From the NCBI GenBank assembly GCA_903896015.1, contig CAITWF010000054.1, positions 1 through 64,000 of the forward strand: a stretch of 64,000 nucleotides of DNA, written 5' to 3'. Each line of letters starts with the position of its first letter. The stretch's first letter is position 1. Positions 1 through 64,000 of the stretch are shown here, in pieces. This stretch comes from an uncultured Opitutia bacterium. GTDB lineage: Bacteria; Verrucomicrobiota; Verrucomicrobiia; Opitutales; Opitutaceae. The position numbers were made by a program, and so were the translations under genes. A model generated the notes under the pieces. It searched no databases. It saw only the letters and a program-made list of their open reading frames with translations, and had not been told where the DNA came from.

Positions 1-32
1 CGCCTGAATCGGCCGACTCTCCGTGTTCTCCG

Positions 33-92
33 CTGTTTGGTCGCTTGCTGCGGCAAGCCTTATGGCTCCTGTCCTCGCAAGCGACCAAACAG
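33..92. repeat. Perfect 16-bp inverted repeat at window edge
   Basis: Arms at 33-48 and 77-92 are perfectly complementary over 16 bp and flank a 28-nt spacer. The repeat lies just beyond the point where the neighbouring sensor kinase loses its coding sense. It has no T-run, so it does not look like a terminator. It may belong to the element that interrupts the kinase, or be a REP-like palindrome. The rest of that element would lie outside the window. Confidence 0.6.
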
Positions 93-99
93 CTACCCG

Positions 100-1833
100 T
101 CAACGCGGTTGTCTGTGTCCACTAATTCGAGGCAATCTCAACTCGCCCGAAGGCAGCGTGAGCACCACGCGAATTTCACGCGGAAAGGTTTCCCGGGCGA
201 AGATTACCATCTCCTTGATCAGTGGACGCAGATCCAGCGGCTGCCGCACGCCCTCCATGCCACGGGCAAACGTGAGCACCTGTTTCACAATGCCGGCGCC
301 GCGTTGCGCCGCCGCCTGGATCGAATCGAGCATTTCCCGGGTAGGCGCATCTGCGTGGAGCGATTTGACCAGGCTCAGGGAAAGCATGATCGGCGCGAGG
401 ACATTGTTAAGATCGTGAGCAATGCCGCTCGCAAGCAGCCCGATGCTCTCAAGCCGCTGCGCGCGCTCGAGCTGCGACTCGAGTTCGCGCCGACCCGTGA
501 TATCTTCCTTCATCGCCACATAGTGCGTGATCGCGCCGCCCGCTTCGCGCACAGGAGCGATCGTCATCCGCTCGAAATAGATCGTGCCGTCCTTGCGGCG
601 ATTGGAGATCTCGCCCTGCCAGATCCGGCCCGCGCGCACCGTGTCCCAGAGGTGCGCGTAAAAGCCGGCGGTGTGGCGGCCGGACTTGAGGGTCTTTGGC
701 GTTTTCCCGACCACCTCCTCCAAACTGTAGCCGGTCATCTGCGTGAACGCCGGATTTACCCACTCGATCAACCCATTCGCGTCGGTGATCACCCAGCCGG
801 TCGGGGTCGCCTCAAGCGCGGAATGCATCAGCTCCAGCCGCGCTTCGACTTCGTGGGAGTGCGTGGTCTCGTGCACCAGCAGGAGGAGCCGCCGCTCTCC
901 GGCGTGCGTGAAGGGCAAAAATGTCATGTCCACCCACGACTTGCGGCCAAAGGAGGACTCAAAACTGCCCTCGCGTTTAGCCACGATGTCGTCGCGCAGC
1001 GCGCGCTCCGCCATTTCGATCAACCCTTGTTCCCGCCATGTTTTCAGCGCGTAAAAATTTTTTTCAAGCACCTGCTCCCGGGTGGCGCCAAGCAAATTCA
1101 TCGCGGCCGGATTCACGCTCATTGCCTGTCCGTCAGCCCGATAGGTCAGGATACCCGTGGTCGACGCATTGATGATCGCCTCAGCGAGATTCCGCGAGTC
1201 GAGCAACTGCTGCTCGACGCGTTTCTGCGCCGAGATGTCGCTGATAATGCCAATGCCGCGCAGCGGCCGACCACGGGCATCGCGCTGCACCAACCGGCCC
1301 CGGGCCAGCACCCAAGCATAGCCACCGTCCCTCGTCCGCAGCCGATACTGGCAAGTAAATGTCTCCGCCTCGCCCCGATAATGGCGGCGGATTTCGCGCC
1401 GCACCGTCTCCCGATCATCGGGGTGGATGCGGCGCTCCCACGCATACCTCGGCTCGTTGATCTCAGCCTCGCTGAAACCGTGCAGGGATTTGCTACTGGG
1501 AAAATAAAAAACGCCGCGCCGGCCCGCGTTCCACTCCCACACGCCGTGCTCCTCTAGTGCGAATCTCCAGCGCTGCTCCAACGCAGTCAGGGCGTTGGCT
1601 TGCGCTTGGAACCGGGCGACGACTCGTCCGACCACGGCGTACGTCACGAGGGTCGAACCGGTTACAAAAGCACCATCGAGCAAAAAATCCATCCACCACG
1701 CCGCTTCAGAGTTCCTCTCGCCAATGAACCATCTCACCAGAAAATCCGATACCAGAATATACAGGCCTCCCGTCACGGCATAACCGCCAGCTACGCGCAT
1801 CGGGATTGAGAGGCGATTAAAGAGGGAACGCAT
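100..1833 (-). CDS. PAS-domain sensor histidine kinase, C-terminally truncated
   Basis: The 577-residue product has two predicted membrane helices (about residues 12-33 and 46-68). Three PAS/PAC modules follow (roughly 85-205, 210-330 and 335-455), then a HisKA segment with the phospho-acceptor motif IAHDLNN near residue 480. A kinase of this kind should continue into an HATPase domain with N, G1 and G2 boxes. Instead the family-like sequence stops around VVLTLPSGELRL and about ten unrelated residues precede a TGA at 100-102. None of the three minus-strand frames between 1 and 135 resembles an HATPase domain. The protein is therefore probably unable to autophosphorylate. It is divergent from the chemotaxis receptor. 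What replaced the C-terminus lies outside the window. Confidence 0.8.
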   Translation of the reverse strand: MRSLFNRLSIPMRVAGGYAVTGGLYILVSDFLVRWFIGERNSEAAWWMDFLLDGAFVTGSTLVTYAVVGRVVARFQAQANALTALEQRWRFALEEHGVWEWNAGRRGVFYFPSSKSLHGFSEAEINEPRYAWERRIHPDDRETVRREIRRHYRGEAETFTCQYRLRTRDGGYAWVLARGRLVQRDARGRPLRGIGIISDISAQKRVEQQLLDSRNLAEAIINASTTGILTYRADGQAMSVNPAAMNLLGATREQVLEKNFYALKTWREQGLIEMAERALRDDIVAKREGSFESSFGRKSWVDMTFLPFTHAGERRLLLLVHETTHSHEVEARLELMHSALEATPTGWVITDANGLIEWVNPAFTQMTGYSLEEVVGKTPKTLKSGRHTAGFYAHLWDTVRAGRIWQGEISNRRKDGTIYFERMTIAPVREAGGAITHYVAMKEDITGRRELESQLERAQRLESIGLLASGIAHDLNNVLAPIMLSLSLVKSLHADAPTREMLDSIQAAAQRGAGIVKQVLTFARGMEGVRQPLDLRPLIKEMVIFARETFPREIRVVLTLPSGELRLPRISGHRQPR

Positions 1834-2064
1834 TTCGCGCCTTCACCCTAGCAGCCAGCCCGCGCCCCGGCTGCGCATGCATTGCCAACCAAACGCCATG
1901 GCTTGCCACGGATGCGGCCAAAATCCGCGCCATGATCCCGTAACGGCGATCATAACGACCGCTTACTTCGGGCGCGAAAGCACGCCGCGCGGTCAAGCCG
2001 CGCCCTGCCCGGGCCGTTGGAGGAGAATCAAAAGTCTCCCCGTCCAGCTCACCTCCGCCTCTGC

Positions 2065-3999
2065 ATGAATACCGCCACCACCACCGTCTCCCGCCGCATC
2101 AATCTCGGCTTCTCGCTCCTTATCGTCCTCTGCGCCACGCTCGGATTGTTCGCCATCTTCAATATGCGCACCGCGGCGACCGGCGCCAATTTCCTCGCCG
2201 AGGCCGTGGCCCCGCAGGCCAGCATCGCCGACCGCCTCAACGACGCATCCGCAAAAACGCAGCTCGCCGTGCGCACGTTCGGCCTGACCGGGGACGCCGC
2301 CCAGCTCGAACTCGCCAACAAGGCACTGGCCGAGGTAACCCAAGCCCTCGACGACGCGCGCAAACTCAGCGCCGAGCACCCCGAGCTCACTGCCCTGCGC
2401 GAAGGCATCAAATCCGCCGATGAGGACCTGAAGACCTACCGCGACGCCTTCAACGCCACCCGCGAAAACGTGGTCGAGCTCACCCAAACCCGCGCACAGC
2501 TCGATGCCGCCGCCGCCGTCTTTGTCTCCCAGATCAATGCCTACATCGATGATTCCGACAAGCTGCTCGCCGAGGAAATCGCGGCCGGCGTCGCCGGCCC
2601 GAAGCTCGAGGAACAGCGCCTGACTAGCGAAGTCGCGAATAAAATCATCGACGCCGGCAACGCCATCCGCGTCGCGAATTTCAAGGCACAGGCGCTGCGC
2701 GACCCGGCGATCATCGAGAAGGCCTTGCCGCTGTTCGACACGATCGAAACTCACCGCCAAAAACTGCTCAAACTCTCCCCGACCGCAGAAGACCTCCGCC
2801 AGCTAGAAAACGTGAAACAAGCGGCCGCCAACTATCGCACCGGCCTAAACGCCATCCTGCGCAATCACACGCAAAACAAGGAAATCACCGCCACCCGCGT
2901 GAAAGCCGCCGATGAATTCGACACCGCGGTAAACACGCTCATGACCCGCTCCCTTGAGCGCACGCTGCAGTTCTCCCGCACGTCCGCCGACGGGCTGACT
3001 TCAGCGACCTTCAAGCTTTTCGTCGGCCTCGGACTCACCGCGATGATCAGCATCTCCTGTGGCATCCTGATCGTGCGCAGCATCAACCGCGCGCTCACCA
3101 CCACCTCGCAGACGCTTTCGCAAGGCTCCATGCAAGTCGCCGCCGCATCCGGCCAGGTTTCCGCCGCCAGCCAGTCGCTCGCCGAGGGCTCCAGCGAGCA
3201 GGCCGCCTCGCTCGAAGAAGTCAGCTCCTCGCTTGAGGAACTCTCCAGCACCACCAAGCACAACGCCGAAAGCGCCGGCTCCGCAAAAGTCTCCGCCGAC
3301 GAAGCGCGCACCGCCGCCGAGCGCGGGGCCGCCGAAATGGAAAAAATGCGCGCCGCCATGGGCGCCATCCAGCAGTCGTCCACCGACATCGCCAAAATCC
3401 TGAAGACGATCGACGAGATCGCGTTTCAGACCAACATCCTCGCGCTCAACGCCGCCGTCGAAGCCGCCCGCGCCGGTGAGGCGGGCGCCGGGTTTGCCGT
3501 CGTCGCCGACGAAGTCCGCAGCCTCGCGCAGCGTTGCGCCGTCGCCGCCAAGGAAACCGCGGATAAAATATCCGAAGCCACTTCGCGCAGCGAACAAGGC
3601 GTCGAGCTCTCCGGCCAGGTCGCGGCGTGCCTCGCACAAATTCTCGAAAAAGCCCGCCAAGTCGATTCCCTCGTCGCCCAAGTCTCCACCGCGTCGAGCG
3701 AGCAAAGCCGCGGCATCGAGCAAATCAACCTCGCGATCAGCCAGCTCGACAAAGTCACCCAGTCCAACGCCGCCAACGCCGAGGAAACCGCCAGCGCCGC
3801 CGAGGAACTCAACGCCCAGTCCCAAGAGCTCCGCGCCGCCTCCACTGATCTCGCCGCGCTCGTCGGGCTGCGCATCGAAACCGCGCCCGAGTCGCACGCC
3901 GCACCCAAGCCGCCCCACCGACCGCTCACTCGCTCAAGCGCGCCCAAACCGATCATCAGCAAGCATACCCCGGCCGACGACCTCGCCTTCGTCAACTGA
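2065..3999 (+). CDS. Methyl-accepting chemotaxis protein
   Basis: This is a 644-residue chemoreceptor. A first membrane helix (about 13-33) is followed by a long, mostly helical sensor region (about 35-310) and a second helix (about 315-337). The cytoplasmic signalling domain has its conserved hairpin tip ([21 protein letters not shown] and [12 protein letters not shown]) at about 452-490. There is little room for a HAMP domain between the second helix and the coiled coil. The C-terminus lacks a CheR/CheB-type pentapeptide. I chose ATG 2065 because it directly precedes the membrane helix; an in-frame TTG at 2017 would add 16 non-conserved residues. No other chemotaxis genes are nearby. A terminator follows. 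Confidence 0.9.
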
Positions 4000-4022
4000 G
4001 CCGTCGCGCGCAACCCACCTCA

Positions 4023-4053
4023 CCGCCGATTATTCTCGATCGGCGGTTTTTTT
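4023..4053 (+). terminator. Rho-independent terminator after chemoreceptor
   Basis: An 8-bp perfect stem (CCGCCGAT paired with ATCGGCGG) and an 8-nt loop are followed by seven T residues, starting 23 nt after the chemoreceptor stop codon. Confidence 0.88.
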
Positions 4054-4066
4054 GTTCACGCGAAGA

Positions 4067-4276
4067 CTACTCGCGGTGGGTTGCCCACAGCGCCGTCACG
4101 ATCGCGGCGAAGAACAGCGTCGGTCCGATGATCACCCACGGTGCGATCGGCATGTGATAATGCGGGACCGCCCACGACACGACGCAGCACTTCACCACAA
4201 TCGCCAGCCACGCGAGGCCGAGAAACCAGCACTCGAAACGCGACAGCCGGGCGAGCGGATGGAAGTTCAGGTTCAT
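4067..4276 (-). CDS. Small hypothetical two-helix membrane protein
   Basis: The 69-residue product is mostly hydrophobic, with two predicted membrane helices (about residues 15-35 and 44-63) and a short basic tail. I do not recognise a family. It shares the minus strand with the endonuclease III gene upstream (gap about 80 nt) and could be cotranscribed with it. The reading frame is not an obvious shadow of another gene, since nothing else is coded here. Support is limited to length and hydrophobicity. Confidence 0.5.
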   Translation of the reverse strand: MNLNFHPLARLSRFECWFLGLAWLAIVVKCCVVSWAVPHYHMPIAPWVIIGPTLFFAAIVTALWATHRE

Positions 4277-4359
4277 GCCGCCACGCTACGCCTCCGCCGG
4301 TCCCTCCGCTGCGCACCGGTTGGCCGAGCCTGCGCACGCCTTGATGCGGCCTGAGCCGC

Positions 4360-5010
4360 CTATTTCTTTGTCCGCACCGCGCGCCGGCGCTTCGGATAAA
4401 CCGTCCGGCAGATTTCGCAGACCGTGCCATCGCACCCGTGGGCCGTGCAATGCTCCCGCCCATAAAAAATGATCCGCAGGTGCAGCGCATTCCAAAGCTC
4501 GCGCGGAAAAAGTTTTTTCAGATCGCGCTCGGACTGCTCGACGTTGCGCCCGTCCGTCAGGCCCCAGCGTTGCGCGAGCCGATGGATGTGCGTGTCGACC
4601 GGAAACGCCGGCACGCCGAATGCCTGCGCCATCACCACGCTCGCCGTCTTGTGGCCGACGCCAGGCAGCGCCTCCAGCTCCTCAAATGTCCGCGGCACTT
4701 CGCCGCTGTGGCGCTCGATGAGCAGGCGCGAGAGCGCGGAGATGTTTTTGGATTTCGCCGGTGCCAGTCCGCACGGGCGGATGATCGCATGGATTTTTCC
4801 CACCGGCACGCGCGACATTTTTTCCGGCGTGGCACCCAGCGCAAAGAGCGCGGGCGTGACTTCATTCACCCGCTTGTCGGTGCATTGCGCTGAGAGCAAC
4901 ACAGCAACGAGCAGCGTAAACGCGTCCCGGTGATCGAGCGGAATCGGCGTCGCGGGATAAAGCTCCGCCAACCGTCGATCGACGTGGGCGGCGCGTTCGG
5001 TTTTGGTCAT
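4360..5010 (-). CDS. nth: Endonuclease III (DNA glycosylase/AP lyase)
   Basis: This base-excision-repair enzyme removes oxidised pyrimidines and cleaves the abasic site. It shows the helix-hairpin-helix [12 protein letters not shown] carrying the catalytic lysine, and the catalytic aspartate in VDTHIHRL. The product is 216 residues, the normal family length. I chose ATG 5010 ([13 protein letters not shown]) over an upstream start that adds 12 poorly conserved residues. The C-terminal iron-sulphur region is unusual: the cysteines are spaced C-x4-C-x4-C-x2-C and the final family cysteine is missing, whereas C-x6-C-x2-C-x5-C is typical. The cluster may be altered or bound differently. The gene is divergent from gcvP. 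Confidence 0.93.
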
Positions 5011-5123
5011 GCCCTCAAAACAGAGCCGCTTCGCTCGCGGAAACAAATCCTTATTGGCCGCGCGCGTTCGGCAAATCGCGGTTGCGCGATCGGACGATGC
5101 GCCTAGCGTCCCGCCATCTCTTC

Positions 5124-8003
5124 ATGGCTTCCCCGCTCGACCTCCTCGCTCCCACGGACACCTTCGCCCGCCGCCACCACGGCGACAACGCCGCCGAGAC
5201 CGCGGCGCTCCTCGCCACGCTCGGTTCGCCGTCGCTCGACACCCTCGTCGACGCCGCCGTGCCGAAGCACATCCGCCGCGGCGCGATGAACCTCCCCGCC
5301 GCCCTCGGCGAAAGCGCCGCGCTCGCCGAACTCCGCGCGATCGCCAGCGAGAACAAGGTTTTCCGCAGCTTCATCGGAACCGGCTACTACGGCACGCATA
5401 CCCCCGGCGTCATCCAGCGCAACATCCTCGAAAACCCCGCCTGGTATACCGCCTACACGCCCTACCAAGCCGAGATTTCGCAGGGTCGCCTCGAAGCGAT
5501 TCTGAATTTCCAAACCGTCGTCACCGATCTCACCGGTCTCGAAATCGCCAACGGCTCCATGCTCGACGAGGGCACCGCTGCCGCCGAAGCGATGATGATG
5601 TGCCACCGCCTCAAGGAAGGCGGCGACGACGCCTACAAAACGTTTTTCGTCTCCGAACACTGCCACCCGCAGACGATCGACATCGTCAAGACGCGCGCCA
5701 CCCCGCTCGGCGTCGCAGTCATCGTCGGCGATCATCGCACCTTTGCGCCGACCGCAAACTGCTTCGGAGTACTGGTGCAATACCCGGACACCACCGGCTC
5801 GATCCACGAATTCGAAAAATTCTTCGCCGCCGCCCACGCCGCCGGCGCCTTCACGATCGTCGCGACCGATCTGCTCGCGCTCACGCTGCTCCGCGCGCCG
5901 GGCGAGTTCGGCGCCGATGTCGCCGTCGGCTCCGCGCAACGCTTCGGCGTGCCGCTGGGCTTCGGCGGACCGCACGCGGGTTTCCTCGCCACCAAGGATG
6001 CTTTCAAACGCCAGATGCCCGGCCGCCTCGTCGGCGTCTCGAAAGACGCCCAAGGCGATCCCGCGATGCGCCTCGCGCTCGGCACGCGCGAGCAACACAT
6101 CCGCCGCGACAAAGCCACGTCGAACATCTGCACCGCCCAGGTACTGCTCGCCGTCATGGCGTCGATGTATGCCGTCTATCACGGTCCCGAAGGCCTCAAG
6201 AAAATCGCGCGCCGGGTGAAGCTGCTGACCGAGTTGCTCGCGGTTGGTCTGCGTGCCGTCGGCGCGAAGGTGAACGCCCAGCCCTTCTTCGACACGCTCA
6301 CGATCTCGAACGTCTCGGCCGCACGGGTGCAGGCCGCCGCCGCCGCGAGGAAATTCAACCTGCGTGTGATTAACGAAACCACCATCGGCCTCTCGCTCGA
6401 TGAGACGACGACGGTCGAGGACGTGCAAACGCTGCTCACGTTCTTTAACGAATCAGTCAAGGTGCTCACTGACGTTCACGCCCTGCCAGCCGACTTCGCC
6501 GCGCCGCACGCCCGCACCTCGGCGTTTCTCGCGCACTCCGTTTTCAACCGCTTCCATACCGAGCACGAGATGCTCCGTTACATCAAGCGCCTCGAGACAA
6601 AGGACCTCTCGCTCGTGCACTCGATGATATCCCTCGGCTCGTGCACGATGAAGCTCAACGCCACCAGCGAGATGTTTCCCGTGTCGTGGCCTGAGTTCGG
6701 CGCGCTGCATCCGTTCGCGCCCGCCGAGCAGACGCGCGGCTACCAGAAACTCTTCCGCGATCTTGAGGCGTGGCTCAGTGAAATCACCGGCTTCGCCGCC
6801 GTCTCGCTCCAGCCCAACGCCGGATCTCAGGGCGAATACGCCGGCCTCCTCGTCATCCGCGCGTTTCATGAATCGCGCGGCGAGGGCCACCGCAACATCT
6901 GCCTGATTCCGACGAGCGCGCACGGCACGAATCCCGCCAGCGCCGCAATGTGTGGCTTCAAAGTCGTCCCCGTCGCGTGCGACGCCAACGGCAACATCGA
7001 TGTCACCGACCTCCGCGCCAAAGCCGCCGCGCACGCGCACGATCTCGCAGCGTTGATGGTCACTTATCCGAGCACGCACGGTGTGTTCGAAGATTCGATC
7101 AAGGACATCTGCGCGATCGTCCACGAGCACGGCGGTCAGGTTTATATGGACGGCGCGAACATGAACGCGCAGGTCGGCCTCACCTCGCCCGGCCACATCG
7201 GTGCCGACGTGTGCCACCTCAATCTCCACAAGACGTTCTGCATCCCGCACGGCGGCGGCGGCCCAGGCATGGGCCCGATCGGTGTCGCAAAGCACCTCGT
7301 GCCTTTCCTGCCTGGCCATGCCGTCGTTTCGTCGAACACCAATAAATCTGCCATCGGCGCGGTCTCCGCCGCGCCGTACGGCAGCGCGAGCATCCTCGTC
7401 ATTTCGTGGATGTACATCCGCATGATGGGCCCCGACGGCCTGACCGAGGCCACGACGAAGGCCATCCTCAACGCCAACTACGTCGCGCGCCGCCTCGATC
7501 AATTCTTTCCCGTCCTCTACCGCGGCAGCGCCGGCCTCATCGCCCACGAGTGCATCGTCGACCTGCGCGGCTGGAAAAAACATGGGCTCGAAGCCGAAGA
7601 CGCCGCGAAGCGCCTTATGGATTACGGCTACCACGCGCCGACGCTCTCGTTCCCCGTCCCCGGCACGCTGATGATCGAGCCCACCGAGAGCGAATCGAAG
7701 GCCGAGCTCGATCGATTCTGCGACGCGATGATTTCGATCCACGGGGAAATGCAGGCCGTCATGAACGGCGAATCCGACAAAGCGAACAACCCGCTGAAAA
7801 ACGCCCCGCACACCGCAAAAGTTGTGTGCGCCAACGAGTGGACACACCCCTACTCGCGCGAGTCGGCCGCATTTCCCGATCGCTTCACGCGCGCCAGCAA
7901 GTTCTGGCCGAGCGTCGGCCGCGTCGACAATGTCTACGGCGATCGCAACCTCGTGTGCTCGTGCATCGGCATGGACGCGTATGCCGAGTCGCCCTCCGCG
8001 TAA
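5124..8003 (+). CDS. gcvP: Glycine dehydrogenase (aminomethyl-transferring), P protein
   Basis: This is the P protein of the glycine cleavage system: it decarboxylates glycine and transfers the aminomethyl group to lipoylated H protein. The 959-residue product is the full-length single-chain form. The glycine-rich PLP-binding segment [18 protein letters not shown] contains the Schiff-base lysine. ATG 5124 ([18 protein letters not shown]) matches the usual N-terminus; an in-frame ATG at 5082 adds 14 residues. gcvT and gcvH are not in the window, so the system is split in this genome. No glycine-riboswitch-like structure is evident in the short upstream region, which abuts nth. Confidence 0.97.
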
Positions 8004-8006
8004 GGC

Positions 8007-9104
8007 TTAGACCAGCCACGTCTTCAGCGTTGTGATCCGCGGGAACGACGCAGGTAGTTTTTCCCAACTGTCGCCATCGTTCTTCGAAAAGAAAATTTCG
8101 CCGCCGGTTGTACCCATGTAAATGCCGCTGGGCGTGAGCGGGTCGCTCGCCATCGCGTCGCGCAGCACGCCGACGAAGTGATCCTTTTGCGGCAATCCCT
8201 TCGTCAGCGCGCGCCATGTGCGACCTTTGTCTCGGGTGCGCCAGACTTTCAGCGCGCCGTCGGGCACCACCCGATTGTTGTCGGCGACAAGCGGCACCAT
8301 AAACAAATCGCCGCGCGCCGTCGCCGCCATCGGGAAACCGAAATCGTGCGGCAGCCCGCGCGAAACTTTTTGCCACGAATCCGCGCCATTCTTTGAGACG
8401 TAAACGCCGCCGTGAAACTGCATCGCGAGCGCATCGGGCCGCGACGGATCGAGCACGAGCTTGTGCACGCAGCGGCCAAGGTCGGGATCGGGCATGATTT
8501 CGGGGGCGATATTCGGCAGGCCCTGATTGCAGAGCGTCCACGTCCCGCCTCCGTCCTCCGTGCGAAACACGCCCACCGCCGAGATGCCGACCCAGAGACG
8601 TTTTGGGTTCATCGGATCGACGACGATCGAATGGAGGCACAGGCCCCCAAAGCCGCCCATCCAGCGCGGACGCGTCGGGTGATTGGTCAGACCCATCAAC
8701 TCGTCCCACGTCGCGCCATCGTCGCGACTCACAAAGAGCGCCGCGTCGTCGACGCCGGCATACCACGTGCCCGGCTGCGACGCATGCCCTGGCACGATTT
8801 GCCAGATATGTTTCAGCTCCGCTTTCGAACCGTTGGAAAACTTCGGGTCGCGCTTCACGCCTTTCCACGTCTTTCCGAAATCCTTTGAGACGCGGATGGT
8901 CGATCCACGCGCGAAACTTCCCGTGCCCGCGAGGACGCGGCCATGCCGCGAGTCGCCGCAGAGCGCAAAGATTTCCCAGCCGCTGAGGTGCGGCCCGGTG
9001 AGCTTCCACTTCGTGCGAGTTTCGTCGCCGTGATATAGAAACACGCCCTTTACCGAGCCGATTAGGAGCACCAGTTTTCGCGAGGGGAATTTCTTCGCGG
9101 CCAT
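8007..9104 (-). CDS. BNR/Asp-box beta-propeller protein
   Basis: The 365-residue protein contains at least six Asp-box (BNR) motifs, for example SKDFGKTW, SRDDGATW, TEDGGGTW, TRDKGRTW and SKNDGDSW. They are spread along its length, as expected for a sialidase/sortilin-like beta propeller. It has no clear signal peptide, so it is probably cytoplasmic. Catalytic sialidase residues are not evident, so glycosidase activity should not be assumed. Its stop codon is 3 bp from the convergent gcvP stop. Annotations such as exo-alpha-sialidase or photosynthesis-system-like repeat protein are often given to this group. Confidence 0.8.
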   Translation of the reverse strand: MAAKKFPSRKLVLLIGSVKGVFLYHGDETRTKWKLTGPHLSGWEIFALCGDSRHGRVLAGTGSFARGSTIRVSKDFGKTWKGVKRDPKFSNGSKAELKHIWQIVPGHASQPGTWYAGVDDAALFVSRDDGATWDELMGLTNHPTRPRWMGGFGGLCLHSIVVDPMNPKRLWVGISAVGVFRTEDGGGTWTLCNQGLPNIAPEIMPDPDLGRCVHKLVLDPSRPDALAMQFHGGVYVSKNGADSWQKVSRGLPHDFGFPMAATARGDLFMVPLVADNNRVVPDGALKVWRTRDKGRTWRALTKGLPQKDHFVGVLRDAMASDPLTPSGIYMGTTGGEIFFSKNDGDSWEKLPASFPRITTLKTWLV

Positions 9105-9189
9105 GGGTTAGATTTGACCGTCTGCTGCGCAACGTGCGAGCGATTTTTCCGTCTTTCAACTTTAGCGCTCAAACCTTCAACTCTCACCC

Positions 9190-9981
9190 GTGAAAATCAT
9201 CCGCCACCTCACCGCCAGCGGCCCCGCCTACGCCGCGCTCCACGCCGACGGCTCCGCCCGCGAAATCTCCGGCGACATCCTCGGCAACTTTACCGCCACC
9301 GATCGCGTGGTGAAGCCCGGCAAACTCCTCGCGCCGATCGTGCCGACATGCATCCCGGCGATCGGGCTCAACTACGCGAAGCACGCAGCCGAGGGCGGCA
9401 AGCCCCCACCCGTGCGCCCGATGTGGTTCATGAAGCTGCCCGGCACCGTGCAAAATCCCGGCGACCCGATTAAACTGCCCGCGTCGCAACCGACCGCGCA
9501 GCCTGACTACGAGGCCGAGCTCGCGATCGTCCTGAAGAAGGACGCACGCAATCTGACCAAGGCGAACGCGATGGACTATGTGCTCGGCTTCACGTGCGCC
9601 AACGATGTGAGCGCGCGCGACTGGCAGCGCGATTTCGGCGGCGGCCAGTTCTGCCACGCGAAGAGCTTCGACACGTTTTGCCCGCTCGGTCCGTGCATCG
9701 TCACGCCCGACGAGATTGGAAATCCGAACGCCCTCCGTATCCGCTCGATCCTCAACGGCACCGTGATGCAGGACTCCACCACTGCGGATCAAATTTTCGA
9801 TGTGCCGACCGCGCTCGAGTTTCTCACCGCCGACAAGACGCTCCCGGCCGGCACCGTGATTCTTACCGGCACGCCCGAGGGCGTCGGCTTCGCCCGCAAG
9901 CCGCCCGTCTGGCTGAAAGCCGGCGACACGATCTCGATCGAGATCGAAAAGATCGGCACGCTGACAAATCCGGTGGTTTGA
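9190..9981 (+). CDS. Fumarylacetoacetate hydrolase family protein
   Basis: The 263-residue protein has the FAH C-terminal fold signature. IGLNYAKHAAE lies in the substrate pocket, DYEAELA supplies metal-binding acidic residues, and GFTCANDVSARDWQ and GPCIVTPDEIG follow. ILTGTPEGVGFARKPPVWL lies near the end. Relatives hydrolyse or hydrate 2-keto acids and diketo sugar-acid intermediates, including some in sugar catabolism, but the substrate cannot be read from sequence. Translation starts at GTG 9190 directly before the conserved N-terminus. It is convergent with the CE15-type esterase gene, with a strong hairpin between them. Confidence 0.88.
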   Translation: MKIIRHLTASGPAYAALHADGSAREISGDILGNFTATDRVVKPGKLLAPIVPTCIPAIGLNYAKHAAEGGKPPPVRPMWFMKLPGTVQNPGDPIKLPASQPTAQPDYEAELAIVLKKDARNLTKANAMDYVLGFTCANDVSARDWQRDFGGGQFCHAKSFDTFCPLGPCIVTPDEIGNPNALRIRSILNGTVMQDSTTADQIFDVPTALEFLTADKTLPAGTVILTGTPEGVGFARKPPVWLKAGDTISIEIEKIGTLTNPVV

Positions 9982-9990
9982 GAATTGAGC

Positions 9991-10020
9991 GATCGGATCG
10001 GGCCTTGGCCCGGTCCGATC
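9991..10020. terminator. Intergenic hairpin between convergent genes
   Basis: A 14-bp stem with one T:G wobble and a 2-nt loop sits between the FAH stop (9981) and the esterase stop (10019). It is probably a bidirectional terminator, although neither side has a good T-run. Confidence 0.55.
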
Positions 10021-11320
10021 AGCGCGCCGGCTTCAGGTGAAGGTCCGCGAAAGCGAGAAACACTTTCCAATCCTCGGGCGACACGACGTGCGGGCCCGCG
10101 TGAAAATAGAAGCCGAGGGAACCCGTGATCACCGGGGTCTCGACCGGCGGCATCTGCGTTACACCCAAATCTTTCTTTCCGAGCAGGCGGTAGACCGGCC
10201 CTGCGGCGACCGCCGCCAGAAACATCCCGCGCGGATCCGCGCCCAGGTCTTTGGTGCCAGCCGTGAGAAACACGGGGTGCGGTGCATTGAGCGCGATGAG
10301 TTCGTGCGCGTCGACCGGCAGGTCGTTCCAGTGGCCGACGTATTTCTTGAGGTTGCCCGCAAACCACCACGGAAACCGCGCCTGGATGTCATCGACCATT
10401 TCGCCAAAGTCCCGCCGCGAGAGCGCCGAGCCCATTTCGCCCGCGCACGCTGCGAACACCAGCGCGAAGCGCGGTTCGTGCGCGCCGGCCCATAGCGCGG
10501 TCTTGCCGAGCCGAGAAAATCCCACGAGCGCAACGCGCGACGCATCCACGCCGGGAGCCGTGGTGAGAAAATCCAGCGCGCGGCTGGCCGCCCACCCCCA
10601 CACACTGATCGCGCCCCACTCGTCCGGCGCCGGTTTGATCTGGCCCGGTGCATAGGCGAGAGCCTGCACCCCGGCCGCGTTGCTCGTGAAGACATCGGGC
10701 TGGATATCGGTGTAGCGGAGGAGCGCGTAGCCGTAACCGCGCGCCAGCATCTCCGGCGCGGGCCCGAGTTCGGTGGGCCGCGCCCACGACGGCCGATTCG
10801 CGGCCTCGTTTTCTGCGTCCGTTGGGAGCTGCGCGGAATCGGAGAAAAACGAGAGGTGCAAAATCACCGGCACCGGTCCGGGTGCCTCCGCCGGCACATA
10901 AAGATTCATCGTCACCTTCACCGCCCGGTCGCCCTCCCCGAAGGTTCCCACTGCGCGCGTGCGCCGCGCCTTGCCGCCGAGGGCGCCCGCTTCGGTTTCC
11001 GCGACCGCCCAGCTGACCTTCGGCGCACGCGCTGGCACGCGGCCGAAGATTTCATTTTCGTAGTGCCGGATCAGTTCGGGACGGCGCTGCTTGAGCCATG
11101 TCTCCGCGTCGTGCACCGGCCGGCCGTCGTCTAACACCAGCGGATCGGGCAGCGTGTAGGGCCCAACCTTGCTCTCGTCGAAATTCCGCGGGCGCCCCGT
11201 GTAGGTCGGGGCGGCGGACGGCGGTGCTTCCGCCGCCTGCAGCACCGCAACGCACGCGATCGCGAGTAACAGGGCCACCGAGTTTCGACGCGACAATGGA
11301 CGCGCGGACGGAAGGTTCAT
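10019..11320 (-). CDS. Secreted CE15-like glucuronoyl esterase / alpha/beta hydrolase
   Basis: The 433-residue protein starts with a signal peptide (about residues 1-30). It carries the bacterial CE15-type nucleophile motif GFSRLGKTALWAGA. The catalytic histidine is probably in the C-terminal GPHVVSPEDWKVFLAFAD, which matches the usual position before the final helix. The loop after the nucleophile (CAGEMGSALSRRDFGE) also fits the family. CE15 enzymes cleave methyl-glucuronoyl esters linking lignin and xylan; the true substrate here is unproven. I chose ATG 11320; a GTG at 11335 adds five residues. It is divergent from the GH42 gene and may share its promoter region. Confidence 0.85.
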   Translation of the reverse strand: MNLPSARPLSRRNSVALLLAIACVAVLQAAEAPPSAAPTYTGRPRNFDESKVGPYTLPDPLVLDDGRPVHDAETWLKQRRPELIRHYENEIFGRVPARAPKVSWAVAETEAGALGGKARRTRAVGTFGEGDRAVKVTMNLYVPAEAPGPVPVILHLSFFSDSAQLPTDAENEAANRPSWARPTELGPAPEMLARGYGYALLRYTDIQPDVFTSNAAGVQALAYAPGQIKPAPDEWGAISVWGWAASRALDFLTTAPGVDASRVALVGFSRLGKTALWAGAHEPRFALVFAACAGEMGSALSRRDFGEMVDDIQARFPWWFAGNLKKYVGHWNDLPVDAHELIALNAPHPVFLTAGTKDLGADPRGMFLAAVAAGPVYRLLGKKDLGVTQMPPVETPVITGSLGFYFHAGPHVVSPEDWKVFLAFADLHLKPAR

Positions 11321-11450
11321 GGGGTAAGTGTTCACTCGACCTTGGCAGGTCCCGCCACAGCAGCAATCGCGTTTCGCCCGCCGCGCCGGACTGTCACTCG
11401 TGGATTAGGTTTCAGTCTGTCGCATGGAGCGCCATCCTCGACTAAACCCC

Positions 11451-13562
11451 ATGAAACAAAATCTGCTTCGCGCCCTCGGCGCGTTTGCGCTCTGCTCTGC
11501 CGCGTCCGTCATGCCCGCTCAAACCGCCGCCCCATCCGACTCGTTTCGCTTTCCGCCCGCCGATCTGATGAACATCGGCGTCTACTACTACCCGGAGGCC
11601 TGGCCGGCTTCGCAGTGGTCTCGCGACATGGCGAACATCAAGAAACTCGGGATGGAGTTCGTGCACATGGGTGAGTTCGCGTGGGCGTTCATGGAGCCGA
11701 CCGAGGGAAATTTCGATTTCGCCTGGCTCGATAAAAATATCGAGCTCGCCGCGGCGCAGGGCCTGAAGGTCGTGCTCTGCACCCCGACGCCCGCGCCGCC
11801 GATTTGGCTGACGGAAAAACATCCCGAAGTGCTCATGATCGACGCCGCCGGCCGCACGCAAGTGCACGGCACGCGCCAGCATGCGACGTGGAGCTCAGAG
11901 GTCTATCGCGCCTGCGTTGCAAAGATCGTCAACGAGCTCGGCCGTCGCTACGGTCAGGACAAGCGCGTCTGGGGCTGGCAGCTCGACAACGAACTCACGC
12001 ACTACGGTAAGGAGCCCGACTTCAGCGAACCGTCCCAGAAAAAATTTCAGGCGTGGCTCCAGAAAAAATACGGCACGATCGACGCGCTGAATCGCGACTG
12101 GGGCAACGCGTTCTGGTCGCAGATGTATCAGCGTTTCGATCAGGTTCGGCTGCCGAATGAGAAAGAGTTTGTCGCGCAGTTCAATCCGCACCAGATGCTC
12201 GATTCACAGCGCTGGTTCGCCGAGGAAACCGCCGACTACCTCCGCTTTCAGGCCGACATCCTGCGTAAATACTGCGGCCACACGCAGTGGATCACGACAA
12301 ACCACATTCACAATTTCTCCGCTGTAAATCCCGCGCTCAACACCCATGACTTCGACGTCGTGTCGTGGACGCTCTATCCCGTCCACGGCAACGCCAACCG
12401 CGGCCCGCTCGGATTCCGGCTCGGCGATTCGGCGACACTCACGTTTGCCGCCGACTTCATGCGCAGCCTCAACGGCCAGGCCGGCATCATGGAGCTGCAG
12501 CCCGGCCAAGTAAATTGGGGCGAAGTCAATCCGCAGCCCTACCCCGGCGCCGTGCACCTGTGGATCATGCGCGCGTTTGCCGCCGGCTCGAAATTCGTCT
12601 GCACGTATCGCTATCGGCAGCCGCTCTCCGGCGCGGAGATGTATCACTATGGGCTCGTTGGTCCCGACGGCATCACCCCCACCACCGGCGGCGAACAATA
12701 TGCGCAGGCCGCGCGCGAACTCGTCCAACTCCGCGCCGCCGCGACGCCCGGCGCACCACTCCCGCCGGCCTACGCCGCACGCCGCACCGCCATTCTCTAC
12801 AGCTACGAAGTCCGCTGGGACATCGACAACCACAAGCAGAACAAAGCGTGGGACACTTATGAACACCTCCTCAAATATCACCGCGCACTCACTCGCGCCG
12901 GCGCGCCGATCGACGTCATCACCGAGGACAAGGATTTCTCCGCCTACCCTTTCCTGATCGCTCCCGCCTACCAACTCGTCGACGCCCCGCTCGTCGCGCG
13001 CTGGAAGACCTACGTCGAGAATGGCGGTCATCTCATCCTCACCTGCCGCACCGGTCAAAAAGATCGCCGCGGCCACCTCTGGGAAGGTCCGTGGGCCGCG
13101 CCCATCCTCGATCTAATTGGGGCGAAGATTAAGTCCTACGACACCTTACCCGCGCCGAATGTTGGACATGTGAGCGTCGGAGAGCAGTCGCATACCTGGG
13201 CGACCTGGGCAGATCTGCTGGAGCCCAGCAACGGCACCACGGCGATCGCAAACTACACTGATCAGCTCTACGCCGGCGGCGTCGCCGCGACGACCCGCCA
13301 ACTCGGAAAGGGCAGCGTGACCTACATCGGCGTGGATTCGCAGGACGGCGAACTTGAGGCGCAACTCGTGCGCGGCGAGTTTTCACGCGCGGGCGTCACA
13401 ACCGAAAACTTCCCTGACGGTTTCGCCGTCGCGTTTCGCGACGGCCTCTGGATCGCGACCAACTTCACGGCCAATCCGATGGCCGCCCCGATCCCCGCTC
13501 AGGCAAAAATCCTCTTCGGCACCGCCACTGTGCCGATCGCCGGTGTGACGGTTTGGCGTTAA
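11451..13562 (+). CDS. Secreted GH42 beta-galactosidase
   Basis: The 703-residue enzyme has a cleavable signal peptide (about residues 1-28). The GH42 barrel begins NIGVYYYPEAWP. The acid/base glutamate is in WGWQLDNELTHYG and the nucleophile is probably the glutamate in GIMELQPGQVNWG. The C-terminal part (about 450-700) fits the trimerisation (glutamine-amidotransferase-like) and beta domains. ATG 11451 starts immediately before a typical signal sequence; the upstream ATG 11424 is less likely. Secretion and the nearby pectin enzymes suggest action on galactan side chains, which is an inference. Confidence 0.92.
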   Translation: MKQNLLRALGAFALCSAASVMPAQTAAPSDSFRFPPADLMNIGVYYYPEAWPASQWSRDMANIKKLGMEFVHMGEFAWAFMEPTEGNFDFAWLDKNIELAAAQGLKVVLCTPTPAPPIWLTEKHPEVLMIDAAGRTQVHGTRQHATWSSEVYRACVAKIVNELGRRYGQDKRVWGWQLDNELTHYGKEPDFSEPSQKKFQAWLQKKYGTIDALNRDWGNAFWSQMYQRFDQVRLPNEKEFVAQFNPHQMLDSQRWFAEETADYLRFQADILRKYCGHTQWITTNHIHNFSAVNPALNTHDFDVVSWTLYPVHGNANRGPLGFRLGDSATLTFAADFMRSLNGQAGIMELQPGQVNWGEVNPQPYPGAVHLWIMRAFAAGSKFVCTYRYRQPLSGAEMYHYGLVGPDGITPTTGGEQYAQAARELVQLRAAATPGAPLPPAYAARRTAILYSYEVRWDIDNHKQNKAWDTYEHLLKYHRALTRAGAPIDVITEDKDFSAYPFLIAPAYQLVDAPLVARWKTYVENGGHLILTCRTGQKDRRGHLWEGPWAAPILDLIGAKIKSYDTLPAPNVGHVSVGEQSHTWATWADLLEPSNGTTAIANYTDQLYAGGVAATTRQLGKGSVTYIGVDSQDGELEAQLVRGEFSRAGVTTENFPDGFAVAFRDGLWIATNFTANPMAAPIPAQAKILFGTATVPIAGVTVWR

Positions 13563-13602
13563 AAACAGCGTCGCGACCCTTCGGGGTGGAAGGGTCGCAA
13601 GG
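13561..13602 (-). terminator. Hairpin terminator after rpoZ operon
   Basis: A perfect 10-bp stem (13573-13582 with 13589-13598) has a 6-nt loop and extends imperfectly by a few base pairs. Read on the minus strand it is followed by TGTTTTT. It ends the rpoZ/small basic protein transcript and lies right at the GH42 stop codon. Confidence 0.65.
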
Positions 13603-13629
13603 CGCGATAAAAACCTTCGTCGCAGAAGC

Positions 13630-13716
13630 CTACTTCTTCTTCGCCGCTTTCTTTTGCTTGGCGCTCTTGAGCGGGGCTTTGCGGGTCAACTTCTTCGCGT
13701 TTTGTGTTTTGGCCAT
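13630..13716 (-). CDS. Very small lysine-rich basic peptide
   Basis: The ATG at 13714-13716 opens a 28-residue product beginning MAKTQNAKKL and ending KSAKQKKAAKKK. Nearly half the residues are lysine. It starts 19 nt after the rpoZ stop on the same strand and is followed by a terminator, so it is probably cotranscribed with rpoZ. Such tails resemble histone-H1-like or nucleic-acid-binding peptides, but no family is recognised. The frame stays open upstream to 13836, but that part overlaps rpoZ and is not credible. Confidence 0.5.
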   Translation of the reverse strand: MAKTQNAKKLTRKAPLKSAKQKKAAKKK

Positions 13717-13735
13717 AAATTCTTCGGTTCGTCGT

Positions 13736-13957
13736 TCAGCGATGAGCGGCGACTTCTTCGGGCGTGGCGAGTTCGTAGCTGATCTTTCCCTCGATGATTT
13801 CTCGCAGCGCGGTGTCCTCCGCCGAAAGCTTTTCAAGCGATTCGACCAGGGCGCGGTTCCCGCGCTTCAACTGTTTCACCCGGCGCGAGACGACGTTGAT
13901 GAGCACATTCGGATCATCGATAACCAGAGATGCCGCCCGAACGTAATCGTCTCGCAT
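13736..13957 (-). CDS. rpoZ: DNA-directed RNA polymerase omega subunit
   Basis: The 73-residue product starts MRDDYVRAASLVIDDPNVLI. It contains the omega-type core VVSRRVKQLKRGNRALVE followed by TALREIIEGKISYE, corresponding to the usual ALREIAEGKI segment. Omega binds the beta-prime C-terminus and helps RNA polymerase assembly. ATG 13957 is chosen because the upstream frame extension is not conserved. A tiny lysine-rich reading frame follows in the same transcript. Confidence 0.85.
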   Translation of the reverse strand: MRDDYVRAASLVIDDPNVLINVVSRRVKQLKRGNRALVESLEKLSAEDTALREIIEGKISYELATPEEVAAHR

Positions 13958-14178
13958 GATGGGAATAAGCCGGCGGTCGCGGGGGCAAAGCGGAATGCTT
14001 CGACGCTCCTTGCACGCTGGCTGAGTTGACGATCCTAAAAGCGCTCGGCGCGAAACGCGATGACTATTCCATCGCGCCCGCAATCGATTCCGCCAACGCG
14101 TTCGCGCGCGAACGGCTTACGGACATTTTGGTTGGCTGCATTGCGCCCACGCGCGTTTTCTGTCTGCGCTTACTGGCG

Positions 14179-14406
14179 ATGAGTGACCAAAAATCCAACG
14201 ACCATCTCCACGGCATTACGCTTGAGCGCATCGTCACCGAGCTCTCCGCGCATTTCGGCTGGGAGGAGATGGCGCGGCGCGTTCCCGTGCGCTGCTTCCA
14301 GTTCGATCCAAGTGTGAAATCGAGTCTCACTTTTTTGCGCAAGACGCCGTGGGCGCGCGCGAAGGTCGAGGATATGTTTGTGCGCTGGAAGCTCACGGGC
14401 AGCTGA
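14179..14406 (+). CDS. VF530 family protein (DUF2132)
   Basis: The 75-residue product carries the hallmark sequence LHGITLERIVTELSAHFGWE followed by RCFQFDPSVKSSLTFLRKTPWAR. This is typical of the small VF530-type DNA-binding proteins. ATG 14179 (MSDQKSNDHLHG) gives the normal length; the frame is open upstream but that part is not conserved. It stands alone between rpoZ (divergent) and the cupin gene. Its biological role is unknown. Confidence 0.88.
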   Translation: MSDQKSNDHLHGITLERIVTELSAHFGWEEMARRVPVRCFQFDPSVKSSLTFLRKTPWARAKVEDMFVRWKLTGS

Positions 14407-14496
14407 AGCGCCACACCGCCGCGCCAGCGGGCCCGGCACACTTCAGTTGCCACTCGTCTTCCGGTGCGCCCAGTTCCTAAAAAACCGGACCACACC

Positions 14497-15546
14497 ATGA
14501 ACCGCGTTCACCTTTCCGATCTGCCGTGGGTCGAGGTCGTTTCCCCCACGAGGAAATTTCATTCGTTTTGCCGCAATCTCTCGATTGCGCTTGGCGGCAC
14601 CCGCAACACCGGCCCGTGGGGCGGCGGGCATCCGTTTGATTTGCAGATTCGCCGATTGCCGCCCGGTGCAGCGGTGTGCCCGTATCACTTTCATTTCGCG
14701 CAGTGGGAGATGTTCGTCGTCGTCGTCGGCACCGGAGCCGTTCGCACGGCCGACGCACGGACCGAGGTGAGGATCGGCGACGTGTTCATCCATCCACCCG
14801 GCGCGGCCCACCAGCTCATCAACTCCGGCGCGGGCGCGCTCGAGGTCCTGATCATCGCAGACAATCCGCCCGTGGACGGCGGCTACTATCCCGACTCACA
14901 CAAATATTACCTGCGGCCACCCGGTCAGGTCTTCCGGATCACGGAGGCCGATTATTTCGACGGGGAGGACTCCCTGCCCGCCAACGGTGACTCAGGCTAC
15001 AAAGTAAATTCTTCGGCACTGCCATCCATCGCGGCGTTTTCACAGCGGATAATCCACTCGGACGCCGTCGCGTGGGAGCGATTCGAATCGCCCAAGAAAA
15101 AATTCCGCGGCTGGAGCAAGGCACTATCTATCGCGCTCGGTGCGAAGCGCAACCCGCCGGCCGGGCCCGGTGGCGACAAGTGCGTCAGCCATGGCGGGCA
15201 TCCCTTCGATCTGGAGCTGCAAAAACTCGCACCCGGCGAGTCGGGCTGCCCGCTCCACTCGCACGCCGCGCAGTGGGAGTTGTATTATTTGTTGAGCGGC
15301 ACCGCGACGGTGCGGGCCGATCTCGCGACGCACACGTTTCACGCTGGCGACGTCGTGCTCCATCCGCCGGGCGAAGCGCACCAAATCACGAATGCTTCGA
15401 CGACGGACGATCTCCTTTTCTACGTCGTGGCCGACAATCCACCCGTCGACTACTGGTACTATCCCGACTCCGACAAGTGGGGCCTGCGTGCGCCGCGAAA
15501 ATTTTTTCGCCTGAACGAAGCCGACTATTGGGACGGCGAGGAGTGA
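14497..15546 (+). CDS. Bicupin protein from internal duplication
   Basis: The 349-residue protein is two tandem copies of one cupin unit (about residues 1-165 and 170-349). Each contains KxF, LSIALG, GGHPFDL, CPxHxHxAQWE, GDVxxHPPGxAHQ, ADNPPVD, YYPDS and EADYxDGE. The histidines of the first cupin motif (HFHFAQWE; HSHAAQWE) and the later HQ supply a likely metal site in both halves. The substrate is unknown. ATG 14497 starts just before the first repeat. The 3' end overlaps the convergent MbnP/MauG-type gene by 22 bp. Confidence 0.85.
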   Translation: MNRVHLSDLPWVEVVSPTRKFHSFCRNLSIALGGTRNTGPWGGGHPFDLQIRRLPPGAAVCPYHFHFAQWEMFVVVVGTGAVRTADARTEVRIGDVFIHPPGAAHQLINSGAGALEVLIIADNPPVDGGYYPDSHKYYLRPPGQVFRITEADYFDGEDSLPANGDSGYKVNSSALPSIAAFSQRIIHSDAVAWERFESPKKKFRGWSKALSIALGAKRNPPAGPGGDKCVSHGGHPFDLELQKLAPGESGCPLHSHAAQWELYYLLSGTATVRADLATHTFHAGDVVLHPPGEAHQITNASTTDDLLFYVVADNPPVDYWYYPDSDKWGLRAPRKFFRLNEADYWDGEE

Positions 15547-17324
15547 GGCCCAGCGCCGTCGCGATCGCCCCGCGGCGGCGGCCGGAGCGATCGCGATCCC
15601 TCAAACCGCGCGTCCGTGAGCGTCCGCAGAAACACCACGAGCGCCCGCTGATCAGCCGCGGGCAGCTCCATGCCCGCGCGCGGATGCTTCGCGAGGTTGG
15701 GATCGAGCGTAGCGTTGCGTACGACGCCGTGGTCGTAGTGCGCGACGACTTCTTCCAGCGTCCTGAAGCGGCCGTCGTGCATGTAGGGCGCCGTCACCGC
15801 GACGTTGCGGAGCGAGGGCGTCTTGAATTTATCCAAGTCGCAGGCGCTGGCGGTGAGTTTCTCTCGGCCACGATCGATGCCGCGCACCGCGAGGCCGTTG
15901 TTCTTGAAGGCGAAATCGCTGAAAAGCGGCCCGCCGTGGCAATGAAAGCAATCCGCGCCGCGCCGACCGCGCGCCGGATCAAATTCGGTCATGAATAGCT
16001 CGAAGCCGCGCTGCTCGTCGGCGGTGAGCGTCGTCTCGCGGCGCAGCGCGCGATCGAAACGCGAATCGGCCGAGACTTGCGCGAGGAGAAATTGTTCGAG
16101 CGCGAGACCGATCCGCTCGGGCGTGATGGCGGGTGTGCCGAATGCCGCGGCAAAATCAGCCCGGATGTGATCGTGCGTGGCGAGGCGCGCGGCGCTCTTG
16201 GCCGCGTCGGCGTGCATTTCGATCGGGTTGGTCATCGCGGCGAGTGCTTGGTCGCGGATGCGCGGCTGGCTGCCGTCCCACGCGAAGGCCGGGTTCCAAG
16301 CGAGGTTTACGAGTGGCTGGGCATTGCGCGCGCCCGGTTTGCCGTCTGCACCGCGGCTGAACGGCACACGATCGCTGAACGCGCGCGCAGGGTCGTGGCA
16401 ATTCGCGCAGCTCTGGGCGCCGTTGCCGGAGAGTTGGGCATCGTGAAATAGTTTTCGGCCGAGCGCGACGCCCTCGACCGTCAACGGATTGTCCGCGGGC
16501 AAAGCGGGCTGCGGCCAGCCGGCGGGGACGGTGAAGGCAAGCGGCGTGGCCGACGCGTTGGCGATCGTTTTCTTCGGCTTCGCCGAGTTGGCCTGCGCGA
16601 ATGCCGGCGCCGCGGTCGGCTTCGCCTCCAGCCAAAACCACGCCCGCTCGACGGCGGCGGCGAGTTGCGGCGCCAGAGTGTCGTTGGACCCCGAGTGCGT
16701 GGTCTCGCTGCCGTCGTCCTCGGCAAGCTTTTGATCGCGGAGGATGCGGGCGACATCAATCGCCAGCGCGATCGTGGTGTCATGCCCGATGCGGAAGTCG
16801 GATCGAAAGCGCATCGTCATCACGCGCGCGTCGGTCGCCAGATGATAGGAGAAACCGCGCTCGGCTCCAGCGGTCGTCCGCCACCGGCCTTCGAGCGCGA
16901 GGAAAACGTAGCCGCCCGACCAGTTCCAGTGCAGGCCGTTGACAAGCGGGTTGAGCGGATGCCCCGCGGGCCAGACGTCGGGCGAGCCGTGATTCGCGAC
17001 CGGCGGCAGTCCAAGTTGAAACTCGATCCCAGCGTAGTCGCCCTCGGGCACTTCGCGCAACGCGACTGAGACTCGGCCCGACTCGGCGTCGATGAAACCA
17101 TATTGGCCGTCCAACCGCACCAGCGATCCGTCGGGGCGACCGAGCGCGACACCCGAGACAATCGCGGCGATACGCGTGACGCGAAGCGATTGATCGCTTT
17201 TATTTCTCACCGGCACCGAAGGGACGGCAAGGGGCGCACCCTGCCACGTGGGGGTGATCGTCAACGTCAACTCCGCCGCGGCGAGGCGCGTGGCGAGGAA
17301 GAGCAGGAGGACAGGGAAACGCAT
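15525..17324 (-). CDS. MbnP-like / MauG-family (MbnH-like) di-haem fusion protein
   Basis: The 599-residue exported protein (signal peptide about 1-17) joins two modules normally encoded as neighbours. Residues about 18-215 resemble the MbnP copper-binding family, with the hallmark GLHWNWSGGYVFLALEGRW at 131-148. After a linker (about 216-275), residues about 276-575 form a MauG/cytochrome c peroxidase-type di-haem domain with haem motifs CANCH (306-310) and CFHCH (459-463). In known MbnPH pairs the di-haem enzyme oxidises a tryptophan of MbnP to kynurenine, making a copper site. Here substrate and enzyme would be in one chain. ATG 17324 directly precedes the signal peptide. It is divergent from the response regulator and shares its regulatory region. 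Confidence 0.87.
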   Translation of the reverse strand: MRFPVLLLFLATRLAAAELTLTITPTWQGAPLAVPSVPVRNKSDQSLRVTRIAAIVSGVALGRPDGSLVRLDGQYGFIDAESGRVSVALREVPEGDYAGIEFQLGLPPVANHGSPDVWPAGHPLNPLVNGLHWNWSGGYVFLALEGRWRTTAGAERGFSYHLATDARVMTMRFRSDFRIGHDTTIALAIDVARILRDQKLAEDDGSETTHSGSNDTLAPQLAAAVERAWFWLEAKPTAAPAFAQANSAKPKKTIANASATPLAFTVPAGWPQPALPADNPLTVEGVALGRKLFHDAQLSGNGAQSCANCHDPARAFSDRVPFSRGADGKPGARNAQPLVNLAWNPAFAWDGSQPRIRDQALAAMTNPIEMHADAAKSAARLATHDHIRADFAAAFGTPAITPERIGLALEQFLLAQVSADSRFDRALRRETTLTADEQRGFELFMTEFDPARGRRGADCFHCHGGPLFSDFAFKNNGLAVRGIDRGREKLTASACDLDKFKTPSLRNVAVTAPYMHDGRFRTLEEVVAHYDHGVVRNATLDPNLAKHPRAGMELPAADQRALVVFLRTLTDARFEGSRSLRPPPRGDRDGAGPHSSPSQ

Positions 17325-17346
17325 GGGGCGAGGATGCGGCCGACGC

Positions 17347-17400
17347 GTTAAGTACATGTGTGGGACGGCGGGGAGAAATGTTAAGGGCGTGTTAAGCATG
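17347..17400. promoter_or_regulatory. GTTAAG direct repeats, likely response-regulator site
   Basis: GTTAAG occurs at 17347-17352, 17380-17385 and 17391-17396. The last two start 11 bp apart and the first is 33 bp (three times 11) away, the helical spacing expected for OmpR/PhoB-type tandem binding. The block 17380-17400 is nearly identical to 23006-23025 beside the kinase and YHYH genes. Autoregulation plus control of the divergent MbnP/MauG gene is inferred. Confidence 0.6.
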
Positions 17401-17448
17401 CCAGGATTGCGCCGCGCCGACCCCTCCCCAAAATCTCCCGATATTCCC

Positions 17449-18186
17449 ATGAACGCCGAAACCATCGCCGCGGGACGCACCCGGTTGCTCATGATCGACG
17501 ATGACAAGAAGCTCTGTCGACTCGTCGCGACCTATCTTGAGCCGCTCGGCTTTGCGGTCGCCGCCGTGCACAGCGGTGCCGAGGGCGTGGAGCGCGCCAC
17601 AGCGACGGGCGCCCCATGGCACGCGATCATCCTCGATGTGATGCTGCCCGGCCTGGATGGCTTCGAGGTGCTGAAAAAAATTCGCGCAAAGAGCGCCGTG
17701 CCGGTCCTCATGCTCACCGCACGCGGAGACGAAATGGACCGGATCGTCGGGCTTGAGGTCGGGGCGGACGACTACCTGCCGAAGACATTCTCCACGCGCG
17801 AACTGCTCGCGCGGCTGCGAGCGGTGTTGCGGCGCAGCGCTCTGAGCGCCACGGCGGAGACAAAACCCGAAACGCCTCCGGCTGAACTCGTCGTCGGCGA
17901 GCTGCGCGTAAATCTCGCTGCGCGTTCCGCCGCGCTCGGCGCGACGCCGCTCCTGCTCACTCCGGTGGAGTTCGATCTGCTTGCGAGTTTAGCGAAAGCG
18001 AAAGGCCGCGTGAAATCGCGCGAGGCGCTGCTCGATGAAATCCGTGATCGAAACTACGATGTCTTCGACCGCTCAATCGACGTGCACATTTCATCGCTGC
18101 GGAAAAACATCGGTGACGATGCAAAGGAACCCCGGTTCATCCGCACCGTGCGTTCGGCGGGCTACCTGATGACGGCGCCGGAGTAA
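17449..18186 (+). CDS. OmpR/PhoB-family response regulator
   Basis: The 245-residue regulator has a receiver domain (about 10-125) with acidic residues in LLMIDDDKK, phospho-acceptor Asp63 in ILDVMLPG, and the switch lysine in DDYLPKTF. A winged-helix DNA-binding domain follows (about 145-243; LLTPVEFDLLASL, then DVHISSLRKNIGD and FIRTVRSAGYLM). ATG 17449 is the first start consistent with the fold. Its cognate kinase is probably the gene at 23123, from which it is separated by the oppositely oriented YHYH-Ig gene. The GTTAAG boxes upstream suggest autoregulation. Confidence 0.93.
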   Translation: MNAETIAAGRTRLLMIDDDKKLCRLVATYLEPLGFAVAAVHSGAEGVERATATGAPWHAIILDVMLPGLDGFEVLKKIRAKSAVPVLMLTARGDEMDRIVGLEVGADDYLPKTFSTRELLARLRAVLRRSALSATAETKPETPPAELVVGELRVNLAARSAALGATPLLLTPVEFDLLASLAKAKGRVKSREALLDEIRDRNYDVFDRSIDVHISSLRKNIGDDAKEPRFIRTVRSAGYLMTAPE

Positions 18187-18204
18187 TTTTTACTGAATGC
18201 ACGG

Positions 18205-21200
18205 TCACGGCACGACGTAGAGTTCGACGATCACCGTGCCGGTCGTCGCACCTGCGCCGCTCACGATCGCCGTGTAAGCGCCAGCGGGAAGCGCGACGAG
18301 CAACACGGCATCCTTGCTGGCGGAGGGCAACGCAAACGCGCCGACGCGCGCCGACGTGGCCGCAATGTCGGCGGCATTGCTCGCGTCACCCCAGTCGTCG
18401 TTCGCTGCAATCGCCGTGCTGCCCGCGTAGAGCGTGATCTGCGGGTCGGCGAGCGTGCCGGGGACGCCGAACGCCGCGAGGCCGGGGCCGACCGCGCGCA
18501 CGAGCATTTTCACCGTGCCCTCTCCTGCGATGACGAAGCCGGGAATCAGCAAGTCGGCGCCCGTGCCGACAAACGCGCGGGCCGAGGCATTGATGAGCCG
18601 CGCAGACGTGTCGGCGCTCGCCCCGTCGTAAGCCTCGACCAGCACAACGCCGCTCGAGTTGCCGGTACCGTACACCGGGGTCGTGTAGGCGCCCGGCGTG
18701 AGGGTCGTGACGATCGCCGCGTCGCCGCTACCGGCATTGAGCGGAAACGCACCGGCAGCCGTCATCGCGCCCGCGTCGCTCGCGAGCCAGTTGTCATTGC
18801 TGCCGATCACGGTGTTGCCCCACCAGAGCTGCAACTGCGGATCGGCGAGCGCGCTCGTGAGGCCGAAGTTCGCGATGAGCGTCGGGCCGACCGCGCGAAT
18901 AATCAGGCGTTTGCCGGCACCGGAGCCACCGAGAACGAAACCGACGATCGGCGTGCCGGCGTTGCTGCCGATGCGCGTGCGCACGGCGAGATTCACGATG
19001 CCAGCGGCGAGTGTCGCGGCGGGCGACGTCGCCGAAGTCACGGTGAGCGTCGCTGCAGCGCTAGTCACAAACCCAGTGCCGTTCGCAACGGTGCACATGT
19101 AACTGCCGGCATCCGACGCCTGCGCGCTCGCGATCGAAAACTTTGCGGCGGTGGCTCCGGTCATCGCGGCGGAATTTTTATACCACTGGTAACCCAACGG
19201 GGCCGCGCCGGTGGCGACCACACTGAACGTGACGCCAGCGCCCGCCACGACCGACACGCTAGAGGGCTGCGCGGTGATCGAGGGAGGCGTGCTCGCGCTC
19301 GTGATCGTCAGGGTCGCGGCATTGCTGGTCGCGCTGCCGGCATTGTTGCTAACGATGCACGTGTAGCTGCCCGCGTCCGCTGGTTGCGCGCTCGCGACGA
19401 TGAAGCTCACGCTCGTGGCACCGGTGAGCGCGGCGACGCCCTTATACCACTGGTAGCTCAGAGGTGCGGAGCCGCTCGCCACGATGACGAACGTCGCGCT
19501 GCCGCCCGCCGTGATGCTCGCACTCGTCGGCTGTGTCGTGATGACGGGGGCCGCCGGGCTGCTAGACACGGCGAGCACCCCGGCATTGCTCGTCGCGGAG
19601 CCGGCACTGTTGGTCACGGTGCACGAGAAATTTCCGGCGTCAGTCGTTTGCGCGGCCGCAATCGTGTACGTCGCGCCGGTCGCGCCGGCCATCGCCGCGC
19701 CGTTTTTCTGCCATTGGTAATTTAACGGTGCGGTGCCGTTGGCCACGACGGCAAACGTCACGCTCGCTCCCGTCGTGACCGTCGCGTTCACCGGCTGCGT
19801 GGCGATGCTTGGCGCCACGGTGGCGCTCGACACCGCGAGGTTCGCCCCTGCGCTCGTCGCGCTGCCGGCGCGGTTGGTGACGACACACACATAGGTGCCG
19901 ACATCCGCCGCCTGCGCGCTCACGATCGTGTAGCTCGCATTCGTCGCGCCGCCAATCGCTGCGCCGTTCTTCTGCCACTGGTAGCCCAGCGGTACCGTGC
20001 CGCTCGCCGTGACCGTGAATGTGGCGTTGCCACCAGCCGTCACCGTAGCGTTTGCCGGCTGGGTCATAATCGCCGGCGCCGTCGCGGGGGTAGTGACCGT
20101 GAGCGTGGCGGCGTCGCTGGTGGCGGAGCCGACACTGTTCGTCACCACGCACAAGTAGCTGCCCGCATCAGCCGCCTGCACGCCGGTGAGCGCGTAGCTC
20201 GCGGCCGTGGCGCCGCCAATCGCCGCCACGCCTTTATACCACTGGTAAGCGAGCGGCGCGGTGCCGTTGGCGACCACCGTGAAGACCACGCCGCCGCCCA
20301 CCGTCACCGTCGTGCTTGCAGGTTGTGTGGCGATGCCCGGCGCGACAGCCGCGGCGCTCACGGTGAGCGTCGCAGCATTCGTGCCGGTGGAACCGGCGCT
20401 GTTACTGACGACGCAAACGTAGCTGCCCGCATCGGCGCTCTGCGCACTCGCGATCGCGTATGTGGTCGCGGTGGCGCCTGAAATCGCGGCGGAGTTTTTA
20501 TACCATTGATAACTCAGTGGCGCCGTCCCGCTCGCGACGACGGTGAACGTCGCCGCGCTGCCCGCAGTCACGGTCGCGCTAGCGGGCTGCATCGTGATGC
20601 CGGGCAGGGTTGCTGCCGGATTGACGGTAAGCGTGGCGACGATGCTAGTCGCGGTGCCGGCACTGTTGGTGACCACGCAAGTATAGCTGCCGGCGTCGGC
20701 GGTCTGCGCGCTGGAGAGGGTATAGCTCGCGTTCGTGGCACCGCTGATGGCGACACCGCCTTTTTGCCACTGATAAATCAGTGGGGCGGTGCCGCTCGCC
20801 ACCAGTGTGAATGTGACGCTCGCGCCCGCGGTCACGGTCGCGCCCGCCGGCTGCGTGGCGATCGATGGCGCACTCGCGGCGGCGTTGACCGTGAGCGTCA
20901 CGGCGTTGCTCGTGACAGAGCCGGCGCTGTTCACGATGGCGACGGAATAGCTGCCGGAGTCGGAAACATGCGTCGTCGCGAGAGTATAGGCTGCGCTCGT
21001 CGCACCGCCGATCGCGCTGCCGCCTTTATACCACTGGTAACTCAGCGGTGCCGTGCCGCTCGCGACCACGGTGAACGTGACACTCGCGCCCGAGGTCACG
21101 GTTGCGGCCGTCGGCTGCGTGGAGATTGCAGGCGCAGTGGTGGCCGCGTTGATCGTGAGGACCGCGGCGTTGCTCGTGGTGGAGCCGACGGCGTTGGTCA

Positions 21201-22971
21201 CCGTAACCGTGTAGCTGCCCGCATCAGCGGATTGTATGCTCGCGATCGTGTAGCTCGCGCTCGTCGCGCCGGAAATCGCGGAGCCGGCCTTCTTCCATTG
21301 GTAACTGAGCGTGCCGGTGCCGCTCGCCGCGACCGTAAACGTCACGCCCGTGCCCGCCGTAACGGTCGCACTCACAGGTTGCGTGGTAATCGTCGGCGCG
21401 GTGGCCGCATTGCCGAACAGGACGGTCGCGGTCTTGCCGACCGGCGTGCCGTAGGTACCGCCGGAATCGTAGGTGGCGAGTGCCGTGAGCGTGACGCGAT
21501 AGTAATTCGTGCTCGTTGTCGCGGTGTAGCTCGTCGTGAGCCCGCCACTGGTCACTGTCGAAGAGAGCGTTGTGAACGTGACGTTGTCGGCGGAGGATTC
21601 GACCTTGTAGGTCGCGCCCTCGGCAGAGTTCCACAAGAGGGCGACATTGCTGGCTGACGCTGCGGCGGTGACCGAGATCGCAGTCGCGGGACCGGCGTCG
21701 GAGTATTCGGCGACGGACTCGCTGATGCTGTTGACTGTACCGGTGCCGACCGCGGCTGAGCCAAAATATTCCTGATTGATTACGTCGGGAAACACCGTGT
21801 TGCCGCTTGAATCGATGCACACAAAGTAGGCGTAGGTGCCGCCGGGATATTCGGGAGTGACGCAGTAGCGGACGTTCTGCCGGTTGAGATCGAAGTCGAC
21901 GCCCTGCGTTTTCCCAAAGTCGCCCAGATATTCATAGTCCTCGGCAAACGTGCCGACGACGCAGGTCTTGTTCACCGGACCGAGGGCATAGGTCGCCGTC
22001 GTGCTGGGGCCGTATTGGCTCGAGGTGAGCGTCTGACTTTTGCCCTGCACGCTCGCGGCCCACACCGGGAGCTTCACGCGGCCGGTGACAGCGAGATCGT
22101 CCGTGCCGTAGGTGCCGGCGCCGCTGCTGTCGCGCTTCACGAAGCCGCTCACCATGCGGCGAATCCCGCTCGTGGCGTCGGCCGCCGTCGCATAACCGTA
22201 GGGCCCGTAAATCGGCAGGCCGTCGTTGGCCCAGCCGATGATCGGCGAATGCTTCGTCGGCGTGCCCGCTTCGCCGTAGCTCTTCGAAGCGGAGTCGTAG
22301 GTGACATTGTCGCCGAGTTGGTAGCGGAGCGCCTTCGGATTGATGTGATTGTGGTAGGCGCCGGTGTTCGGCTGGTGACCGTTGGCCGGATCGAAGTTAA
22401 ACGTCTCCGCGACGCCCGCGAGGCGGTTCCAGACTCCATCGCCGCTCATCGAAATGGAAGCGACGCTGGCGGTGGAGCTGCTGTTCGCGTACGACTGCGC
22501 GTCGCCGTTTTCCCAGACGAACACGCCATTCACGAGCACGCCGCCGTTGCCGTGGCTGAGCTGCTTCGTCGTGGGGATCGATGGGTTGCGCGGGATGCGG
22601 TGGATCGCTGCGCGATTCGCCGGCCAAGAGGTGTAGGTCTGGCCGTTCGGTGTCAGCCAGTTTCCCATCGTGTAACTCGGGTAACCGGTCGTGTAGATAT
22701 AAACATAGTTGATCGAGTAGGCGACGCGCTGGATGTCGGAGTAGGCCGCCGTGGCTTGGCCCCCACCACCGTTCGTGAGACCGGACCGCGGCCACGTGCT
22801 GACGGCGTTGCCGGAGGTTTTGTCGGAGGTCGTCTCGTAGACGCGCGCGTATTTCGCGGAGTTCGCCGTGAGCCAGCTCGTGATACGCGGATCGGTGGCC
22901 TGGGCGAACGCGCGGGCTGCGAGCGCACACAGCAAGAGAAGACTCAGAGCAAGCCGGAGAAAATGGTTCAT
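18205..22971 (-). CDS. Giant exported YHYH-domain protein with nine Ig-like repeats
   Basis: The 1588-residue product starts with a signal peptide (about 1-24). A YHYH domain follows (about 90-440) containing GAYHNHINPKAL (YHNH at 206-209) and SPIIGWANDGLPIYGPYGY. A fibronectin-III-like stretch precedes nine consecutive 88-residue Ig-like repeats (each with ITxQPxxxTV, YQWxKxGxAI and ADAGSYxCxVxN). Two copies of a C-terminal module of about 130 residues (coded 18208-18995) end in ELYVVP. The same tandem module ends the GH28 and giant CE8 proteins here. The protein is probably a long surface or secreted adhesin-like stalk. It lies between the response-regulator and kinase genes, divergent from the latter. 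YHYH proteins have unknown function; a metal-binding role is only suggested by the histidines. Confidence 0.88.
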   Translation of the reverse strand: MNHFLRLALSLLLLCALAARAFAQATDPRITSWLTANSAKYARVYETTSDKTSGNAVSTWPRSGLTNGGGGQATAAYSDIQRVAYSINYVYIYTTGYPSYTMGNWLTPNGQTYTSWPANRAAIHRIPRNPSIPTTKQLSHGNGGVLVNGVFVWENGDAQSYANSSSTASVASISMSGDGVWNRLAGVAETFNFDPANGHQPNTGAYHNHINPKALRYQLGDNVTYDSASKSYGEAGTPTKHSPIIGWANDGLPIYGPYGYATAADATSGIRRMVSGFVKRDSSGAGTYGTDDLAVTGRVKLPVWAASVQGKSQTLTSSQYGPSTTATYALGPVNKTCVVGTFAEDYEYLGDFGKTQGVDFDLNRQNVRYCVTPEYPGGTYAYFVCIDSSGNTVFPDVINQEYFGSAAVGTGTVNSISESVAEYSDAGPATAISVTAAASASNVALLWNSAEGATYKVESSADNVTFTTLSSTVTSGGLTTSYTATTSTNYYRVTLTALATYDSGGTYGTPVGKTATVLFGNAATAPTITTQPVSATVTAGTGVTFTVAASGTGTLSYQWKKAGSAISGATSASYTIASIQSADAGSYTVTVTNAVGSTTSNAAVLTINAATTAPAISTQPTAATVTSGASVTFTVVASGTAPLSYQWYKGGSAIGGATSAAYTLATTHVSDSGSYSVAIVNSAGSVTSNAVTLTVNAAASAPSIATQPAGATVTAGASVTFTLVASGTAPLIYQWQKGGVAISGATNASYTLSSAQTADAGSYTCVVTNSAGTATSIVATLTVNPAATLPGITMQPASATVTAGSAATFTVVASGTAPLSYQWYKNSAAISGATATTYAIASAQSADAGSYVCVVSNSAGSTGTNAATLTVSAAAVAPGIATQPASTTVTVGGGVVFTVVANGTAPLAYQWYKGVAAIGGATAASYALTGVQAADAGSYLCVVTNSVGSATSDAATLTVTTPATAPAIMTQPANATVTAGGNATFTVTASGTVPLGYQWQKNGAAIGGATNASYTIVSAQAADVGTYVCVVTNRAGSATSAGANLAVSSATVAPSIATQPVNATVTTGASVTFAVVANGTAPLNYQWQKNGAAMAGATGATYTIAAAQTTDAGNFSCTVTNSAGSATSNAGVLAVSSSPAAPVITTQPTSASITAGGSATFVIVASGSAPLSYQWYKGVAALTGATSVSFIVASAQPADAGSYTCIVSNNAGSATSNAATLTITSASTPPSITAQPSSVSVVAGAGVTFSVVATGAAPLGYQWYKNSAAMTGATAAKFSIASAQASDAGSYMCTVANGTGFVTSAAATLTVTSATSPAATLAAGIVNLAVRTRIGSNAGTPIVGFVLGGSGAGKRLIIRAVGPTLIANFGLTSALADPQLQLWWGNTVIGSNDNWLASDAGAMTAAGAFPLNAGSGDAAIVTTLTPGAYTTPVYGTGNSSGVVLVEAYDGASADTSARLINASARAFVGTGADLLIPGFVIAGEGTVKMLVRAVGPGLAAFGVPGTLADPQITLYAGSTAIAANDDWGDASNAADIAATSARVGAFALPSASKDAVLLVALPAGAYTAIVSGAGATTGTVIVELYVVP
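19029..21405 (-). repeat. Nine tandem 264-bp Ig-coding repeats
   Basis: Nine in-frame units of 88 codons, with no length variation, encode the Ig-like domains of the YHYH protein. Several keep long near-identical DNA blocks around the YQWYK segment, as expected from duplication and recombination. The array is a likely site of copy-number variation and of assembly error. Confidence 0.85.
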
Positions 22972-23005
22972 GGCGGGGAACGTGCCGCCATTACACCACC
23001 GCCGG

Positions 23006-23043
23006 GTTAAGCGCGTGTGAGCATGACCGGCGATTTTGTTAAG
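23006..23043. promoter_or_regulatory. Second GTTAAG box, between YHYH and kinase genes
   Basis: GTTAAG occurs at 23006-23011 and 23038-23043. The 20-nt block 23006-23025 reads GTTAAG, then C, then GCGTGT, then G, then AGCATG. It matches 17380-17400 except for one substitution and one small gap. It lies 35 bp upstream of the YHYH start and about 80 bp upstream of the kinase start, so it can serve both. A response-regulator operator is inferred. Confidence 0.6.
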
Positions 23044-23122
23044 CCGGCGTAAACGTTCGGGATTTTCCGCACGAACTCGCGTATAGTTGATGCACGTCGC
23101 CCACCGTCGTTGCGGTCGCCTG

Positions 23123-24598
23123 ATGAAAATTTCCTTTCCCCTGTCACTGAAAATTTTGCTCTGGCTGCTGCTCAACCTTTTGCTGCTCGGCGCCGTCGGC
23201 GTGGGCTTTCTCCTCGGCCACGGCGGGCTCGGCTGGAACGCCCTGATGGCCGGCGCCGCCGGCGATCATGTGCAGGCGATCGGCGACGCGCTCGTGGGCG
23301 AACTCAACGGCTCGCCACCCGCGGCACGCGATGCGGCCCTCACCCGCGCGGGCCGTGAGCACGGCGTGGAGTTTTATCTCTTCAGCAACCGCGGCGCGCA
23401 ACTGGCCGGCGAACGCGTCGAGTTGCCGCCGACGGCGCGCGCGCAGCTCGTGCCGCCCGCGCCGCGCGACGACGCAGCAGAGAGCCCGCCGAGCCCGCGC
23501 GCGCTCAGCGGACCGCCCGCCGGGACACGCCCGCCACCCACTGAGCCCCCCGCCCTCGCCCAGGTCCGTGGCCGCGGCCGCTTCTTGCTCACCGATCACG
23601 GCTATTGGATTGGGATGCGCGTGCCGTTCACGCCGGACGAATACGATCCCCGCGTGCCAGCGACCCTCTTCGTTCACCCAGCATCGAGCTGGGGGCTGTT
23701 GCGCTTGCTCGACGTGCAACCGTGGCTCCTCGCCGCCATCGGGGTGCTCGTGTTTTCCATCCTCTTCTGGCTGCCCTTCGTCCGCGGGATCACGCGCTCG
23801 CTGGGCCAGCTCACGGCCGCCACCGGAAAGATCGCCGAAGGTGATTTCCACACGCGCGTATCCGCCACGCGCCGCGACGAGCTCGGCCAATTGGGCGACT
23901 CCGTCAATCAGATGGCCGGACGCCTCGACACGCTCGTCAATGGCCAGAAGCGTTTCCTCGCCGACGTCGCGCACGAACTCGGTTCACCCATCGCGCGCCT
24001 GCAGGTCGCAGTCGAAATCCTTGAGTCGCGCGCCAGCGATCCGGCACTCCACGTCCAGATCGCCGATGTGCGCGAGGAGGTGCAGCAGATGAGCGCGCTC
24101 GTCAACGAACTGCTCGCTTTCACCCAAGCCGGCCTCCGCCCGCGTGCCGCCGAACTTGCTCCCGTCGAACTTGTGCCGCTCGTCGCCCAAGCCGTCGCAC
24201 GCGAAGGCGCGGGTGACCACGTTGCCATCGGAATTCCCTCCGGTCTCGCCGCGCACGCTGACCAGCCGCTTCTCGCACGCGCCGTTGGCAACCTCATCCG
24301 CAATGCGCTCCGATACTCCGGCGCCAACACCCCGATCACGGTCACTGCGCACCGCGGCGACGATCGCGTCGTCCTCACGGTGGCCGACGAAGGTCCGGGC
24401 GTGCCCGCCGAAACCCTCGCACGGCTCGGAGAACCTTTTTACCGCCCTGAAGCCGCGCGCACGCGCGAGACCGGCGGCACCGGTCTTGGCCTCGCGATCG
24501 TGCGTTCGGCCGTCGCAGCGTGCGGCGGGGAAGTTCGTTTTTCGAATCGCACGCCTCACGGCTTCTGCGTCGAGATCACCTTGTGCGCCGCCGACTGA
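23123..24598 (+). CDS. Sensor histidine kinase (CpxA/BaeS-like)
   Basis: The 491-residue kinase has a membrane helix at about 7-28 and a periplasmic sensor of about 170 residues with a proline-rich stretch. A second helix lies at about 205-225, followed by HAMP (about 226-275). HisKA carries the phospho-acceptor His284 in DVAHELGSPIARLQ. The HATPase domain has NLIRNALRYSG, DEGPGVP, EPFYRPE and GGTGLGLAIVRS. ATG 23123 precedes the first helix; the in-frame ATG 23087 is less likely. It is the probable partner of the response regulator at 17449. It has no downstream partner, since lutC is convergent. Confidence 0.92.
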   Translation: MKISFPLSLKILLWLLLNLLLLGAVGVGFLLGHGGLGWNALMAGAAGDHVQAIGDALVGELNGSPPAARDAALTRAGREHGVEFYLFSNRGAQLAGERVELPPTARAQLVPPAPRDDAAESPPSPRALSGPPAGTRPPPTEPPALAQVRGRGRFLLTDHGYWIGMRVPFTPDEYDPRVPATLFVHPASSWGLLRLLDVQPWLLAAIGVLVFSILFWLPFVRGITRSLGQLTAATGKIAEGDFHTRVSATRRDELGQLGDSVNQMAGRLDTLVNGQKRFLADVAHELGSPIARLQVAVEILESRASDPALHVQIADVREEVQQMSALVNELLAFTQAGLRPRAAELAPVELVPLVAQAVAREGAGDHVAIGIPSGLAAHADQPLLARAVGNLIRNALRYSGANTPITVTAHRGDDRVVLTVADEGPGVPAETLARLGEPFYRPEAARTRETGGTGLGLAIVRSAVAACGGEVRFSNRTPHGFCVEITLCAAD

Positions 24599-24611
24599 AC
24601 GCCAGCGTTCC

Positions 24612-25229
24612 TTAAACCAACAGCGCGATCTGCTGGCCCGGGCCGTGGACGCCCTCGATGAGGATGCCCTCGACATCCGCCGTCTTCGACGGGCCCGTGC
24701 ACCAAATCACGTTGTTGTCCGAGCCCAACGCCGCGACTGCCTGCGGCAAATCGGAAAATATCTTTGTACGCTCCAACACCGCCACATGCACCCACGGCGT
24801 CAGCGCCGCCAGCCGCCGCGACGTCGTCGCATCGTTCAGGACAATCGTCCCCGTCTCCGCGATCGCGCCTGCCGCTCGCGTGATGCCGAACGCGTAGTCG
24901 TCGACGCGCGTCCGATCGAATTCCGTCTCGACCTTGAAGTCCGCGCCAAAGTGCGGCGCGAGCACCGGCCAGAGCGCCGGATCGCAGTAGCCATGCAAAA
25001 ACTTTCCCGCGCGCAAATGCGCCACCAGCGCGGAGGCATCGGACAGCGCGAGTCCGTTCACGCGCTTCATGCGCTCGCCGAGCAGCTCCGCCAGGTCGCG
25101 CCCCGCGATCACGCTGCGCATCACGGCGATTTCCGTAGTGTAGTCTGGCAGCGCGGCACGCTCATGCAACGGTGCGAGGGCACCGCGCACACGGGAAAGA
25201 ATAGCTTCGCGATCGTCGGCGGGTGGCAT
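24612..25229 (-). CDS. lutC: Lactate utilization protein C (LUD domain)
   Basis: The 205-residue LUD-domain protein is a component of the LutABC L-lactate oxidation system. It shows the family motifs AGAIAETGTIVL and SKTADVEGILIEGVHGPG. ATG 25229 gives the usual length; the upstream open frame runs into the transporter gene. It begins 2 nt after the OPT transporter stop and is the last gene of the lutA-lutB-OPT-lutC operon. Confidence 0.9.
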   Translation of the reverse strand: MPPADDREAILSRVRGALAPLHERAALPDYTTEIAVMRSVIAGRDLAELLGERMKRVNGLALSDASALVAHLRAGKFLHGYCDPALWPVLAPHFGADFKVETEFDRTRVDDYAFGITRAAGAIAETGTIVLNDATTSRRLAALTPWVHVAVLERTKIFSDLPQAVAALGSDNNVIWCTGPSKTADVEGILIEGVHGPGQQIALLV

Positions 25230-25231
25230 GG

Positions 25232-27517
25232 TCAGGCTTTCTTCGGCGTGAGAAACTTTTCGCGCCCCGCCAGGTAGAGCATCGCGCACAGCACGACAAA
25301 CGGAATCATCGAAAGCAGATCGGAATTGGGCCCCTCGAAAAACGGATTGTGCGCCGTCGACCACTTGGTGAGCGCGTCGTCGAACCGATCGAGGACACCC
25401 GCGAGAAACGCGATCAGGATGCCCGCGATCGCGCCGCCGGCGATGTAGCCCGACGCGAGCAGCACACCGGGGCTCTTGTCACTCTCCTCGGCAAACTGCT
25501 CCGCCGACATCGCCGCATGCGCCGCCTTCTTTCGCGTCGCGCGATCGACCAGGTAGCGGACGAAGCCGCCGATGAAAATCGGCGACGACGAAGACAGCGG
25601 CAGATAAACCCCCACCGCAAACGCCAGCGCCGGCACGAAGGACAGCTCAAGCGTCACCGCAATCATCACGCCGAGCAGCACGAGCGCCCACGGCAGTTTC
25701 TGATCGAGGATACCCTTGATGATGTAACTCATCAGCGTCGCCTTCGGTGCATTGAATTTTTTCACGACCGAACCGTCGGGCCGTGTGTCGTGCGTGCCGT
25801 TGATGCCCGGGTCAACCAGCCAGACGGCATCGCCCTTCTCGTTGACCAGATAGCGGCCAGCCGGCGCGCCGACTTCGTCGGTCTTTTGCCAGACGAAATA
25901 GGTGTTGGCGTCGCCGCGCGATTGCGGGCCGACGAGCGGCTCGCGTTTCGAGAGCGCGTGCACATCCGTATGCAAACCCGCTGGAGCGATGTCCTTCATC
26001 GGCACATAGACGGTCGCAGCGTTGTTCAATACCAACAGAATCGGCCCGAGGCAGACCGCCGAGAGCGCCGAGCCCGCGAGAATCGCCCACTGTTGAAACT
26101 TCGGCGTCGCGCCGAGCAGATGGCCCGTTTTCAAATCCTGCGAGGTCGAGCCGCCCTGCGAAGCCGCGATGCACACGATCGCGCCAACGGAGAGCGCGGT
26201 CACGTAGTAGGTGCCTCCCGTCCAGCCGACCAAGAGGAAGATGAGGCAGGTGAAGAGCAGCGTCGCCACCGTCATGCCCGAGATCGGATTCGATGACGAA
26301 CCGATCTCACCCGTGAGTCGCGACGACACCGTCACGAACAAAAACCCAAACGCCAGAATCAGCAGCGCGCCGAGCACGTTCATGTGCAACGACGGCGCAA
26401 ACGTGATCGCTGCGAGCAGCACGACGACGCCGATGCCGACGAACTTCATCGAAAGATCGCGCTCGGTGCGGGGCGTGGTAGCTCCCAATGCGTCGTCGCC
26501 CGTCGCAAAACCCAAATCCTTCAAACCACCCTTCAGCCCGTGCCAGATCGTCGGCAGCGCCTGGATCAGGCTAATGATGCCGCCCGCCGCCACCGCACCG
26601 GCGCCGATGTAAAGAATGTAGGCGCCTCGAATCTGGCCCGGCCCCATATCGGCAATCGGAATCCGGCCGGGCGCGAGCGGGCCGGGAATATTTTCACCGA
26701 AGAACTTGATCATCGGGATCAGCAGCAAGTAGCTGAGCACGCCGCCACCGCACATGATCGCCGCGATGCGCGGGCCAATGATGTAACCGACACCGAGTAG
26801 CTCCGGCGAAATTTCCGCGCTGATCGAACCGGCCTTGAACGGCGCTCCGAAAACTTTCTCCGGCGTGTCCTTCCAGCCCTTGAACGCGACGTTGAGCGTC
26901 TTGTAGAGCAGCCCAATGCCGAAGCCGCCGAAGATCACTTTGGCGCCCGGCGACTTGCCGAGACCCGCGGCTTCCGCCGCCTTCATTTCCGCCTGCGCGG
27001 AGGGCGAGGCGAACTTCTTGTCTTCGTCATTGGAGCCGGCCTTGAGCACGGCCGCGCACGCGGTGCCCTCGGGATATTTCAGCACGCCGTGCTCCTTCAC
27101 AATGAGCGCCCGACGCAGCGGGATCATCATCAAGATGCCGAGCGCGCCGCCGATTAACGCCACGATCATCACCTGCGGCAGCTCGAGATCGAAACCGAGA
27201 ATCAAAATCGCCGGCATCGTCACACCGATGCCAAACGCGAGCGACTCACCCGCGGAACCGGCGGTCTGCGTGATGTTGTGCTCCAGGATCGTGGCGTCGC
27301 GCACGCCGATTTTTGAAAGCCCGCGAAACATCGCCAGCGAGATCACCGCGACCGGAATCGAGGCGCTCACCGTCAGGCCGACCTTGAGCACGAGATAGAG
27401 CGACGACGCGCCGAAGATCATCCCAAGAATCGCGCCCGTGACCACGGCACGCAGCGTAAACTCGCGCATGACCACCGCGTCGGGGATGAAGGGCTCGAAT
27501 TTTTTCGGGAGGTTCAT
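25232..27517 (-). CDS. OPT family oligopeptide transporter
   Basis: The 761-residue polytopic membrane protein has the OPT family start ([20 protein letters not shown]). About 14-16 predicted helices are interrupted by a soluble loop of about 95 residues (roughly 490-590). OPT proteins import oligopeptides or metal chelates. It sits inside the lactate operon between lutB and lutC, where a lactate permease would be expected. Its cargo is therefore uncertain: a peptide, a metal complex, or a carboxylate not known for the family. The start ATG lies 50 nt after the lutB stop. Confidence 0.9.
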
Positions 27518-27534
27518 GGGTTGGGCCTTTGGTT

Positions 27535-27563
27535 TGTCATTCTAAGCGCAGCAACGAATGACA
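27535..27563. other. Intercistronic hairpin between lutB and OPT gene
   Basis: An 8-bp perfect inverted repeat (TGTCATTC with GAATGACA) has a 13-nt loop. It has no T-run, so an mRNA-processing or stability element is more likely than a terminator. Confidence 0.4.
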
Positions 27564-27567
27564 CGTT

Positions 27568-28965
27568 TCATGGCTTTGTTTTCTTCGGACGGTTCTTCAG
27601 CCATTTCCTAAACTCGCCCCCACGCCACTCGGGCAGGGCGCGCTTGTTCGCCCACGCCTGCAGCGCCGGCACAGGGATCAATTTCGTCGGAATGTAATTC
27701 ATCACCTTGCCGCCGATCAGCGACGCCCTCCATACGGTCGGCTGCGAGGCAAGCAACGCCCACGCGCCCATCGGTGGCGTGCCGGGCGACGGGACGTTTT
27801 CCTCCTTCGCCTTGTTGCGCAGCCGCAGCAGCAGATCGGGGATCGGAATGTTGACGGGGCAGACTTCGTTGCATGCGCCGCAGAGCGACGATGCCTTCGG
27901 CAGGTCGGCTTTCTGCGCAAATTTATCCCCCATCAGCAAGGGCGACAGCACCGCTCCCACCGGTCCGGGGTAAACACTCCGATACGCGTGGCCGCTTGCC
28001 TGACGATAGACCGGGCACACGTTCAGGCACGCGCCGCAGCGGATGCAGCGGAGTATGTCGCGGCATTCGCTCGCGAGCACCTCGGTGCGGCCGTTGTCGA
28101 CGAAGATGACGTGCATCTCCTCGGGGCCGTCGGGCTGTGCCGGCGATTTCGGGCCGCTGATGAACTCGGTGTAGACCGTGACCTCCTGCGCCGTGCCGCT
28201 GCGCGCGAGAAGATTCAAAAACAACGCGAGGTCGTAGTCGCGCGGCACGATCTTCTCGATGCCGATCATCGCGATGTGGCATTTCGTGGCGGCGAGGCAG
28301 AAGCGCGAGTTCCCCTCGTTCGTGACCAGCACCATCCGGCCGCTCTCCGCCGAGACGAAATTCGCGCCGGTGAGGCCAACGTCAGCCGCGAGGTATTTGT
28401 GGCGCAGAAAATTCCGCGCACGCCGGGTAATCGTCTGCGGATCGTCGTTGTAGTCGCCGAGGCCCTCGCGCTCGAAACTCCGGGCGATCTCGCGGCGGTT
28501 CTTGTGGATGATCGGCTTGACGATGTGCGACGGATGATCGCCATCAATCTGCACGATGAACTCGCCGAGATCGGTCTCGAGCGCCTCGATGCCGTGCTTC
28601 TCCAAAAACGCGGCGAGTTCCGTCTCCTCGCTCACCATCGTCTTCGCCTTGACCATCTTCGTCGCGCCGCGTGCGCGCATGATTTTCAGGACGGCTTCGT
28701 TCGCCGCCTCGGCGGTGGCGGCCCAGTGGACCTGCACGCCGTTCGCCTTCATCTTCGCTTCGACCGCGGGCAGGTAGGTGTCGAGGTTTTCGATCACGTG
28801 CTGCTTGATGTCACCCGCCATGCGGCGAAGGGCATCAGGGTCGGCGAACTCGTCGAAGAGCAGCTTGGTGCGTTTCTCGTGGCCCTTCTTCGAACCGTCG
28901 TAAACGGCGGCGCGCGTGTCCACCTTCAACTCGGCGGCAAACTGATCGATTTGCTGAAATTTCAT
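27568..28965 (-). CDS. lutB: Lactate utilization iron-sulfur protein B
   Basis: The 465-residue protein has an N-terminal LUD domain (about 60-290). A ferredoxin-like region with two 4Fe-4S motifs, CIRCGACLNVCPVYRQ and CGACNEVCPVNIPIP, follows. LutB is the electron-transferring subunit of the LutABC lactate dehydrogenase complex. ATG 28965 overlaps the lutA stop codon in an ATGA arrangement, implying translational coupling. The C-terminal region (about 400-465) is the usual LutB tail. Confidence 0.94.
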   Translation of the reverse strand: MKFQQIDQFAAELKVDTRAAVYDGSKKGHEKRTKLLFDEFADPDALRRMAGDIKQHVIENLDTYLPAVEAKMKANGVQVHWAATAEAANEAVLKIMRARGATKMVKAKTMVSEETELAAFLEKHGIEALETDLGEFIVQIDGDHPSHIVKPIIHKNRREIARSFEREGLGDYNDDPQTITRRARNFLRHKYLAADVGLTGANFVSAESGRMVLVTNEGNSRFCLAATKCHIAMIGIEKIVPRDYDLALFLNLLARSGTAQEVTVYTEFISGPKSPAQPDGPEEMHVIFVDNGRTEVLASECRDILRCIRCGACLNVCPVYRQASGHAYRSVYPGPVGAVLSPLLMGDKFAQKADLPKASSLCGACNEVCPVNIPIPDLLLRLRNKAKEENVPSPGTPPMGAWALLASQPTVWRASLIGGKVMNYIPTKLIPVPALQAWANKRALPEWRGGEFRKWLKNRPKKTKP

Positions 28966-29720
28966 TTCGCCTTGAGCGCGTCGCGCAGCACCTGCGCGAG
29001 GTGCATTGCCTTGATCGGCTGGCCTTCTTTCGCGGCGAGCCCGGTGAGATGCATCATGCAGCTCATGTCGGGTGAGACGAGAATGTCGGGCTTCACCGCC
29101 CGGATATGTTCGAGCTTTAGGTCGCCCATCGCCGAGGAAATATTCGGAAAACTGACGGAGAACGTCCCACCGAAGCCGCAGCACTGCTCCGCCTCGCCAA
29201 ACTCAACGACGTTCACGCCGGCGATTGATTTCAGCAGCGTGACGGCGGCGGCGATGCTGTTTGTGCCGCGTGTGTGGCAGGCGCGATGCAGCGCGATCGT
29301 CGCGGGAAATTTTCCGGGCCACGTTTTCACGCCGAGGCCGTTGACGAGGAAATCGCCCAGCTCCCACGTGCGGCGGCCGAGCGCCTCGACCTCGGCGAGG
29401 TCGGGCTCAGTTTCGAATTCGAGCACGGCGCCGTGAAACATCATCGCCGCGCATGAGCCGCTCGGGACGACGACGGGCTCGTCTCCCGCGAAGGTCTTGA
29501 CCGTGTGGCGGACGACCTTGCGCGAAGCCACCCAATCGCCGCCGTTGAAGGCCGGCTGACCGCAGCACGTCTGACCTTCCGGAAAGACCACCTCGACGCC
29601 GAGATGCTCCAGCACCTCAACCGTGGCGGCAGCCACATCATCGTAGAAGGCGTCACACAGGCACGTGGCCATGAGTTGGACGCGTTTGCCTGTCACGGGC
29701 GCTCGCTCGGCGTTCAGCAT
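28962..29720 (-). CDS. lutA: Lactate utilization protein A (CCG-motif Fe-S oxidoreductase)
   Basis: The 252-residue protein has two cysteine-rich CCG motifs, CCGQPAFNGG near residue 50 and CCGFGGTFSVSFP near 180, as in LutA/GlpC-type subunits. With LutB and LutC it oxidises L-lactate to pyruvate. ATG 29720 is chosen; MATCLCDAF about 16 codons later is an alternative. It is the first gene of its operon and is divergent from rhaB with 56 bp between start codons. That fits joint induction by rhamnose, since rhamnose catabolism yields lactate. Confidence 0.93.
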   Translation of the reverse strand: MLNAERAPVTGKRVQLMATCLCDAFYDDVAAATVEVLEHLGVEVVFPEGQTCCGQPAFNGGDWVASRKVVRHTVKTFAGDEPVVVPSGSCAAMMFHGAVLEFETEPDLAEVEALGRRTWELGDFLVNGLGVKTWPGKFPATIALHRACHTRGTNSIAAAVTLLKSIAGVNVVEFGEAEQCCGFGGTFSVSFPNISSAMGDLKLEHIRAVKPDILVSPDMSCMMHLTGLAAKEGQPIKAMHLAQVLRDALKAK

Positions 29721-29776
29721 TTTGGGATTGGAAAACCGTGGGTGACGCGGGTTGTGTTGCAAAGGAAATCTCCGCC
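29721..29776. promoter_or_regulatory. Divergent lutA/rhaB regulatory region
   Basis: These 56 bp separate two divergent start codons and must hold the promoters for the lut operon and rhaB, unless promoters lie inside coding sequence. An SD-like AAAGGA lies about 10 nt before the rhaB ATG. I could not pick a convincing operator or -35/-10 pair. Confidence 0.5.
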
Positions 29777-31225
29777 ATGCCCTTCCCTCTTTTTACCGCC
29801 GCCATCGATCTCGGCGCCACCAGCGGCCGCGTCATCCTCGGCCAGTGGGCCGGACACCGGCTCGCCCTAAACGAAGTCCACCGCTTCCCTAATACTTTTC
29901 GCACGCTTGGCGCGCACGACTACTGGGACATCGGCGGGCTGTGGCACGAGGTGCAGACGGGGCTGCGCAAGGCGGTCGCCGCCCTGCCGCGGGGCGCGAA
30001 ACTCGCCTCGGTCGGTGTCGACACGTGGGGCGTCGACTACGCGCTCGTCGACGATCACGGCCGGCTTGTCTTTCCCGTGCACGCCTACCGCGACGCCCGC
30101 ACGCAGCCCGGCCTGAAGCGCCTCGCCAACACCCGCGCTGCACTCGCGCGCGTCTACGCCGCAACCGGCATCCCGAACGTCTTCTACAACTCTTCGCTCC
30201 AACTCGAGGAGGTCGTCGCCCACTGCCCCGCGATCGAAGATTTGGCCACGCGCTGCCTCTTTCTGCCGGATTTTTTCAATTTTCTCCTCAGCGGCCGGAT
30301 GGAAAATGAGCTCACGATCGCGAGCACGTCGCAGCTTCTCGACGTTCACTCGACCGATTGGTCGCGCGCCGCCCTCGATCACTTCCGGGTCCCGGCGCAG
30401 TGGTTTTCGAAGCCGGTCCTCGCCGGCACCAAGCTCGGGAAACTGAAAAAGGAACTCACTTCGGGATCGGCCGCGCTCGCCGCCACCCAGGTGATCGCCG
30501 TGCCCGGCCACGACACCGCGTGCGCTTACGACGCGATGCCCGCCGCACCCGACGGCACCGATCTCTACATCAGCTCCGGCACCTGGTCGCTCGTCGGCTT
30601 TGAGAGCGACACGCCCGTCCTCGGCGCCGAAGCACTTGTCGCGCGCATCTCCAACGAGCGCATCGGCGATGGCCGCTATCGTCCGCTCACCAACGTCATC
30701 GGCCTCTGGCTCCTAGAGGGCACGATGAAGGATTTCGCGTCGCGTCCTTCGAACGACAAAGAGTGGGCCGCGCTCATAACCGCCGCCGAAAAACTCTCCG
30801 GACCGTCCGAATTGCTCGACGTAACCGATCCCTCGTTCGCAAACCCGCTCTCGATGAAAGCCGCGATCGATGCACAGCTGAAACGTCGGAAAATCCCCGC
30901 GCCCAAAAATCTCGCCGGCTACACCCGGCTCATCTGTGACTCGCTTGGCCGCGGTCATGCCGACGCCATGCGCGCCTTCGAAAAAATGGCCGGCAAGAAA
31001 TTCCAACGCATCCTGATCGTCGGCGGCGGCTCGAAGAACCGCCTGCTCTGCCAGGCCACCGCCAACGCCGCCGGCGTGCCCGTCGTGAGCTTTGCGCTCG
31101 AGGGCACGGCCGTGGGCAACATCGCCAGCCAGCTCATCGCGCTTCGTGCCGTAAAGAATCTCGCAACCTTCCGCGTCCACCTCGGTGCCGGGCTGAAGCA
31201 GACGGCCTACACGCCGCATCCATAA
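29777..31225 (+). CDS. rhaB: Rhamnulokinase
   Basis: This FGGY-family sugar kinase phosphorylates L-rhamnulose to rhamnulose-1-phosphate. The 482-residue product has the N-terminal phosphate loop AAIDLGATSGRVILG, the rhamnulokinase-type SVGVDTWGVDYAL, and VPGHDTACAYDAMP. YISSGTWSLVG and the C-terminal ATP-site motif ILIVGGGSKNRLLCQ follow. ATG 29777 has an SD-like AAAGGA upstream. Its product would feed the bifunctional aldolase/dehydrogenase at 44979-47171, and the lactate formed would feed LutABC. Confidence 0.94.
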   Translation: MPFPLFTAAIDLGATSGRVILGQWAGHRLALNEVHRFPNTFRTLGAHDYWDIGGLWHEVQTGLRKAVAALPRGAKLASVGVDTWGVDYALVDDHGRLVFPVHAYRDARTQPGLKRLANTRAALARVYAATGIPNVFYNSSLQLEEVVAHCPAIEDLATRCLFLPDFFNFLLSGRMENELTIASTSQLLDVHSTDWSRAALDHFRVPAQWFSKPVLAGTKLGKLKKELTSGSAALAATQVIAVPGHDTACAYDAMPAAPDGTDLYISSGTWSLVGFESDTPVLGAEALVARISNERIGDGRYRPLTNVIGLWLLEGTMKDFASRPSNDKEWAALITAAEKLSGPSELLDVTDPSFANPLSMKAAIDAQLKRRKIPAPKNLAGYTRLICDSLGRGHADAMRAFEKMAGKKFQRILIVGGGSKNRLLCQATANAAGVPVVSFALEGTAVGNIASQLIALRAVKNLATFRVHLGAGLKQTAYTPHP

Positions 31226-31226
31226 A

Positions 31227-31256
31227 AAACGCGCCGGCGTTTCGGCCGGCGCGTTT
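31227..31256. terminator. Bidirectional terminator between rhaB and M13 peptidase
   Basis: A perfect 12-bp stem (AAACGCGCCGGC with GCCGGCGCGTTT) and a 6-nt loop lie between convergent genes. A/T runs flank both sides, so it can act in both directions. Confidence 0.88.
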
Positions 31257-31276
31257 GCAGTCAGATTTTTTTGCGC

Positions 31277-33286
31277 TCACCAAATCGTCACGCGCGTCTC
31301 CGGCGGACGGCGCATCGGGGAGTTGTCGGGCACCGAAAACGCCTTCGCGAACTCGTCGAGGTTCGACAGCGGGCCGTTCACGCGGAATTCACCCGGCGAG
31401 TGGGGATCGATGTTGGCGAGGCGGCGGCGTTCCTCGGGGCGCATATTCTCGCGCCACACCGCCGCGTGACTGAGGAAGAAACGCTGCTCCGGCGTAAAGC
31501 CATTGATCGGGTCGCGCGGCTTGTCGGCGAGCGCCTTCTGCAGCGCGTAATAGGAGATTTTCAACCCACCGAGGTCGGCGATGTTCTCGCCCTGCGTCAG
31601 CTCGCCCTTGAGATGCACGCCCGGGAGCGTCTCGAAGCCGTCGAACTGCTTCACGATCGCGGTCGTGCGCGCCTTGAAGTTCTTCGCGCTCTCCTCGCTC
31701 CACCAGTTGTTGAGGTTGCCGTGCGCGTCGTATTTCGCGCCGCTGTCGTCGAAGCCGTGCGTCATTTCGTGGCCGATTACGACGCCAATGCCGCCGTAGT
31801 TGACCGCATCGTCGGCTTTGAAATCGAAAAACGGCGGCTGAAGGATGCCGGCGGGAAAAACGATCTCGTTGTTCGTCGGGCGGTAGTAGGCGTTGACCGT
31901 CGGCGGCGTCATGCCCCACTCCGCCCGATCGACCGGCTGACCGATCCGCGCGAGGCGGCGGGATACTTCAAACGCGTCCGAACGCATCACGTTGCCCAAG
32001 TAGTCGTCGCGGGTGATCTTCACGGCGCCGTAGTCGCGCCATGTGTCGGGGTAGCCGATCTTCACGCCAAAGGCGGCGAGTTTTTCCTGTGCCTTCGCCT
32101 TCGTCGGCGCGTCCATCCACTCCAGCGCCTCGATGCGATCGTAAAGCGAAGCGCGGAGATCCTCAACGAGCTTCGCCATGCGGGCCTTCGCCTCGGGCGG
32201 AAAATATTCGGCGGCGTAGAGCTGGCCGAGCGCCTCACCGATGTTGCCGTCGACGACGGCAACGACGCGCTTCCAGCGCGCTTTCTGCTCTGTCACGCCA
32301 GTGAGGATGACGCCGTTGAACGCAAAATTTTCCTGCACGATCGGTTCGCTGAGATACGGCGCGGCGTAGCGCACAAGGTGCCAGCGCAGGTAGGCCTGCC
32401 AGTCGGAGACGGACACGGTGTTGAGCACAACTTCGAAGGTTTGGAAAAATTCCGGGTGAGCCAGATTCACGTCGGTGAACGCCGGCGCGCCGCGCTCCGC
32501 GAAGAACAGCTTGAAGTCGATGCCGGGCGTCTTCGCTGCGGCTTCGCTCAGCTTCATCTTGTGGTAGCTGCGATACGGGTCGCGGAGCTGCACGCGCGCG
32601 AGTGAGGCGAGCGCGAGCTTCGTCTCGATCGCCATCACTGCCGCGGCGGAGACCGTCGCGGATTCGCGCGGCTCGCCGACGAGCGCAAACAGGTTGATCA
32701 TGTGCGCGACGTATTGTTGGCGGAGTTTTTGGGATTTCTCGTCGTCGTTAAAATAGTAGCCACGCTCCGGCAGCCCGAGGCCGCCTTGACCCAGCGACGC
32801 CATTTCCATGTCGCTGTTTTTCAAATCCGGCTGGCTGCCGAAACGAAACCCGACCGGGATGCCGTAGCCTTGGAGGTGTGCCATCGCCTTGAGCACGTCG
32901 GCGGTGGTTTTTACCGCCGCGATTCGATCCAACTCGGGCTGAAGCGGCTTCACTCCGGCGGCGTTGATCGCCACCTCGTCCATGCCGCTCGCGTAAAAGT
33001 CGCCAACCATTTTCTCGACGGGCCTTGCGCCGTCCTTCTTCGCGGCGACGCGCTCGCAAATCGTGTGGAGGTTTTCGCGATTGCGCTCGGCCAGCGCGCC
33101 GAAGCTGCCCCAGCGCGACTGGTCGGCGGGGACCGGGTTGTTCTTGATCCACGCGCCGTCGGCGTAGCGGAAAAAGTCGTCCTGCGGTTTCACCGCGAGG
33201 TCGAAGTTTTTGAGGTCGATCTCGGCGCGTGCGCCGAGAGTGAGGGTCAGTGCGGCCGCCGTCGCGGCAAAGATCATTTTTCGCAT
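31277..33286 (-). CDS. M13 family (neprilysin-like) metallopeptidase
   Basis: The 669-residue exported endopeptidase has a signal peptide (about 1-22). The N-terminal M13 domain begins FYRYADG-like (DDFFRYADGAWIKNNPVP). The zinc site HEMTH lies in VVIGHEMTHGFDD, and the third ligand glutamate is in ENIADLGG. The protein ends in a tryptophan, as is common in M13 enzymes, but lacks the usual CxxW cysteine. ATG 33286 or 33277 are both possible. It follows the GH28 gene on the same strand by about 100 bp and could be partly cotranscribed. Confidence 0.94.
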   Translation of the reverse strand: MRKMIFAATAAALTLTLGARAEIDLKNFDLAVKPQDDFFRYADGAWIKNNPVPADQSRWGSFGALAERNRENLHTICERVAAKKDGARPVEKMVGDFYASGMDEVAINAAGVKPLQPELDRIAAVKTTADVLKAMAHLQGYGIPVGFRFGSQPDLKNSDMEMASLGQGGLGLPERGYYFNDDEKSQKLRQQYVAHMINLFALVGEPRESATVSAAAVMAIETKLALASLARVQLRDPYRSYHKMKLSEAAAKTPGIDFKLFFAERGAPAFTDVNLAHPEFFQTFEVVLNTVSVSDWQAYLRWHLVRYAAPYLSEPIVQENFAFNGVILTGVTEQKARWKRVVAVVDGNIGEALGQLYAAEYFPPEAKARMAKLVEDLRASLYDRIEALEWMDAPTKAKAQEKLAAFGVKIGYPDTWRDYGAVKITRDDYLGNVMRSDAFEVSRRLARIGQPVDRAEWGMTPPTVNAYYRPTNNEIVFPAGILQPPFFDFKADDAVNYGGIGVVIGHEMTHGFDDSGAKYDAHGNLNNWWSEESAKNFKARTTAIVKQFDGFETLPGVHLKGELTQGENIADLGGLKISYYALQKALADKPRDPINGFTPEQRFFLSHAAVWRENMRPEERRRLANIDPHSPGEFRVNGPLSNLDEFAKAFSVPDNSPMRRPPETRVTIW

Positions 33287-33392
33287 GGGCGCAGCGTGCA
33301 AACGGCCCTGTCCAGCGCAAGCGCGTTGAGACGAGGCTCAACCCAAGCGGACAAGCGGTCAGGCCCCGGGATGGACGGTGCGGGCCACCGGC

Positions 33393-35876
33393 TCACGGCA
33401 CTTCATACACCTCAACCAGCGCGACGCCCGCGGCACCGGCGAAGCCGGTCACATTCGCGGTGTAGCCTCCCGGCGGCAATGTGAGGAGCAGCGCCGCGTC
33501 GCGACTCGCGGGATCGAGCGCGAAGGCACCGACGTGTCCCGCCGCCGCGACCACCGCAGGATCGCCGTTCCAGTTGTCGTTGGTGGCGATGAGCACGTTG
33601 GATCCGGCGGCGTAAAGCTGCACGATCGGGTCGGCCAGCGCGCCGGGCACGCCGAACTGCGTAAGCGCCGGGCCGATGGCGCGAACGAGCACAGTCTTCG
33701 CCCCCGAGCCATTGATGAACAACCCAGCAATCAACGCACCCGCGCCCGCCGTCACCGGCGCGCGCGCGGAGACGTTGAGGAGCCGCGGCGCGGTCGATGG
33801 GCTTGCGGCGGTCGCATCGTAAACTTCGAGCAGCGCCACGCCGGTAGTGGCACCGGGACCCGAAAGATTCGCGGTATAGCCACCTGCCGGGAGGCTGGTG
33901 ACAAGCGCCGCGTCGAGGCCGGCCGGGTTCGCCAGCGGAAACGCCCCGACCTGTGCCGCAACCGTCGCGACGTTCGCATCGCCGCCCCAGTTATCGTTGG
34001 CGGCGATGATCGCTCCGGTGTTCGCATTGGCCACCGTGAGCGACGGATCGGCGAGGAGACCGGGCACGCCGAACGCGGCGAGGCCGGGACCGATGCTGCG
34101 CAGGAGAATTTTTTTTGCAGACCCGTCCGTGCCCGCGCCGCCGATCACGAAACCGGCCACGAGATTGTTCGCGCCCGCACCGACGCTCGCGCGCGCCGAA
34201 AGGTTCACGAGCCGGCCGACCGCCAGGGCATCGCCGACGGTCAACGCCGCCGGACTGGTCGTAAGCGACACGCGCGCGCCGCCCGGGATGAAGCCCACGC
34301 CAAACGTATCAAAGGCTGCCGTCGTGGTCGCCGAGTAGAAGCCGGTGTCGCCCGGCTGCGCGTTGGTCACGGTGAGGGAAGCGGTGGCGGCACCCGCGAT
34401 CGTCGAGCCGTCGGGCTGCGGTCCATCCGCGAGGGCTCGACCGTTGAAGCTCCACTGAATGTTCGGCGTGAGCGCGCCAGCTGAGGTCGTGGTCGCGGCG
34501 GCTGGCGCAGTGAATCGCGCCGTGCCCCCAGCCGCGACCGACACATTTGGCGCAGGCGCGGTCACGATTTGGGCGTTGTAGGTGACGAGGCCAGGCAAGA
34601 TGCTGCCGCCGGTGAGTTGGACATTCTGTGCGTTGAAAATCGCCGCACCCGAATAGCCCGAGAGCCGGACGTTGTTGAGCGTGATGTTGACGATGGGAAT
34701 ATTCGGTAGACCCCAGATCACGCTGAAGCCATCGAGCCCGCTGGCCGCGCGAGTCGCGGTGAGATTATTGATCGTGATGTTGCGCCACGTGGGCATGGTC
34801 TTCGTGGCGTAGGCAAGGTAAGCGGGATTCGGCGGGGTCGCGTTCCAACTGGCCGCCTTCGCCATTGTCGCCCAATTTGTGCCGCCGATCGCGCCGGGAT
34901 TCCCGACCTGATCGTAATAACTGTAGAACACGATCGGGAACTGCACGTCGGTCATAGTGATGTTCGAATAGGTGACGTTCTGCACAAGTCCGCCCTCGGT
35001 CGGGTCGGCCTTTAGGCGTAGGCCGTTGGTCGTGCCGTTGAACGTGCAGTTGATCACCGCGAAGCCGTCGAGGCCGCTGTTGGTCTGGCCGCCGACGGAC
35101 ACACCGTGGCCCGTGCCAAACGTGCAGTTGACGACCGTAATGTCGCTACACAACGAACTCTGCGGCTTCAGGCAGATGTTGTCGTCACCCGTTGAGACAT
35201 AGCAGTTCTTGATCAGGTAGTGCTGGCCGGCGGGATCGATGCCGTCGGTGTTCACGGAATTTGGCGTGGTCGCGATCGTGAGGTTATCAATCGTGACGTT
35301 GTTGGTGGCGCCAAACGCGACGTGAAACATAGGCGAGTTTTTCAACGTGAGGTCGCGCACGAGAACGGAATTGGCGTTGTTGAACCTGATCATGTAGGGC
35401 CGGTGCGGGATGGCGTTGTCCGCGTTGAACGCCGCCCACCACGCGGCGCCGTTGCCCTCGATCGTCCCGCCGCCGGTGAGCGCGACGTTGTTGCCGGTGA
35501 TACTTAGAAAATTCACATAAGCGGAGCCGCTCAACGGATAGGTGCCGGGTGCATTCATGCCCGCGCCGTAAGGGAGCAGCTGCAACGTCGCGCCGGCATC
35601 AATCTGGAGGTTGATATTGTTGCCCACTGTGATCGGGCCGCACAGATACGGCGCGGATGCAGCAGTCAGCTCCACCGTGCCGCCGCCGGCCGTTTGCGCG
35701 GAGCGAATGGCATTTTGGATCGCGGTGGTGTTGTCGGTCGCGCCATCACCCACCGCACCGAAAGCAGTGACTTTGAAAACTGAAGCCGGAATCACGGGCA
35801 GCGTCGGCACACCGAGCGCGTGCGCCGCCCAGAGCAACCCCAGCGACCAGCCAGCGATGGTTTTAAAGGTGCTCAT
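33393..35876 (-). CDS. Secreted polygalacturonase (GH28) with Ig-like domain and C-terminal modules
   Basis: The 827-residue exported enzyme has a signal peptide (about 1-22) and a GH28 beta helix (about 33-410). It carries the catalytic signatures NTDGIDPAG, STGDDNICLK, GTGHGVSVGG and GLRLK, which fit hydrolysis of galacturonan. An Ig-like domain (about 440-550) follows. Two copies of a module of about 130 residues (coded 34216-33396) end in EVYEVP. The same tandem module ends the YHYH-Ig and giant CE8 proteins. ATG 35876 is chosen because it begins the signal peptide. The gene follows the pectate lyase gene by 77 bp and is the last of the CE8-PL-GH28 cluster. Confidence 0.92.
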   Translation of the reverse strand: MSTFKTIAGWSLGLLWAAHALGVPTLPVIPASVFKVTAFGAVGDGATDNTTAIQNAIRSAQTAGGGTVELTAASAPYLCGPITVGNNINLQIDAGATLQLLPYGAGMNAPGTYPLSGSAYVNFLSITGNNVALTGGGTIEGNGAAWWAAFNADNAIPHRPYMIRFNNANSVLVRDLTLKNSPMFHVAFGATNNVTIDNLTIATTPNSVNTDGIDPAGQHYLIKNCYVSTGDDNICLKPQSSLCSDITVVNCTFGTGHGVSVGGQTNSGLDGFAVINCTFNGTTNGLRLKADPTEGGLVQNVTYSNITMTDVQFPIVFYSYYDQVGNPGAIGGTNWATMAKAASWNATPPNPAYLAYATKTMPTWRNITINNLTATRAASGLDGFSVIWGLPNIPIVNITLNNVRLSGYSGAAIFNAQNVQLTGGSILPGLVTYNAQIVTAPAPNVSVAAGGTARFTAPAAATTTSAGALTPNIQWSFNGRALADGPQPDGSTIAGAATASLTVTNAQPGDTGFYSATTTAAFDTFGVGFIPGGARVSLTTSPAALTVGDALAVGRLVNLSARASVGAGANNLVAGFVIGGAGTDGSAKKILLRSIGPGLAAFGVPGLLADPSLTVANANTGAIIAANDNWGGDANVATVAAQVGAFPLANPAGLDAALVTSLPAGGYTANLSGPGATTGVALLEVYDATAASPSTAPRLLNVSARAPVTAGAGALIAGLFINGSGAKTVLVRAIGPALTQFGVPGALADPIVQLYAAGSNVLIATNDNWNGDPAVVAAAGHVGAFALDPASRDAALLLTLPPGGYTANVTGFAGAAGVALVEVYEVP

Positions 35877-35953
35877 CGCGTCCAACCTATCGTCATCGCC
35901 GTTCGCTCGCAAACGCGAAGCGCGCTGCGCAGGCCCGGCGAGCTGGCCGCTGC

Positions 35954-37258
35954 TCAGGGGTTCGCGAGACTGTTGAGAAACTCCTCGACATTCGTGTAGC
36001 CGCTTTTGGCCAGCGCGCCGGCATCGGCCGGATTTTTCGGATCGAGTCCATGAGCCAATTCCCACTCGTCGGGAATGCCGTCGCGATCCGTGTCGATCGG
36101 GAGCGAGCCGCCCTTCAACTCGGGCCAGCCGCCAACGTCTTTTTGCGAATCGATCAGCTTGCCGCCATGCGTGACCACGTCGTTGACGAGGCGCGCATCG
36201 ACCGCATCGCGCACCGGCCGCGATGCGCCGACGATGGCGAGAATGTCCTTCACTTGCGCAGGCGTCACTCGCGGCGCGGGAAACGGCGTGTCGACGATCT
36301 TCACTTCGCGCTTCCCCTCGAAATCGATCGTCGTGAAGAACTGCGTGTTGTCCTTCGTGAGCGCCTCGTTGCCCTCGACAATATTGCCGCGGATAAAATA
36401 TGTGAGATCGGACGGATGGCCGACCGTGACCGGTTTCGGCGCGCGGCTGCTTGGGCCGGGGCGCAGGTAATTGCCGACGTAATTTACCTTCAGGATGCCT
36501 TGCGTGAGCCCGGAGGCGGTGCCGCCGAAATCATACATGATGTTGTTGCGCACATCAAAGGTCGGAAACGTCGGGCCACGGCCATAGGCGTCGCCGAGGC
36601 GCGGGTTGCGGCTGTCGTTGTGAATCCAGAGATTGTGGTGCCACGACATCGGTCCGTTGGCCCGTGCGAGCGAGCCGTAGCCGTGCGCACCCTTCGCGTG
36701 TTTGCTGTGGTTGAGCGACTCGCCGATCAGGCACCATTGGATGGTGCAATTCGCGTCGATGCCCGAGGTCGAGAGACACTCGTCGATCGACCACGTGGCG
36801 GAGCAGTGATCGAGAATACAGTCGTGCGCGCCATTGAGGAGGTCGATACAATCTTGCTCCTGCGAACTCGCGTCGCCGAGCCGGCTGCGCAAATAACGCA
36901 CGATCACATCGTGCGTCTGGATGCCGAAATAATCGTCGCGCAGACAAATCCCATCCCCCGGCGCACTCTGGCCTGCCACCGTGAGAAACGGATGCGCCAC
37001 GATGATCGGTTTCCTCAACGCGATCGTTCCAGCGACCCGAAAGATCACCGTGCGCGGGCCGCTGGCTTCACACGCCTCGCGGAAACTGCCGTAGCCCGAG
37101 TCGTTGAGGTTCGTCACGAATATCACTTTTCCGCCGCGACCGCCGGGGGTCGTCGCGCCGAAGCCCTCGGCGCCGGGAAATGACGGCAGCTCGGCGGCCA
37201 CCACGCGGGCGGCGAGCAACGAGAGCGCAAGAGTCGCGAAACGGAGTGGGAGCTTCAT
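35954..37258 (-). CDS. Secreted pectate lyase (PL1-like) with calcium-type C-terminal repeat
   Basis: The 434-residue protein has a signal peptide (about 1-22) and opens with FPGAEGFGATTPGGRGGKV, a hallmark of bacterial pectate-lyase-like beta helices. It continues with DHCSATWSIDECLS and MSWHHNLWIHNDSRNPR. The C-terminus holds a thrombospondin-type-3-like calcium segment DTDRDGIPDEWELAHGLDP. It probably cleaves polygalacturonate by beta elimination; the precise PL family is not settled. The start codon overlaps the upstream CE8 stop (ATGA), indicating translational coupling. Confidence 0.9.
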   Translation of the reverse strand: MKLPLRFATLALSLLAARVVAAELPSFPGAEGFGATTPGGRGGKVIFVTNLNDSGYGSFREACEASGPRTVIFRVAGTIALRKPIIVAHPFLTVAGQSAPGDGICLRDDYFGIQTHDVIVRYLRSRLGDASSQEQDCIDLLNGAHDCILDHCSATWSIDECLSTSGIDANCTIQWCLIGESLNHSKHAKGAHGYGSLARANGPMSWHHNLWIHNDSRNPRLGDAYGRGPTFPTFDVRNNIMYDFGGTASGLTQGILKVNYVGNYLRPGPSSRAPKPVTVGHPSDLTYFIRGNIVEGNEALTKDNTQFFTTIDFEGKREVKIVDTPFPAPRVTPAQVKDILAIVGASRPVRDAVDARLVNDVVTHGGKLIDSQKDVGGWPELKGGSLPIDTDRDGIPDEWELAHGLDPKNPADAGALAKSGYTNVEEFLNSLANP

Positions 37259-38211
37259 TTTGAAAGTGGATTCCAATGATCGGCGCCGCCGAGGACGAAC
37301 GCGACGTCACGTTCCTTCGCCGCTTCGTCGGAGATGAGCTGGCGGGAGCCGGCGATGCGCGCCGAGACGTCAAGCGGCTTGCCCGCGAGATCGGTCGAGT
37401 GGAATTCCTCAAACCGCACGCGGTCCTTCGGCGCGTCCTTGCCCGGCCCATCGAAAATCCAACCGGCCGGCGTCAGCGGTCCGTCGATCGCGCAGTCGAT
37501 GTAGGCGACATGGCTGAAAGGATAAGCCTTCGGATCGATGCGGCCAAAAACGTAGCGCTGCACGTCGGGTGCGATGGTGATTGTACAGCCGACGAAAACG
37601 TAGCCGGGTTTGTCGGCGCGGTTGCGCGACTGCACGAGGTAGCCGTCGTGCACCGCGGAGATCGCGCAGTGATCGAAATAAACGGAGCCGCCGCCCCAGA
37701 TGAAATCGACATCGCCTTCGATCGCGCACTCGTGGACGAACACCCGCCCGTCGAGCCGCAGGGTATCCTGAAAGCTCTTGAAATCGCAGTGATCGAAGAC
37801 GACGCGGTCGGCGCGCACGCGAATCGTTTCGGCCTGCGAGCCGCCTTTGGGCGTGGTGTTGTGGAGCGTGAGATTTTCGAGGCGGAAACCATCGGCATCC
37901 ATCGAGACCATTTCGCGGCGGCGCGGGTTGAACTTCGCGTTGTTGGTCGCCGCGATGACCGTTCCTTTTCGATCTTCGCCGTGGAGCGTGAGGTTTTTCT
38001 TCTCGGCGGCGATCACCAGCAACTCGGGATAAGTGCCGCGCTTGATGAGAATCGTCGTGCGCGTTGCGGAATTCGCCGGCACGGCGTCAATCGCGGCTTG
38101 GATCGTTTTGAAATCGCCCGAGCCATCGGCGGCGACGACGAGATCTTTGGCACGGGTGGCGGGGGTGAGCGCAGTGAGTGCGATCAACACAGCGAGGCGA
38201 AGCGAAGACAT
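37255..38211 (-). CDS. Secreted pectin methylesterase (CE8)
   Basis: The 318-residue enzyme has a signal peptide (about 1-20) and a CE8 beta helix starting VVAADGSGDFKTIQAAID. The catalytic residues are visible: the general acid Asp in SFQDTLR, the nucleophile Asp in EGDVDFIWGG, and the arginine in YVFGRIDP. It removes methyl esters from homogalacturonan so that the lyase and GH28 enzymes can act. It is translationally coupled to the pectate lyase. A terminator hairpin from the upstream gene ends directly at its ATG, leaving no SD sequence. Confidence 0.94.
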   Translation of the reverse strand: MSSLRLAVLIALTALTPATRAKDLVVAADGSGDFKTIQAAIDAVPANSATRTTILIKRGTYPELLVIAAEKKNLTLHGEDRKGTVIAATNNAKFNPRRREMVSMDADGFRLENLTLHNTTPKGGSQAETIRVRADRVVFDHCDFKSFQDTLRLDGRVFVHECAIEGDVDFIWGGGSVYFDHCAISAVHDGYLVQSRNRADKPGYVFVGCTITIAPDVQRYVFGRIDPKAYPFSHVAYIDCAIDGPLTPAGWIFDGPGKDAPKDRVRFEEFHSTDLAGKPLDVSARIAGSRQLISDEAAKERDVAFVLGGADHWNPLSK

Positions 38212-38253
38212 AAAAAGAAAGACGCGCCGTCGCGCAAAGCGTGACGGCGCGTC
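38212..38253 (-). terminator. Terminator between giant CE8 gene and small CE8 gene
   Basis: A perfect 11-bp stem (38221-38231 with 38243-38253) with an 11-nt loop is followed, on the minus strand, by TTTCTTTTTA. The T-run ends at the CE8 start codon. It terminates the giant CE8 transcript, or attenuates expression of the next three pectin genes. Confidence 0.85.
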
Positions 38254-38271
38254 GGGAATTACGCGGCGGGT

Positions 38272-41200
38272 TTAAGGCAGTTCGTAGATTTCGATCAGGC
38301 CGACGCCGCCGGCACCGTCAACCGTCGTGAGCTGCGCGGTGTAGAGGCCGTTCGAGAGGTTCACGATTGCGGCGCTGTCGGCACTCGTGCTGCTGAGCGC
38401 GAACGTCGCCGCCTCGAGCGCCGCGCTGGCGATCGCAGGGGCGTCGGGGCTGGTGGCCCAGCCCGTATTCTGCGCGACGAGCGTCGCACCGCGATAGACC
38501 GAGAGCACGGGCTTTGCGGCGACGCCGCTGACGCCAAACGCCGCGAGGCCGGGACCGACACCGCGGATGAGGAGGCGTTTCGGCTGCGAGCCGGTGACGT
38601 TGAACCCGATCAGGAGTGCGTTGCTGCCGTTGCCGACCGCGCCGCGGGTCGAGAGATTAACGACGCGCTGACCCGCGGCGCCGACGGTGAGATCATAAAC
38701 TTCCATCAGGCCAATGCCGGAGGTCGCGCCGCTCGCGCTGCTCATGACCGCCGAGTAGGCGCCGGGAGCGAGCGAGATGCGGACGGCCGAGTCAGCGTTT
38801 ACAGTGCGGAGCGGAAACGCGCCCACTTGCGACGCAGCGAAGGCCGCTTCGGTGGCGTTGGGTGCGGTGGTCCAGCCCGTGTTGCTCGCGACGAGCGTGG
38901 TGCCGTTGTAAAGATTGAGCTGCGGGTTGGGGAGTGCTCCGGTCACCGAGAAGTCGGCGAGTCCGGGTCCGACGGCGCGGACGAGCACGCTGTCGGTGCC
39001 GCCGGTGATGATGAAGCCGACCGCAGCGCTGGCCGTCTGTGTGACTTGGGCGCGCGCCGAGAATTCACGGAGACGCTGCGCTGAGGCAGTCGCATCGTTC
39101 GCGCCGGAGACCATCACGGCACTGCCGCCGGCCGGTGTGATCGTGCCGCTCGCGGCGTTCGCGGCGACCGTGGTAGCCACTTTGATGCCGCCCGCCGTCG
39201 TGACGGAGACGTTGCCGCTCGAATCAACCGTGCCCGAGCCGGCATCGAGGGTCGCGCCGTTCTGCACGAGAGCAAAGGCCTGGCCGCCGGAGCCGACGAT
39301 CATGCTCGCGGTCGCGGCGACACCACTGCTCGCGCCGGTTTGGTAGAGTCCGGCGAAGGCGGAAGATGAACCACTCGAACGCGCGCCTGCGATAGCGGCT
39401 GTGCCCGCCGTGCCGGAAACACCGCCGGTGCCGCCGATCGTGCCGATTAGAGCTGCTCCGCTGGAACTGGCAGTGATCTTACCGGTGCTATCGACGGAGA
39501 CCGCGCGATTGATAACAGCCGTGCCACTGGCTGGCGCGCCGAGGAAGACGCCGGTGCCATCGTCACGCACGTAGAGGGCAAACGCGCCGCCACTGCCCAG
39601 CGTGCCGAAATATGTTCCGGCAAATGCGCCGCGTGTGACGGTGAGCACGGCCGCGTTGCTCGTGACATTGCCGCCGGAATTTGTCGCGGTAACGGAATAG
39701 TTTCCGGCGTCACTCAGCTGCACGCCGGGAATCACGAGCGTGTAGTCTGTGGCACCCGGAATCGCGACGCCGTTCTTGAACCATTGCAGCGCGGGCTCCG
39801 GTGCCCCGTTCGCGACAACCGTGAGCCGCGCGATCGATCCAGCGCCGGCGCTGGCGGCGGCTACACCGGGCGCTTCGATCGTCGGGGGAACTTGCGGTGT
39901 CCAGCCGCCGAGCACAAACGTCGGGTTCCGCCAGAGCACGGCTTCCGTATCGGACAGCTGCCGCGAGGACGAGAGGCGCTTGCTGACATCGAGCGTGGCT
40001 CCGTTGAGATCGGTACTCTTGTATTCCCAGTCCTGCACGGTTGCGGAACTCGTCGCGTTGTTGAGCTGCCAGCCGGCGGGCGAGATGTGCGCGCCCATCG
40101 CGCAGTTGAGATACATGCACTGGCTGTAGGGGAAGTTGCCGGAGCCGGGGTCGATGCGGCCGAGGTAATACGTGCTCACGCCCACTACGCCGGGGGCGGC
40201 GGTGAGTTTGCAGTCGACATAGACCGCGCCGAAGCTCGTCGCGGGATTGCGGATCTGTGTGTAGTAGCCCTCGGTCGCCGTGCCGGTGTCGAGCGCCTTG
40301 AGTTCGCAGCGCTGATAATACGCTGCCGCGGTGCCCCACATGAAGTCCGTGTTGCCCTCGATGTAACTGTCGGTGATGAACGCCGTGCCGGTGTTCGTGA
40401 GCAACGTGTCCTGTCGCGAAAGCAGGTTAACTCGATTCAGCATCACGCGCAGCGCGCCGGTGAACACCGCCTCGGCCTGCGAGCCGCCCTGCGGCGTGGG
40501 ATTCTTGATCGTGATGTTTTCGAGAACCGTGTCGTTGGCCGCGATGCTGAACGCGGCGCGCGTCGCGGTCGTGCCGTTGAGGTTGTTGTTATTCGGGTAG
40601 CCGACGACGGTGAGCGTACGATCCTCGCCGTGGATGGTGATGAACGGACGCGTGGCACCGATGTAGACGAGTTCGTTGTAGTTGCCCTTCTTCACCGTGA
40701 TGACGATGCGCGCGTTGTTGCCGGCCGGCACCGAATCGATCGCGCCCTGCACAGTCGTAAAGTCGCCGCTGCCATCGGCGGCGACGGTGATCGCAGAGCC
40801 AATGGCAGAGCTGGCGGGCTTCGTCGTGAAACGCCAGGTGGTCTTGTCGCTGATGCCGGTAAACGACGCGCCCGCCGCGTCGAGGATCGCGCTCTGTTCA
40901 ACCTGCACGTAATAGGCAGTGCCGTAATTCAACACGCCGCCGTGCACGTAAACGGTCGCGGTGTTGCCGCTGATCGCGACGGGGATGAAATTGTAGAGCG
41001 TGGAATTCGTGCCGACCGTGCGCTGCTGGATCGAGAGGCCAAGATCGATCGTGTCGACGACGGAATCGTCGGCGGCCTTGAAGATCCGGATGCGGCCGGT
41101 GCTGCCGACGACGGGTGCGCGGTCGAAGGTCAGGCTGAGCGGCGTGTCGACGTTGAGGTTGGTCGCGCTGTTCGCGGGCGTGAGCGAAGCAACCGTCATC

Positions 41201-42750
41201 GCTGAGGGAATCGCAAGCACGGCGGCAGAACTCGCGACCGCGCCAGAGTCGTTGATCAGCGCCACCGTATAGACGCCAGTGTTGGCGAGCGTAACGTTGT
41301 TGAGCGTGAGCGTCGCGGAATTCGCGCCGGCGATCGCGGCGCCATTGCGCGACCATTGGTAGGTCGGGGCCGGGCTGCCGGTCGCAATGACGCTAAACGT
41401 GACGTTCTGGCCGACGCTCGTCGTCACGCTCGCGGGTTGCGTGGTGATCGCGGGTGCGGTGTTGACGGAGAGCACCGCGGCGCTGCTCGTCGCGGAACCG
41501 GCGGTGTTGCTGACGACAGCGGTGTAGCTGCCTGCGTCGGTCGCGGCGATCTTCGTGAGGCTGAGCGTCGCGCTGGCGGCACCGGCAATTGGCACGCCGT
41601 TCTTCTGCCACTGGTAGGTGACCGGCGAACTGCCAAAGGCCACGACCGCGAAACTCGCGCTGTCGCCGACGTTGACGGTGGCCGACGCGGGCTGGCTCGT
41701 GAGCGTCGCCGGGATCGGCGAGGCGGTGACCGTGACCGTGGCGTTGCTGCTGGTCACGTTGCCGTAGGCGTTGGTGATCGTGACGGAGTAAACGCCGGCA
41801 TCGCCCGTCGCGGCGCTCGCAATGGGCAGCGTAGCGGCAGTTGCGCTCGTGACGATGTTGCCGTCTTTTTTCCACACATAAGTGAGCGGCGACGTGCCGG
41901 TCGCGACGACCGAGAGCGCGCCGGCCTGCGCAGGATTCAGGCTGATTGAAGGCGGCTGGACGACAATCGCGGGCGGATTGATCGGGCTGAAGGAACCGCT
42001 CGACGAACTCACGCCGGTGATAGTCAGCGTCTGCGCGCTACTGGTCGTGTTGAGAAACATGAAGCCGATTTCGTTGAACACGAACGTCGACGCCGGCGCG
42101 TCGGGATTCGAATACGTGATCGCCTGGATGCCGGGGCCCGTGAGCACGATGCCGCCGCCGGTGGTGTTCGAACTGGTATTGCCATAGGAGATCGCGCCGC
42201 CGCGGCTCATGAGGTGAAACGTGATCGAGTAAATGTTGCCGTCGTTGAGCGTGCCGGGCGTCGGCGACGACTGGCCGGTCGACATGTTGTTAAAGGCTGA
42301 GCCAGTCGGATTCAACAGGCTCGGCGAAGTGCCGTCGCCGAGCCGGCGGCGCTGCTCAATCAGGCTGCCCGTAGTGCGGCCGTTGAGCCAGGTGAAGTAG
42401 CCGTTGTCATCGGCGTAGTTGGTCGCGGTGCCATTGTTGTTAAAGAGCCCAAAGCCAATTGCGCGCGTGCCGCTGCCGATGCCCGAGAGGCCGCCGGAAA
42501 CCTTGAAGCTGATCGTCACGTAGGCCTAGGTGCCATCCTTCGACAGATCGATCGGCACGAGGTTGCTGGCGACGAGAGTGGCGCGCTGGCCCGCGGCCAC
42601 TGAAATGGCGACGCCGCTGCTGGCGTTCGAGGCGGGAGCGGCGGTGGTCGTGGTTTCGTTGAAGACGCTCCACTGGAGTTGGGCGCGGGCGGAGGTGAGC
42701 AGGCAAAGCGCAGCGAAGGCTGCGCCGAGGCAGTGACGGGGGATGTTCAT
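38272..42750 (-). pseudogene. Giant exported pectin methylesterase, interrupted by in-frame TAG
   Basis: From ATG 42750 the frame encodes a signal peptide and 74 residues, stops at TAG (42526-42528), then continues in the same frame for about 1417 residues to 38272. Downstream come an N-terminal beta-rich region, three Ig-like repeats, a Big_5/SbsA-like domain (SLTPANSATNLNVDTPLSL), and a CE8 domain with SRQDTLL, EGNTDFMWG and YLGRIDP. Another Ig-like domain, a Gly/Ala/Ser-rich region, and two C-terminal modules (coded 39074-38275) ending EIYELP complete it. Initiation at GTG 42519 would lack a signal peptide. A single base change (for example TGG or CAG to TAG) explains the stop; sequencing error or readthrough are alternatives. 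Confidence 0.83.
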
Positions 42751-42774
42751 GGGAGGCGGGGTTGAAAAGCCAGC

Positions 42775-42790
42775 TGCGACACGTGTCGCA
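42775..42790. promoter_or_regulatory. 16-bp palindrome, probable LacI-family operator
   Basis: TGCGACACGTGTCGCA is a perfect palindrome with the central CG typical of LacI-family operators. It lies 25 bp upstream of the giant CE8 start and 53 bp beyond the stop of the LacI-type gene. That this regulator binds it is inferred from family and position. Confidence 0.7.
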
Positions 42791-42843
42791 ATTCGCGACT
42801 GAATGCCGCCCGCTCTCGCCCGTCAATGCCGAAACCCCGCCGC

Positions 42844-43956
42844 TCAGCCACGCGCGCGTCGGCGTTGCGCTGGGCCCGTCGAGCCGCGCACCACGAGCTG
42901 CGGCGCGATCAGCCGCATCGCCGGCAAGCGTGGCAGGGGCCGATCAATCGCGCCGATCAGCAGGTCGGTCGCCATGCGCGCCGTGCGCTCGATTTGTTGA
43001 TCGACGCTGGTCAGTGCGGGCGTCGTCATCTGGCAAATTGTCTGGTTGTTGAAACCCACGATCGAGAGATCGCCGGGCACGCGCAGGCCGCGCGATTGAA
43101 ATTCGAGCAGCGCACCGATCGCTGTCTCGTCGTTCACCGCGATGAAGGCCGTCGGCCGGTCGCGACGGCTCGCAAATTCGCGCGCCAACAGCCGGCCAAA
43201 TTCAAAATGATCCGTGCGCACGTGCAAATGATCCAACGCCACGACGCAGCGGTCGAACGCGAGGCCGCGTTTGCGCAGCGCCGCCCGCACGCCGTCGAGG
43301 CGGTCGGCCACGGTTTGAAACGCGCCGGAGATACCCATCAACCCGAAGCGCCGGTGACCATCTCCGTGCAGGTGCGCGACAACCTCCTCCATCGCGGCGC
43401 CGCGATCGAGCGTGACGGTCGGCGCGTTGGCGCAACCGGAGTGATCGACGACGAGGTGTGGCACGCCGTGACGCCGCAGCCCCGCGATGCGCTCGCCCAG
43501 GAGTTCCGGGTTGAAGTGCCCGACAAACACGACGCCCTGCACGCGCAACGAGAGAAAATGCTCGATCAATTTGCGGCTGCCATCCGCCCGATCGACCTCG
43601 ATCAGCACGGTGAAGCCGCGCGCGGCGAGCAGTTCCTGGAGCTCGGAGAGTTTCGCGACGCCGGACGGCGTGAGGAGATTTTCCACGCAAAGGCCGATCA
43701 TTTTGCTCGGCTTACCGCGGAGATGCACGGCGTGGGCGTTCGGCGTGAAGCCCGTCTCCGCGATTGCGCGCCGCACGCGATCGATCGTGGCCTGACGCAG
43801 GCCGGGCTGCTCGTTCATCACCCGCGACACGGCGCTACGCGAGAGTCCAACGTAGCGCGCGAACTCAGCGGTCGATCGAATCACGGCGGGACGGGGGGCG
43901 GCGCGGCTCACGGAGCGACGTTTAAGTTGCGCTGCCGCCGCGGGCGCAAGTCTCAT
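42844..43956 (-). CDS. LacI-family transcriptional regulator
   Basis: The 370-residue regulator has an N-terminal helix-turn-helix (about 28-52: TAEFARYVGLSRSAVSRVMN). A periplasmic-binding-protein-like effector domain (about 85-350) with LIEVDRADGSRK and IVGFNNQTICQMTTPALTSV follows. The 27 residues before the HTH are longer than usual; a later start is possible. It lies directly upstream of the pectin genes on the same strand, and a 16-bp palindrome lies between them. It probably senses a sugar acid or sugar from pectin breakdown. Confidence 0.9.
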   Translation of the reverse strand: MRLAPAAAAQLKRRSVSRAAPRPAVIRSTAEFARYVGLSRSAVSRVMNEQPGLRQATIDRVRRAIAETGFTPNAHAVHLRGKPSKMIGLCVENLLTPSGVAKLSELQELLAARGFTVLIEVDRADGSRKLIEHFLSLRVQGVVFVGHFNPELLGERIAGLRRHGVPHLVVDHSGCANAPTVTLDRGAAMEEVVAHLHGDGHRRFGLMGISGAFQTVADRLDGVRAALRKRGLAFDRCVVALDHLHVRTDHFEFGRLLAREFASRRDRPTAFIAVNDETAIGALLEFQSRGLRVPGDLSIVGFNNQTICQMTTPALTSVDQQIERTARMATDLLIGAIDRPLPRLPAMRLIAPQLVVRGSTGPAQRRRARG

Positions 43957-43962
43957 CCGCGT

Positions 43963-44886
43963 TCAGCGTGCGCAACGTCGAAGCAACTCCGCGTGGAGCC
44001 GTGCGAGCCGCGGCATCACGAGTCCCTTCGCTTGCGCCCGCCGTAGGGGCTCACCCCAAATCGCGTCGACCTCGACTTCGCGACCCGCGAGAAAATCGAT
44101 CATGCTCGACGGCGCGTAGGCGCCAAGCGGCGGCGTGATGTCGAGTTGCCCCTGGATGAATTTCTCCGGCACGTCGAAGCCCTGGGCGCGACCGGCCGCC
44201 GCGACTTCGTCCATCAGCGGCCGAACCTCGGCCGCAATCGCCGGATCGCCGAGGATGCGATCCGTGGTGATGCCGCCGCGCGCAATGGCGAGGCCGTTGA
44301 AGGGAATATTCCAAATCAACTTCTGCCAGCGCGCTTCGGCGAGGTTGTCGAACACGCGCAGTTTCATCCCTGCGCCGGTCAGCACGTCCGCGATCGCGTG
44401 GACGCACTCGCCGGCGGACCGACCGAATTTCCCCAGCGAAATCGCGCCAGGCGTGTGGAAACAGTTCAGCTCGCCCGGCGCCCCGCGCGTCACCGCGATG
44501 TAGCACAGCCCGCCGAGCACGCGCTCCGCGCCGACGAGTCCCGCGATTTGCTCCTCGTTGCCGAGGCCGTTTTGCAGCGTGAGGACGGCGGTGCGTTCGT
44601 GCAGCAACGGCGGCAGGAACGAGGCGAGCGAGGCGTTGGCGGTCGTCTTCAGCGTGATGATCACAAGATCGACCGGGCCGATTTCTTCCGGCGTGGCGAA
44701 GGCGGCGACGTTCGTGAGGTGACGCGTGGCATCCTTCTCGCGCAAGGTCAAACCGCGCTCGCGCACGGCGGCCAATTCGCGGCGCAGGAGGAAGCGCACG
44801 TTGCCACCCGCGAGAGCGAGCCGCGCTCCGTAGTAGCTGCCGAGCGCACCGGCCCCGACGATGGCGATGGAAGGCGAATTAACCAC
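43963..44886 (-). CDS. panE: 2-dehydropantoate 2-reductase
   Basis: The 307-residue enzyme reduces ketopantoate to pantoate in coenzyme A biosynthesis. The NAD(P)H-binding motif is IAIVGAGALGSYYGARLA, and ALTLQNGLGNE-like sequence (AVLTLQNGLGNEEQ) and the catalytic-lysine region ARWQKLIWNIPFNGL follow. The start is GTG 44886. panC lies about 3 kb away on the same strand. The gene follows the bifunctional rhamnose enzyme with a repeat-like spacer between them, and ends 6 bp before the LacI-type gene. Confidence 0.9.
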   Translation of the reverse strand: MVNSPSIAIVGAGALGSYYGARLALAGGNVRFLLRRELAAVRERGLTLREKDATRHLTNVAAFATPEEIGPVDLVIITLKTTANASLASFLPPLLHERTAVLTLQNGLGNEEQIAGLVGAERVLGGLCYIAVTRGAPGELNCFHTPGAISLGKFGRSAGECVHAIADVLTGAGMKLRVFDNLAEARWQKLIWNIPFNGLAIARGGITTDRILGDPAIAAEVRPLMDEVAAAGRAQGFDVPEKFIQGQLDITPPLGAYAPSSMIDFLAGREVEVDAIWGEPLRRAQAKGLVMPRLARLHAELLRRCAR

Positions 44887-44971
44887 TGATACACACTAAT
44901 GAACGGGAATTATCGGGAATCCAGAATTCTGAATTCCTCATCATTCCAAATTATTAGTGAAAATGAGTGGT
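44882..44971. repeat. AT-rich imperfect inverted repeat between panE and aldolase gene
   Basis: The arms (44882-44900 and 44953-44971) share ACCACT and CACTAAT with a few mismatches between. The spacer includes the palindrome CAGAATTCTG. The sequence is much more AT-rich than its surroundings and has a stuttering CCACTGATACACACTAATG pattern. It resembles short intergenic repeats I recall from other bacteria, but this is not verified. Confidence 0.5.
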
Positions 44972-44978
44972 GTCTCCG

Positions 44979-47171
44979 TCAGCGCAAAAACGCCTCGTGC
45001 AAGCCGCCGTCGACCGTGATGACCTGGCCGGTGGTCTTGCTGAGGCGCTGGCTCACGAGGAGGAAATACGCCTCCGCCTGATCCGCCGGCGTGATGGGCG
45101 CCTTCGTAAGGGTGCGATCGGCGTAGAACTGGGCGAGCTTCTTCACGAGCGACTCGGTCGCCTCGTCGTCCGTGTAAGGGATGTTGTATTTCGCGAGCGA
45201 GCCGATGACGCGGTCGCGCGGGAACATCGCGCTGCCCTGCACGACGGTCGCGGGCGCGACGCCGTTCACGCGCACGAGCGGTGAGAGTTCGATCGCGAGT
45301 TCGCGCACGAGGTGGTTGCCGGCGGCCTTCGACACGTCGTAGGCGACCGATCCTTTTTTTGCGACGGCGGCATTGGCCGAGGTCGTGAGGACAAGCTGGC
45401 CCTTGAGGCCCTGCTCTTTCCAGGTCTTGTAGGCTTCGTCGCCGACGAGGTAGCTGCCGGTGACATTGATCGCGAAGGTGACAGCCCACTTGTCGTCGGG
45501 GATGTGACCCGTCGTGTCGCTCGGCACGAAGATGCCCGCGGTCACGCAAATCGAATCGAAGCCACCGAAAGCGATCGCGACATCGTCGAGCATGCGGCGG
45601 ATCGAGGCGCGGTCCGTGATGTTGGCGGCGAGACCGATCGCCGGGCCGCAGTTGGAGAGCCCGGTGCCGGCGACGCCAATGCCTACGCCGTATTTGTCAG
45701 TGATTTCCTTCGCGGTCGCTTGCGCGGCGGCTTCGTTGAGATCGACGCAGGCGATGTGCGCGCCTTCCTTCACGAGACGGTGCGCGGTTTCCTTGCCGAT
45801 ACCGGAGCCGGCGCCAATGACGATAATGACCTGGCGCGCGAGTTCCTTCTCGGCGGGCATGCGCTTGAGTTTCGCTTCCTCAAGCGGCCAATACTCGATG
45901 TCGAACGCCTCCTGCTGCGGCAGCGCGATATATTTATCAATCGCCTCGGCGCCGCGCATGACTTCGACGGCGCAATTGTAGAATTCGGCGGTGACGCGCG
46001 ACTCGGACTTGTCCTTGCCCCACGCGACCATGCCGACGCCGGGGATGAGCACGACGGTCGGATTCGGATCGCGCATCGCGGGTGAGTTCGCGTGTTTGCA
46101 CTTCGCGTAGTAGGCCGCGTAGTCCTTCCGATACGCGTCGAGTCCGGCGGCGAGTTTCTTCTTCAACGTCGCGGCATCTTCCGTCTGCGGATTCCAGTCG
46201 ACGTAGAGCGGCTTGATCTTGGTGCGGAGGAAATGGTCGGGGCAGCTCGTGCCGAGCTCGGCGAGGCGGGCGGCGTCCTTCGCGTTCACGAAGCGAAGGA
46301 TCTTCTCGTCGTCCTGCACGGTGCCAATGAAACGCTTCTCCTTCGAAACTTGGCCGCGCAGCCACGGCAGGATCGCGGCAAGCGTCGTGCGGCTCTGCTC
46401 GGGGGTGAGGGTTTGGTATTTCGCGCCGCCAAACGCGGTGGCGTCGCCGCCCTTCGCCGCGTAGCTCGCCTCGATATAGGCAGCGGCCTTCTCGATGCAG
46501 TCGAGTGTCCACGTGTAACACTTCTTCTCGTCATGGTCCCACGAGATGAAGCCGTGCTGGCCCATCATAATGGCCTGCGTCTTCGGATTCTGCTTCGCGA
46601 TTTCCTGCATCGCGAGGCCGAGCTCGAAGCCGGGGCGCATCCACTTCACGTAGGCCATCTGGCCGCCGAAGATTTCCTGGGTGAGTTTCGCGCAGTTCTG
46701 CGACGCCGCGATCGCGATAATCGCGTTGGGATGCATGTGATCGACGTGCGCGCCGGGCAGGAACGAGTGGAGCGTGGTATCGATCGAGGAGGCGCGTGGA
46801 TTCAGGTTGAACGTCGCGTGCGTGAACATGCCGACCATGTCGTCCTCGGCCTGCGATTTCAGCCCCTTGTCCGGGCGCGCGCCGTAGAGCGACTGGAGGC
46901 CGATGAGCTTGTCTTGATAGAGCGACGAAAAATTTTCGCGCGTGCTCGTGCGGAGATCGCCGCCGGAGCCCTTCACCCAGAGCACGCTCGTGGACGCGCC
47001 GGTGAGCGGATCCTTCTCGGTGATCTTGGCGGAGGTGTTGCCGCCACCGGTGTTGGTGATGCGTTGATCGCCGCCGAGGAGGTTGGAGCGATAGATGAGG
47101 CGGCCGACGGGATCGAGTGACGCGGCTTTCGCGTCGTCCCAGCCGAAATTAACGTAGTTGTAGGAGGGCAT
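44979..47171 (-). CDS. Bifunctional rhamnulose-1-phosphate aldolase / short-chain dehydrogenase
   Basis: The 730-residue protein fuses a class II aldolase domain (about 20-400; GGGNTSAKI, zinc-site HVDHMHPNAI) to a short-chain dehydrogenase (about 470-728). The dehydrogenase has the cofactor motif VIGAGSGIGKETAHRL and the catalytic YDVSKAAGN. This matches RhaEW-type enzymes that split rhamnulose-1-phosphate into DHAP and L-lactaldehyde and oxidise the aldehyde to lactate. ATG 47171 is chosen because the frame before it overlaps the next gene. It follows the class II aldolase gene by 22 bp on the same strand. Pairs functionally with rhaB and lutABC. Confidence 0.92.
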   Translation of the reverse strand: MPSYNYVNFGWDDAKAASLDPVGRLIYRSNLLGGDQRITNTGGGNTSAKITEKDPLTGASTSVLWVKGSGGDLRTSTRENFSSLYQDKLIGLQSLYGARPDKGLKSQAEDDMVGMFTHATFNLNPRASSIDTTLHSFLPGAHVDHMHPNAIIAIAASQNCAKLTQEIFGGQMAYVKWMRPGFELGLAMQEIAKQNPKTQAIMMGQHGFISWDHDEKKCYTWTLDCIEKAAAYIEASYAAKGGDATAFGGAKYQTLTPEQSRTTLAAILPWLRGQVSKEKRFIGTVQDDEKILRFVNAKDAARLAELGTSCPDHFLRTKIKPLYVDWNPQTEDAATLKKKLAAGLDAYRKDYAAYYAKCKHANSPAMRDPNPTVVLIPGVGMVAWGKDKSESRVTAEFYNCAVEVMRGAEAIDKYIALPQQEAFDIEYWPLEEAKLKRMPAEKELARQVIIVIGAGSGIGKETAHRLVKEGAHIACVDLNEAAAQATAKEITDKYGVGIGVAGTGLSNCGPAIGLAANITDRASIRRMLDDVAIAFGGFDSICVTAGIFVPSDTTGHIPDDKWAVTFAINVTGSYLVGDEAYKTWKEQGLKGQLVLTTSANAAVAKKGSVAYDVSKAAGNHLVRELAIELSPLVRVNGVAPATVVQGSAMFPRDRVIGSLAKYNIPYTDDEATESLVKKLAQFYADRTLTKAPITPADQAEAYFLLVSQRLSKTTGQVITVDGGLHEAFLR

Positions 47172-47193
47172 GTGCGTGAGGATTTTTCTGCAA

Positions 47194-47958
47194 TTAAAGT
47201 CCCAGAGCTTTTTGGCGGTAGTGTTCGTCGGGACGACCGGCGATGCGCGCGACCTTCGCGGCGGTGAGGAAGCGAGGTTGGTCCCCGGCGGCAGCCGCGC
47301 CGACAAAAATCTCCGCGGACTTTGCGCCCATGAGGGTCGCGGCAAGGACGGACTCCGGTGTCGCGCCGAGCGCGATGAAGCCGTGGTTCTCGAGGAGAAT
47401 CACGCGCGGCGCGCGGGCGAGGCGCTCGATGAAGGCGACAACCGCCGCACGGATCGCCTGCGCAAGTTTCAGGCCCGGATCGGTGTAGGGCACAAAGACG
47501 CTCTCGACCCCGCAGCACACGATCTCGTCGGGGAAAAGCCGGCGCTTCGCGAACGTCCGCGCGTGTTTCGAGCAGAGGAGTTGGTTGACGGCGATCGGAT
47601 GCGTGTGGCCCACGAAATTCACGCCAGGGAGCGTGAGTAGATACGCGTGGAAGATCGCTTCGACGGAGGGCTTTTTCGCATCCGTGCTGAGCCGCGCAGC
47701 GAAGAGGGCGGCATCGATCGCCTCGTCGGTCATCGCCTTCTTGTCGAGCAGGGGCAGAAGAGCGCTGAAATTGCATTCAGTCACGCCCACGTCGCTGAGC
47801 GTGGCGAGATTGGAGCCGCTGGCTTTCACGAGAAACGTGTCCGGCGAGACGCGCACGGAGGTATTGCCCTCGCCTAAGATGGCGAGCCGGCGCTCTTCGC
47901 GGCCGAGTTGGTGCGAGAGTTCGAGGAGACGGTGGAGAGGATCGAGCGCGGCGGCCAT
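47194..47958 (-). CDS. Class II aldolase (fuculose/rhamnulose phosphate-type)
   Basis: The 254-residue protein has the class II aldolase/adducin core: LGEGNTSVR, the zinc ligands in VGHTHPIAVN and the catalytic region LLENHGFIALG. It probably cleaves a deoxysugar-1-phosphate, or is a related aldolase-fold enzyme. It lies 22 bp upstream of the bifunctional aldolase/dehydrogenase on the same strand, so both are in one operon. ATG 47958 is chosen; an in-frame ATG at 48006 would add 16 residues, and no strong SD decides between them. Two aldolases together may widen substrate range or include a regulatory paralogue. Confidence 0.85.
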   Translation of the reverse strand: MAAALDPLHRLLELSHQLGREERRLAILGEGNTSVRVSPDTFLVKASGSNLATLSDVGVTECNFSALLPLLDKKAMTDEAIDAALFAARLSTDAKKPSVEAIFHAYLLTLPGVNFVGHTHPIAVNQLLCSKHARTFAKRRLFPDEIVCCGVESVFVPYTDPGLKLAQAIRAAVVAFIERLARAPRVILLENHGFIALGATPESVLAATLMGAKSAEIFVGAAAAGDQPRFLTAAKVARIAGRPDEHYRQKALGL

Positions 47959-48063
47959 GAAGGGAGGACGCAAAGCCAATGATAGATTGTGGTAGTTTTC
48001 CACCATATTCTATCGCCGCGGTTCGGACAGTTCACCACCGATCCGACGGCGGCTCGGGCGGAC

Positions 48064-48906
48064 TCAGAGCAGCACGTTGTCGGTCAGCCGAACCTCGTCG
48101 ACCCACACGGCAATCGCGAGCAGTGTGCGACCGGGCACGATTTCCCGCATCGGCTCCATCGTCGCAGGGTCGACCATCGCCACGTAAATCACGCGCACGC
48201 GGCGGCGCTCGCCCAGCACATGCGTCGCTTCGGCAATCACTCGGTCCGTGCTCCGCACGCCTTGGGCGACCATCGCCTTTGCCTGGTCCAGCGCCGCGAA
48301 GATCGCCCGTGCATCCTGTCGCTGGTTCGGCGTCAGTTCGCGATTGCGCACACTGACGGCGAGGCCGTCAGCTTCCCGCACGGTCGGCACCACAACCACC
48401 TCGACTCCGAGTTGGCAGTCGTGGATCAATTTTTGCACGACGGCGACTTGCTGCGAATCCTTCTGACCCAGGACGAGGGCGTCCGGTTGCACCACGCTGA
48501 TCAATTTTGTGATCGCGGTGGCGACGCCGCGGAAATGCGTGGGGCGCGAAACTCCGCAGAGCGGTTTGCTCACCGCCTCCTCCGTCACGAACGTCGAATA
48601 GCCGCGCGGATAAAACTCATCCGTCGTCGGCATGAAGACCGCATCTACCTTCAGCTCGTCGCACTGCCTACAATCGGCATCCGGGCTGCGCGGGTAGCTG
48701 GCGAAATTTTCGCTGGGCCCGAAGGCCAGCGGGTTCACGAACACCGACACGACCACGGCCTGCCCGCGGGACCGTGCGGCCGTGATCAGCGCGGCGTGGC
48801 CCGCGTGCAGCGCACCCGAGGTCGGCACGAGCACGACGGATTTTCCTTCCGCGCGAAATCCCGCCACGGCGGTGCGCATCTCGGCAACAGTGATGATTTT
48901 TCTCAT
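48064..48906 (-). CDS. panC: Pantothenate synthetase
   Basis: The 280-residue enzyme joins pantoate and beta-alanine using ATP. The family motifs are recognisable but diverged: [13 protein letters not shown] where PTMGALHEGH is usual, [23 protein letters not shown] where EKDYQQ is usual, and SVRN where SSRN is usual. The histidines of the HxGH-type motif and the KD lysine are kept. It is divergent from dapL. panE lies nearby, but the sugar-catabolism genes separate them. Confidence 0.92.
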
Positions 48907-48990
48907 GGGGTGCGGGTCGGGGACAACGTCGGGCTTGAACTAACGGGCCGCGCTGCGTTTGTTCAAGTTTTTCGCCCGCTCTCTCCCACC

Positions 48991-50214
48991 ATGATCCGCA
49001 TCAACGAGAACTTCACCAAGCTCAAAGCTTCCTACCTTTTCAGCGACATTGCCAAGCGCGTGAACGCCTACGTCGCCGCGAATCCCTCGAAACCGATCAT
49101 CCGCCTCGGCATCGGCGACGTCACTGAGCCGCTCCCGCAAGTCTGCCTCGACGCGCTACACGCCGCCACCGACGAGATGGGCAAACGCGAAACGTTTAAG
49201 GGCTACGGTCCCGAGCAGGGCTATGCGTTCCTGCGCGACGCCATCGCGCAGCACGACTACGCCGCGCGCGGCTGCAAAATCGAGTCTGACGAAATCTTCA
49301 TCTCCGACGGCGCGAAATGCGACTGCGGCAACATCCAGGAAATCTTCGGTGCCGACATCCGCCTCGCGATCCCCGATCCTGTTTATCCCGTTTATATCGA
49401 CACCAACGTCATGGCCGGCCGCACCGGCGCCAACGTCGACGGCCGCTACTCCGGCGTCACCTACCTCGATAGCACGCCCGCCAACGGTTACGTCCCCGCG
49501 ATCCCCGACGTCGCGACCGATCTCATCTATCTCTGCTTCCCGAACAACCCGACCGGCGCCGTCGCCACCAAAGCGCAACTCGCCGCGTGGGTCGCCTACG
49601 CGAAGAAAAACAAAGCGATCATCCTCTTCGATTCCGCCTACGAAGCTTACATCCGCGACCCCGAAATTCCCCACTCCATCTACGAGATCGAGGGCGCGCG
49701 CGACGTCGCCCTCGAGTTCCGCAGCTTCTCCAAGACCGCCGGCTTCACCGGCACGCGTTGCGCCTACCTCGTCGTGCCAAAATCCGTCGTTGCCTACGAC
49801 GCCGCCGGCAACGCCCACCCCGTTCACGCGCTCTGGAACCGCCGCCACTCCACGAAATTCAACGGCGTCGCCTACCCGATCCAAAAAGCCGCCGCCGCGA
49901 TCTACACCGACGCCGGCCAGCAACAGACGAAGGCATTGATCGACCATTATCTCGGCAACGCGAAACTCATCCGCGACGCGATGACGAAGCTCGGCTTCAC
50001 CTGCATCGGCGGTGACAACGCGCCCTACCTCTGGATCAACACCGGCCGCGACTCATGGGAATTTTTCGACCTGCTGCTCAACCAGGCCCAGGTCGTCTGC
50101 ACCCCCGGCGCCGGCTTCGGCAAATGCGGCGAAGGCCACGTGCGCATCAGCGCCTTCAACTCCCGCGCCAACGTCGAGACCGCCCTCGCGCGCATCGCCG
50201 CGGCACTGAAGTAA
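48991..50214 (+). CDS. dapL: LL-diaminopimelate aminotransferase
   Basis: The 407-residue PLP enzyme converts tetrahydrodipicolinate to LL-diaminopimelate directly (the DapL route to lysine and peptidoglycan). It shows the N-terminus [43 protein letters not shown] and [10 protein letters not shown]. The PLP lysine is in [20 protein letters not shown] 48991 matches the family start; the frame is open far upstream but only antisense to panC. DapL is characteristic of several bacterial lineages including PVC bacteria. Confidence 0.96.
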
Positions 50215-50233
50215 CTCGCAATACTTGCACGGC

Positions 50234-50525
50234 ATGAAGCCCAGTCTGCTGCTCTTACTGATGCTTTTTTGCTTTGGTTGCGCGCGAACAAAGCTGGATT
50301 TTTCCCAAGCCCATTAAAATACCGCGCCGGAATCTCGACTTCGAAGCACACAAGATTTTAGGCGAGCCAGACTCTGAGTGGAATTCACCTGAGCACGAAA
50401 CCCACTTGATTTATCTTCAGACGATCGACCGGGCCAAACCCCATCAATCGCCAGAAGGTTTTGAGATTATTTTCCGAGAAAATAGATCTATCAAGATCCA
50501 ACCCGTTGGAGTTTTTCACTCCTAG
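50234..50525 (+). pseudogene. Small lipoprotein gene with frameshift
   Basis: ATG 50234 opens a lipoprotein-like signal (MKPSLLLLLMLFCFGC) but the frame stops after 27 codons. A different frame then stays open to TAG at 50525 and encodes a plausible soluble domain (WIFPKPIKIPRRNLDFEAHK and onward). Removing one T from the T6 run at 50265-50270 joins both parts into one protein of about 96 residues, although it removes the lipobox cysteine; a shift slightly later would keep it. The segment is noticeably AT-richer than its neighbours. It could be a pseudogene, a phase-variable gene, or a sequencing error. Confidence 0.5.
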
Positions 50526-51160
50526 CCCTTCGACTTTGCTAGCGCCGTCGCGATCTCGCCGCTCAGTGCGGCGACGGCCTGGCTCAGCGCGGAGGCGAGC
50601 GAGGCCTCGTTCTTACCGTCCCACTTCAGATCGGTGGCCCGAAAATCGCCGTGCGACACGACCACCGCGGTCGCGCCCGTCGTCGCCAGACTCCAGGTCG
50701 CGCGAAAATAAACCGCGCCATCCGCCCCGCCCTCGCACGCGAGCACGCGCACTGTCAGCTCGTAATCATAATCGATTTCGACGGCCCGCAGCCCCGTCGC
50801 AAGCACCTCAGACGCCGCGCCGCGCGCCAGCAATTCCTCGCGCAGCACGCGGCCGATCCCGAATTCAAGCGGCTCGCCCCAGCGCGCATACTCGCGAAAC
50901 TCGATCTCGTTGTTGCTCCGCCGGACGATCATCGGCTTCGACTTGATGTAGCTCGCGAGCTCGATCGGCCGCAGATGCACCACGGGCGGCTTCGCCGCCA
51001 CGATCGTTTCGACGGCGGGCACCGAGAGTACGAAAAAACGCGTCGGATCGGACTGCGCCTCCGGCACGAGGTTGCAGCCACCCAGCGCCAGCATCCCGCC
51101 GAGCGCGAGCAATGATCCGAGCCTAAGCGCGCGCCGCGCTCCACGTTTTTCCGTTTTCAT
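50522..51160 (-). CDS. ABC-type transport auxiliary lipoprotein (PqiC/YmbA-like)
   Basis: The 212-residue lipoprotein has a signal peptide ending in a lipobox (LALGGC, Cys about 29). It has the YmbA-like fold start RFFVLSVPAVE and the pair HLRPIELASYIKSKPMIVRR. It completes the Mla/MCE operon (permease, ATPase, MCE, lipoprotein). It is probably an outer-membrane partner that receives lipids from the MCE protein. ATG 51160 lies 23 bp after the MCE stop; the longer upstream frame is not credible. Confidence 0.87.
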   Translation of the reverse strand: MKTEKRGARRALRLGSLLALGGMLALGGCNLVPEAQSDPTRFFVLSVPAVETIVAAKPPVVHLRPIELASYIKSKPMIVRRSNNEIEFREYARWGEPLEFGIGRVLREELLARGAASEVLATGLRAVEIDYDYELTVRVLACEGGADGAVYFRATWSLATTGATAVVVSHGDFRATDLKWDGKNEASLASALSQAVAALSGEIATALAKSKG

Positions 51161-51183
51161 CCGTAAGTTCTCGGTTTCGGTTT

Positions 51184-52185
51184 TCACTTGGGCTGTTTTT
51201 TTCCGGTGATGAGCGCGTTCGGGTTGCGCTCGAGGAAATCCGCTAGCCGCTTCACCGCGTCCGCCGCTTCGTTGATTTGCTCCAGCGTGCCGACAAGTTC
51301 GTCGCCGAGGCCGTTGTGCGAGGCGATGAACTTCCGCGCCGCCATCGCCGTCTGGTTGAACGATTCGATCGCCGTCTTCGCCTGCGCGAGCGTCTCGGTC
51401 AGCTCCTTGCCGGCGGGCACGACCTGCGTGTCGAGCTTCGCCAGCACGCCGCGCAACTCGGCGATCGCGGAGTTCAGATTGGTGAAGGTCTGCTTGATTT
51501 CCGGCGTGGTCGCGAGTGCGTCGAGATCCGCGCCGGTTTTCCTCCACTGCTCGGCGACGCCCTTGAGATCGACGCCGTCGAGCTTCTTGCGCGACTCGGC
51601 GGCGAGTTGCGTGACCTCGCGGGCGATGCCGGCGAAATCCACCTTCTTCAAGTTCGCGAGAATTTCGCTGGCGCTGTTTTGAAACTCGGTAATCGCCGAG
51701 GTCACGGCCGGCACGACGACATATTTCAGCTCGGTCACCTTCTCGTCGACCGGGTATTCCTTCGGACTGTAGAAATCCAATTCGACAAACAGCAGGCCGG
51801 TCGCGAGGCCGAGCACCCCGAGTTGCGCGCGCAGCCCGCGATCAACGAGCGTCTGCAGCTCGGCGCGGTTGGACACATCAATGACGCTGCCCCTCGGGTC
51901 TGTCATCTTGTCGCGGCTGAACTCGCACACGACGGCGACGACGGACTGGTTCGTCTTCTCGTCGTAGCGAATGTTGAGATCCGCCACGCGACCGACGCGC
52001 ACGCCGCGCAGCTTCACCGGCGATCCCAGATCGAGTCCGTGAATCGACTCGTTAAAGTAGACCACGAACCGCTGCGGCTTGGAAAAAAAACTGATGCCGC
52101 CGAACGTCAGCAGCGCCACAATGCCGAGCGCAAACGCGCCAATCACGAACGCGCCGACGGTGGCTGGGCTGATCTTGGTGTTCAC
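51184..52185 (-). CDS. MCE (MlaD-like) lipid-transport protein
   Basis: The 333-residue protein has one N-terminal membrane helix (about 11-33), an MCE domain (about 38-118: FVVYFNESIHGLDLGSPVKL), and a long helical C-terminus. It probably forms the periplasmic hexameric or bridging component of a Mla-type transporter. It lies between the ATPase and lipoprotein genes on the same strand, 42 bp from the former. Confidence 0.9.
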   Translation of the reverse strand: MNTKISPATVGAFVIGAFALGIVALLTFGGISFFSKPQRFVVYFNESIHGLDLGSPVKLRGVRVGRVADLNIRYDEKTNQSVVAVVCEFSRDKMTDPRGSVIDVSNRAELQTLVDRGLRAQLGVLGLATGLLFVELDFYSPKEYPVDEKVTELKYVVVPAVTSAITEFQNSASEILANLKKVDFAGIAREVTQLAAESRKKLDGVDLKGVAEQWRKTGADLDALATTPEIKQTFTNLNSAIAELRGVLAKLDTQVVPAGKELTETLAQAKTAIESFNQTAMAARKFIASHNGLGDELVGTLEQINEAADAVKRLADFLERNPNALITGKKQPK

Positions 52186-52227
52186 GGAGGGAAGAGTTAA
52201 GCGGGTCGCGCGGGTTGGGGGAAGATT

Positions 52228-53010
52228 TTACTGTGTCGGGCGCTCTACCCTGCGCAAAAATTCCGATACGCGCGGATCGCGACTGTGGTCGGCCAGTTCC
52301 ACCGGCCGGCCCTCGGCAATCACGCCTTTCGCCCCGCGGTCCAGCATCACGACCCGATCGGCGATGCTGAAAATCGACGCCAATTCGTGCGAGACAACGA
52401 CGATCGTCGTCCCGAAGTTTTCGCGCACCTGGAGAATCAGCTCGTCAAGCTTGCGCGAGGTCACCGGATCGAGCCCGGCCGAAGGCTCGTCGAAAAACAC
52501 GATTGCCGGATCGAGCGCGAGGGCGCGCGCGAGGCCCGCGCGTTTCTTCATGCCGCCGCTAATCTCCGCCGGATAATAATCCTCGAAGCCACCCAGCCCG
52601 ACCTGCGCGAGCTTGAGCGTGGCGAGCTCTTCGACTTCGCGCTTCGTCAGCGTCGTGTATTCCTCCAGCGGCAGCGCCACGTTTTGCCGCAGGGTCAGCG
52701 ACGTCCAGAGTGCGCCGCTCTGAAACAACATGCCGAACGTCCGCAGTTGCGCGCGCCGCGACGCCGGATCGGCCGCGCTGAAGGGCTGGCCGAAAAACTT
52801 CACGCTGCCCTTCGTCGGGCGGTTCAGCCCCACCATGTGACGCAGCAGCGTGCTTTTGCCGCAGCCGGAGCCGCCGATGATGAAGAACACCTCGCCGCGC
52901 GCGATCGTGAGCGACACGTTGCTCAGCACGACCTCGCCCTCGTAGCCGCACTCAAGGTTTTCCACTTCGATCGCAGGCGCGTCGGGCAAGGGGGTGGTTA
53001 GATCGCTCAT
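52228..53010 (-). CDS. MlaF-like ABC transporter ATPase
   Basis: The 260-residue ATPase has Walker A GGSGCGKSTLLRHMVGL, the signature EISGGMKKRAGLARALAL and Walker B IVFFDEPSAGLDPVTS, followed by the switch histidine in VVVSHEL. The FQSGALWTSLTLRQNV segment is typical of MlaF-type subunits. ATG 53010 is used; the frame continues to a non-ATG start at 53034. It drives lipid movement with the MlaE-like permease, whose stop lies 13 bp upstream. Confidence 0.94.
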   Translation of the reverse strand: MSDLTTPLPDAPAIEVENLECGYEGEVVLSNVSLTIARGEVFFIIGGSGCGKSTLLRHMVGLNRPTKGSVKFFGQPFSAADPASRRAQLRTFGMLFQSGALWTSLTLRQNVALPLEEYTTLTKREVEELATLKLAQVGLGGFEDYYPAEISGGMKKRAGLARALALDPAIVFFDEPSAGLDPVTSRKLDELILQVRENFGTTIVVVSHELASIFSIADRVVMLDRGAKGVIAEGRPVELADHSRDPRVSEFLRRVERPTQ

Positions 53011-53023
53011 GCGGGGATTCGGC

Positions 53024-54151
53024 TCACCAGCCAAGAATGTTAAACACCACCGCGAAAATCGCGTCCGCCACCACGAGCAGCAGCAGCGCAGTCACCACGG
53101 CCGAAGTCGCCGCGCGGCCCACGCCCGCCGCGCTCCGCTCCGCCTGCAAACCGCGCAGACAACCCGCCAGCCCGATGATCAGTCCAAACGCGATCGCCTT
53201 GATCACACCCGTCGCGATGTCCGACAGATCGACGATGGTCAGCATCTCGACCCAGTAGGCCGTGGGCGGAATCGAAAGCAGGCCGAGCGCAACGCTCATG
53301 CCGCCGAGCATGCCGAGCGCGTTGGCGTAGATCGCGAGCAGCGGCATCATCACGCCCAGCGCAAAAATCCGCGGCAGCACGAGAAACTGCACCACGGGGA
53401 TACCGACGACCTCGAGCGCGTCGATTTCCTCGTTGGCGCGCATGTTACCGAGCGTCGCCGCAAACGCCGCACCCGTCCGGCCCGCGAGCACGACCGCCGT
53501 CATCACCGCGCCCATCTCGCGCACCATCGAGAGCCCGATCAGATCGGCGATGTAGATGTCGCCGCCATAAAGTCGCAGCACGATCGCGCCGGTGTAGGCC
53601 AGCGTCACGCCCACCAGGAAGCTAATCAGGCTCACGATCGGCAGCGCCATCGCACCGCACTGCTGCATCTCGGAAAGGCAGTCGCGCCAGCGAAACTTCG
53701 CCGGGTTCTCCGCGAGCCGGCGGGCCCCGAGCGTGCACTCGCCAACGAAATGCGAGATCGCCTTCGCCTGCGCGACGGCGTTTTGCGTCGCGAGCCCAAC
53801 CGTAGTGATGAAATTTTCCGACCGATCGAACGGCACGCTCGTCTCGTGTGACGCCGCGAGCTGCGCGAGGAGCGTGCGGATTTTTTCCGGGAGGGCGTCG
53901 ACGTCGCAATAGGCTCCGGTTTCGCGGCACCACTGCTGAATCTCAAATAAAAACAGCAGCAACGCGCTATCCCATTTCTCCACCGCCTCGACCGTCAGCC
54001 GCACGCGCGCCGGGTTCTTTGCGCCCAGCAAGGCGCGCCACGCCGGCCGCGGGGCCGTGATCTGCCAGGTGCCCGCCAGCGCGATCTCGCAGGCGTCGCC
54101 GTCGGCTTTCACCGACGCGCGGGCGCTCAGAAGCTCGGGGTTGGCAGACAT
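53024..54151 (-). CDS. MlaE-like permease with N-terminal STAS domain
   Basis: The 375-residue protein has a STAS-like domain (about 10-105) followed by an MlaE permease with five or six helices. It carries the family signatures SMVREMGAVMTAVVLAGRTG and ANEEIDALEVVGIPVVQF. In other organisms the STAS domain (MlaB) is separate; here it is fused. It is first in the permease-ATPase-MCE-lipoprotein operon and divergent from the HAD gene. ATG 54151 is the best start. Confidence 0.92.
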   Translation of the reverse strand: MSANPELLSARASVKADGDACEIALAGTWQITAPRPAWRALLGAKNPARVRLTVEAVEKWDSALLLFLFEIQQWCRETGAYCDVDALPEKIRTLLAQLAASHETSVPFDRSENFITTVGLATQNAVAQAKAISHFVGECTLGARRLAENPAKFRWRDCLSEMQQCGAMALPIVSLISFLVGVTLAYTGAIVLRLYGGDIYIADLIGLSMVREMGAVMTAVVLAGRTGAAFAATLGNMRANEEIDALEVVGIPVVQFLVLPRIFALGVMMPLLAIYANALGMLGGMSVALGLLSIPPTAYWVEMLTIVDLSDIATGVIKAIAFGLIIGLAGCLRGLQAERSAAGVGRAATSAVVTALLLLVVADAIFAVVFNILGW

Positions 54152-54206
54152 CCCCCGCACTTTCACTCGTGACACGGCCCGCCGCCAAACCAAATCTAAG
54201 GCCTGA

Positions 54207-54848
54207 ATGGCGCGCTTCGACACCTTACTCTTCGATCTCGACGGCACCCTCATCGATCATTTCGCCGCGATCCAGCGCGCGCACACGCACACGATGACGC
54301 AACTCGGCCTCCCGCCGCCGACGATGGAACAAGTCCACCGCGCCGTCGGCGGCGGCCTCGAAACCGCCATCGAGCGACTCGTCGGCCGCGAACGTCTCGC
54401 CGCCGCCCTGCCGATTTATCGGGCGTATTGGGACGCCACGATGCTCGACGACGTCAAGCTGCTGCCGGGCGCACGTGAATTGCTCGCGGACTTGCACGCG
54501 AGTGGCGCGACACTGGCCGTCTTCACCAACAAACTCGGCACCTCGTCGCGCCTCATCTGCGATCACCTCGTCATCACGCCGTTTTTCAGCGCGATCGTCG
54601 GCGCCAAGGACACCGCGTGGCTCAAGCCGCAGTCGGAGTTTACAAACTACATCCTGAAAAAACTCGCCGCGTCGCCCGCGACCACGCTGCTGGTCGGCGA
54701 TTCGACTTACGACGTGGAAGCCGCGCGCAACGGCGGCTTCCCCTGCTGGGCCGTGACGACCGGCACGCACAACGGCGACCAACTGCACGCGGCCGGCGCC
54801 GAAAAAGTCTTCCTCGATTTGATCGCGTTGCGCGCCGCGCTGGACTGA
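54207..54848 (+). CDS. HAD hydrolase, phosphoglycolate phosphatase-like
   Basis: The 213-residue phosphatase carries all HAD motifs: nucleophile DLDGTLID, VFTNK, the lysine in AWLKPQ, and the acidic pair in VGDSTYDVEAA. The alpha cap region (about 15-85) fits the Gph/phosphoglycolate group. Substrate is not certain. It is divergent from the Mla operon and 34 bp upstream of the sugar porter gene, with which it may be cotranscribed. Confidence 0.88.
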   Translation: MARFDTLLFDLDGTLIDHFAAIQRAHTHTMTQLGLPPPTMEQVHRAVGGGLETAIERLVGRERLAAALPIYRAYWDATMLDDVKLLPGARELLADLHASGATLAVFTNKLGTSSRLICDHLVITPFFSAIVGAKDTAWLKPQSEFTNYILKKLAASPATTLLVGDSTYDVEAARNGGFPCWAVTTGTHNGDQLHAAGAEKVFLDLIALRAALD

Positions 54849-54882
54849 CGCCACCGAATCCACCACGTTCGCCGCCACCCCA

Positions 54883-56673
54883 ATGAGTTCATCTTCGACC
54901 CTCAATTCCGCGCACTCCGGCTACAATCGCTTTCTCCTCCTTGTCGCCGGCCTCGGCGGCCTGCTCTATGGCGTCGATGTCGGTATCATCGCGAGCGCGC
55001 TGCCCTACCTTGAAGCGACCTCCGGGCTCAACGCCGGCCAGCTCTCCTTCATCGTCGCGGCGGTGCTGCTCGGCAGCGTGATCTCCACGCTCTTTGCCGG
55101 CACGCTCGCCGATTGGATGGGCCGCAAATACCTGATGGCACTCAGCGGCGTGCTCTTCGTCGTGAGCATTCCTATGATCGCGCTCTCGCACGGCTACGGC
55201 GCACTCGTGCTCGGCCGTTTGATGCAGGGCGTCAGTGCCGGCCTCATCGGCGTCGTGATTCCGCTTTACCTCGCCGAGTGTCTCTCGAAAGACGATCGCG
55301 GCAAGGGCACCGGTATTTTTCAATGGCTGCTCACGGCCGGCATCGTGACCGCCGCCGCAATCGGAATCTATTTTAGCTATCGCGTCGATCAGGTCTCGAA
55401 GCTCGGCGATGCCGCGAAGCTCCTCGCGTTCAAGGACACCGCGTGGCGCAGCATCTTTTGGGTTTCGCTTCCGCCTGGCGTGCTTTTCGTCATCGGCAGC
55501 TTCATGGTGGCCGAGTCGCCGCGCTGGCTCTACCGTCGCGGAAAAATCGACGCCGCCCGCGCCGCACTCCTCCGCTCGCGCAGCGGCGAACAAGCCGAAA
55601 TCGAACTCAAGGAAATGGCCACGACCATCGCCGCCGAACAGGCCGGCTCGACGTCGGGCACCGGCGGCAGCGGCTCGCTCCTACAGCGCAAATACGTCAT
55701 ACCGTTCGTCCTCGCCTGCATCATCCTCGCCTGCAATCAGGCCACCGGCGTCAACTCGATCATCGGCTACAACACCACGATCCTCCTGCAAAGCGGCCTC
55801 TCCGACGTCGCCGCGCACTGGGGCTACCTGATTCTCACGTCGGTGAATTTCCTCGTCACAATGGCCGGCGTCGCGCTCGTCGATCTCAAAGGCCGCAAAT
55901 TTCTCCTCTCCGTCGGCAGCGCCGGCATCATCGTCTCGCTGCTCGTCGTCGGCGCGCTCTTCCGCGGCAATGAAAAACTTCGCGTCGACACCGGTGCCGC
56001 CGTGCAGGCGCTCGTCACGAGCGATCAGAAAGCGAGCCTCTCCTTCAACCAAGCCGCTGCTGACAAACTCCTCGCCTCGGCCGGCGACGCGGGTCGCGCT
56101 CTCGTCGGCAAGCCTTCCACGCTCGTCGTGATTTATTCCTACGGCGACTTCCGCGCCGCGACGAGCGTCGCACGCTCCGATGAGCCCACCGCGAAACCCG
56201 TCGAACTGACCCGCGAAAGCTGCATCCCGTCGACTTCGGTCGAAGCGTTTTTCAAGAACCCCTTCGCCGATCTCACTGCCGCGCGCACCGCACCGCTCAA
56301 GATCGAAAACGCGCTCATCACGCCCGTGCCGAGCGAGTCCAACGGCTGGATCACCGCCATCGCGATCTTCGCGTTTATGGCGTGCTTCGCGATCGGGCCG
56401 GGCGTCTGCGTGTGGCTCGCGTTGTCCGAGCTGATGCCGACCCGCATCCGCTCGAACGGCATGAGCATCGCGCTCCTGATCAACCAGGCCGTCTCGACGA
56501 CGATCGCCGCGGTGTTTCTGCCGACGGTCGGCCGCTATGGCTACTCGACGATGTTTTTCGCCTTCGCGGGCTGCACGGTCGTTTATTTTATCACGGCCGC
56601 GTTTTTCCTCCCCGAGACGAAGGGCCGCACGCTCGAGGAAATCGAGGAGCACTTCGCCAAGGGCGCGAAGTAA
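54883..56673 (+). CDS. MFS sugar porter with enlarged extracytoplasmic loop
   Basis: The 596-residue transporter has sugar-porter signatures: YGVDVGIIASALPYL, the DWMGRK loop, AESPRWLY, NQATGVNSIIGYN and the C-terminal PETKGRTLEEIE. Twelve helices are expected. An extra stretch of about 120 mostly polar residues lies at about 367-487 between helices 9 and 10, which makes the protein longer than the usual 450-500. It probably imports a pentose or hexose by proton symport. It is convergent with the DUF2721 gene with 3 bp between. Confidence 0.91.
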   Translation: MSSSSTLNSAHSGYNRFLLLVAGLGGLLYGVDVGIIASALPYLEATSGLNAGQLSFIVAAVLLGSVISTLFAGTLADWMGRKYLMALSGVLFVVSIPMIALSHGYGALVLGRLMQGVSAGLIGVVIPLYLAECLSKDDRGKGTGIFQWLLTAGIVTAAAIGIYFSYRVDQVSKLGDAAKLLAFKDTAWRSIFWVSLPPGVLFVIGSFMVAESPRWLYRRGKIDAARAALLRSRSGEQAEIELKEMATTIAAEQAGSTSGTGGSGSLLQRKYVIPFVLACIILACNQATGVNSIIGYNTTILLQSGLSDVAAHWGYLILTSVNFLVTMAGVALVDLKGRKFLLSVGSAGIIVSLLVVGALFRGNEKLRVDTGAAVQALVTSDQKASLSFNQAAADKLLASAGDAGRALVGKPSTLVVIYSYGDFRAATSVARSDEPTAKPVELTRESCIPSTSVEAFFKNPFADLTAARTAPLKIENALITPVPSESNGWITAIAIFAFMACFAIGPGVCVWLALSELMPTRIRSNGMSIALLINQAVSTTIAAVFLPTVGRYGYSTMFFAFAGCTVVYFITAAFFLPETKGRTLEEIEEHFAKGAK

Positions 56674-56676
56674 GCC

Positions 56677-57132
56677 CTACTTCGCCGGCAGCGCCCGATC
56701 GACCTCCACGCGCAGCGCATGGAGCGACACCCAGATGTCGCGCAAGAAATTCACGAGCGCCGCGATGAGGCATAGCACGCTCGCCAGAAACGTGACAACC
56801 AGCTCGACGCCGAATTCGCGATGCACCGACGCGTCGATGAAGATCACCACGACCAGCAGGCACGACAGTAGCATACTCAGTCCCGCAAACGTCACCGCCT
56901 GCCGGATCATTTTTGCACGGCTCCACAAAATTTCCAACTGACTTTCGAAGTGCGCCCGCTCGCCCGGCGCCGCGCTCCGCACCTTCTCCGCCAGACCGCG
57001 CGTGCGATCGACGATACGGCCCATGCGGTTCGTCAGAGTGAGCATGAGGCCACCGACACCCGTCATCAAAATCATGGGTGAAATCGCCAACTGGATGACC
57101 GGCAGGAACGGACTGGGTTCGACCAAAGCCAT
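56677..57132 (-). CDS. DUF2721 membrane protein
   Basis: The 151-residue protein has an N-terminal helix (about 10-31) followed by TLTNRMGRIVDRTRGL and a charged segment. Two more helices (about 80-100 and 110-130) complete the DUF2721 pattern. Function is unknown. It stands alone; the following 150 bp contain only the vapB upstream region. Confidence 0.85.
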   Translation of the reverse strand: MALVEPSPFLPVIQLAISPMILMTGVGGLMLTLTNRMGRIVDRTRGLAEKVRSAAPGERAHFESQLEILWSRAKMIRQAVTFAGLSMLLSCLLVVVIFIDASVHREFGVELVVTFLASVLCLIAALVNFLRDIWVSLHALRVEVDRALPAK

Positions 57133-57264
57133 TGAGGAAGCGTGCGGTTCTAGACCCGGCCACGCAACACCGGTTTGCTTCCGGAAAAAACCTCGTCACT
57201 GCGGGTCACCGCCTCCCTCCCGTCACGCTGGGACCCTCACTCGCCGCCTTGACGAGCCATCAGA

Positions 57265-57281
57265 TACCTACACCGTAGCTA
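57265..57281. promoter_or_regulatory. Imperfect palindrome before vapB, candidate autoregulatory operator
   Basis: TACCTAC and GTAGCTA flank a 3-nt spacer, matching at 6 of 7 positions as an inverted repeat, and end directly before the vapB ATG. A TTGACG at 57249-57254 could be the -35 element. Antitoxins of this type usually repress their own operon through such sites. Confidence 0.45.
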
Positions 57282-57282
57282 C

Positions 57283-57522
57283 ATGACTGCTGTCGCCAAA
57301 CTTTTTAACACCGGTGGGTCGCAAGCCGTGCGCCTGCCCAAGGAGTTTCGTTTCCCCGGCAAGACCGTCACGCTCCGCCGCACCAAGAAGGGTGTCGTCC
57401 AGATTTTGCCCCACGACGACCTGGAGGAACGCCGTGCGCGCTTCCTCAAGCTCGCCGGTTCGTGCCCGGATTTACCTGACGTGCCTCCGCACACCACGCC
57501 CGATAGCCCCCGCGAGTGGTGA
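57283..57522 (+). CDS. vapB: VapB-type antitoxin (AbrB/SpoVT fold)
   Basis: The 79-residue antitoxin has the AbrB-type N-terminus [20 protein letters not shown], which binds DNA, and a C-terminal part that should bind the PIN toxin. Its stop codon overlaps the vapC start, the usual arrangement for coupled expression. A palindrome precedes the start codon. Confidence 0.93.
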
Positions 57523-57920
57523 TTTTCCTGCCCGACACAAACGCCGTCTCGAATTTCCTGCGCGGCTCGAGCCCAGCGCTCACCGCACGAATGCACGCAG
57601 AGTTTCCGTTGTTGCGCCTCTCGGCCCTAGTCGTGGCCGAACGCGAGTTTGGCATTCTGCACCACGCATCTGGTCTGCGGTTTCGCCGCGGTTTTGAAGC
57701 GTTGGTCGCGAGCCTGCCCGTTGAGCCGTTCACCCGTGAGGATGCCGGCATCTATGCGCGGCTCCGCTCGACGCTTGAAAAACGCGGTCAGGGCATCAGC
57801 CCAATCGACACTCTGATTGCCGCGCAGGCGCTGCGCCTCGGCGCGACTGTTGTCACGCACAGCCTCCGTGAATTTCAACGCGTGCCAGACCTGAAGATCG
57901 AAGACTGGCAGGCCGAGTAA
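57516..57920 (+). CDS. vapC: VapC-type PIN-domain toxin
   Basis: The 134-residue PIN-domain ribonuclease has acidic active-site residues in [20 protein letters not shown] and [11 protein letters not shown]. VapC toxins cleave specific RNAs when not bound by VapB. It starts at GTG 57516 or 57519, overlapping vapB. The next gene, recD2, begins 15 bp later. Confidence 0.92.
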
Positions 57921-57935
57921 ACCGCGCCACGTCGC

Positions 57936-60900
57936 TTGCATATTCCCGTGGCCGCCGCCCCGCAGCATCCCTCCGCCACGCTCACCGGCGTGCTTGAGCG
58001 CATCATGTTTCTCAACGAGGAGAACCACTACACGATCGCGGAGTTTCGCCCCGAGCCCGGCCGCGACGATCCGCCAAAAACCCGCATCGAGCCCGTCACG
58101 ATCGTCGGCGCGCTCCCCGGCGTGGAGTGCGGCGAGACGCTCCACCTCACCGGCGAGTGGACGCGCCATGCGCAACACGGTGCGCAGTTCAAGATCGCCG
58201 GTTTCAAGAGCGAGCTGCCGTCGAGCGTCCACGGCATTCGCAAATATCTCGGCAGCGGCCTCGTACCCGGCATCGGCAAAGTTTACGCCAACAAAATCGT
58301 CGACGCGTTCGGCACCGATACCTTCCGCGTGCTCAGCGAAGAGTCCGGCAAACTCCGCGACGTCGACGGCATAGGCAAAAAGCGCGCCACCGCGATAAAG
58401 CAGGCGTGGGACGAAAAGCGCACTGAGCGCGAACTCTACATTTTTCTCCAGACCTACGGCGTCACACCGAGCCAGTGCGTGAAGCTCGTGAAGCATTTCG
58501 GCGCGCAGGCGAAGACGATCCTGCAAACCGAGCCCTACCGCGTCGCCCGCGAAATCGACGGCATCGGGTTCAAGACCGCCGATAAGATCGCGATCAACCT
58601 CGGCTTCGCCAACGACGCCGCGCCGCGGCTCGACGCCGGCCTCATCTTCGCGCTCGAGACGTTGCAGGACGAGGGCCACACCGCGTTTCGCGAAGCCGAT
58701 CTGATCGACTATTCGGCCAACCTCCTCGAAACCGATTCACGCTTCCTCACCGCGCGGATCGCCGCGCTCGTCGAAACGAAAGCCCTCATCCGCCATCAAC
58801 CCGCCGGCGTTTCGAATCCTCTCCTCGGCTCCGCGCTCATCCAGCTCCCGCACAACGATCGCGCCGAAGAAAAAATCGCGGCCGTCGTCGCCCGCCTCAC
58901 GCGCGTCGCGAGCGGCCTGCCCCCGATTAAAACGGTCGCTGCGGTCGAGTGGGCGGAGAAGAAAGCCGGCTTTGCATTTCACGAACTTCAACGCACCGCC
59001 CTCCGCAGCGCACTCGACAGTAAGGTTTCGATCCTCACCGGCGGGCCGGGCACCGGAAAAGCTCAACCACGCGATGCACTAGTGCTCACGCCTACCGGCT
59101 TCCGTGAGATCGGTGACCTTCGTCCCGGTGATTTGGTTATCTCGGCCGAGGGCAATCCTGTCGCCGTCCGCGGCATTCACCCCCAAGGCAGGAAACCAAT
59201 TTTCCGGGTTGAGTTCGCCGATGGCCGCACCACGCGTTGCTGCAACGAGCACCTTTGGAAAATTTGGACGAGGGCGTCGGTATGGAGTCCCGCGAAGAAG
59301 AAGAAAGTTCGCACGCGCGGCTGGCGTATCCTCCCGCTTTCGGCCATCCGCCGCCGCCTCGACGAGGGTCGCGTAGAAAGCGATCGCCTCGGGGTGCCAC
59401 TCCTCACGCTCTCCGACGCGTCGGGCCCTACCTCACTCCCTGTCGATCCCTATGTGCTGGGTGCACTCATCGGCGATGGCACGTTGAGCGATGCCGTTCT
59501 GATCACCACCACCGACGCGCCGCTTGTCGCTACGCTTTGCGCCCGCCTCCAGCCGACGGGGCTACATCTCAAGCGAGTCATATCCAACGGACTCCCTACG
59601 ATTTCATGGCGCATCGTAGGCCGTGGCAAAGGTCACGCCAATCCGCTCCGCACGGCAATCAAAACGCTCGGCCTTGCCGTCCGCGCCGAGGAGAAATTCA
59701 TACCCGAAGCCTACTTTGGCGCCTCGGCCCCCCAACGATTCGAACTCCTCCGCGGCCTGCTCGATACCGGCGGCACAGTCGACAAGCTTGGTGTGGTCTC
59801 GTTCACCACGTCGAGCCCGCACCTCGCCCGGGATGTCCAACGCCTCGCTTGGTCCCTTGGCTGCATCGCCACCGCCGGGGCAGTCAAGCACCCAACCAAC
59901 ACCTATCGCGGCGAAAAGCGCGTCGGCCTTCCCGCCCACACCCTCTTCCTTCAACATCCCGAGCCTGGGACGCTATTCTCTCTGGCACGGAAGATCAGCC
60001 GCGCCATCCGCCCCAAGGCGCGTTTACGCCTCCGCCATCGTCTTCGCCTCACTTCAATCAGCCCCGCAGGCGAGGCCGACTGTGTTTGTATTTCAATTGA
60101 TTCACCGACCGGACTCTACGTCACCGATGACTATGTGGTCACCCATAACACGACGATCCTCCGCGCGCTCGTCGACATCCTGAAGGCAAAGAAAGTCCGT
60201 CTGCATCTCTCCGCGCCCACCGGCCGCGCCGCGCAGCGGCTCACGGAAACCACCGGCGGCTTCGCGACCACGATTCATCGGCTCCTCGGCTACAACGCCG
60301 CCAGTGGCGGTTTCGAACACAACGAATCCAAACCGCTCGCGACCGATTTCCTCGTGCTCGACGAAGCCTCGATGCTCGATTCACGCCTCGCGTCCGCATT
60401 GATGCAGGCCGTGCCGTCGCGCGCACACCTGCTCCTTGTCGGCGACACCGATCAGCTCCCGAGCGTCGGCGCCGGCAACGTCCTCAAGGATCTCATCGCG
60501 ACCGACCGCGTGCCGGTCACGCGGCTCTCCGTCATCTATCGCCAAAAAGATCAGAGCGCGATCGTCACGACCGCGCACGCCATCAACGCAGGCGATCCGT
60601 CGTTGCCGCCCGTCGTGCAAAACGTCGCCGACGCCCAAGTCTGGTCCGATCTGAATTTCATCGCCGCGACCGACACCGAGGATTGTGTCCGCAAGGTCGT
60701 TCAGCTCGTGACCGAATTCGTCCCGCAAAAGCTCAAATGGCCCGACCCGATCGCCGACGTGCAGGTGCTCGCGCCGATGCACAAGGGCGTGGCGGGCGTC
60801 GGCAATTTCAACGTGCAGCTCCAGACCGCGCTCAACGGTCACGCCCGCGGTCTGCGTTCGCTCGCCGGCGAGTTCCGCCCCGGCGACAAAGTCATCCAGC

Positions 60901-61292
60901 TCCGCAACAACTACGACAAAAACCTCTTCAACGGCGACATCGGCCGCATCACGGTGGTCCACGCCGAGCGCGGCACGTTGGAAGCGGACTTCGATGGCGC
61001 AAAGCACGAGTTCACACGCGGCGAGTTCAATGACCTCGCGCTCGCCTACGCGATCAGCATCCACAAATCGCAAGGCAGCGAGTATCCCGTGGTGATCGTG
61101 CCGCTGCTGAAAGCACACTTCATGATGCTGCAGCGGAATCTGCTCTACACCGCGATCACGCGCGGGAGGAAAAAAGTTTTCCTCGTCGGCGAACCCGCCG
61201 CCTACGCTATGGCGGTGCGGAACAGCGAATCGAAGCAGCGCGTCACCCACCTCCGCGAAAAGATCGCTGCGCATGACTCGCCGGCGCGCTGA
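57936..61292 (+). CDS. recD2: RecD2-type DNA helicase interrupted by an intein
   Basis: The precursor has 1118 residues. Removing the 363-residue intein (residues 376-738) leaves a 755-residue SF1B helicase of normal RecD2 length. It has the N-terminal OB-like start ATLTGVLERIMFLNEENHY, helix-hairpin-helix motifs PGIGKVYANKI and VDGIGKKRATAI, and Walker A GGPGTGK/TT split by the intein. Motif II is LVLDEASMLDS, and GDTDQLPSVGAGNVL, LSVIYRQ and AISIHKSQGSEYPVV and LLYTAITRGRKKV follow. The helicase is inactive until splicing rebuilds the ATP site. The start is TTG 57936 or GTG 57948; neither has a clear SD. It follows vapBC. Confidence 0.95.
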   Translation: MHIPVAAAPQHPSATLTGVLERIMFLNEENHYTIAEFRPEPGRDDPPKTRIEPVTIVGALPGVECGETLHLTGEWTRHAQHGAQFKIAGFKSELPSSVHGIRKYLGSGLVPGIGKVYANKIVDAFGTDTFRVLSEESGKLRDVDGIGKKRATAIKQAWDEKRTERELYIFLQTYGVTPSQCVKLVKHFGAQAKTILQTEPYRVAREIDGIGFKTADKIAINLGFANDAAPRLDAGLIFALETLQDEGHTAFREADLIDYSANLLETDSRFLTARIAALVETKALIRHQPAGVSNPLLGSALIQLPHNDRAEEKIAAVVARLTRVASGLPPIKTVAAVEWAEKKAGFAFHELQRTALRSALDSKVSILTGGPGTGKAQPRDALVLTPTGFREIGDLRPGDLVISAEGNPVAVRGIHPQGRKPIFRVEFADGRTTRCCNEHLWKIWTRASVWSPAKKKKVRTRGWRILPLSAIRRRLDEGRVESDRLGVPLLTLSDASGPTSLPVDPYVLGALIGDGTLSDAVLITTTDAPLVATLCARLQPTGLHLKRVISNGLPTISWRIVGRGKGHANPLRTAIKTLGLAVRAEEKFIPEAYFGASAPQRFELLRGLLDTGGTVDKLGVVSFTTSSPHLARDVQRLAWSLGCIATAGAVKHPTNTYRGEKRVGLPAHTLFLQHPEPGTLFSLARKISRAIRPKARLRLRHRLRLTSISPAGEADCVCISIDSPTGLYVTDDYVVTHNTTILRALVDILKAKKVRLHLSAPTGRAAQRLTETTGGFATTIHRLLGYNAASGGFEHNESKPLATDFLVLDEASMLDSRLASALMQAVPSRAHLLLVGDTDQLPSVGAGNVLKDLIATDRVPVTRLSVIYRQKDQSAIVTTAHAINAGDPSLPPVVQNVADAQVWSDLNFIAATDTEDCVRKVVQLVTEFVPQKLKWPDPIADVQVLAPMHKGVAGVGNFNVQLQTALNGHARGLRSLAGEFRPGDKVIQLRNNYDKNLFNGDIGRITVVHAERGTLEADFDGAKHEFTRGEFNDLALAYAISIHKSQGSEYPVVIVPLLKAHFMMLQRNLLYTAITRGRKKVFLVGEPAAYAMAVRNSESKQRVTHLREKIAAHDSPAR
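59061..60149 (+). mobile_element. Intein with class 3 features in the RecD2 Walker A motif
   Basis: The 363-residue element starts with Ala right after Lys of GGPGTGK and ends THN before Thr of the C-extein. Position 1 is not a nucleophile. Trp66 in NEHLW, Cys343 in VCISID and Thr361 in VTHN fit the WCT triad of class 3 inteins, where the block F cysteine attacks first. A LAGLIDADG-type endonuclease domain is present: VLGALIGDG (132-140) and LRGLLDTGG (230-238). The second motif has Gly where the catalytic Asp is expected, so nuclease activity is doubtful. Boundaries are exact on sequence grounds; splicing is inferred. Confidence 0.93.
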
Positions 61293-61355
61293 GCGCGCGC
61301 GGCATTTCGCTTGAGCGCGCCGGCGGAACGGCCGAATTTCTGGGCCTACCCCACC

Positions 61356-62810
61356 ATGGATTATCCGCGATCGCACTCACTTCGGCTGGTTCTCGTTTTG
61401 GCCGTCGCGCTCACGTTCCCGCGGCAGACCTTCGCGGCTGACACCGCGCGCCATGGCACCACCGAAACCGCGCTCGATCGCTACGTGGCAAAAGCCGATC
61501 CGTCGTTCACGTGGAAGAAAGTGGCGGAGGCGCACGACGACAGCGGGACCGGCTACGTGCTCGATCTCGTTTCGCAAAACTGGCTCATGCCGGCCGAGGT
61601 CAATCGCACTGAGTGGCGCCACACGCTGGCGATCGCGAAGCCCGCCCACCTCACGCACTCGACGGCGTTGCTGTTCATTTCCGGCGGCACGAACCGGGCC
61701 GGCACGCCGCCCGGCCTTCCCTCGCGGGATCTCATCGCGATCGCGAAGGCCACTGAGTCGGTCGTGATTGAACTCCGCATGGTGCCGAACCAGCCGCTCG
61801 TGTTTCACGGCGACGGCGTGGAGCGCAAGGAGGACGATCTCATCGCTTACACCTGGGATCAATTCCTGCGCACCGGAGACGAGCGCTGGCCCGCGAGACT
61901 ACCGATGACCAAGGCGGCGGTGCGCGCGATGGACGCAACGATGGCGTTTCTCGCGAGCGACGAGGGCGGCCATGCGAAAGTCGACACCTTCGTGGTCGCG
62001 GGGGCGTCGAAGCGTGGCTGGACCACGTGGACCACCGCCGCCGTCGACTCACGGGTCGTGGCCATCTGCCCGCTCGTGATCGACATCCTGAGCGTCGCCG
62101 AATCGATGGATCATCATTTCCGCGCCTACGGGTTTTTCGCGCCAGCCGTCGGTGATTACGTGACCCACAACATCATGGATTGGGCCGGCACGCCCGAAAT
62201 GAAAGCCCTCTACGCGATCGAAGATCCTTTCGCCTACCGCGATCGGCTGACGATGCCGAAGCTCATGATCAACGCCGCAGGCGATCAGTTTTTCCTGCCC
62301 GACTCGTCACGGTTCTATTTCAACGATCTCAGCGGTGAAAAATTCCTGCGATACATTCCCAATACTGATCACAGCCTGAAGAACTCCGACGCGTTTCAGA
62401 CGCTGCGCGCGTGGCACCACGCCATCGTAAACCACACGCCACTACCGCAATTCTCGTGGAAACGCGGCGCGGATGGCTCGCTCAGCGTCACGACGAAATC
62501 GGCGACGACCCAGGTGTTGCTCTGGCAGGCGACGAATCCGGAGGCGCGCGATTTCCGTCTCGAGAAATTCGGCCCCGGCTGGAAATCTTCACCGGTCGAG
62601 GGCCACGACGGCGTCTACACGGTGACCGTGGCCAAGCCCGAGCGCGGTTGGACCGCGTCATTCGCCGAGTTGACCTTCGACCTCGGCGCGGGCGTTCCCC
62701 TGAAGCTCACGACGGACGTCGCGGTCACACCCGACACGCTGCCCTTCGCCGCTCCCGACCTCGCAAAGCAGAAGGGATTTCTCTCTCACGTCCCGGCCCC
62801 GAGCCGCTGA
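61356..62810 (+). CDS. Exported PhoPQ-activated-pathogenicity-related (PqaA-like) protein
   Basis: The 484-residue protein has a signal peptide (about 1-25) and the alpha/beta-hydrolase-like PhoPQ-related family signatures. These are ALLFISGGTNR, VVAGASKRGWTTW (possible nucleophile Ser), MINAAGDQFFLPDSSRFY and YIPNTDHSL with a possible catalytic His. The name refers to a Salmonella homologue; no role in pathogenicity is implied here. ATG 61356 begins the signal sequence. Enzymatic function is unknown. Confidence 0.88.
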   Translation: MDYPRSHSLRLVLVLAVALTFPRQTFAADTARHGTTETALDRYVAKADPSFTWKKVAEAHDDSGTGYVLDLVSQNWLMPAEVNRTEWRHTLAIAKPAHLTHSTALLFISGGTNRAGTPPGLPSRDLIAIAKATESVVIELRMVPNQPLVFHGDGVERKEDDLIAYTWDQFLRTGDERWPARLPMTKAAVRAMDATMAFLASDEGGHAKVDTFVVAGASKRGWTTWTTAAVDSRVVAICPLVIDILSVAESMDHHFRAYGFFAPAVGDYVTHNIMDWAGTPEMKALYAIEDPFAYRDRLTMPKLMINAAGDQFFLPDSSRFYFNDLSGEKFLRYIPNTDHSLKNSDAFQTLRAWHHAIVNHTPLPQFSWKRGADGSLSVTTKSATTQVLLWQATNPEARDFRLEKFGPGWKSSPVEGHDGVYTVTVAKPERGWTASFAELTFDLGAGVPLKLTTDVAVTPDTLPFAAPDLAKQKGFLSHVPAPSR

Positions 62811-62861
62811 CCCGCCCGGCGAAATTTTTTCCTCAGCCGAAGCGGCCGGATAACTTCGCCG

Positions 62862-63599
62862 ATGCCTTCACGCTCCACCTCATTGTGCCGCCGGCTCCTC
62901 CTCGGCGCGGCGCTGGCCCTTTCCAGTTATTCGGTCCACGCCGGCGACGCCGCCTCACCTTACACGACCGGTCCGAAGACGCGCGATGGGCTCGGCAAAT
63001 ATTATTTCGGCCGCGAAATCGCGCACTACATGACGCACGAGGGCGCGCCATGGCTCGACCGGCCCGAACGCGATCAGGAGGAGCGCCCTGATCTCGTGCT
63101 CGCGGCGCTCGCCCTCCGGCCCGGCGATGTCGTGGCGGACATCGGCTGCGGCACGGGATATTTTTCGTGGCGAATGGCCGCCGCGGTCGGTCCGAGCGGC
63201 AAAGTCTTCGGCGAGGAAATCCAGCCGGAGATGCTCGCCCAACTCACCGCGAAAATGAAAGAGCGCAACGTGACCAACGTCATCAGCGTCCTCGGCACCC
63301 TCGACGATCCCAAGCTGCCCGAACCCGTCGACCTCGTGATCATGGTGGATGTTTACCACGAGCTCAGCCATCCCGCCGAGCTGATGGCGGCGATATGCCG
63401 GCAGTTGAAGCCCGGCGGACGGATCGCGTTCGTCGAATACCGCGGCGAAGATCCGTCCGTGCCCATCAAGCCGCTGCACAAAATGACCGAGGCGCAGGTG
63501 CTCAAGGAAATGTCCGCACTCCCGCTGGAGCACGTCACGACCGTCCGCACGCTGCCGTGGCAGCATTTGATTATTTTTCGAAAACGATCCGCGGGTTGA
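62862..63599 (+). CDS. Class I SAM-dependent methyltransferase with signal peptide
   Basis: The 245-residue protein begins with a signal-like sequence (RRLLLGAALALSSYSVHAG, about 10-28). The segment YYFGREIAHYMTHEGAPWLD is followed by a Rossmann methyltransferase core: VVADIGCGTGYFSW, VFGEEIQPEML, VDLVIMVDVYHEL and LKPGGRIAFVEYRG. Such proteins recur in PVC bacteria and others. An exported location is odd because SAM is cytoplasmic; the leader may instead be a membrane anchor or be mis-started. Substrate unknown. Confidence 0.87.
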   Translation: MPSRSTSLCRRLLLGAALALSSYSVHAGDAASPYTTGPKTRDGLGKYYFGREIAHYMTHEGAPWLDRPERDQEERPDLVLAALALRPGDVVADIGCGTGYFSWRMAAAVGPSGKVFGEEIQPEMLAQLTAKMKERNVTNVISVLGTLDDPKLPEPVDLVIMVDVYHELSHPAELMAAICRQLKPGGRIAFVEYRGEDPSVPIKPLHKMTEAQVLKEMSALPLEHVTTVRTLPWQHLIIFRKRSAG

Positions 63600-63661
63600 A
63601 CCATCGCCGAAAAATAGGCGCAGCCGTTAAGCCAATTTATGGGTTTGAGATAGGGCGGCAG

Positions 63662-64000
63662 ATGCGGCGAAGATTGCCCATGCCTCTACCCACGACCCTA
63701 GCGACCCTCGGCTCTGGCGCCGTCGTCGCGGAGATCGGCTGGGGGGAATCCCTCGCTGGCCTCGCGGGTGCGGGCGTCATCGCTGTTCTTGGCTGGCTGC
63801 TCTGGCGCGCCCAACAGGCCTATGCGATCGAACTGGCCGAGCAGGAGCGCCGGCTCACGGAAGAGCAGCGCCTCACCGAGCGCGCGTTGCAGGATCGCGA
63901 TGTCCTGGCCCGCGAAAGTCAGGCGAAGAGCGAAATGCTCGCCACGCTTAGCCGCGAAATCCGCTCTCATCTCAACGGCATCATTGGCTCGGCCGACCTC
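63662..64000 (+). CDS. Sensor histidine kinase, start of gene (runs off window)
   Basis: The open frame begins at ATG 63662 (AGGGCGG just upstream) or ATG 63680. It encodes a membrane helix (WGESLAGLAGAGVIAVLGWL and onward) and a coiled coil rich in Glu/Arg/Gln. The start of a HisKA domain with the H-box AKSEMLATLSREIRSHLNGI follows. The frame is still open at the window end, so the ATPase and any receiver domains are not visible. An N-terminal position and H-box of this type fit a hybrid sensor kinase. Confidence 0.8.
   Translation, partial: MRRRLPMPLPTTLATLGSGAVVAEIGWGESLAGLAGAGVIAVLGWLLWRAQQAYAIELAEQERRLTEEQRLTERALQDRDVLARESQAKSEMLATLSREIRSHLNGIIGSADL

Follow-up and report, generated by a model that had tools for sequence, protein, structure and literature searches.

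The closest described relatives of the protein analysed here are MbnP and its di-haem partner MbnH. MbnH reportedly turns the first tryptophan (W) of a WxW motif in MbnP into kynurenine, and the Cu(I) of MbnP is said to be held by a histidine (H), a methionine (M) and solvent. The MbnP/MbnH pair as such is already known (PMC3621798). Methanotrophs possess similar combinations of a copper protein with a di-haem enzyme, CorA/CorB and MopE/SACCP; these are encoded by separate genes, and CorA and MopE are repressed by copper. Crystallography of CorA revealed Cu(I) bound by kynurenine and two histidines (PMC3912023), with a W-x-H motif contributing Kyn62 and His64. In the MauG/pre-methylamine dehydrogenase system a di-haem enzyme likewise oxidises a protein tryptophan, but enzyme and substrate are separate and the product is tryptophylquinone, not kynurenine.

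The window, a stretch of 64,000 nucleotides from an uncultured Opitutia bacterium (contig CAITWF010000054.1 of assembly GCA_903896015.1), encodes both partners in a single gene. According to the ORF list, Pfam and the sequence, the coding sequence (15525..17324, minus strand) is complete, with an ATG at 17324, a stop at 15525 and one intact frame for a precursor of 599 aa. A sequence-only reading had proposed, at exactly these positions, an MbnP-type domain followed by a di-haem MauG-family domain with two CxxCH motifs in one polypeptide. Its coordinates and both CxxCH motifs were right, and HMM searches, fold comparison and residue motifs bear out the architecture. As that reading had expected of an HMM search, the N-terminus matches MbnP (PF20243; precursor residues 17-203, E 2e-30, 106.5 bits against a Pfam cut-off of 27) and the C-terminal part matches CCP_MauG (PF03150; precursor residues 284-431, E 3e-47, 161.6 bits against a cut-off of 25.6). 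The gene is the sole match to PF20243 and the sole match to PF03150 in its source genome (4.96 Mb, 98% complete). The best-scoring NCBIfam family was TIGR04039 (MbnH family di-haem enzyme) with 216 bits, below its equivalog cut-off of 362.85; TIGR04052 (MbnP_like_WxW) reached 46 bits on the N-terminus, below its cut-off of 140. The fusion has both folds and the gene order in common with the MbnP/MbnH pair (TIGR04052/TIGR04039; Methylosinus trichosporium MbnP 7l6g, MbnH-type enzyme 6e1c), but differs from it in being one polypeptide that stays below both equivalog cut-offs.

An apparent signal peptide, MRFPVLLLFLATRLAAA with EL following (17277..17324, minus strand), was read by eye from the sequence. 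Residue numbers given below are those of the mature protein, residue 1 of our alignment A3 corresponding to position 17276. The MbnP domain covers residues 1-221 (16614..17276, minus strand; PF20243 and structure match to 7l6g) and the MbnH/MauG-like di-haem domain residues about 251-561 (15594..16526, minus strand; PF03150, TIGR04039 and structure match to 6e1c). They are joined by a variable linker of low confidence (16527..16613, minus strand; pLDDT 60-67 around residues 221-240), whose length over residues 221-255 ranges from 20 to 66 aa among fusions. An AlphaFold2 model built from 105 fusions reached a mean pLDDT of 91.4 and a pTM of 0.89, superseding a run with 14 sequences (pTM 0.59). 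Residues 1-218 of this model matched the MbnP crystal structure 7l6g (Z 17.8, 206 residues, 2.9 A, 18% identity), and residues 245-561 matched the MbnH crystal structure 6e1c (Z 34.1, 303 residues, 1.9 A, 38% identity), followed by MauG and bacterial peroxidases as the next fold matches. Both folds of the fusion are thus confidently predicted. Several of the peroxidase structure alignments start at model residues 115-119, the WxW loop, an indirect hint that the loop is packed against the di-haem domain in the model.

A search for further examples revealed both Pfam domains in one chain in all 40 diverse homologues scanned. PF20243 was detected in 13 of 95 related genomes, every match lying in a frame of about 580-900 aa with two CxxCH motifs, and in 22 of 388 Verrucomicrobiota genomes, where the frames were long and of fused size with the exception of G189 and L111. 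Neither of these two was accepted as an unfused MbnP: G189 consists of two overlapping frames and is probably a frameshift, and in L111 a truncated MbnP fragment precedes transposase-like frames, while a YHYH gene (see below) is still present upstream. With the N-terminal domain as query, a scan of 84,980 species genomes yielded 309 relatives; among the best 80 of these, 79 loci are fused and the 80th is cut by a contig end. Verrucomicrobiota account for most of these; a few are Planctomycetota and one belongs to Armatimonadota (Fimbriimonadia). The family is rare in the latter two phyla (1/294 and 1/151 genomes, respectively), each positive being the genome on which the search was centred. 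Because many independent genomes carry the fused frame, an assembly chimaera, a frameshift artefact or chance could be ruled out, and the joining of MbnP and MauG/MbnH domains in one exported polypeptide is confirmed. Beyond what the sequence-only reading had claimed, the fused frame is the rule for MbnP of Verrucomicrobiota, almost every one found there having it, and the few from Planctomycetota and Armatimonadota are fused as well. Across the fusions, the identities of the MbnP domain and of the di-haem domain are correlated (r 0.83). A FastTree analysis placed all fusions in one clan with no separate homologues inside, at moderate support (0.73) and on biased sampling; the phyla surveyed systematically for fusions were Verrucomicrobiota, Planctomycetota and Armatimonadota.

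Separate genes, with the di-haem gene immediately after mbnP, were found in plasmid records of Paracoccus, Pseudoalteromonas, Methylocystis, Trichormus and Deinococcus radiodurans, so that the two-gene form occurs in plasmid-borne relatives of Pseudomonadota, Cyanobacteriota and Deinococcota. Since these separate homologues are adjacent in the order mbnP-then-mbnH, the fusion preserves the gene order. Two of the separate pairs stand beside copper genes, those of Paracoccus (PCuAC, SCO) and Deinococcus (CopC, CopD). On plasmids, three MbnH-like di-haem enzymes (L117:6702-7871, L121:4877-6028, L125:2423-3577) are annotated as 'methanobactin export MATE transporter MbnM'. This label is apparently a naming error that has been propagated; the MbnH model gives the L117 protein 441 bits. 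Plasmids of Pseudoalteromonas and Diaphorobacter also encode 'choice-of-anchor' surface proteins (L118:1414-4110, L125:1-1170) in the vicinity of separate MbnP/MbnH or MbnH genes.

The WxW motif of the MbnP half, W117-N-W119 (16920..16928, minus strand), aligns with the WNW of MbnP, and its first tryptophan, W117 (16926-16928), is predicted to be the one converted to kynurenine. W117 is present in 107/107 full-length fusions and W119 in 106/107. These counts are to be read with the way the sequences were collected: alignment A3 was built with the motif filter [HY]WxW, and one of the two patterns in the genome-contig scan also contains WxW. Two full-length fusions outside the filter were read separately, and both keep the first tryptophan: L031 has the motif LRWDW, and L110 has LHWDPQQGY, with WxP instead of WxW. 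The Pfam HMM, used without any motif pattern, retrieved 31 full-length fusions, and W117 is kept in each. The sequence-only reading had depended on a conserved tryptophan in this domain, and the one modified in MbnP proved invariant in the fusions. The L110 fusion offers a natural test of the need for the second tryptophan.

Two histidines of the MbnP half are predicted copper ligands, and both were present in all 107 full-length fusions read, as were W117 and tyrosine (Y) 514 of the di-haem half. H145 (16842..16844, minus strand) is invariant and aligns with the invariant histidine of separate MbnPs. H194 (16695..16697, minus strand), the predicted second ligand, lies in the sequence alignment at the position of the MbnP methionine (GCMS); invariant in fusions, it is aligned with the invariant methionine of four separate MbnPs of the four-Cys type. 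Its assignment as the replacement of methionine is a prediction from an alignment in a divergent region. If this invariant histidine really takes the place of the methionine ligand of MbnP, a site of two histidines and kynurenine is predicted, similar to CorA/MopE. On this prediction the copper site would have other ligands than that of MbnP, a point that the sequence-only reading had not raised, and the residues suggest the combination seen in the Cu(I) site of CorA (PMC3912023). The motif itself differs, WxW in the fusion as against W-x-H in CorA, and the predicted histidine ligands of the fusion lie elsewhere. Compared with MbnP, the fusion also has a shorter MbnP domain without the four-Cys pattern.

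The di-haem half contains the haem-binding motifs CANCH (residues 290-294; 16395..16409, minus strand) and CFHCH (residues 443-447; 15936..15950, minus strand), both invariant; together with HWNW they are all found in the window protein. As a check, the alignment with Paracoccus MauG recovered H35, W93, Q103, P107, E113, W199, H205 and Y294 at the known MauG positions. Equivalents of both proximal histidines (H35, H205) and of W93 (W327), Q103 (Q343), E113 (E353) and Y294 (Y514) are present in the fusion. W327 (16296..16298, minus strand), corresponding to the inter-haem Trp93, and Y514 (15735..15737, minus strand), corresponding to Tyr294, the axial ligand of the six-coordinate haem, are both invariant. 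A tyrosine ligand in place of the methionine of peroxidases identifies the domain as a MauG/MbnH-type enzyme, and the WxW motif, the conserved histidine and the MauG-type haem environment are common to the fusion and the MbnP/MbnH pair. Unlike MauG, fusions have alanine or glycine instead of the hopping Trp199, which separate MbnHs also lack. MauG Pro107 is replaced by alanine in the window protein and in 33/105 fusions. The di-haem domain additionally contains invariant residues specific to fusions, e.g. K530 and H531.

The fusion gene is accompanied by three further genes. Its divergent neighbour encodes an OmpR-family response regulator (17449..18186, plus strand; Response_reg and Trans_reg_C). 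This is followed by the gene for a 1588-aa YHYH-domain protein (PF14240, YHNH variant; 18205..22971, minus strand), the upstream partner, conserved beside fusions throughout Verrucomicrobiota, which has nine Ig-like repeats with a 264-nt period, and by a divergent gene for a sensor histidine kinase (23123..24598, plus strand), presumed to be the cognate of the regulator. We know of no established function for PF14240. Upstream flanks of 5.5 kb or more were available for 58 loci; 39 of them have a YHYH gene upstream of the fusion and on its strand, and 17 have YHYH, regulator and kinase together. Where the regulator does not lie between, the gap from YHYH to fusion is often below 150 nt and operon-like. 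The long YHYH subtype was found in 10/13 MbnP-positive genomes and in 1/82 others of the 95 relatives (Fisher p 3e-10, ignoring relatedness). In a phage study, the YHYH domain was predicted to bind Zn2+ through conserved histidine and aspartate residues and to be a possible hydrolase (PMC7824862).

Both divergent promoters contain operator-like direct repeats that are unique in the 4.96-Mb genome: CTTAAC-N5-CTTAAC between fusion and regulator (17380..17396, minus strand) and GTTTAC-N5-CTTAAC between YHYH and kinase (23038..23054, minus strand). Direct repeats with an 11-bp period are typical of OmpR-family sites. With at most one mismatch, CTTAAC-N5-CTTAAC occurs at the same place in 14/21 regulator-linked Opitutaceae loci, compared with none in shuffled controls, these sequences being related and non-independent. 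In 15/21 loci, the variant (A/G)TTTAC-N5-CTTAAC is located within or close to the intergenic region that separates YHYH and kinase. Unique repeats at both promoters, kept in relatives, argue for one dedicated regulon of fusion, YHYH, regulator and kinase. In this tie to a YHYH protein and a two-component system, the fusion differs from the MbnP/MbnH pair; no mbnA, mbnB or mbnC was noticed on reading the window ORFs at about 12-34 kb, and no copper genes were recognised in the immediate neighbourhood of the fusion gene.

Taken together, the fusion is probably a self-maturing extracytoplasmic copper-binding protein whose di-haem domain would make its own copper site. Once the protein is exported and carries two c-type haems, the MauG/MbnH-like domain would use peroxide (or O2 and electrons) via a high-valent di-haem state, stabilised by the tyrosine ligand and the inter-haem tryptophan, and would convert W117 to kynurenine by oxidation, either in the attached MbnP domain or in that of a neighbouring molecule. 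The kynurenine would complete a mononuclear Cu(I) site with H145 and H194, and the fusion would set the ratio of maturase to substrate at 1:1. The mature protein may then handle copper at the periplasm or surface with the co-regulated YHYH protein, under control of the dedicated OmpR-type two-component system with copper as the signal. The analysis establishes the fusion, the conserved motifs, the gene module and the unique repeats shared by its promoters, and predicts both folds with confidence; from these we infer the kynurenine formation, the catalysis in cis (or within an oligomer), the copper binding and the role of copper as signal. Points against this reading are the scores below both equivalog cut-offs, the missing equivalent of Trp199, the alanine at the position of Pro107 and the failure to recognise copper genes close to the window gene.

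The main rival is a copper-di-haem redox enzyme, in which electrons pass repeatedly between the finished copper site and the haems, and the haems do not act just once as a maturase, for example for peroxide-dependent Cu(I) oxidation or for peroxide detoxification with copper as electron relay. A full catalytic domain bound to each substrate molecule would be costly if used once, and the confidently predicted interdomain placement (pTM 0.89) and the fusion-specific invariant K530 and H531 would also suit such an enzyme. However, the axial ligand is tyrosine and not the methionine of classical peroxidases, the matched residues are all those of maturases and there is no sign of turnover; we consider this explanation unlikely. 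Somewhat less likely still, the di-haem domain could mainly modify the YHYH partner or another exported protein, with the MbnP domain serving as copper sensor or for docking. The upstream position of the YHYH gene on the same strand in 39/58 loci, often within 150 nt, its co-occurrence with MbnP across genomes (p 3e-10) and its sharing of the regulator's repeat are in line with this. Yet about one third of the loci have no nearby YHYH gene, and modification of the MbnP domain itself would account for the invariance of the first tryptophan of WxW and of both predicted histidine ligands. The protein could also be a plain di-haem cytochrome c peroxidase whose N-terminal domain is incidental; its membership of the CCP_MauG superfamily would agree with this, but we regard it as very improbable: tyrosine replaces the methionine ligand, the best fold match is MbnH and not CCP, and the N-terminal domain is structurally MbnP with the functional tryptophan kept in every fusion.

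A report of an MbnP-MbnH fusion was not found in the literature searched, of which coverage was partial; the fused architecture is presumably already contained in domain databases, unremarked. New beside the known pair are the fusion, the change from methionine to histidine, the lost cysteines and the module with YHYH protein and two-component system. If the fusion is self-maturing, as we think probable, a two-protein reaction becomes one purifiable polypeptide, in which kynurenine formation and long-range tryptophan oxidation could be followed in a single turnover. Probable kynurenine-copper chemistry would be placed well outside the methanotrophs, and the widespread, uncharacterised YHYH domain would be tied to probable copper handling. 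There is also a small chance that the single chain, having built its kynurenine-copper centre, employs the copper and both haems jointly for redox work on, or together with, the co-regulated YHYH protein; if true, this would represent a novel type of extracytoplasmic copper system that has Verrucomicrobiota as its centre and a two-component regulator of its own.

Convergent with the fusion gene, a gene for a duplicated-cupin protein (14464-15546, plus strand) overlaps its 3' end by 22 bp. A cupin relative lies downstream of the fusion on the opposite strand in five other loci.
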